Made by a program: the position numbers and the translations under genes
IMG/VR virus record: IMGVR_UViG_3300025736_000177
Coordinates: 1 to 25,476 of that record
From: a virus
Length of the DNA stretch: 25,476 nt
Reading direction: 5' to 3' (one strand)
Notes under the pieces: generated by a model
Told to the model about the DNA's origin: nothing
The model's input: only the letters and a program-made list of their open reading frames with translations
The model's database searches: none
Shown here: in pieces, positions 1 to 25,476 of the stretch
How positions within the stretch are numbered: position 1 is the stretch's first letter
How the letters are laid out: every line of letters starts with the position of its first letter

Positions 1-1118
1 GCGGAACAGCATTAGTTACTGGAGTTGCTATAGATACAGCTTCAACTGGTGTATTTTTCATGAACGACAATAAGATTACAGTTACAGATCCAAATGCAAC
101 AATTGTTACAGGACTTGCATATCTTGGTGGAACAGGAACAACACACGAATTTTTCAGAAATACAGTCCATGTAACAGCAACAAATAATGCAGGATATGGA
201 TTCTTCTCAGCAGATACAGCATCAGTTTCAAGATTTTTCTATAACCATATCCATGTAACAGATGTTGCAGGGGCAAGTTATAGTTTTCTTATTGGAAATA
301 CAACAACGGTCGTTTCTCAATTTGATGATATTGTTGCAGCAGATGGAATCAGCTTAACAGCTGGCGGTACCTTCACCTGTACATCATCGGAAGCAGATGG
401 TGACATAACGTGTAGGGGTAGAGAAGCGAGTGGCATGATTCAGGCCTCTATAATGAATATGGATAACACAGCCACAGCAGGAAATGCAGCATGTAACATT
501 TCAGTGGGAGGAACTACAAGTACAGGGGATCCATACACTAAATGGTTAATTACTGGCTCAACAGCCTTTAGTGCTGGGATAGATAATAGTGATGCCGATG
601 CTTTTAAGATTGGACCTAACGTAGATCCATCTACAGGAAGTTCTGATATTGAAATAGCCGCAGCGACAGGCGTGGTAACATTTAACGAAGCTTATAGCTT
701 TCCAGTGGTTGATGGAGCAGCAGATGAAGTACTAACAACAGATGGAGCAGGAGCAGTAACTTGGCAGGCTGCAGGAGCGGGTGGACTTACGTGGTCAGTA
801 GTCACAGCAGATACAGATTTTGCAGTTAATACAGGAACTATAGCTAATAAGGCAGGCTTGCTAACAATGACTCTTCCAGCTACAGCAGCTATCGGAGATA
901 TTATTGAAATAACAGGCATTAATACAGCAGTTGGATGGAGAGTGGCACAAAATGCTAACCAAACTTGTCATTTTGGAACATCGTCAACCACTACTGGAGT
1001 CGGAGGTTATTTAGAAGCAACCGCTATAAGAGATTCAGTAAAATTAGTTTGTGTAGTAGCTGGAGCCTCAACAGAATATAATGTTTTATCATCAGTTGGT
1101 AATATTACCGTTTCTTGA
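1..1118 (+). CDS. Tail fibre / receptor-contact protein, C-terminal part (5' end outside window)
   Basis: The frame is open from position 3, so the ATG at 60 is probably internal and the gene starts before the window. The visible part is rich in Thr, Ala, Gly and Asn, with irregular beta-type repeats (aromatic pairs near residues 45-80 of the visible part), as in trimeric phage fibres. Near residues 215-240 sits a linker, YSFPVVDG followed by LTTDGAGAVTW, which recurs in the next genes. The last 110 residues (LTMTLPATAAIGDIIEITG, then QNANQTCHFG) resemble a C-terminal domain common on phage fibres. It likely acts at the tail tip in host binding. Family type is fairly clear; the receptor is unknown. 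Confidence 0.75.
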   Translation, partial: GTALVTGVAIDTASTGVFFMNDNKITVTDPNATIVTGLAYLGGTGTTHEFFRNTVHVTATNNAGYGFFSADTASVSRFFYNHIHVTDVAGASYSFLIGNTTTVVSQFDDIVAADGISLTAGGTFTCTSSEADGDITCRGREASGMIQASIMNMDNTATAGNAACNISVGGTTSTGDPYTKWLITGSTAFSAGIDNSDADAFKIGPNVDPSTGSSDIEIAAATGVVTFNEAYSFPVVDGAADEVLTTDGAGAVTWQAAGAGGLTWSVVTADTDFAVNTGTIANKAGLLTMTLPATAAIGDIIEITGINTAVGWRVAQNANQTCHFGTSSTTTGVGGYLEATAIRDSVKLVCVVAGASTEYNVLSSVGNITVS

Positions 1119-1139
1119 TAATTAGTTTAAGGAGATAAA

Positions 1140-1754
1140 ATGGCTCAAAATAATGATTTAAATAACACTTCAAGTACATTTAATGCTGATTCTTTGTCTG
1201 TTAATTCTGCATATACTTTTCCAATAGCAGCGGGGACAGAGGGCAACAGAATAGAAACAGATGGATCAGAAGTTGGCTCTTGGGATACTAATAATAATGA
1301 AGGTAATATTGTTCAGACTGTTTATAATTCTACTTCGTCTAAAGTTGATTGTAACACTACATTCCCAAGGGATGACACGATTCCCCAGAATACGGAAGGT
1401 GATGAGGTTCTTACAGTTACGATAACACCAACAAGCTCTACAAATGACCTTATAATTAGATTCACTGCATGTACTACTGTAGACACACGTTACACAGGTT
1501 TTGCCGCTCTTTTTCAAGACTCAACAGCAAATGCTTTAGCCGTAAATATTGGCAGAACATATCCATATGAACTAAATTATGGATGTTCTACGTCTTTGAC
1601 TTATTATATGGCTGCAGGAACTACATCGTCAACAACTTTTAAAATCAGAATGGGTGGAAATGCTAATGATGTTGAGGTTAATGGATATCAGAACAGTAGA
1701 ATATTTGGTGGTGTATCATCTACTCATTTATTTGTACAGGAGGTAAAAGTTTAA
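1140..1754 (+). CDS. Tail-fibre-type protein, tandem paralogue 1
   Basis: A 204-residue protein with SD AAGGAG at 1129-1134, and the first of three head-to-tail paralogues. Shared blocks are an N-terminal NNDLNNTSSTFN motif, YTFP with a DG/TDG linker (residues 25-45), TIPQNTEGDEVLTVTITP (about 80-97), ALFQDSTANAL, AGTTSSTTFKIR and a C-terminal FGGVSSTHLFVQE. The linker matches the one in the upstream fibre. The ATG of the next gene overlaps this stop codon. It is probably a virion surface or fibre-tip protein. It is the most divergent of the three copies. No enzymatic motif is seen. Confidence 0.7.
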   Translation: MAQNNDLNNTSSTFNADSLSVNSAYTFPIAAGTEGNRIETDGSEVGSWDTNNNEGNIVQTVYNSTSSKVDCNTTFPRDDTIPQNTEGDEVLTVTITPTSSTNDLIIRFTACTTVDTRYTGFAALFQDSTANALAVNIGRTYPYELNYGCSTSLTYYMAAGTTSSTTFKIRMGGNANDVEVNGYQNSRIFGGVSSTHLFVQEVKV

Positions 1755-2380
1755 TGGTTCAAAATAATTCTCTAAACAATGTTTCTCCAACATTTAATCC
1801 AAGTGCTTTAACCGTAAATTCAGTCTATACTTTTCCAACATCAGATGGTACAGCTGGACAGGTTTTAGAAACAGATGGGGCTGGAGCAGTAACTTGGGAA
1901 GCTGATACATCAGTAGAATATTTAATTCAAACAGCTAGTGCAAATACTACATCTAGAATTACTTGTGCAACATTATTCCCATTGGATGATACGATCCCTC
2001 AGAACACAGAAGGAGATGAAGTAATTACTGTTTCAATAACTCCTACAAATTCTACTAATGTTTTAGTAATTCAGTTTATTTCTAATTTTGCATTGGCTAC
2101 TGCTACTGCTACTGGTCTTGTAGCCTTATTTCAAGATTCAACAGCAAATGCTTTATCTGCTGCATATGGAGCTACTGTTTTTAATACAAATTATAATGCT
2201 CCTTTTGTTTTAACCCATGTTATGGATGCAGGGACAACAAGTTCAACAACTTTTAAGATAAGAGCAGGATCACATAATGATGCAAAGACTGTTTATGTCA
2301 ACGGAACTTCTACAACCCGCTTTTTTGGTGGCACTGCTCAAGCACGAATAACAGTTTTCGAATATAAGGCAGGAGCTTAA
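1754..2380 (+). CDS. Tail-fibre-type protein, tandem paralogue 2
   Basis: A 208-residue paralogue of its neighbours. Its ATG at 1754 overlaps the preceding stop by one base, and AGGAGG at 1738-1743 is the SD. It has the same order of blocks: the NNSLNN start, YTFPTSDGTAGQVL with TDGAGAVTW (linker shared with the window-start fibre), TIPQNTEGDEVITVSITP, LVALFQDSTANALSA, MDAGTTSSTTFKIRAG and a variable C-terminal tail. Long near-identical DNA blocks are shared with paralogue 3, while the segments between them differ strongly. A role in adsorption is inferred from context. Confidence 0.7.
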   Translation: MVQNNSLNNVSPTFNPSALTVNSVYTFPTSDGTAGQVLETDGAGAVTWEADTSVEYLIQTASANTTSRITCATLFPLDDTIPQNTEGDEVITVSITPTNSTNVLVIQFISNFALATATATGLVALFQDSTANALSAAYGATVFNTNYNAPFVLTHVMDAGTTSSTTFKIRAGSHNDAKTVYVNGTSTTRFFGGTAQARITVFEYKAGA

Positions 2381-2382
2381 AA

Positions 2383-3000
2383 ATGGTAACTAATAATTCT
2401 TTAAATAATACCTCAAGTACATTTAATCCAGATGAACTAACAGTAAATTCAGTCTATACTTTTCCAGATGCAGATGGTACTGCAGGTGATATACTGTACG
2501 CAGAGACTGGAACAGATGTCTCATGGCAAGAAAATATCTCTGAAGAAAATCTAGTCCAAAATGTTTTTGCTTCAACTACTTCGCTAGTTTCATCTACTAC
2601 TGGCCTGCCTTATGCTAGAGACACGATCCCTCAGAACACAGAAGGAGATGAGATTCTTACAGCTACGATAACACCTAAAAGTTCAACAAATAAATTGTTA
2701 ATACAATTTAGTTGTTCTTTTGCTGTTTCTAGTGTTACAGCTGTTAGTGGAGCCTTATTTCAAGATTCAACAGCAAATGCTTTATCTGCTTCTATTTTTC
2801 AAATAGCAGACGGTGCTAATTATACAGGTTCAGGGATAATAACCCATATTATGGATGCAGGGACAACAAGTTCAACAACTTTTAAGATAAGAGTAGGATC
2901 AACTATGGCTCCTACTGTATATGTAAATGGAAACAGTACAGGAAGAAAATTTGGAGGAGTAGCCTCAACACATCTAATCATTCAGGAGTATAAATCATGA
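2383..3000 (+). CDS. Tail-fibre-type protein, tandem paralogue 3
   Basis: A 205-residue protein with the same architecture as paralogues 1 and 2, starting two bases after the preceding stop. The conserved blocks TIPQNTEGDEILTATITP, GALFQDSTANALSAS, MDAGTTSSTTFKIRVG and FGGVASTHLIIQEYKS are present. The TDGAGAVTW linker is altered to ETGTDVSWQ. Its last codons overlap the ATG of the tail-assembly-like gene at 2997 (ATGA). It is probably a fibre-tip or decoration protein of the tail, with function inferred from position and shared linkers. Confidence 0.7.
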   Translation: MVTNNSLNNTSSTFNPDELTVNSVYTFPDADGTAGDILYAETGTDVSWQENISEENLVQNVFASTTSLVSSTTGLPYARDTIPQNTEGDEILTATITPKSSTNKLLIQFSCSFAVSSVTAVSGALFQDSTANALSASIFQIADGANYTGSGIITHIMDAGTTSSTTFKIRVGSTMAPTVYVNGNSTGRKFGGVASTHLIIQEYKS

Positions 3001-3368
3001 TAAAATATTTTATGAGACCAGACAGCAACACACCACCAGCATATGTTTATATTGAAGGTGATGAGACAGATTCTTTATGGGATTCAAAAACTTGTACAGA
3101 AGTACCTAAAAAGCCTTCTAGTAACCATCTTTATAATATGCAATCTAAGAAATGGGAACTATCAGAAGCTCATTATATGGATCACCTTAGAAACGATAGA
3201 GATAATCTATTGTTGGAGTCTGATAAATATATGATTTCAGATTATCCGATTTCAGAATCAGATAAAGCATTGATGATAACATATAGAAAAGACTTGAGAG
3301 ATTGTCCATCTAAAACAATATTGGCTGAGAGAATTTTGCCAAGTTTCCCAGATCTTAACAAGGGATAA
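2997..3368 (+). CDS. Phage tail assembly chaperone-like protein
   Basis: A 123-residue protein whose start overlaps the preceding stop (ATGA). The C-terminal half, RNDRDNLLLESDKYMISDYP followed by YRKDLRDCPSK, follows the pattern RN-LL--SD----D-P-------YR--LRD-P of the Phage_tail_APC-type domain (from memory PF16778), found beside tail fibre genes. The N-terminal part is a short beta-type segment. It probably helps fold or assemble the fibres encoded just upstream. The family call rests on this motif only. Confidence 0.65.
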   Translation: MIKYFMRPDSNTPPAYVYIEGDETDSLWDSKTCTEVPKKPSSNHLYNMQSKKWELSEAHYMDHLRNDRDNLLLESDKYMISDYPISESDKALMITYRKDLRDCPSKTILAERILPSFPDLNKG

Positions 3369-3373
3369 GTTAA

Positions 3374-3490
3374 ATGTATAAAAAAGCATTAAAAGAAATA
3401 TGGAGAGAGATACCAATGAAAGCAAGATACAGTATATTTTTTATAGTAGGCTTTGTTATTGGAGCCGCGATTCAGCAATTAATATTTTGA
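3374..3490 (+). CDS. Small single-pass membrane protein (38 aa)
   Basis: A 38-residue ORF just after the chaperone-like gene. It has a basic N-terminus (MYKKALKEIWREIPMKARY) followed by a hydrophobic segment (SIFFIVGFVIGAAIQQLIF) long enough to span a membrane, with positive charges on the presumed cytoplasmic side. An in-frame ATG at 3416 could give a 24-residue form with almost only the membrane segment. It is the last rightward gene before the terminator at 3495-3521. A role in lysis (small holin or pinholin) is possible from size and position, but nothing specific shows it. Confidence 0.5.
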   Translation: MYKKALKEIWREIPMKARYSIFFIVGFVIGAAIQQLIF

Positions 3491-3494
3491 AAAG

Positions 3495-3521
3495 AAGCAG
3501 CCAATCAAGGCTGCTTTTTTT
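3495..3521. terminator. Intrinsic terminator between convergent operons
   Basis: An 8-bp GC-containing stem, AAGCAGCC/GGCTGCTT, closes a 6-nt loop and is followed by a T-run on the + strand. It follows the stop of the small membrane gene (3490) and precedes the end of the leftward recombination operon (stop at 3529). On the minus strand the hairpin is followed by a weaker T-rich stretch, so it may work both ways. Confidence 0.85.
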
Positions 3522-3528
3522 AAGATTA

Positions 3529-4404
3529 TTATATTTTTCTTAAAGACCATCTAGTTATTGGTTTTCCAATGTATTGGCTTAAATCAACGTCTAATAGGGC
3601 AGGAATGGCCTTATAGTCAATACGCCCTATGCCAACACTGCATGTATATAGATAATCGCCAGAGCGTGCGTTTCTGTCGTCTGAACGTGATTTTAATGTT
3701 ATCTCTAGTTCCTTTTCTTGAGCAACTAGCATTTTCTTCTGTTGTTTAATATTATATAGCTCCATCGCTACCGTTAACCAATCTTCTCCCTTATCGATAA
3801 AATCATTATCTGTAAGAGGCGGTTCTTTCATTGTTTCAACATATTCCCAAAATTTAGAAAGTTCTTTTTCTAACATCTTGCAATATTCTTCGTCCTTAGC
3901 AACCTTTACTATAACTCCCTCTCCTTTGTGAAAAGAAAAGTAGTCAACAAACGGCAGCTCGGTTACCATTGCCTGCATTTGAACTTGGGGAATATATTTA
4001 GCTGGAACTTTCCCTTCCTTAGCTAATAGATGATCTTCCTCACTGCAATTTTTTATCTCTACTGCACGGTCTTGCGTGATATTTAATCCATCTAGCGAAA
4101 CCATAAGGTAGGGATATTTTTTATTTTTAACACAAGCAGACTCAAAAAGATCTCCGACCATCTCTTGATATGCTTGTCTTGCAGGCTCTTCCATAGCTTT
4201 ACCATATCGAGTAGCAAAATTATCTGTTTCTGTAGTATCTAACCCTAATTTTTCCATCCATAAAAGTCGTGGAGTTTTAATTCTACCGTCATTAGTCTTC
4301 CATTTTGAGACTCCTAAAATAATACTAGCATCCGAGGCGCCAATATGGTTTTTTCTCATGTCTAACCATTCTTGAGTATTTTGTTCAACGTCTACTTTAT
4401 ACAT
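3529..4404 (-). CDS. YqaJ/lambda-exonuclease-like recombination nuclease
   Basis: A 291-residue 5'-3' exonuclease-type protein of the PD-(D/E)XK fold. From the chosen start: TQEWLDMRKNHIGASDASII near residues 10-29 is the typical YqaJ N-terminus; GKAMEEPAR (69-76) gives a conserved Glu; VSLDGL (D105) and AVEIK (E116, K118) form the D-(E)xK site; YIPQVQMQAMV follows near 138-148. The ATG at 4404 has a good GGAGG 7 bases upstream, better than an in-frame ATG at 4428. It overlaps the end of the RecT-like gene by 8 bases. The pair probably resects double-strand ends and loads the annealing protein, as in RecE/RecT or Red systems. Confidence 0.85.
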   Translation of the reverse strand: MYKVDVEQNTQEWLDMRKNHIGASDASIILGVSKWKTNDGRIKTPRLLWMEKLGLDTTETDNFATRYGKAMEEPARQAYQEMVGDLFESACVKNKKYPYLMVSLDGLNITQDRAVEIKNCSEEDHLLAKEGKVPAKYIPQVQMQAMVTELPFVDYFSFHKGEGVIVKVAKDEEYCKMLEKELSKFWEYVETMKEPPLTDNDFIDKGEDWLTVAMELYNIKQQKKMLVAQEKELEITLKSRSDDRNARSGDYLYTCSVGIGRIDYKAIPALLDVDLSQYIGKPITRWSLRKI

Positions 4405-5188
4405 TTGCAGCCTCCATAATATCGTCATTTGAATACTTATCTTTTAAACTGTTCATATATACCTTGATCTTTTCCTTAGCTCTCTTAAGAACCTTGGAAT
4501 ACATTTCTTTAGGCATGTCTTGAAAAGATAGAATCTCTTTTTTTCTTAAAAATAATTCGATCTCTTTCTTATATTCGGGTATAACATTGAAAACATCATT
4601 CAAAGCATGAACTTCTTCGGTTGTTCGAACATCTTTCTTTTCAATAGTAGATGTTTCTTCTACAGAATTAACGTCATCAACCACCTTAGCTACGTTTATT
4701 TCTCCTTCTACATAGCAATTTCCCACAATATCTGGAAATAATCTCCTAGCTAAACGAGACAACGCTCTAGCGTAAAGCATATCTTGAGGATAAGTAATCC
4801 AAGAGTTAACATAGATCCTTGCTTTCTTTGCTTCATCAATAGAAAAAGAAGCTGCCATTGCATCATGAGTATCTGCTCTCTTTCCGTTGATAGTACAAGT
4901 TGTATTATCTATCTTAGATATAGTAAAGCTATGACCTCTTGAACGTATTAATGCCCCCATCATACGAGCTGACATTTCAATCTTACCTTTAAAATAATAC
5001 AATCCGCCTTGAAGGGCTTGAATTGGATTGATACCAAGCGATTTTGCAGTTTGAATTATCGCAAAAACTCCAGCCTCTCCAATTGTTTTATAATAGGGTG
5101 TTTGTAATAATAGTTTGCACATTTTATTTGTGTCTTCTATCTCTACTAAAAAATTAGTAGCTTTAACTTCAACTTCATTATTGTTCAT
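4397..5188 (-). CDS. RecT-like single-strand annealing protein
   Basis: A 263-residue protein immediately upstream of the exonuclease gene. Residues about 36-75 (GVFAIIQTAKSLGINPIQAL, then GKIEMSARMMGALIRS) and the later DMLYARALSRLARRLFPDIV and CYVEGEI blocks fit a RecT-type phage recombinase group. The C-terminal third is charged and less conserved. The start is the third of three nearby in-frame ATGs; AAGGAG lies 6 bases upstream of 5188, whereas the ATG at 5203 overlaps this SD. The start overlaps the preceding gene. It should bind single-stranded DNA and promote annealing. Context with the YqaJ-type nuclease supports the call. Confidence 0.7.
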   Translation of the reverse strand: MNNNEVEVKATNFLVEIEDTNKMCKLLLQTPYYKTIGEAGVFAIIQTAKSLGINPIQALQGGLYYFKGKIEMSARMMGALIRSRGHSFTISKIDNTTCTINGKRADTHDAMAASFSIDEAKKARIYVNSWITYPQDMLYARALSRLARRLFPDIVGNCYVEGEINVAKVVDDVNSVEETSTIEKKDVRTTEEVHALNDVFNVIPEYKKEIELFLRKKEILSFQDMPKEMYSKVLKRAKEKIKVYMNSLKDKYSNDDIMEAANV

Positions 5189-5480
5189 CATTATCTCCTT
5201 CATTAGTTTCTTTTATGTTTACTTCTCTTTGACCTATAATTAAATCAAAGCTTTTTTTCAAATCTGTATAAATAAAATCTTTTATCGCTTCATCTGATGC
5301 GTTGGAATTTGCAAGCTGTTCTAGCCCCCAACCAACAAGTTCATGCCATACATACGAAACATCCATTGGTTCATTCTCTTTTTCAAATAAATCATGCATT
5401 TCAAGAAAAACACCATCTAATTTATTTGTTAATAACGAGCGTAGTTTGCATGGTATGCAGCAATTATTTTCTTCATTCAT
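5178..5480 (-). CDS. Unknown small protein of the recombination operon, CCxxC motif
   Basis: A 100-residue acidic protein overlapping the start of the RecT-like gene by 11 bases. CCIPC lies near the N-terminus. The middle is helical (WHELVGWGLEQLANS) and the C-terminus is acidic (NEGDNDEQ). The ATG at 5480 is preferred because AAGGA lies about 10 bases upstream; ATGs at 5489 and 5486 are alternatives. The tight overlap suggests coupled translation and a role with the recombinase pair. I do not recognise the family. Confidence 0.6.
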   Translation of the reverse strand: MNEENNCCIPCKLRSLLTNKLDGVFLEMHDLFEKENEPMDVSYVWHELVGWGLEQLANSNASDEAIKDFIYTDLKKSFDLIIGQREVNIKETNEGDNDEQ

Positions 5481-5494
5481 CTTCATCATCCTTT

Positions 5495-5755
5495 TTATAA
5501 TTTATAATTTTCATCAATTTCTTTTATAATAGATGTTGGATTTCTACCACAAAAACGACATCTCCACCCATTAGTTTTAAATATTTTTCTACTAACAATT
5601 ATAGCTTCTTCTTCCGACTCAGCAGCGACAATCCCAATATCAGTATAAAACGTTAGTTCATCTAAATTATGACATCCGAATCCTGCTTGAAATCCTTCTG
5701 TTTGATTTCTCCTAGTATGTCTAATGTGTTGTAATAGATATCTTTTAGCTTTCAT
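5495..5755 (-). CDS. Unknown small protein, first gene of recombination operon, CxxC motif
   Basis: An 86-residue protein with a basic N-terminus (KAKRYLLQHIRHTRR), a beta-type middle (ELTFYTDIGIVAAESEEEA) and a C-terminal WRCRFCGRNP, half of a possible zinc site. Four ATGs follow one another at 5764-5755. AAGGTG precedes them, so the last is preferred by spacing. It is the promoter-proximal gene of the leftward operon. Function is unknown; its position suggests an early accessory of recombination or a host-takeover protein. Confidence 0.55.
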   Translation of the reverse strand: MKAKRYLLQHIRHTRRNQTEGFQAGFGCHNLDELTFYTDIGIVAAESEEEAIIVSRKIFKTNGWRCRFCGRNPTSIIKEIDENYKL

Positions 5756-5802
5756 CATCATCACCTTGGCTTTCCAGCCATATAGTTTTTATTTAACTTA
5801 TC

Positions 5803-5831
5803 TTGTCTTTAAATAATATGATTAATATACT
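5803..5831 (+). promoter_or_regulatory. Candidate rightward early promoter
   Basis: TTGTCT (5803-5808), a 17-base spacer and TATACT (5826-5831), a close sigma-70-type match. Transcription would start near 5838, giving a leader of about 37 bases before the HTH gene. This argues against the in-frame starts at 5803 (TTG) and 5818, which would lie inside the promoter. Confidence 0.55.
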
Positions 5832-5853
5832 AGATTTTTATAATTTTAAGCAA
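5824..5853 (-). promoter_or_regulatory. Candidate leftward promoter for recombination operon
   Basis: Read on the minus strand, TTGCTT and TATATT are separated by 18 bases (-10 at 5829-5824). The -10 overlaps that of the rightward promoter, so the two would compete. The -35 match is poor. Another leftward possibility is a TATATG box near 5779. Confidence 0.35.
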
Positions 5854-5874
5854 CACAAAAGAAGTAGGAAACAG

Positions 5875-6093
5875 ATGAGATTAAGTAAGTATTTAAGGCT
5901 AAATGGGATAAAGATTAATTTCTTTGCTAAAAAGCTAGGTGTCCATAGAACTACACTATATAGATATATTATCGGAGTATATAAAACACCCATAACTATA
6001 ACTTTAGCGGTTAAATATTTAACCAACGGAAAAGTTTCAATCGTACAAGATAAAATTCAAAAAAAAGAAGAAGAAGTATTATACTTTAAATAG
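5875..6093 (+). CDS. Cro-like helix-turn-helix repressor
   Basis: A 72-residue DNA-binding protein. MRLSKYLRLNGIKINFFAKK, then LGVHRTTLYRYIIGVYKTP and a later LTNGKVSI follow the pattern of small Cro/XRE regulators (sequence around the HTH at residues 13-40). The ATG at 5875 has AGGA 7 bases upstream. Longer in-frame starts fall inside the candidate promoter. The C-terminus is Lys/Glu rich. It sits beside overlapping divergent promoters, so it probably controls the leftward recombination and rightward replication transcripts. No CI-type partner or integrase is seen in the window, so lysogeny is unproven. Confidence 0.7.
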   Translation: MRLSKYLRLNGIKINFFAKKLGVHRTTLYRYIIGVYKTPITITLAVKYLTNGKVSIVQDKIQKKEEEVLYFK

Positions 6094-6124
6094 AAAATAT
6101 TTTAAAAGCTTGTAAAGGTGTGGA

Positions 6125-6352
6125 ATGTTAGTTAGTATCAAAATGTCTAAATTGGAAAAACAGATAAAAAAAAGAAGGGAAAGTACCACACCTTCCCTTC
6201 TACAAACTACACACGAGTGTAGAGATCAAACGCTCACTAGACGTAAGACTAATACCTTGGATTGCAATATGCTACTAAGGAACCCAATAACCAATAAAGG
6301 AATCACAACCATTAAAAGGAAGCAACAACCAATAAAGGATATAATAACATGA
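6125..6352 (+). CDS. Doubtful small ORF over a structured region
   Basis: A possible 75-residue basic protein with a weak SD (AAAGGTG, 4 bases from the ATG). Its DNA is dense in hairpins (6173-6201, 6207-6222) and direct repeats (6289-6376), and no domain is recognisable. Codons 49-53 encode MLLRN from a 16-base repeat also present before the RusA gene. The ORF may be chance read-through of a control region. Alternatively the N-terminal part, MSKLEKQIKKRRE, could be real. Confidence 0.3.
   Translation: MLVSIKMSKLEKQIKKRRESTTPSLLQTTHECRDQTLTRRKTNTLDCNMLLRNPITNKGITTIKRKQQPIKDIIT
6173..6222 (+). promoter_or_regulatory. Two adjacent perfect hairpins in the early leader
   Basis: AGAAGGGAA (6173-6181) pairs with TTCCCTTCT (6193-6201). 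Five bases later CTACAC (6207-6212) pairs with GTGTAG (6217-6222) around the loop ACGA. In addition AAGGTGTGG (6115-6123) can pair with CCACACCTT (6186-6194), which excludes the first hairpin. There is no T-run, so a classic terminator is unlikely. RNA-level control or protein binding is possible. Confidence 0.45.
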
Positions 6353-6376
6353 AAAAACTAAACTTAACCATAAGGA
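6289..6376 (+). repeat. Degenerate direct repeats AACCAATAAAGGA upstream of the initiator gene
   Basis: AACCAATAAAGGA lies at 6289-6301 and 6327-6339, a variant (AACCATTAAAAGGA) at 6307-6320, and a shorter one (AACCATAAGGA) at 6366-6376. Starts are spaced 18, 20 and 39 bases. They lie directly before the replication-initiator-like gene. They may be binding sites (iterons). The AAGGA core also resembles SD sequences, and the last copy probably serves as one for the gene at 6386. Confidence 0.45.
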
Positions 6377-6385
6377 TAATTAATC

Positions 6386-7390
6386 ATGGTCTATAATATT
6401 AACGAACAAGAAACATTAGGTCAAGAAAAAGCTAAAAAAAAACTAGATTTAAGATCAGACACTCATTCCTTTGACACCGATATAGCTAAAGAATTTGGAA
6501 TTGACATAGCTTTAATGTATAAGCATATGACTTACTGGGTTAATTATAATAAAACTCGTAAGAGTAATTTTCATGAAGGACTCTATTGGTTTTATAATAC
6601 TTTAGAAGATATATCCACTCATTTCTCTTATTGGTCTAAAGATCAAGTAAAAAGAATTTTAAAAAAAATGCTTGATAAAAAGATAATTTTAAAAGGTAAT
6701 TTCAACAAGACGTCTTTCGATCGAACTGTATGGTATACTATCAATTCCAAGCGTGAAATCCATCCCCAAAAAGCCAGAAATGTAAGCTGCCAAATGCATA
6801 TGGCGGAATCGCCATATGGAAGGGACGGAATCGCCACACCTATACCTAATACTAATACTAATACTAAAAGTATATCTAAAGATATACCAAAAAAAGCTGC
6901 TTCCGCATCTGACGATGCTATGTTTTTATTTGATTTATTTGAAAAGGAAGTAAATAGAATTAGAAAAGAAAAGGATCTAAAAGAAATAGATGTATCCAAG
7001 ACAAAGGCTCAGATCAAAGCTTTTGATGATTTGCTAAAAACTAATAGCAAAGAAGGAATAGCTAAAGTGATTAATGAAACGTTTAAAAACGATTGGTGGA
7101 AAGATAAGATGGGAACACCACTTTTCTTTAAAAAACATTTTATTGATTTAGAAATACAATCCGTAGACTCCAAACAAGCATCAATAGAAAATAATAGGAA
7201 GATAGCTCAAATATTCTATGAAAGATTTAAACAGAAAGCTTTAAATAAAAATACTAGAATTGAAATAAACGCTAGTCAAATAGAATTTATTCATACATCC
7301 TCACAAGCTCAACCATTTATAATTGGATATAATACTAAAAACTTTAAGGATCAAATTAACAATATTCAAAGGAAAATAAACTTATATTAA
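6386..7390 (+). CDS. Replication initiator / replisome organiser with N-terminal winged helix
   Basis: A 334-residue protein. Residues about 28-120 (FDTDIAKEFGIDIALMYKHM, LYWFYNTLEDISTHFSYWSK, VKRILKKMLDKKIILKGNFN) form the HTH/winged-helix pattern of phage O-like or DnaD-related replication proteins. A low-complexity linker follows (PIPNTNTNTKSISK, about 152-165). The C-terminal part contains NDWWKDKMGTPLFFKKHF (about 233-250), typical where such proteins recruit the helicase loader or helicase. SD is AAGGAT, 10 bases upstream. Repeats and palindromes in the linker-coding DNA suggest the origin lies inside the gene, as in lambda O. No helicase gene is in view, so host helicase use is inferred. 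Confidence 0.7.
   Translation: MVYNINEQETLGQEKAKKKLDLRSDTHSFDTDIAKEFGIDIALMYKHMTYWVNYNKTRKSNFHEGLYWFYNTLEDISTHFSYWSKDQVKRILKKMLDKKIILKGNFNKTSFDRTVWYTINSKREIHPQKARNVSCQMHMAESPYGRDGIATPIPNTNTNTKSISKDIPKKAASASDDAMFLFDLFEKEVNRIRKEKDLKEIDVSKTKAQIKAFDDLLKTNSKEGIAKVINETFKNDWWKDKMGTPLFFKKHFIDLEIQSVDSKQASIENNRKIAQIFYERFKQKALNKNTRIEINASQIEFIHTSSQAQPFIIGYNTKNFKDQINNIQRKINLY
6797..6887. other. Candidate replication origin inside the initiator gene
   Basis: There is a 9-bp perfect inverted repeat (CATATGGCG/CGCCATATG, 6797-6818, 4-nt loop). An 11-bp direct repeat CGGAATCGCCA lies at 6804-6814 and 6826-6836, 22 bp apart or about two helical turns. TAATAC is repeated three times at 6847-6864. A 7-bp palindrome, GTATATC/GATATAC, lies at 6870-6887. 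The downstream half is very AT-rich. Iterons followed by an AT-rich stretch in the linker region of an initiator gene match the plan of the lambda origin. Function is inferred. Confidence 0.45.
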
Positions 7391-7401
7391 AGGAGTTAAT
7401 T

Positions 7402-7728
7402 ATGAAAATAGAAAATTATTTTGATGTAGCAGCAAAGTTACTAAAAACGCTAGAAGAAGAAAAGGGAACTATTGGCATTGACGCAAAAGATCCTTCTAAG
7501 ATCATGGCTTATAGGATTGCGGTCATGAACGAATTTATTATGTTAAACTTAGTGAGTGTAGCTCGGAATGTGAGGGAATCCGCAGACTTCGAGGAATGTG
7601 AAGATCATATAAATCATCTTAAAAATTCATTTTACCACATGGTATATCTAATAAACTCTCAAGTTGCTAAAGCATTTGATTTAGTGTTTGAAGAAAAGAA
7701 ACAAAAAATAATTAAAAAAAACTATTGA
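7402..7728 (+). CDS. Unknown helical early protein
   Basis: A 108-residue protein with strong SD (AAAGGAG, 7 bases upstream), starting 11 bases after the initiator gene. It is mostly helical by composition, with MAYRIAVMNEFIMLNLVSVA and an acidic/His patch FEECEDHINHLKNSF, and a Lys-rich end. No membrane segment, zinc motif or known family is recognised. Position between initiator and RusA suggests a role in replication or recombination. Confidence 0.6.
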   Translation: MKIENYFDVAAKLLKTLEEEKGTIGIDAKDPSKIMAYRIAVMNEFIMLNLVSVARNVRESADFEECEDHINHLKNSFYHMVYLINSQVAKAFDLVFEEKKQKIIKKNY

Positions 7729-7781
7729 AATAATTATTAATATGTTTTATGAGTGAAAGTATGCTACTAAGGAACAAGTTA

Positions 7782-8378
7782 ATGAGATTTATTCACGAAG
7801 GTACTCCGATACCAAAACAACGTCCAAGATTCGCCAACGGCATAGTTTACGATCCCCAAAATAAAGAAAAGAACAAAATGAAGTGGGAGTTCGCTAACCA
7901 GTTTCGCAAGCAAGGCTATTTAAATGCCCTAGAAGGGGCTATCGCGGCTCAAGTAGACATAAGGTACTCTATACCTAAATCATGGTCTAAAAAGCACAAA
8001 AAAGAAGCTTTCGGTAAATATCACACTAGCAAAAGTGATCTTGATAATGTAATCAAGTGGTATTTTGATATTTTAAATACAATTGCTTATCGAGACGATG
8101 CCCAAATATCTTCGGTCTTTGCACAAAAAACGTATTCTGATAAACCATCTGTTGAAATAAATTTATTTGAAATTGGAGATGAAATGGTTAACGAACATGC
8201 TATTACTTATAAAGATAATTTAACAATAGAAAATTTAGATTATCTTATTAAAAAAGCTAATAGACTCGGCTTAAATCATAGACAAATAGTAAGAGTTTTT
8301 CAAGAAGAAGATGAAGAAGGAACACATGTTTACTTTTCAGTAAGCGCACTCAAGGAGAAAATAAATGGAAATATCTAA
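7782..8378 (+). CDS. rusA: RusA-type Holliday junction resolvase with C-terminal extension
   Basis: A 198-residue protein. From the chosen start, residues 1-20 (MRFIHEGTPIPKQRPRF) are the RusA N-terminal strand and GxPxPKxRPR loop. SDLDN (85-89), K92, D96 and YRDDAQI (103-109) carry the acidic residues that bind metal. It should cut Holliday junctions formed during phage recombination. The ATG at 7782 is preferred over 7749 because TAAGGAAC lies 8 bases upstream and the family pattern begins there. The RusA core ends near residue 131; about 67 further residues (INGNI end) are an unusual extension of unknown role. The 3' end overlaps the next gene. Confidence 0.85.
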   Translation: MRFIHEGTPIPKQRPRFANGIVYDPQNKEKNKMKWEFANQFRKQGYLNALEGAIAAQVDIRYSIPKSWSKKHKKEAFGKYHTSKSDLDNVIKWYFDILNTIAYRDDAQISSVFAQKTYSDKPSVEINLFEIGDEMVNEHAITYKDNLTIENLDYLIKKANRLGLNHRQIVRVFQEEDEEGTHVYFSVSALKEKINGNI

Positions 8379-8607
8379 TAATTTAGATAGGCAATTAGAA
8401 GTAACTTACAAGTTTTATGTTCCAGAAAATGAAGCTGATCTTTTGATCTTTCAAAATGCTACAAATTTCTATATTGCTTTACTTGATATTCATGAGAGAT
8501 GCAGACACACATGGAAGTATAAAGAAGACGCTACAGCAGCAGAAATTGAACTAGCAGAAAGAATTGGAGAAATAGTAGCTGAATCAGGGGTTTTTGATAA
8601 TGAATAA
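8365..8607 (+). CDS. Unknown small acidic protein
   Basis: An 80-residue protein overlapping the RusA gene by 14 bases, with SD AAGGAG. It has a beta-type start (LEVTYKFYVPENEADLLIF) and helical remainder (IALLDIHERCRHTWKYKEDA, then IELAERIGEIVAESG). It overlaps the next gene by 8 bases. No family is recognised; the coupled arrangement and good SD support translation. Confidence 0.6.
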   Translation: MEISNNLDRQLEVTYKFYVPENEADLLIFQNATNFYIALLDIHERCRHTWKYKEDATAAEIELAERIGEIVAESGVFDNE

Positions 8608-8815
8608 TGATAAATGGATATCAGTAAAAGATAAATTACCTTCATCGGATGAAGTATGCTATACGACTAACTCAAAATATGCAGGAGAACATATAGCTAT
8701 TTATCATAATTACTATGCTGTATTTGTTTTATACAACCCAGAATTGCATTCAACAATTTGTTTAGATGTTACGCATTGGATGGCACTACCATCACCTATA
8801 ATAGGTGAAGAATAA
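8600..8815 (+). CDS. DUF551-like phage protein
   Basis: A 71-residue protein starting at the ATG at 8600 (a TTG at 8594 is less likely). The DKWISVKDKLPSSDE start and the VTHWMALPSP end match the DUF551 pattern W--V-D-LP ... VTHWMPLP seen in many phages. Function is unknown. The first 23 bases around its ATG are nearly identical to those of the next gene. Confidence 0.7.
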   Translation: MNNDKWISVKDKLPSSDEVCYTTNSKYAGEHIAIYHNYYAVFVLYNPELHSTICLDVTHWMALPSPIIGEE

Positions 8816-8988
8816 TGAATAACGATAAATGGATGATTTGTACTTGCTGCCACGCCGTTGTTCAGCTAAACGCTACAGGTATCTGCCTAGGCTGTCAAGG
8901 AGGCTTTGCAGGTCCACAAGATGAAGATAAGTATAAACCAGAAGAGATAAGCTTAAAGAGGGATAAGAAAGATGTTACCAAGAAGTAA
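8815..8988 (+). CDS. Small zinc-ribbon-like protein (57 aa)
   Basis: Starts inside the preceding stop (TAATG). It encodes MNNDKWMICTCCHAVVQLNA followed by TGICLGCQGG; the cysteine pairs CxCC and CLGC about 15 residues apart suggest one zinc-ribbon knuckle. The tail is charged and Lys-rich. Its first six residues equal those of the DUF551-like protein. Stop/start coupling with both neighbours supports it as real. Function is unknown. Confidence 0.6.
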   Translation: MNNDKWMICTCCHAVVQLNATGICLGCQGGFAGPQDEDKYKPEEISLKRDKKDVTKK

Positions 8989-9142
8989 AAAAAATAAGCA
9001 AGGCGAAAGACAACGAGCTAATAAGAACAAAGATTCTTGTAATGGTGACGGTCCAGGCTATGGCGAAGGAAACGCAAGAGGACAAGGAAAGGGAAGGAAA
9101 GATGGGAAAGGAAGATTTAACAATATTAAGGATTCTTTATGA
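8972..9142 (+). CDS. Small basic Gly/Lys/Arg-rich protein (56 aa)
   Basis: SD GAGGGA lies about 9 bases upstream, it overlaps the preceding gene by 17 bases, and the next ATG lies in its stop (TTATGA). Composition is extreme: a basic N-terminus (PRSKKNKQGERQRANKNK) and a Gly-rich run (GDGPGYGEGNARGQGKGRKD), similar in feel to RGG/KGG nucleic-acid-binding tails. It is likely disordered and could bind RNA or DNA. No family is recognised. Confidence 0.5.
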   Translation: MLPRSKKNKQGERQRANKNKDSCNGDGPGYGEGNARGQGKGRKDGKGRFNNIKDSL

Positions 9143-9483
9143 GTTGGTTTAAGCGAAAAATTAAGAGAAGCTATTATGATTGGGATATAGGTGATTGTGT
9201 AGATATTACTGAGCAAAAGTATTTAGATAACAATCTTGCAAAGATTAGAAAAGATATATCAATTCTTACAAAAGACGTAAACCTAAAATTTAATCTGATA
9301 AGAGCTATTGCAGGTCGAAAACATGTTCTTGTTATAGATGATTATCACATAAAAGTAGACGGAAAATTATACGAGTCAAAAAAATGGGTCAGAGACAATG
9401 ATTATGAATATATAGATACTTATGGATCTATGGGCGAACTATGGGTTGAGAAAGATAAAAAGAAGGAAAAAAAAGATGTTTAA
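9139..9483 (+). CDS. Unknown protein
   Basis: A 114-residue protein translationally coupled to the preceding small gene (ATGA at 9139). It has a basic start (MSWFKRKIKRSYYDWD), an internal helix with coiled-coil character (NNLAKIRKDISILTKDVNLK), a beta-type segment (HVLVIDDYHIKVDGKLYESK) and a Lys-rich end. It overlaps the next gene by 8 bases. No family is recognised. Confidence 0.55.
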   Translation: MSWFKRKIKRSYYDWDIGDCVDITEQKYLDNNLAKIRKDISILTKDVNLKFNLIRAIAGRKHVLVIDDYHIKVDGKLYESKKWVRDNDYEYIDTYGSMGELWVEKDKKKEKKDV

Positions 9484-9787
9484 ATGTGTTAGATACTCAC
9501 CTGTAAATAAATCCACTTGCCTAGGTGTCGCAACAATTGAAGTCCCAAAATGGGGAGTAGAGATAAGCGGGATTTCGCTTCATCAAAAAGACGGTAAACG
9601 CTGGGTTAATTTGCCAGCAAGAATTGTTGATGATGGTGTTGAAAAGAAATACTATCAGTATATAAAATTCTCAGATAGAGATCACAAAGATAAGTTTTGC
9701 GAGATGGTAAAGAAGGCTATAGACGTTCACGCAGCAGCTATGGCAGCTATGCCAGAGACACAAGAGGGCGAAGAATGCCCATTTTAA
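9476..9787 (+). CDS. Unknown conserved-looking early protein, possibly SpoVG-like
   Basis: A 103-residue protein. The start at 9476 (AAGGA upstream) is chosen because the protein pattern begins at MFKCVRYSPVNK; an in-frame ATG at 9422 lies in the preceding gene. The body (CLGVATIEVPKWGVEISGIS, KRWVNLPARIVDDG, KFSDRDHKDKFCEMV) has the order strand, strand, WVNLPAR, strand, helix, reminiscent of SpoVG-type single-strand or RNA-binding folds in phage early regions. This resemblance is weak. The C-terminus is Ala-rich then acidic, ending ECPF. Confidence 0.55.
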   Translation: MFKCVRYSPVNKSTCLGVATIEVPKWGVEISGISLHQKDGKRWVNLPARIVDDGVEKKYYQYIKFSDRDHKDKFCEMVKKAIDVHAAAMAAMPETQEGEECPF

Positions 9788-9806
9788 ACAAAAAAAGGAG
9801 ATAACA

Positions 9807-10097
9807 ATGGATTATAAAGTAAGCATATATTTTTCAACGGGAAAAGATTTATCAATAGTACTAAAAGATAGTGAATTTAAAACTTTCTTAGCTGATATGG
9901 CTAGCAATAAGCCACACTTCAACGAAGATAAGAAATCAGGCTATGCAGTGCCTTTATTCAACGTTCTTTACTATACGTTCGCTGAATATACAGATGAGAT
10001 GAAACAAGCTGATGCTGATAGAGTAAAAGCAGCACAAGAAGCAACTAAACCAACAACAACAAAAGACGAAGCAAAAGAAATAAAAGAATCAAAATAA
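9807..10097 (+). CDS. Unknown protein
   Basis: A 96-residue protein with a strong SD (AAAGGAG). The N-terminal 65 residues look folded (YKVSIYFSTGKDLSIVLKDS, GYAVPLFNVLYYTFAEYT) and the rest is a charged Ala/Lys/Thr-rich tail. No family is recognised. It is the last gene before the ParB-like gene. Confidence 0.6.
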   Translation: MDYKVSIYFSTGKDLSIVLKDSEFKTFLADMASNKPHFNEDKKSGYAVPLFNVLYYTFAEYTDEMKQADADRVKAAQEATKPTTTKDEAKEIKESK

Positions 10098-10150
10098 CAA
10101 TTAATTAATTCTGATAATCCTTTTAGCGAGCCGATACCACAGGACTAGCT

Positions 10151-10678
10151 ATGAGTGATAATATCACATGGAAATATGAAAAGAGGAGCATAGATGAGCT
10201 CACCGAAAATAGGGACAATCCCCGTCGACTCTCTAAGAAAAGAGCTGAAGAACTTAAGAAATCGCTCGGAAAGTTCGGACTCTGTCAGCCTATCGTTATC
10301 CAACCAAGCGGAAAAATCGTTGGCGGACATCAAAGAGTTAAGATGTTCCGATCACTCGGCTATAATAAAGTTTCTGTTGCGATACCTTCCCGAACACTTT
10401 CCAACAGAGAAGAACAAGAGTTAACCATTGGTCTAAATAAGATTAGCGGGGATTTCGATCTTGATATGCTCGCTAACCGTTGGGACATGGATATCTTACT
10501 AGAGTCTGGCTTCACAGAAGAAGAGCTACTTTCTGATATAGTAGCCCAAGAAAAACCTAAAAAATTTTCAATAAATATTAAGTTCGATAATGAAGATGAT
10601 CTGCGTCATGTAGAACGAGAGCTTCAACCAGTTATTGATTTATTCCCCGCTGCAATGATGAAAGTGAGGGCTAAATAA
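10151..10678 (+). CDS. ParB/Spo0J-like nuclease-domain protein
   Basis: A 175-residue protein. Residues 23-75 hold the ParB N-terminal domain signature: NPRR, AEELKKSLGKFGLCQPIVIQ and GKIVGGHQR (54-62), the phosphate/CTP-binding box of the ParB/sulfiredoxin fold. A second part (FSINIKFDNEDD, then ERELQPVIDLFPAA) is often found with it in phage genomes. SD AGGA is 8 bases upstream. Stop and start of the next gene overlap (TAATG). Such phage proteins often precede the terminase genes and may bind or nick DNA for packaging or modify host DNA. The exact role is unknown. Confidence 0.75.
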   Translation: MSDNITWKYEKRSIDELTENRDNPRRLSKKRAEELKKSLGKFGLCQPIVIQPSGKIVGGHQRVKMFRSLGYNKVSVAIPSRTLSNREEQELTIGLNKISGDFDLDMLANRWDMDILLESGFTEEELLSDIVAQEKPKKFSINIKFDNEDDLRHVERELQPVIDLFPAAMMKVRAK

Positions 10679-11145
10679 TGGCTAAGAAACCAATAGTTAA
10701 AGTAAAGAAAGTGCAACGTCAGAACGGTGGAAGAAAAGTAATTCCTATTGACTGGGATGTAGTTAGTAGATGTTTAATGACTGGCTCAAATGGAGTACAG
10801 ACCGCAGCTTATATCGGTGTTTGTGAAGATACTTTATATAACCGTTGTAAAATAGATCAAGGCGTAGATTTTTCCGTTTTTTTGACGGAACAAAAGCAAA
10901 AGGGTAATTCTTTTCTACTAGGAAAGCAGTATCAAGTGGCAATGGGAGGCAATACAACGATGCTTATATGGCTTGGTAAGCAACGACTAGCACAAACAGA
11001 TCACCCAACAGATAAACAAGAGTTTAACGGCTCTCTAGCGAGTTTATTAGATGTAATGCACATGATTAAAAGCTCAGAAGATTTTGACGCGCTCGTTGAG
11101 TTAGCTAAGAACAACAAGAAGGAAGTAAAAGATGAACAAAGCTAA
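10678..11145 (+). CDS. terS: Probable small terminase subunit
   Basis: A 155-residue protein. A basic N-terminus (KPIVKVKKVQRQNGGRK) is followed by an HTH-like segment (VQTAAYIGVCEDTLYNRCK, about 40-58), then NTTMLIWLGKQRLAQTDHP (92-110), a pattern I associate with small terminase or packaging-recognition proteins. TerS binds the packaging site and regulates the large subunit. Location after the ParB-like gene and about 1.5 kb before the large terminase fits, though the two are usually adjacent. It could instead be an unrelated DNA-binding protein. Confidence 0.6.
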   Translation: MAKKPIVKVKKVQRQNGGRKVIPIDWDVVSRCLMTGSNGVQTAAYIGVCEDTLYNRCKIDQGVDFSVFLTEQKQKGNSFLLGKQYQVAMGGNTTMLIWLGKQRLAQTDHPTDKQEFNGSLASLLDVMHMIKSSEDFDALVELAKNNKKEVKDEQS

Positions 11146-11353
11146 AGATGCTAAAGAGCTTCCAAAACTTACCGTTAGAGAGATTTGCGTTTCAGAAGAG
11201 ATACAAGCACAGCTAGCACCAATCATATTAGAATACATAGATGACAAGAACTCATTAATAGACGCGCTTGATTGGATATTAACAGTAATTGTTAACGATA
11301 AACATAATAATTTAGACGTGTATGATAACGGTTGGAGAGAGAGAGAGTTTTAG
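11132..11353 (+). CDS. Unknown small acidic protein
   Basis: A 73-residue protein overlapping the preceding gene by 14 bases, with SD AAGGAAG. It is helical and acidic (SEEIQAQLAPIILEYIDDKN, LIDALDWILTVIV). Its final codons are a GA-repeat (GAGAGAGAGAG) that also supplies the SD for the next gene. No family is recognised. Confidence 0.55.
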   Translation: MNKAKDAKELPKLTVREICVSEEIQAQLAPIILEYIDDKNSLIDALDWILTVIVNDKHNNLDVYDNGWREREF

Positions 11354-11572
11354 ATGAGTTGGATTAAATGCGAAGACAATTTTCCAGAAGAGAAAGATCA
11401 GATCATCGTTAAGCTAGTTGATTGCAAGATGGACTATACACATGCCTATGTGTACGTTAGATACGGTGAGGGACTAGGAGGATGGTTTGATGAATGGCGA
11501 CATGCTACAGACCAAGAGAAACAAGAGTTTGGAAAGATTGACTGTGCCTATCTAAAAAAAAATGAAGAATAA
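11354..11572 (+). CDS. Unknown small protein, DUF551-like N-terminus
   Basis: A 72-residue protein starting directly after the preceding stop. MSWIKCEDNFPEEKDQIIVK resembles the start of DUF551-type phage proteins (W----D-LP-----V-V), and the middle is aromatic (YVRYGEGLGGWFDEWRHAT). The family's usual HW-PLP ending is absent, so membership is uncertain. The stop codon is immediately followed by base 1 of the tRNA. Confidence 0.55.
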   Translation: MSWIKCEDNFPEEKDQIIVKLVDCKMDYTHAYVYVRYGEGLGGWFDEWRHATDQEKQEFGKIDCAYLKKNEE

Positions 11573-11645
11573 GCTGATATAGCTCAATTGGTAGAGCACC
11601 TGATTTGTAACCAGAAGGTCGGGAGTTCGAATCCCTGTGGCAGCA
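11573..11645 (+). tRNA. tRNA-Thr (anticodon UGU), poorly paired
   Basis: A 73-nt cloverleaf: acceptor GCTGATA/TGGCAGC, perfect D stem GCTC/GAGC, anticodon loop TTTGTAA with TGT, variable loop AGGTC, T loop TTCGAAT and discriminator A. No CCA is encoded. Mismatches in this alignment are 5:68 (A-G), 27:43 (C-A), 31:39 (A-C), 49:65 (G-G) and 52:62 (A-C). Loops and invariant bases are intact but three stems are weak. It may be a functional divergent phage tRNA, a decaying one, or a tRNA-like decoy. Confidence 0.75.
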
Positions 11646-11666
11646 AATTAATTAAGGAGAATGAAG

Positions 11667-12041
11667 ATGGATGATGAACCAAAGAAAAAAGCAAAAATAA
11701 AAGCTACAAGACTAACATCTGCAAAGATAGAAAGAATAGTACGAGACGAGTTTAAGAAGTCATATTCCAAGCTGAAAAACATGGAAACTAAACTTGATAG
11801 AATGGTTAGAAAGCATGATGCAAGGATGTATCAGTTCGGAAAAATAAGAGACGTCGTTACTAAGCAAATGAAAGGGTATATGGACAAGATGGTGAGTATT
11901 GAAGACACATTCTTTACTCTATATCACAATATCCAAAGAAATCAGTTTTTATATGCTACTGATAAAGAGGAATGGTGGGATGACTACCTAGATTTGAAGC
12001 GTCATTATGTAGAAGAGCTCAACGTGGAGAAAAAAGCATGA
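11667..12041 (+). CDS. Unknown basic coiled-coil-like protein
   Basis: A 124-residue protein. AAGGAG (11654-11659) is too close to the in-frame ATG at 11661, so the ATG at 11667 is chosen. It has a Lys-rich N-terminus (EPKKKAKIKATRL), then long helices with heptad-like spacing (KIERIVRDEFKKSYSKLKNM, ETKLDRMVRKHDARMYQFGK) and an acidic Trp-rich stretch (DKEEWWDDYLD). The stop overlaps the next start (ATGA). No family is recognised. Confidence 0.6.
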   Translation: MDDEPKKKAKIKATRLTSAKIERIVRDEFKKSYSKLKNMETKLDRMVRKHDARMYQFGKIRDVVTKQMKGYMDKMVSIEDTFFTLYHNIQRNQFLYATDKEEWWDDYLDLKRHYVEELNVEKKA

Positions 12042-12379
12042 ACATATTCAATTTAATCACTATCAGCAGGTATGTGAAGCCTAAATCACAATTATATACT
12101 AACTCTATTGATAAAGATAAATGGAAAGAGATAGGAAAATATATTAAAAAATTCAGAAAAAAAAGAGGTTATTCACAACTAGAATTAGCATCAATTGCAG
12201 GTGTTTCTAATAGTCATATATCAAGAGTTGAGAGAGGTATTAAGTCTTTGTCGTATAAAACAGCTAAAAAGCTTGGAAAGGCTCTTTCTATTAAATTAAT
12301 TAAAAAAAAGAACGAAATTAATTCAAAAATAGCAGGTTTTAGATGTTTACAAAAAGAAAGCTACGAAAAGAAGCGTTAG
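12038..12379 (+). CDS. XRE-family helix-turn-helix regulator
   Basis: A 113-residue protein. Residues about 31-86 form a classic HTH_3 domain: IGKYIKKFRKKRGYSQLELA, SIAGVSNSHISRVERGIKSL and KTAKKLGKALSI. The N-terminal 28 residues and basic C-terminus are unassigned. It starts in ATGA with the preceding gene and has GGAGA upstream. Sitting just before the large terminase, it may regulate late transcription; the target is unknown. Confidence 0.7.
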   Translation: MNIFNLITISRYVKPKSQLYTNSIDKDKWKEIGKYIKKFRKKRGYSQLELASIAGVSNSHISRVERGIKSLSYKTAKKLGKALSIKLIKKKNEINSKIAGFRCLQKESYEKKR

Positions 12380-12507
12380 AGAAGTTAAAAAAACTAATCA
12401 AAGAGGCAAATGGTCCATTAAATCCAATTAAACATGCCTACAAACAGCAACAGTTACTTGCTGAACTTACTACATTAGTAGTTGAGTTATTAGAAAGGAA
12501 AATATGA
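12343..12507 (+). CDS. Small basic helical protein (54 aa)
   Basis: Overlaps the 3' end of the HTH gene in another frame and ends in ATGA with the next tiny ORF. Sequence MFTKRKLRKEALEKLKKLIK, then a short NGPLNPIK turn and a helix QQLLAELTTLVVELLERK looks like an amphipathic helical hairpin. There is no strong SD (AGCAGG lies about 8 bases upstream). Unknown; supported by coupling and helix pattern. Confidence 0.45.
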   Translation: MFTKRKLRKEALEKLKKLIKEANGPLNPIKHAYKQQQLLAELTTLVVELLERKI

Positions 12508-12590
12508 AAAGAATCCTTAAATGGCTATGGAATCTAGCGATTGCATTAAATATGTACGCTGCTTTTAACGATAATTTAACATTTAGATGA
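12504..12590 (+). CDS. Possible 28-residue peptide
   Basis: Starts in the stop of the preceding small gene (ATGA), with AAAGGAA about 5 bases upstream. It encodes MKRILKWLWNLAIALNMYAA followed by FNDNLTFR, a basic start then a hydrophobic stretch that could sit at the membrane. Very short, so translation is uncertain. Confidence 0.3.
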   Translation: MKRILKWLWNLAIALNMYAAFNDNLTFR

Positions 12591-12657
12591 TTGATATCAT
12601 CAATGGCAAATAAACTTAAATTATTAGTAATTTATTTAGCAGAAAAGTTGAAATAAT

Positions 12658-13905
12658 ATGGCACTTGAAAAACTTAGCAACAAGCAAATAGCATCTTATA
12701 GGGAGTCAACAGCTAGAATAAATATTCTTGAAGGCTCTGTTCGTTCTGGAAAATCCTTCATATTATTGCTTAGATGGCTAGATTTCTGTAGAACAGGCCC
12801 TAAGGGACCGTTAATAATATGTGGTAGAACAGACAAAACTATTAAGCGTAATATTATTATTCCCTTGCAGGCTATAGTAGGGAATGCAGTACAGTATTCT
12901 GTTGGCAAAGGAGAGGTTTCACTTTATAATCGCACAATGTATGTTGTCGGAGCCAATGACGACAGAGCGGAAGCGAAGATCAGGGGATCTGAATTTGCAG
13001 GAGCATTGCTAGACGAAGCCTCTCTACTCCCCGAAAACTTCTTTAAGATGTTACTTTCTAGGTTATCTATCCCCGATTCTAAGCTATTTTGTGCTACAAA
13101 CCCAGATAGTCCTTTTCATTGGCTTAAGCGCGATTTCATAGACAGGGAACATGAATTAGATCTAAAAGTTTTCTCATATACTATACATGATAACCCTGTT
13201 TTATCCGCAAAATATATCAGGGATCTATCAGCTGAGTATCAAGGGTTATGGTACAAGCGTTACATTCTAGGCCAGTGGGTGCTTGCAGATGGTGCGGTCT
13301 ATGATTTCTTTGACGAAGATATGCACGTTATGCAAATGCCAACATCTGAGGCTAACTATTATATTGTGGGTGTGGATTACGGTACTACCAACCCTTGCGT
13401 GTTTACATTGATAGGTTATAACCCTAATCAATACCCTAATATGTGGTTAGAGAAAGAATATTACTATGATTCTAAAAAAGAGATGAGACAGAAGTCAGAT
13501 TATGATTACTCGAACGATTTAATAAAGTTTATCAGTGGATATAATGTAAAGCGTATATATATAGATCCCTCTGCTGCCTCCTTTAAACAAGAATTAAGAC
13601 GTAATGGAGTTAATAACGTAATGGACGCTGTTAATGATGTTGTTCCTGGAATACGTTTTGTCGGTCAACTACTCACTAATGGAACGTATAAGATCTGTTC
13701 AAACTGCACGGAAACGATTAAAGAATTCAGTAATTATCTATGGGATTCTAAGGCTTCTGAACGTGGTGAAGATAAGCCAATTAAGAAGTTTGACCATAGT
13801 TGTGACTCCCAACGCTACGCCCTCTACACTCATTTTTTCAATAAAAATCTAAGACAAGAATTTACAGAGCGAGATGCTGAAGAACTAGAACAAATGTATC
13901 GTTAA
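12658..13905 (+). CDS. terL: Terminase large subunit (PBSX-like)
   Basis: A 415-residue packaging motor. Walker A is GSVRSGKS (26-33), Walker B ALLDE (116-120), and the coupling motif CATNPDSP (145-152). The RNase H-like nuclease carries D240 (GVDYGTTNP), D303 (IDPSAA) and D383 (DHSCDSQRYAL). The length is normal and all catalytic positions are present. It should cut concatemers and pump DNA into the prohead through the portal encoded downstream. No strong SD precedes the ATG. Confidence 0.93.
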   Translation: MALEKLSNKQIASYRESTARINILEGSVRSGKSFILLLRWLDFCRTGPKGPLIICGRTDKTIKRNIIIPLQAIVGNAVQYSVGKGEVSLYNRTMYVVGANDDRAEAKIRGSEFAGALLDEASLLPENFFKMLLSRLSIPDSKLFCATNPDSPFHWLKRDFIDREHELDLKVFSYTIHDNPVLSAKYIRDLSAEYQGLWYKRYILGQWVLADGAVYDFFDEDMHVMQMPTSEANYYIVGVDYGTTNPCVFTLIGYNPNQYPNMWLEKEYYYDSKKEMRQKSDYDYSNDLIKFISGYNVKRIYIDPSAASFKQELRRNGVNNVMDAVNDVVPGIRFVGQLLTNGTYKICSNCTETIKEFSNYLWDSKASERGEDKPIKKFDHSCDSQRYALYTHFFNKNLRQEFTERDAEELEQMYR

Positions 13906-13921
13906 AGTATTTTTATTACCA

Positions 13922-13950
13922 TAGAAATTAATTCAAAAATTTAGTATAAT
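13922..13950 (+). promoter_or_regulatory. Candidate sigma-70-type promoter before the lipoprotein gene
   Basis: TAGAAA (13922-13927), a 17-base spacer and a perfect TATAAT (13945-13950). It lies in the gap after the terminase stop and would drive the lipoprotein gene and possibly the structural operon. Confidence 0.55.
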
Positions 13951-14025
13951 GTAGTTTTACTAGTTGAATATGCTTTACATTAATTTTCTGTTTCTGTAAT
14001 GGCAAAATCTATCAAGGAATTAAGA

Positions 14026-14214
14026 ATGAATCTATTCAAAATAATTATATTTATACCATTATTTTTATCTAGTTGTACTCCAATGTTAAAATGGCAAACA
14101 GAATATCCTGATAATTACGCAGAAGAGTTAATAGAAAATCTCATTGAAAGTAAAACGGGAAAACAAATTGACTTAACTCCTATTACTGGAGAAGAAAGAC
14201 AAAAGTTAAACTGA
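14026..14214 (+). CDS. Small lipoprotein
   Basis: A 62-residue protein with a signal peptide MNLFKIIIFIPLFLSSC; LSSC is a lipobox, so the mature protein would begin at Cys17 with a lipid anchor. The mature part is 46 residues (TPMLKWQTEYPDNYAEELIE start), acidic and helical. The ATG at 14026 has AAGGA 8 bases upstream; an in-frame ATG at 13999 would bury the signal peptide. It sits alone between terminase and portal with its own candidate promoter, like a moron gene. It could be a spanin-type o-component, a superinfection-exclusion lipoprotein or a host-conversion factor; none is shown. Confidence 0.65.
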   Translation: MNLFKIIIFIPLFLSSCTPMLKWQTEYPDNYAEELIENLIESKTGKQIDLTPITGEERQKLN

Positions 14215-14253
14215 GGGAATCTCTGTAACTTAAAACATTACATTGTATGGGGG

Positions 14254-14284
14254 ATTAGGTAGTTTTAAAGAACTAAATCCTAAT
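14254..14284 (+). promoter_or_regulatory. Hairpin in the portal leader
   Basis: ATTAGGTAGTT (14254-14264) pairs with AACTA (14271-14275) and CCTAAT (14279-14284) around a TTAAAG loop, leaving a 3-base AAT bulge. No T-run follows, so it is not an intrinsic terminator. Together with the rest of 14215-14361 it forms a 147-base leader before the portal gene. Confidence 0.4.
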
Positions 14285-14361
14285 AGCTAGCACCTCCGCC
14301 CCTCTTATTTTAAGACTCTATACCACCCCGCAAGGGAGAGTTACTACACACGAGGACATTT

Positions 14362-16425
14362 ATGATAAGTGATAATGCTATTGTACGTGAGTATGATGAA
14401 TTATATCAAGATGATTATTTGGCATGGAATGCGTTCTATCCATTAGCAGATACAGATTTACGCGCCTATCTTGGGGATCAGTGGAACGAATCAGAAAAAC
14501 AGAAACTATTTTCAGAGGGAAGAAACGCCCTTGTCTTCAACTATATCCGTCGAAATATTAATTTACTCACTGGTTATCAGCGTAAAAACAGACTTAGCTC
14601 AATTGTATCTCCTACAGAAACATCGGATCAACAAGCAGCCGATCAATTATCACAATTACTTCTTTATGCTCTCAATTACGGAGATGGTTACAAATTCATC
14701 TCAGAATCATTTGGTGGAGGCTTAAAGACAGGTTTTAATTTACTTAATATATGGATGGATTATAGAGATGACCCGATTAATGGCGATATTCGTTTTGGCA
14801 GAGATCCTTATTCTGGTTTTATTGTTGATCCGTACTTTACGCAACTAGATTTTTCAGATTGTGACCACGTTATCAAGCGTAAATATCTTAGTGCTGATCA
14901 AGCAGCATCACTGCTACCAGGACAGCGCAAAGACATTGAAATGCTATCGAAACAAGGGTGGTCAAGAGATGATAAATTTACATGGATTCCATATCAAAAA
15001 CAGCCGAGTGGTGAGAATTTCTTAGCGTATAATGAAGTTTATAAACAAGGTTGGGAAATGGTTGACATGCTTGTTGACGAAGAGACAGGCGAATATACCG
15101 AGTGGGAAGGCGACAAGGAAGGCTTAAGTTTTTTCAAAAAGAACTATCCTCAATTAAAAGTAGTTAAGAAGCCTAAAAAGTATGTTGATTGTCATATTAT
15201 TGTTAATGATGAGTTCATGCGAACTGAAAGGAATCAATACGGATTAAACGAGTACCCTTTTGTTCCGATGGTGGGGATATTTGAACCAGAATCTGACTCT
15301 TGGGCTCTTAAAATACAGTCATTAGTACGTTGCCAGCTTGATCCACAGAAAGAGGCTAATAAGCGCCGATCGCAGATGGTAGATATTTTGGACTCTCAAA
15401 TTAATTCTGGTTGGCTAGCTAAGAAATCTGCAGTAGTTAACCCAAGATCTCTATTTCAAAGTTCTCAAGGTAAAGTTATATGGATGGAAGATAGCGCCCA
15501 GCCAGGCGATATTGAAAAGGTTCAACCAGCACAGATACCGCAAGGGATGTTTGAGCTTCAAAAGCAGTTTGACCAAGACATTATGACAATAGCAGGCGTT
15601 AATGACGCTGCATTTGGAATGACAGAGAACGCTCAAGAGTCTGGAATCATGATGATGGTTCGACAGAGTGCATCTATTGTTAATCTTCAAGATATTTTTG
15701 ACAACCTACGCTATGCACAAAAATTAATTTCTAAAAAAGCTCTTAAGATGATCCAGACTTGGAAACCAGAGAAAATAGAGAGAATAATCAATCAAAAGCC
15801 AGCTGAACAATTCTATAACAAAGAAACCATAAAGTATGACGTTTCGGTTCAAGAAGGTGTTTTAACTGATAGCCAGCGCCAGATCTACTTTAGGCAGATG
15901 GTTGATCTATATCAATTAACAGGAGCTAACCAAGGCAGTCCAATAACACCTAAGATGCTAATAGATGCAGCCCCACTGCAAGGAAAGTCTGAGCTTAACC
16001 AACAGATAGAACAGAACGAAAAACAAGCAGCACAACAAGCACAGAAAGCAGAACAAGTACAACAACAAGTCCTCAATTCTCAATTAGAGCTTAACAAAGC
16101 ATCAGCAATAGAAAAAATTGCAGGAGGAAAAGAAAGATTTACACGTTCGGTTGCAAATATGGGATTGGAAGATTCTAGAGCAGCAGATGCTATTGATTCA
16201 AGAGCTTCCGCAGCACTAGATAAAGCTAGAGCAATGAAAGAACTTGATTCTATGGATGATGACAGATTGATGAAATATATGCAAATAATTTCTCAAATGG
16301 AAGAGATGGGACGAGTTAAGGAAGAAGAAGTGAAAGAGGACGATGTAAGAATTTCTGAGGAAGGCGGGCAAGCAGCAGCTCAACCAATATCAGGACAACA
16401 AGAACAACAACCTTCGGAGGTTTAA
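14362..16425 (+). CDS. P22-like portal protein
   Basis: A 687-residue portal. The first 100 residues (NALVFNYIRRNINLLTGYQR near 55-74) match the P22-type portal N-terminus. The middle has GGGLKTGFNLLNIWMDYRDD and NEYPFVPMVGIFEPESDSWA, and later IMTIAGVNDAAFGMTENAQE. The C-terminal 150 residues are Gln/Ala/Glu-rich and helical, as in the portal barrel. It forms the dodecameric ring at the packaging vertex and docks the terminase and neck. SD GAGGA lies 7 bases upstream, after a CTACACACGA motif shared with the scaffold leader. Confidence 0.88.
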   Translation: MISDNAIVREYDELYQDDYLAWNAFYPLADTDLRAYLGDQWNESEKQKLFSEGRNALVFNYIRRNINLLTGYQRKNRLSSIVSPTETSDQQAADQLSQLLLYALNYGDGYKFISESFGGGLKTGFNLLNIWMDYRDDPINGDIRFGRDPYSGFIVDPYFTQLDFSDCDHVIKRKYLSADQAASLLPGQRKDIEMLSKQGWSRDDKFTWIPYQKQPSGENFLAYNEVYKQGWEMVDMLVDEETGEYTEWEGDKEGLSFFKKNYPQLKVVKKPKKYVDCHIIVNDEFMRTERNQYGLNEYPFVPMVGIFEPESDSWALKIQSLVRCQLDPQKEANKRRSQMVDILDSQINSGWLAKKSAVVNPRSLFQSSQGKVIWMEDSAQPGDIEKVQPAQIPQGMFELQKQFDQDIMTIAGVNDAAFGMTENAQESGIMMMVRQSASIVNLQDIFDNLRYAQKLISKKALKMIQTWKPEKIERIINQKPAEQFYNKETIKYDVSVQEGVLTDSQRQIYFRQMVDLYQLTGANQGSPITPKMLIDAAPLQGKSELNQQIEQNEKQAAQQAQKAEQVQQQVLNSQLELNKASAIEKIAGGKERFTRSVANMGLEDSRAADAIDSRASAALDKARAMKELDSMDDDRLMKYMQIISQMEEMGRVKEEEVKEDDVRISEEGGQAAAQPISGQQEQQPSEV

Positions 16426-16605
16426 ATGGACAAGGTAAAGAGTTCTAATTCATCTAAGGGAGGAATCACTATTAAAGACAATACACAGGCAAGCCCTGTT
16501 AAGTCTATTAAGACTAATTCTGAACAGTATGACTTAGGAAAAATTAAAAAATACTCTTGTGGCAGCAAAGGATATCCATCCCAAGCTTTACCAAATAGTA
16601 TTTAA
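16426..16605 (+). CDS. Unknown small protein (59 aa) after portal
   Basis: Starts immediately after the portal stop with a strong SD (CGGAGG) 6 bases upstream. MDKVKSSNSSKGGITIKDNT starts the basic, Ser/Lys/Asn-rich protein, with a single Cys near the end (YSCGSKGYPS). It is probably disordered. A minor head component is possible from location. Confidence 0.6.
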   Translation: MDKVKSSNSSKGGITIKDNTQASPVKSIKTNSEQYDLGKIKKYSCGSKGYPSQALPNSI

Positions 16606-16618
16606 GGAAAAATAAATT

Positions 16619-16990
16619 ATGGTTCAAGAGACTGGGGAGACCCGTGACGCAATCATTGAAGACGATAACAAAGAAATACAGGCTATCGTAGCTGCCAATA
16701 GGGACAAAATGGTTCCATATTGGATCGTATTATTTGCCACTCCGTCCAAGACATGCGTAGATGGTTATCCCACCTTGATGAAATATATTAAAGCGTATTC
16801 AACCAAGCCACTTCCCAAAGTTGGGATGATCGTAGGCGAAGTTGATAATCACAAAGGAACGATTCAATGGGATGTAAACATGCCACAAAAACCGTTTGAT
16901 TTTGATGCGCTAACATTAGTAGGAGCGAAGTCCTGTAATGAGGTAATCACGGAAACTACCTCTATTCCAGGAGCATATATAACACAATAG
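16619..16990 (+). CDS. Unknown head-region protein
   Basis: A 123-residue protein between portal and scaffold. It has an acidic helical start (TRDAIIEDDNKEIQAIVAAN), then an alternating strand pattern (PYWIVLFATPSK, LPKVGMIVGEVDNHKG, GTIQWDVNMPQKPFDFDALT). Similar-sized proteins occur at this position in other phages with P22-type portals, by recollection. Function is unknown. Confidence 0.6.
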   Translation: MVQETGETRDAIIEDDNKEIQAIVAANRDKMVPYWIVLFATPSKTCVDGYPTLMKYIKAYSTKPLPKVGMIVGEVDNHKGTIQWDVNMPQKPFDFDALTLVGAKSCNEVITETTSIPGAYITQ

Positions 16991-17065
16991 TGCCGCCGAC
17001 ACTGGCTAATACCACCCTGATACCACCAGGAGCCAAAACGGGCGAGCTTAAGGAGCTACACACGA

Positions 17066-17740
17066 ATGAATGACGAAAATAACGTTTCGGGCGATCAAAT
17101 TATGGAAGCCGCCGTTCCACCATCAGATGAAAATATTCAAGCTCAACCAGAGCAAGTAGATACAGGCGAGGTTCAACAAGAACAAAACGTACCTTTATCT
17201 GCACTGCAATCTGAAAGAGCGAAAAGACAATCTGTGGAAGATGACCTTCGAATGATAAAGGATCATCTAGCCTTAAACCAAGTGAAGCAATCTCAACCAG
17301 CGCCAAAGAATGATTTCGAAGGCCTGGAAGATGGGGATGTTATGACTGTAGGAGAATTTAAAAAACTCTCTGGAAGCATGGCCAACCAGTTTAAAACAAC
17401 GATTGAAGAAATGAAAATGGCTCAGAAAAATCCCGACTATCAAGAAGTAATCACAAAATATTTACCCGATGTATTGAAACAAAACCCAGGTCTGCAAAGC
17501 ACTCTGCAAAAAACCCAGGATTATGAACTTGCCTACTATTTGGCTAAAAATTCCGAGACATATCGGACTGAGAATAAGAGAAGCAAAAAGTCTGCTGATG
17601 CACAACGCATAGTTGCAAATGCCAATAGGGCAGGAAGTTTATCGAGTACAGGCTCTACTTCACCTATTTCTCAAGCTAAAAGGTACAAGGACATGTCAGA
17701 TGATGAGTTTAAACAGACTGTAGCCAGACATTTGGGATAA
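17066..17740 (+). CDS. Capsid scaffolding protein
   Basis: A 224-residue acidic, Gln-rich helical protein directly before the major capsid gene. A disordered start is followed by VPLSALQSERAKRQSVEDDL (about 42-61), a common scaffold motif, coiled-coil character to about 135 and a basic C-terminus (RYKDMSDDEFKQTVARHLG), as expected for the capsid-contacting tail of a scaffold. It would guide prohead assembly and then leave. AAGGAG at 17049-17054 is the SD, and CTACACACGA abuts the ATG. Confidence 0.8.
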   Translation: MNDENNVSGDQIMEAAVPPSDENIQAQPEQVDTGEVQQEQNVPLSALQSERAKRQSVEDDLRMIKDHLALNQVKQSQPAPKNDFEGLEDGDVMTVGEFKKLSGSMANQFKTTIEEMKMAQKNPDYQEVITKYLPDVLKQNPGLQSTLQKTQDYELAYYLAKNSETYRTENKRSKKSADAQRIVANANRAGSLSSTGSTSPISQAKRYKDMSDDEFKQTVARHLG

Positions 17741-17759
17741 AAAAACTTAGGAGTTTTTT

Positions 17760-18020
17760 ATGACTATGACAACCACAGCGGTACTTTCTCCAGCCGTTCG
17801 GGAATATTACGACAGGCTTTTATTGATGACAGCGTATCCAACGCTTATTCATTTAAAATTTGCCCAGAGACGTATTCTTCCTGAAAAAAACGGAGACACA
17901 ATTGTCTTCAGAAGATACTCAAAACTTGACACAGTACCTATTCCTTTAATTGATGGCCGTACTCCTCCAGGAGCACCACTATCAGCTACAGATATCAAGG
18001 CACGTGTGAGCTTTTACGGT
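17760..18020 (+). CDS. Major capsid protein exon 1
   Basis: Eighty-seven complete codons ending in TACGGT. The final U pairs with G18053 of the intron guide as the usual U-G wobble. Confidence 0.8.
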
Positions 18021-19907
18021 AGACACTATTTGAGTCTTGCAGCTTAGAAATTGCCGTAGTAAAATGATTTCGAATTCGGGGAAACTCCGCAAAGGACAAT
18101 CCCGAGCCAAGCCGCAAAGGAAGGTGTAGAGACTATGTTTAAAAATCGATTAGAGTTTAAGGGAGCAGTAATAGGAATGTGTTTAGGAGATGGACATTTA
18201 AGAATACCAAAAGGCGGTATTAATGCTCAATATTCAATGACGCATTGCAAAAAACAGAAAGATTATATGCTTTATAAAATTGAAATGCTTGAATATTTAA
18301 CATCATGTTGGAGTAAGGAAGGTTCTTCTTCACTAAATGGTAAAATATTTGAAAATTTCAAGATGCAAACTAAATCGCATCCATTTTATACAAAACTAAT
18401 GGATCATCTTTATTTTGATAAAAGACGTACAGTAGATGAACATGTAATGAAATGCATTACACCATTAGGATTAGCATTATGGTATCAGGACGATGGAACA
18501 CTTCGTCAAAATGACGATTTTTTAGTTCCTGTTATATATACATATGCCTATTCAAAGACTGAAGTAGAAATGATGTGTAGAATGCTTCAAAAGAAATTCG
18601 GATTACAATGGAGATGTAATCAACATGATAAATATTTTGCGATGAGATTAAGAAGATCTGATAGAAAACCATTCTATGATTTAATCAGACAATATATTCA
18701 TCCAACAATGGAATACAAGATAAAGGATGACGGACAACGCCCAAGAGCAGATAGGGGTGAAAACTTTACTTTAAACTGTAACCATTGTGGAAAAGATTTT
18801 GATGTCGAATATAAGTATCGAAAAATACGAAAATTTTGCAGCTCAAAATGTTATCATGATAATAGATTAAACAACAAAGAGGAATCACATGCTGAGTAAG
18901 CATGTAAGATATAGTCCAAACCTAGTAGTAATATTAGGAGTTAGCAGAAATGACTAACCGCTCGAAAGAGTAGTAATAAAAAGAATTTTGTAACAATTAC
19001 AAATCAAGTTCAGTTAACCGTTTCATTATTAGGCGGTTATAAAACCTTTTCTAATTGCTTGGAAGCCGCAGCGTAAAGACGGTGGCGACAAGGTGCAAGC
19101 AGAGTTTTGACTCGTGCAGCACGAACGACTAAACGAAAGGGCTCCTTTATAGGAGATGCGATAGTCTGATCCAACTACGACAAGAGTTGGAGGGAAAGTC
19201 GAAGAACTTTTCCCGCCATAGTAATATGGTCAGTAGGCATAACTAAGCCGAAAGTAACAGGTAGCGAAGATAGAGTTTTAAATGAGTCAGCTAGATTGCT
19301 TTCTCAAAATTTAGCTCAAACAATGGACGAAGTAACTCGTGACGTTTTAGCAAGTACAACATCAGTGCTACAGTGTAGCAATGGTATTAATGGTGAAACA
19401 CCAACAGAATTAACTAAAGCTGATATTGACGCTGCAGTTAAAACAATTCTTGGAAACGATGGTGAGATGATCAGCGAAGTAGTAACAGGCACTAACGCTT
19501 TTGCAACTTCACCAGTTAGACCAGCTTTCTGGGGTTACATGGATACAGATCTTTTAGATGACCTAGAAGCTTGTGCTAACTTTGTTAACTCAAGTAACTA
19601 CGCATCTCAAGGTACTGTTTTAGATGCAGAATGGGGCTCAACAGGCAATGTAAGATGGTTATACACGTCAGCAGGTAGCGTAAGCGCTGCAGCGACACCA
19701 GTGTATAATAACATTATTGTTGGTAAAGAGGCGTACGCAGTTGTACACCTTAAATCAGAAACAGGTGATTTCTATGTAGAGCCATTAGGTTCTGGTGGAT
19801 CAGCTGACCCATTACATCAGAGAGGAAGTGTCGGTTGGCAACATCCGTTTGTAGCAAGAATACTAAATGATGCATTTATGCTGAATCTTATGAGCACACA
19901 TTCTTAG
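17760..19907 (+). CDS. Major capsid protein, N4-gp56-like, split by two group I introns
   Basis: Predicted join of 17760-18020, 18984-19021 and 19265-19907 (exon 3 may start at 19262), giving 313 residues. Exon 1 has YDRLLLMTAYPTLIHLKFAQ and GDTIVFRRYSKLDTVPIPL, ending SFYG. Exon 2 adds NFVTITNQVQLTV. Exon 3 continues EDRVLNESARLLSQNLAQTM, then DEVTRDVLASTTSVLQ and ends near VARILNDAFMLNL. This order matches the N4-gp56 capsid family. Without splicing, translation stops at 18047 after 95 residues. The gene follows the scaffold, with AGGAG at 17748-17752 as SD. It builds the icosahedral shell. Exon boundaries are inferred from frame, family pattern and P1/P10 pairing. Confidence 0.85.
18021..18983 (+). 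ncRNA. Group I intron 1 in the capsid gene, with endonuclease ORF
   Basis: A self-splicing intron of 963 nt. P1: exon TACGGT (18015-18020) with guide GCCGTA (18053-18058), U-G at the splice site. P10: exon 2 AATTT with AAATT (18048-18052). P3: TGATTT (18065-18070) with AAATCG (18143-18148). P4: TCGGG (18076-18080) with CCCGA (18101-18105). P5: TCC/GGA within it. P7: GACTA (18131-18135) with TAGTC (18912-18916). After the ORF come a P9-like CCTA/TAGG, GTTAG/CTAAC and CTC-GAAA-GAG. The intron ends in G18983. AAGATATAGTCC before P9 is a typical core element. The type is probably IA. Confidence 0.88.
18135..18899 (+). CDS. Intron-encoded LAGLIDADG homing endonuclease with C-terminal zinc motif
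   Basis: A 254-residue protein. LAGLIDADG motif 1 is GAVIGMCLGDG (10-20, D19) and motif 2 GLALWYQDDG (112-121, D119/D120), so both active-site helices are in one chain. The C-terminus has CNHCGKDF and KFCSSKC (C215, C218, C235, C239), a possible C4 zinc finger that may bind DNA or RNA. It should cut intron-less alleles of the capsid gene so that repair copies the intron in. The ATG lies in P7 and codons 3-5 overlap P3, so the ORF is rooted in the ribozyme core (P8 side). The stop lies in the loop of hairpin ACATGC/GCATGT (18887-18905). Confidence 0.87.
   Translation: MFKNRLEFKGAVIGMCLGDGHLRIPKGGINAQYSMTHCKKQKDYMLYKIEMLEYLTSCWSKEGSSSLNGKIFENFKMQTKSHPFYTKLMDHLYFDKRRTVDEHVMKCITPLGLALWYQDDGTLRQNDDFLVPVIYTYAYSKTEVEMMCRMLQKKFGLQWRCNQHDKYFAMRLRRSDRKPFYDLIRQYIHPTMEYKIKDDGQRPRADRGENFTLNCNHCGKDFDVEYKYRKIRKFCSSKCYHDNRLNNKEESHAE
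18984..19021 (+). CDS. Major capsid protein exon 2 (38-nt micro-exon)
   Basis: Encodes NFVTITNQVQLT plus two bases of a Val codon. It lies between the two introns. Its 3' end TAACCGT pairs with the guide of intron 2, and its first bases pair with intron 1 (P10), so almost the whole exon serves both ribozymes. Confidence 0.8.
19022..19264 (+). ncRNA. Group I intron 2 in the capsid gene, no ORF
   Basis: About 243 nt. P1: exon TAACCGT (19015-19021) with guide GCGGTTA (19033-19039), U-G wobble at the splice site. P7-like GACTA in CGAACGACTAAACG pairs with TAGTC in GCGATAGTCTGATCC. Extra hairpins are CTCC/GGAG, CCAACT/AGTTGG, GGGAAAGT with ACTTTTCCC (one bulge), and CCATA-GTAA-TATGG with a GNRA loop. 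Frame requires exon 3 to start at the third codon base after a G: 19265 (preferred, family length) or 19262. No protein is encoded, so mobility would need help in trans. Confidence 0.8.
19265..19907 (+). CDS. Major capsid protein exon 3
   Basis: Carries most of the capsid fold, from EDRVLNESARLLSQNLAQ to the stop at 19905-19907. A TTG at 19296 opens the same frame but lies inside the conserved helix, so it is not a true start. Confidence 0.8.
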
Positions 19908-19929
19908 GTCTACACAATAATCTAAGAAT
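19900..19929. repeat. Inverted repeat across the capsid stop codon
   Basis: ATTCTTAG (19900-19907) and CTAAGAAT (19922-19929) form a perfect 8-bp stem with a 14-nt loop between the capsid gene and the HNH gene. No T-run follows. It may mark an insertion boundary or slow read-through. Confidence 0.4.
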
Positions 19930-19960
19930 ATGACAAAGTATCTCTAAAGGGAGGTACAAA

Positions 19961-20620
19961 ATGAAGAAATGTACACAATGTGGTAAAGATAAAGATGTTA
20001 CAGAATATTACAAAGATAAAAGACATCCAGATGGATTACGTTATAATTGTAAATCCTGTCAAAATAAAACATCAAACAAATGGAGAAAAGATAATCCTGA
20101 AAATGTTCAGAAAAACCTTAAAACATATTACGACACTCATAAAGAAAATTGGCAAATTCGTGAAAAAAATATGTCCGATGAAGAGCGTGAGAAAAAACGT
20201 ATTAGATCTAAAGAATATTTTGAAAATAATAAGGAACGACTTCTTCAATATAGACGAGAAGAATATGCTTCAATCCCAAAAGAAGACAAAGAGCGTTACT
20301 CTCAAAAGTATTACGACACTCATAAAGAAGAAATTTGTAACCGTGCAAGAAACAATTATGAAAATCTTTCAGACGAGCAAAAGAAAAAAAATACAGAGAG
20401 AAATAAAATTTGGCGACAAAAAAATCGTCAAAAGATGCGTGCTTGGTCAGCTGTTGGAAACTCCCTTCTTAGAGGGGATATGGTTAAACCAATTAAATGC
20501 GAGAAATGTATGAAAGAAGATTCTAGATTACATGCTCACCATGAAGATTACGAAAAACCATTAGAAGTAATATGGCTTTGCCATGAGTGTCATATGAATG
20601 TGCATAAGAAACAACGATAA
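19961..20620 (+). CDS. HNH homing endonuclease
   Basis: A 219-residue protein. An N-terminal zinc finger (CTQC, C4/C7, with C30/C33) begins the type of domain seen in phage HNH enzymes. A long basic helical middle follows, with repeated YYDTHKE units (56-62 and 117-123). The C-terminal HNH core has CEKC (180-183), AHHEDYEKP (192-200, H193/H194), CHECH (207-211) and VH (214-215). It is a free-standing gene between capsid and next head gene with strong SD GGGAGG. It likely nicks or cuts phage DNA nearby and may move itself or the introns. The 21-base repeat at 20126-20146 and 20309-20329 points to internal duplication. Confidence 0.85.
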   Translation: MKKCTQCGKDKDVTEYYKDKRHPDGLRYNCKSCQNKTSNKWRKDNPENVQKNLKTYYDTHKENWQIREKNMSDEEREKKRIRSKEYFENNKERLLQYRREEYASIPKEDKERYSQKYYDTHKEEICNRARNNYENLSDEQKKKNTERNKIWRQKNRQKMRAWSAVGNSLLRGDMVKPIKCEKCMKEDSRLHAHHEDYEKPLEVIWLCHECHMNVHKKQR

Positions 20621-20639
20621 ATGATAGGAGATTAAAATT

Positions 20640-21239
20640 ATGCAAATGAAGGTTTATACCTATACAAATCCAGCGACTGCGGTTGTTAGGAATGAGTCTA
20701 TAGGTTTTACAGTAGATCAAATTACTGTAACAAACGTAACGGATGGAGCTCAGTATTACTGGGATTCCTCTATGACAAATGGTTATTACGTAACAGTTAG
20801 TTCTGGTGCGGTAACTACATCTAATGGTTTCACACCGTTAGCACAATCAACAGCAGTTGGTGCAACCGTTTCTGGTTTCACAAATGCAGCTCCAGGGGTT
20901 TTGACTGTTAATGATACAGCAACTTTTGGCTTTGCAGCTGGCGATACAGTAAAAGTAGTAGGAGTAGCGGATGATTTAACAGGAGACGCAAGTTTAAACA
21001 ACACGTTTACTGTTGCCTCTGTAACTGCAACTACAATTACTTTAGTTGAAGACACTTCTGTAACTGGATATAGCGTCTATGTTTCAGGTGGATATGTAAC
21101 TAGAGTAAGCGACACTGATGGTGTAGCAATACCAGTAGAGAACTTAGCTATACAGGGAATTACTTTAGGAACAGGCGTTGTTGGAACAGACGATGATGTT
21201 ATGACAGTAGTAGCACTTGGATCAAACGTAGTACTGTAG
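20640..21239 (+). CDS. Head/tail structural protein with FCCH-like module
   Basis: A 199-residue Thr/Val/Gly-rich beta protein following the capsid block; SD AGGAGA. The centre (about 82-150: PGVLTVNDTATFGFAAGDTV, then NNTFTVASVTATTITL) has the layout of an FCCH-like or Ig-like beta module also found in the gp10-like gene. The ends are beta-type. It may be a capsid decoration or minor head protein by position; the exact role is unknown. Confidence 0.6.
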   Translation: MQMKVYTYTNPATAVVRNESIGFTVDQITVTNVTDGAQYYWDSSMTNGYYVTVSSGAVTTSNGFTPLAQSTAVGATVSGFTNAAPGVLTVNDTATFGFAAGDTVKVVGVADDLTGDASLNNTFTVASVTATTITLVEDTSVTGYSVYVSGGYVTRVSDTDGVAIPVENLAIQGITLGTGVVGTDDDVMTVVALGSNVVL

Positions 21240-21263
21240 CCTAAAAACTACAAATAACAAGCA

Positions 21264-21302
21264 TAAGGGTTGGGGGACATAGTTTCTCCCTCCCTTTTTT
21301 TA
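21264..21302 (+). terminator. Probable intrinsic terminator with leader for next gene
   Basis: AAGGG (21265-21269) with CCCTT and an inner G-rich/C-rich pairing (TTGGGGGA with TCTCCC) around a CATAGTT loop, followed by seven Ts (21295-21301). The hairpin has internal mismatches. The next gene starts only 14 bases after the T-run, so it may allow partial read-through. Confidence 0.65.
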
Positions 21303-21315
21303 ACACGAGGTAGAG

Positions 21316-21675
21316 ATGAGTCAAATAAAACATCAAAATCGCTCAACAGATGACCTTCAGAAGTTGCCTATCATTGGTAAGCAGCCAAAGAGTGAAAAGG
21401 AAGAAAAATTCCTTCGTGAAGTCTGTGAATTTGAGTTTATGAATATGGAAGAACCAGGTCTTTCGCATCGTTTCCCATATGGAAATGCTAAGAAAAACCA
21501 CAATTTTACAATGTTTCATGGAGGCAAATATAAGCTCCCTAGATTTATTGCACAATGGATAGAGTCACGAAACACCCCTATTTGGGATTGGCGTCCTAAT
21601 GGTGAAGGTGGAATGACTAAGAAACTAATGGGACAAAACCCGAGATTCCAAATGAGACAAGTATACGGAGAATAA
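21316..21675 (+). CDS. Unknown conserved head-tail region protein
   Basis: A 119-residue protein. The signature YKLPRFIAQWIESRNTPIW, then DWRPNGEGGM and NPRFQMRQVY resembles small proteins found beside neck genes of other P22-portal phages, by recollection. The N-terminus is charged (RSTDDLQKLPIIGKQPKSEK). The SD in ACACGAGG resembles the portal leader. Role unknown. Confidence 0.6.
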   Translation: MSQIKHQNRSTDDLQKLPIIGKQPKSEKEEKFLREVCEFEFMNMEEPGLSHRFPYGNAKKNHNFTMFHGGKYKLPRFIAQWIESRNTPIWDWRPNGEGGMTKKLMGQNPRFQMRQVYGE

Positions 21676-21676
21676 G

Positions 21677-22570
21677 ATGAGTGAGTGGACTAAAGCACAG
21701 ATAATTCAGAAAATAAGACAAGTTACTGGTCGTTTCAGTGAAGATGATATGTCTAATACAGAATTAAGCGACAGATTGAATAAATATTATCAATTTAGAT
21801 TTCCCGCAGAAGTTAAGCTTGAGCAAAAACATGTATTCTATGAGTTTCAAACAAGTGCTAATCAAGCCACTTATGCAACTCCAGATGCTACATATACAAA
21901 TTTCGAACCACCTGCAACTGTAAATAATTTATCAATGCTTTGGTACCAAGACTCAGCAAGATTTGAACAGGAAAATCCTCTTCAATATAATTTTTCAAAC
22001 CCTTGGACGGGAGATGGAGCTACAGTTACTTTTACAACAACAATAACTGGGTTTCCTATTTACCCGTCTACTTTAACAATTACTGATAATACGGAGACCT
22101 TTGAGGATATAACAAGTACATGGACTACAGCTGATGTTACAATTACAGGATCAGAGGCTGGTACAGCTACTATTAACTATGAAGATGGAACGGTATCGGT
22201 TACTTTCAACGCAGCTCCAGATGACGGACAATTAATCTATTTAAATTACGTTCTATTTAAAGCAGGACGACCAGAAGCAATATTATATTTTGCAAATCAA
22301 TTCCAGCTATTTCCAGTACCAGACCAGTTATATATAATTAGAATGGGATCATACAAGGTCGTAGATGCTCTAGAAAACGCCACAGATACCCCAGATTTAG
22401 ACGAATGGGGACCATGCCTAGCTTATGGCACCTCTTTAGATATATTCGCTGATTACGGCGAGAATGACGCTTATTCAGAAACCACACAGCTACATAAAGA
22501 GCAGATATCTTTAATTTTAACAAGAACAGAACAAGATTTACTAAATACAAGATCAGTTCCTAACTTTTAA
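21677..22570 (+). CDS. Unknown structural protein (likely neck/adaptor region)
   Basis: A 297-residue protein starting just after the preceding stop. The first 50 residues are helical (TKAQIIQKIRQVTGRFSEDD, NTELSDRLNKYYQFRFP), as in head-completion or adaptor proteins. A beta-rich insert (about 110-195, TFTTTITGFPIYPSTLTITD) is followed by a helical end (DEWGPCLAYGTSLDIFADYG, EQISLILTRTEQDLL). A connector between portal and tail is inferred from fold layout and place. Confidence 0.6.
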   Translation: MSEWTKAQIIQKIRQVTGRFSEDDMSNTELSDRLNKYYQFRFPAEVKLEQKHVFYEFQTSANQATYATPDATYTNFEPPATVNNLSMLWYQDSARFEQENPLQYNFSNPWTGDGATVTFTTTITGFPIYPSTLTITDNTETFEDITSTWTTADVTITGSEAGTATINYEDGTVSVTFNAAPDDGQLIYLNYVLFKAGRPEAILYFANQFQLFPVPDQLYIIRMGSYKVVDALENATDTPDLDEWGPCLAYGTSLDIFADYGENDAYSETTQLHKEQISLILTRTEQDLLNTRSVPNF

Positions 22571-22581
22571 GGAGAAAAACT

Positions 22582-23112
22582 ATGGCTTGGGATAAAACCC
22601 TTCCTCAGGGATCAACAAAAATTAGAAATTTAGGAGACGTAATAACTCCTAACTGGGATGCTATTGAAACAGCTGATTCAACATTCTTACCACAGGGCTT
22701 GAATTTAGCAGATAGAGACGCGTTAGCAATTGCATCAGACCCAACAGCTATAGCAGATGCTATAATAGCCTATTCAAAACAAGACGCGGCTGGAAAGCCA
22801 CAAGCTTATACAATAGATCCTGATTCTGTAATAACAAAACTAACAGGCGGAACCTTAACAGCAGCGAACAATGGTAAATTATTACTCCCTAATGGATTAA
22901 CATTAATATGGGGTAGTAGAGCTATAACATCATCTTGGGTTGTCTATGCTTTTCCTGGTGGTTTTACCTTTACAACAGCTTGTTATTCAATATCAGGTAA
23001 CGCAAAGGGTTCAACTGCAACAATAGGCTTTGATACATTAACGACTACTGGATTTAAAGCTAAAGCTAGTGCAGGAACTCCAAATATTACATTTATGGCA
23101 ATAGGAAAATAA
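22582..23112 (+). CDS. Tail protein with gp53-like C-terminal domain
   Basis: A 176-residue protein. The start (AWDKTLPQGSTKIRNLGDVI, then PNWDAIETAD) is typical of phage fibre or spike bases. The C-terminal half (KLLLPNGLTLIWGSRAITSS, FPGGFTFTTACYSISGNA, ending FMAIGK) fits the gp53-like fibre-tip domain (NG---IWG ... F--A-YS ... AIG). SD AAGGAG. Probably a tail-tip or receptor-contact component. Confidence 0.65.
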   Translation: MAWDKTLPQGSTKIRNLGDVITPNWDAIETADSTFLPQGLNLADRDALAIASDPTAIADAIIAYSKQDAAGKPQAYTIDPDSVITKLTGGTLTAANNGKLLLPNGLTLIWGSRAITSSWVVYAFPGGFTFTTACYSISGNAKGSTATIGFDTLTTTGFKAKASAGTPNITFMAIGK

Positions 23113-23121
23113 GGAGTTAAA

Positions 23122-25293
23122 ATGACAATATCTCCCTTTAAAACTGGTCTCGATACTGATCAAGAACCTTTTTTAGCACCTGCTGATTCATTTAGCACCT
23201 TAGATAATATTCATATTAAGCACGGTTTTTTACAAAAAAGAGAAGGTTTTTCTAAGTTTGGTGATCTAGTTCCAATGGCTGCTGGTATTGCTATTACAGG
23301 TATTACAACAGCTACTCTAGGGGTTATAACAACTGGAGCTCATAGTTATACTACTGGAGACAATGTATATATTACTTCAGTTGGCGGAATGACAGAAATA
23401 AACAATAAAATATTTACAGTAACAGTTATATCTCCTACTACATTTTCAATCGGAATCCATACAACAGATTTAACTCCTTATACAGCTGGTGGAACCTCAG
23501 CATTAGTAGATGATGCTACTGATCGAACTATGGGAATCACTCGTTATATAAAAGCTTCTGGTGGAAAAACTACAATAGCATTCAACGCAAGACGAGCCTA
23601 TAGATATAATACAGCTGTTACACCAGGTATATTTCTTCAACTTGATATCGCAGATATTTTTAGCTCAGGAGAATATGATTATGTTTGGTCGGCAAATTGG
23701 CAATCTGGCGGAGGTACTAATAGATTATATTTTACAAATGGACAGAGCGGAACTCCTGTCGCAGCTCCTACAGTTGATGGAATAAGATATTATGATGCAG
23801 CAGTAAGTACAACAAATACAACTAAATATAATCCCGTTTTAAGTCCAGTAGCACCAGCAGTACAACGTACTTTAGTAGGAGCAAAACTAATTTTTTCACT
23901 AGGGCAACGCCTTCTTGTTTTAAATACTTATGAGTTCACAGCTGGGGCAGCCGATGCAGTAAACAATCCGCAAAGAGCTAGATGGTGTGCTAAACAGAAT
24001 CCAGCAGAAGCAACTGGGTGGAATGATGTAGTTGCAGGTGGTGGGGGTTATACAGATGCAGCCACAGGTGATCAGATTATATCAGCTCGACAAGTACAAA
24101 ATCAGATAATAGTCTTCTTTACTAACTCTGTATGGTCGTTAATACCAACATCTGATCCAAATAGAGCGTTTAAATGGCAAAGAATAAATAATTTTAGGGC
24201 TGCTGAAGGAAGAATGGCTTCAGTTGGATATGACAGATATGCTACAGCATTAGGAATTAGGGGTATTACATCAACAGATGGATCAGAAACTAGAAGAATA
24301 GACGATAGAATAAGTGATTTCTGTACGAATAAGATTAATGTAAATGAATTTAAAAAGGTATTTTGCGAACGAAGTTATAATCAGAAAAAATGGTGGACGT
24401 TATTTAATAAAAAAGACACATCTAGTAGTGAGAATGAAGCAGCCCTAATTTATGATGATGATTCAGGAGCTTTTTCTACTTATAAAATAGATATGAACTG
24501 TTTGGGATATGGAAACATATCAATAGACTATACTTTAGATGATTTTACGATAGCAAATAATGAAGATAGAGAACTAACAGAATATGATGAAGAAACGTTA
24601 CTTTCATATTTTTTACTCGATAATCAAGAGATTTTCTTAGGTGGAGATATAAATGGTTCGATATTCAAACTAGAAACAGGAACTTCAGACAATGGTTTAT
24701 CGATAGACTCTGAGTTTGTAACTGCTGGTTGGAATCCATTTAAAGATCAGAAAAAAGAAGCAAGATTTCAATATGTTGATATCTATTTTGATACAGATGT
24801 TAGAACAAAAGGAATTGTTAGTTTCTATAAAGATACTGAAAAATCTCCATACTTAACTAGACAGATAGACTTCTTACCAAACCTACATTTTATTACTCAA
24901 ATTATCGGTGCTACTAATGAAAATCCAGTAAGCGTTGAAGCTCCAGACCATGGACTAGCTACAGGCGATGCGATCTATATATATGGTGTAGACGGTATGG
25001 AAGAAATAAATAGTAGCGAAAGTTCTACTTCTTACGTTATTACGGTAGTAGATGTTAATAACTTCACTCTTGATGGAATAGATGGAACTGTTGCTAATTT
25101 TGGAACATTTTCTAATGGTGGAGGAGTCTATAAAAAACTATTTTATAAGACCAAAACATGGAAGAGAGTGTTTGCGGGAGGCGTAGGCTTCCAACATATT
25201 CTAAAATTTACATCAGAGGGAGTCAGCAGACCATTTAAAATACATGGTTTTGATCCCTCATTTACTCCAATTGGAAAAAGGATGACTAACTAA
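23122..25293 (+). CDS. P22 gp10-like tail accessory / DNA stabilisation protein with two FCCH-like inserts
   Basis: A 723-residue protein. ISPFKTGLDTDQEPFLAPAD, then HGFLQKREGFSKFG is the start typical of this tail-hub family, which plugs the portal after packaging. Repeated WSxIPTSDPNRAFKW and DDDSGAFSTYKIDMN-type strands follow. An FCCH-like module lies near 55-135 (ITGITTATLGVITTGAHSYT, GGMTEINNKIFTVTVI) and a second near 590-665 (ATGDAIYIYGVDGMEEINSS, FTLDGIDGT), together extending the usual length. SD AAGGAG. The stop overlaps the start of the next gene. Confidence 0.7.
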   Translation: MTISPFKTGLDTDQEPFLAPADSFSTLDNIHIKHGFLQKREGFSKFGDLVPMAAGIAITGITTATLGVITTGAHSYTTGDNVYITSVGGMTEINNKIFTVTVISPTTFSIGIHTTDLTPYTAGGTSALVDDATDRTMGITRYIKASGGKTTIAFNARRAYRYNTAVTPGIFLQLDIADIFSSGEYDYVWSANWQSGGGTNRLYFTNGQSGTPVAAPTVDGIRYYDAAVSTTNTTKYNPVLSPVAPAVQRTLVGAKLIFSLGQRLLVLNTYEFTAGAADAVNNPQRARWCAKQNPAEATGWNDVVAGGGGYTDAATGDQIISARQVQNQIIVFFTNSVWSLIPTSDPNRAFKWQRINNFRAAEGRMASVGYDRYATALGIRGITSTDGSETRRIDDRISDFCTNKINVNEFKKVFCERSYNQKKWWTLFNKKDTSSSENEAALIYDDDSGAFSTYKIDMNCLGYGNISIDYTLDDFTIANNEDRELTEYDEETLLSYFLLDNQEIFLGGDINGSIFKLETGTSDNGLSIDSEFVTAGWNPFKDQKKEARFQYVDIYFDTDVRTKGIVSFYKDTEKSPYLTRQIDFLPNLHFITQIIGATNENPVSVEAPDHGLATGDAIYIYGVDGMEEINSSESSTSYVITVVDVNNFTLDGIDGTVANFGTFSNGGGVYKKLFYKTKTWKRVFAGGVGFQHILKFTSEGVSRPFKIHGFDPSFTPIGKRMTN

Positions 25294-25476
25294 TGACGTT
25301 ACCAACAACAATCGATTTACCATCAATAGAAGATAATCAAAATAGCGAAGATAGAGATAAATATCTAAAAGATTTAGTAAAAGAACTTCAGGGTATGTAC
25401 GAAAGTCTTACTGAAAATATTAATGGATTTATTAGAAATGATACAGAAGTAGATCAAGCAAAATGGACTCCAACAC
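25293..25476 (+). CDS. Tail fibre, N-terminal part (3' end outside window)
   Basis: ATG at 25293 lies in the preceding stop (TAATG). MTLPTTIDLPSIEDNQNSED, a helical stretch (DKYLKDLVKELQGMYESLTE) and NGFIRNDTEVDQAKWTPT form a short adapter typical of the N-terminus of phage tail fibres. It runs off the window in frame. Only 61 residues are visible. Confidence 0.7.
   Translation, partial: MTLPTTIDLPSIEDNQNSEDRDKYLKDLVKELQGMYESLTENINGFIRNDTEVDQAKWTPT

Follow-up and report, generated by a model that had tools for sequence, protein, structure and literature searches.

A phage major capsid gene, a ten-site intron hotspot, is split by two predicted self-splicing group I introns from different families

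Introduction

Group I introns in phage capsid genes, and short exons between neighboring group I introns, are already established. The major capsid gene of mycobacteriophage LittleE carries a group I-like intron with a LAGLIDADG-like endonuclease, and its splicing was confirmed by RT-PCR (PMC3706429). In Staphylococcus phage Twort, two group I introns (I2 and I3) surround a 23-nt exon of a virion gene, orf142 (tail tube); there the introns are almost copies of each other, in a single subgroup (IA2), and the exon is partly skipped (PMC10136302). Two introns of different subgroups surround a 34-nt exon in Coxiella burnetii 23S rRNA (PMC10136302), and in Thiomargarita nelsonii 23S rRNA three introns leave exons of 14 and 23 nt between them, as computed from the printed positions 2038-2823, 2838-3111 and 3135-3851 (PMC4853749). 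Bastillevirinae and Jug phages are reported to have several group I introns in a single gene, with small exons and exon skipping (PMC11878797, PMC12363816).

Here we describe an N4-gp56 major capsid gene that is very probably interrupted by two self-splicing, mobile group I introns of different families, the splicing of which would give a normal 313-aa protein.

Results

The window analysed (25,476 nt of IMG/VR virus record IMGVR_UViG_3300025736_000177) contains a capsid gene in three exons parted by two group I introns (Table 1). Read without splicing, the frame runs for 87 codons to ..SFYG and then through eight unrelated codons to a stop, at a point where homologues go on with NFVTITNQ. Thirteen conserved residues (NFVTITNQVQLTV) return at 18984, and exon 3 opens at the third base of a V codon (C|GAA GAT), with EDRVLNE.. 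reading from 19266. Joined, the three exons encode 313 aa, free of internal stops and closed by one final stop, and our spliced-alignment script recovered the same boundaries automatically. The original prediction, that the frame breaks after SFYG, resumes for 38 nt and breaks again before EDRVLNE, is borne out by this protein and by uninterrupted IMG/VR relatives, 77-96% identical, which read ..YGNFVTITNQVQLTVEDRVLNE.. without a gap through both junctions, so that chance is excluded.

The comparison with N4-gp56 proteins proposed alongside that prediction gave 201.7 bits for TIGR04387 (N4-gp56 family major capsid protein; cut-off 60) over residues 4-307, the query being the spliced capsid with one extra Ser at the second junction. 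An exon 3 start at T19262, which adds this Ser, was rejected in favor of C19265, as relatives are without the Ser. The two large exons separately match phrog_1357, major head protein. Relatives end at ..THS, so the capsid gene of the window is complete, and a third intron considered at a downstream HNH ORF was dropped on the same ground. This HNH/endonuclease-like ORF (19961-20620; phrog_2340) lies directly 3′ of the complete capsid gene; a close intronless relative, L001, has no space for it between the capsid gene and the next gene.

Table 1 Features of the interrupted capsid gene, in window positions
Feature	Position	Strand	Details
Capsid exon 1	17760-18020	+	261 nt, aa 1-87, MTMTTT..SFYG; phrog_1357 major head protein, E 6e-9
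Group I intron 1 with endonuclease ORF	18021-18983	+	963 nt; P1, P3, P7, terminal G; related same-site introns in L083, L092, L115
Intron 1 P1 5′ strand (exon 1 end)	18014-18020	+	UUACGGU; duplex with guide -7.8 kcal/mol
Intron 1 guide	18048-18059	+	AAAUU (P10 with exon 2 start) and GCCGUAG (P1 3′ strand)
Intron 1 P7 5′ strand	18131-18135	+	GACUA; last A is first base of endonuclease start codon
Putative LAGLIDADG homing endonuclease, I-SceI-like	18135-18899	+	254 aa; PF03161 LAGLIDADG_2, E 4.7e-33
Intron 1 P3 3′ strand, P8, P7 3′ strand	18881-18916	+	P3 3′ strand 18881-18887; P8 CAUGC/GCAUG; P7 3′ strand 18912-18916
Capsid exon 2	18984-19021	+	38 nt, NFVTITNQVQLT + GT; identical peptide in close intronless relatives
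Intron 2 P1 5′ strand (exon 2 end)	19015-19021	+	UAACCGU; 7/7 pairs with GCGGUUA 19033-19039, U-G wobble at splice site
Group I intron 2	19022-19264	+	243 nt, no endonuclease ORF; covariance model R1; covariation
Intron 2 P7	19127-19166	+	GACUA 19127-19131/UAGUC 19162-19166; P3 3′ strand 19135-19141; P8 19142-19155
Capsid exon 3	19265-19907	+	643 nt, complete C-terminus ..LMSTHS; phrog_1357, E 1.2e-21; relatives' ends coincide

Both introns have the features first ascribed to them, namely a P1 with U-G wobble, P7 GACTA/TAGTC and a terminal G. The guide pairs fully with the 5′ exon in each (7/7, with the wobble at the splice site in intron 1 as in intron 2), and the U-G recurs in all 23 introns checked (8/8 LAGLIDADG introns and 15/15 short introns, among which every guide fits its own exon). 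The terminal bases, G18983 and G19264, agree with the reading frame of homologues; because the spliced-alignment script requires a final G, the script is not an independent test of this feature. The guide of intron 1 forms 13 bp with the ligated exons (-14.4 kcal/mol). Exon 2 was expected to contribute its start to P10 of intron 1 and its last seven bases to P1 of intron 2, and it does so: its first five bases, AAUUU, can lengthen the intron 1 guide pairing through AAAUU, and its last seven lie in P1. P10 of intron 2 is weak, the first C-G pair alone being evident.

P3 of intron 1 (TGATTTC/GGAATCA, 7/7 pairs) is formed across the ORF. Over the eight LAGLIDADG introns, pairs form in 55 of the 56 P3 cells, against an average of 45.6 after shuffling (this level is reached in 2 of 2000 shuffles), and in this family P8 varies with its pairing kept and P7 is constant as GACUA/UAGUC. 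Intron 2 is matched at 19041-19191 (99 bits, E 3.3e-21) by R1, a covariance model made from introns that relatives carry at other sites; neither window intron 2 nor its same-site relative went into the model. The alignment of short introns (n = 15; window intron 2 and 14 from relatives, at eight sites) is good, and its P3-P9 region holds 163 cells altered on both sides, compared with 52 in shuffles, a signal that is lost when partners are slid by one column. P3 of this family is 96% paired with 7/7 pairs covarying; P7 is 100% paired, and its variable pair appears as A-U, U-A or G-C across the 15 introns. In the automatic alignment A1, some rows have P1 and P4/P5 shifted by one or two columns, which understates P4/P5 pairing, and P1 was therefore counted separately. 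Intronless homologues, compensatory pairs in P1, P3 and P7, the terminal G and, for intron 2, the R1 match back the assignment of both insertions in the N4-gp56 capsid gene to group I.

On short stretches, the Rfam model RF00028 scored 22.5 bits for intron 1 and 18.0 bits for intron 2 (gathering score 50), at the right positions in both cases and across the full model for intron 2. Run over the window record it gave no match, and the whole-window Rfam search matched neither intron, its sole match being a tRNA at 11573-11645 (51 bits, apparent anticodon TGT); ARAGORN does not report that tRNA.

The intron 1 ORF encodes a protein with a LAGLIDADG fold and two catalytic motifs, GMCLGDGHL and LWYQDDGTL, which by inspection hold acidic residues; I-SceI is its closest relative among solved structures (phmmer 1.7e-12), and we would expect it to act as an endonuclease. 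Between the window and relative L083, dN/dS is 0.07 for the endonuclease and 0.058 for the capsid (dS 0.95 and 1.08), and these low dN/dS values, with similar dS, indicate that both are maintained by purifying selection. The similarity suggests that intron 1 has been inherited with the capsid gene since the window virus and L083 parted. The P7 5′ strand runs into the endonuclease start codon, and the P3 3′ strand and P8 lie within the last codons of the ORF; translation of the endonuclease and folding of the ribozyme should therefore be mutually exclusive on one RNA molecule.

The same two introns occur in a separate contig (L081/L161), whose 11.9-kb match to the window is 99.8% identical and shows no difference in the intron region. 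L083, a 38.7-kb contig of about 83-85% DNA identity, has introns at both window sites and a third at residue 103, and its exons of 261, 38, 12 and 628 nt give an intact capsid protein; spliced alignment places the edges of exon 2 identically in L081 and L083. The 12-nt coding exon of L083 (L083:3493-3504), CGAAGACAGGGT (CGAAGACAGGGU), has 8 nt that belong to P1 of the next intron (L083:3505-3999).

We retrieved 95 different capsid genes, of which 23 are interrupted by one or more introns; the near-complete genes number 89, with 22 interrupted. Three genes have three introns. There are ten insertion sites, after residues 15, 19, 35, 66, 87, 99, 103, 143, 253 and 290, of which 35 and 87 are occupied by the LAGLIDADG family in some genes and by the short family in others; the intron 1 family is found at residue 87 in the relatives of Table 1 and at residue 35/36 in L019, L062, L078 and L134. 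On a tree of 87 capsids, at least 10 changes on well-supported branches are required to explain where introns are present, and adding up the individual sites gives 30 changes, so introns are gained as well as lost. Distant loci (L144-L152, L158, L159 and L162) gave spliced alignments of low score, and the introns in these alignments were judged spurious and left out. Two capsid relatives from the human gut, H1 and H3, are longer by about 220 nt; model R1 detects no intron in them at that place.

The site-103 introns of L130 (3203-4002), L137 (3226-3999) and L097 (769-1568) apparently hold, as judged by eye, a LAGLIDADG-like (LAGFIDGEG) endonuclease ORF on the strand opposite the capsid gene, and the site-103 intron of L083 has a shortened remnant of it. 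A distant capsid gene in L154 (4883 bp) seems to hold four short-family introns, and others of this family were seen in another probable coat gene (several, L152) and in a probable tape-measure gene (L158); given these locations, the short family may favor virion genes. Model R1 also matches the split P22 coat gene of MW202674.1 (L173:2501-2639) with 121 bits, where two annotated CDS surround an unannotated intron of the short family. The sole relative in a GTDB scan is L170 (JAAKFB010000001.1), a 36.5-kb contig in a Chlamydiae MAG whose capsid is 81% identical. A further 7 of 234 Chlamydiae genomes contain weaker relatives of the capsid, a count made in that phylum alone. These matches hint that Chlamydiae might be the host.

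Discussion

We propose that each intron guide would pair with the final seven bases of the exon preceding that intron, that guanosine would attack at the splice site so paired and that the exons would then be ligated, giving the normal 313-aa capsid protein with the 38-nt exon included. The predicted junctions are UUUUACGGU|AAUUUUG and UUAACCGU|CGAAGAU, and an RNA that skipped exon 2 would read UUUUACGGU|CGAAGAU. Own-guide pairing is calculated at -7.8 and -8.3 kcal/mol for introns 1 and 2 and cross pairing at -0.3 and -1.5 kcal/mol; as the guides are too different for each other's splice sites, exon 2 inclusion should dominate. The two ribozymes were originally thought to be obliged to share a minimal exon. 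Both do use exon 2, but they need not compete for it, because P10 of intron 1 and P1 of intron 2 lie at opposite ends, with about 26 nt free between them, and would not collide.

Tandem introns of this kind could instead form an alternative-splicing switch, in which skipping of the 38-nt exon is regulated; exon skipping has been seen in Twort orf142 and SIOphi. Skipping is documented for the 23-nt Twort exon and the 34-nt Coxiella exon (PMC10136302), and in SIOphi exon skipping is reported for about 47% of the transcripts from one gene (PMC11878797). We nonetheless regard a switch as improbable in the window: skipping would shift the frame to a stop after two codons (..SFYGRR*), and the introns belong to different families whose guides barely pair with the other's exon, whereas Twort introns 2 and 3 are highly similar (PMC10136302). 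With a dead product and poor cross pairing, inclusion is the expected outcome.

Assembly chimerism or decay might also explain the breaks, with the capsid gene a broken pseudogene in a defective phage or in a misassembled contig, and this deserves thought given that the window and its relatives are metagenomic contigs. The separate contig, however, differs from the window at 27 positions along the 11.9 kb and nowhere within 17700-20700, L083 repeats both junctions despite its divergence, dN/dS is low for capsid and endonuclease alike, and the inserts fold as covarying ribozymes, which together make artefact or decay highly implausible. Inserts in phage genes are sometimes inteins. Translation of these inserts with the capsid, as inteins or extra domains, is the least credible of the alternatives, for translation would meet an in-frame stop after 8 codons of intron 1 and after about 20 of intron 2, and the one ORF present is a free-starting LAGLIDADG protein without a splicing domain. 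Splicing of two group I introns stands as our reading of the locus.

Both introns would then be mobile elements that landed in a capsid hotspot, intron 1 bringing its own LAGLIDADG endonuclease and intron 2 representing a compact family that is ORF-less at this site. Short introns at different sites have similar bodies, each with a guide matched to its own site. The introns of L120 (residue 15) and L041 (residue 19), at sites 13 nt apart, are identical at 190 of 205 body positions and at 8 of 17 in the guide-bearing first 18 nt; the bodies of the same-site pair L041 and L055 agree at 187 of 206, and L097 (residue 87) and L133 (residue 143) have an identical 75-nt core in common. Similar bodies with differing guides are what introns would be expected to show after moving to new sites and exchanging their guides, a movement for which reverse splicing, endonuclease action and recombination are all candidate routes. 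We tentatively suggest, at slightly less than even confidence, that in this virus group the capsid gene is a landing pad where compact introns of one family repeatedly reach new sites, a few of them as close as 12-13 nt, exchanging the guide and keeping the body, and where ribozymes are packed so densely that 38-nt and even 12-nt exons are spliced correctly.

If so, group I introns would often be spreading ectopically inside a single protein gene, something for which phage examples are rare. The best circumstantial evidence so far had been related introns at two different rDNA sites; here they occupy many sites of one short phage gene. Related introns at many capsid sites and intronless relatives up to 96% identical mean that donor, target and empty site are all available, and the same intron kinds at ten sites make the gene a natural test bed for intron jumping. 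There is also a practical side, in that intron-bearing capsid genes are missed or split by annotation, as with the P22 coat gene entered as two CDS in GenBank MW202674.1.

The newer part of these results is the ten-site capsid hotspot and the predicted 12-nt coding exon of L083; in the open-access literature searched, we found no description of either and no shorter exon. By sequence, the window would add a capsid gene to the settings in which tandem group I ribozymes splice short exons. Two introns this close had been called unusual; they are uncommon, but Twort orf142 (23 nt) and Coxiella 23S rRNA (34 nt) provide precedents (PMC10136302). Compared with Twort, the window has a longer exon of 38 nt, two different intron families and well-separated guides. 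Coxiella, which shares the pairing of different subgroups, differs in that its introns lie in a bacterial rRNA gene and those of the window in a phage protein gene; the Thiomargarita exons are likewise rRNA, whereas the 12-nt exon of L083 is coding. In the Bastillevirinae and Jug reports, as far as their accessible parts go, the genes described are polymerase, terminase and ribonucleotide reductase genes, not capsid genes (PMC11878797, PMC12363816). LittleE, with its capsid intron, differs in having a single intron, and its endonuclease lies on the opposite strand, as apparently in L130, L137 and L097 and not in the window.
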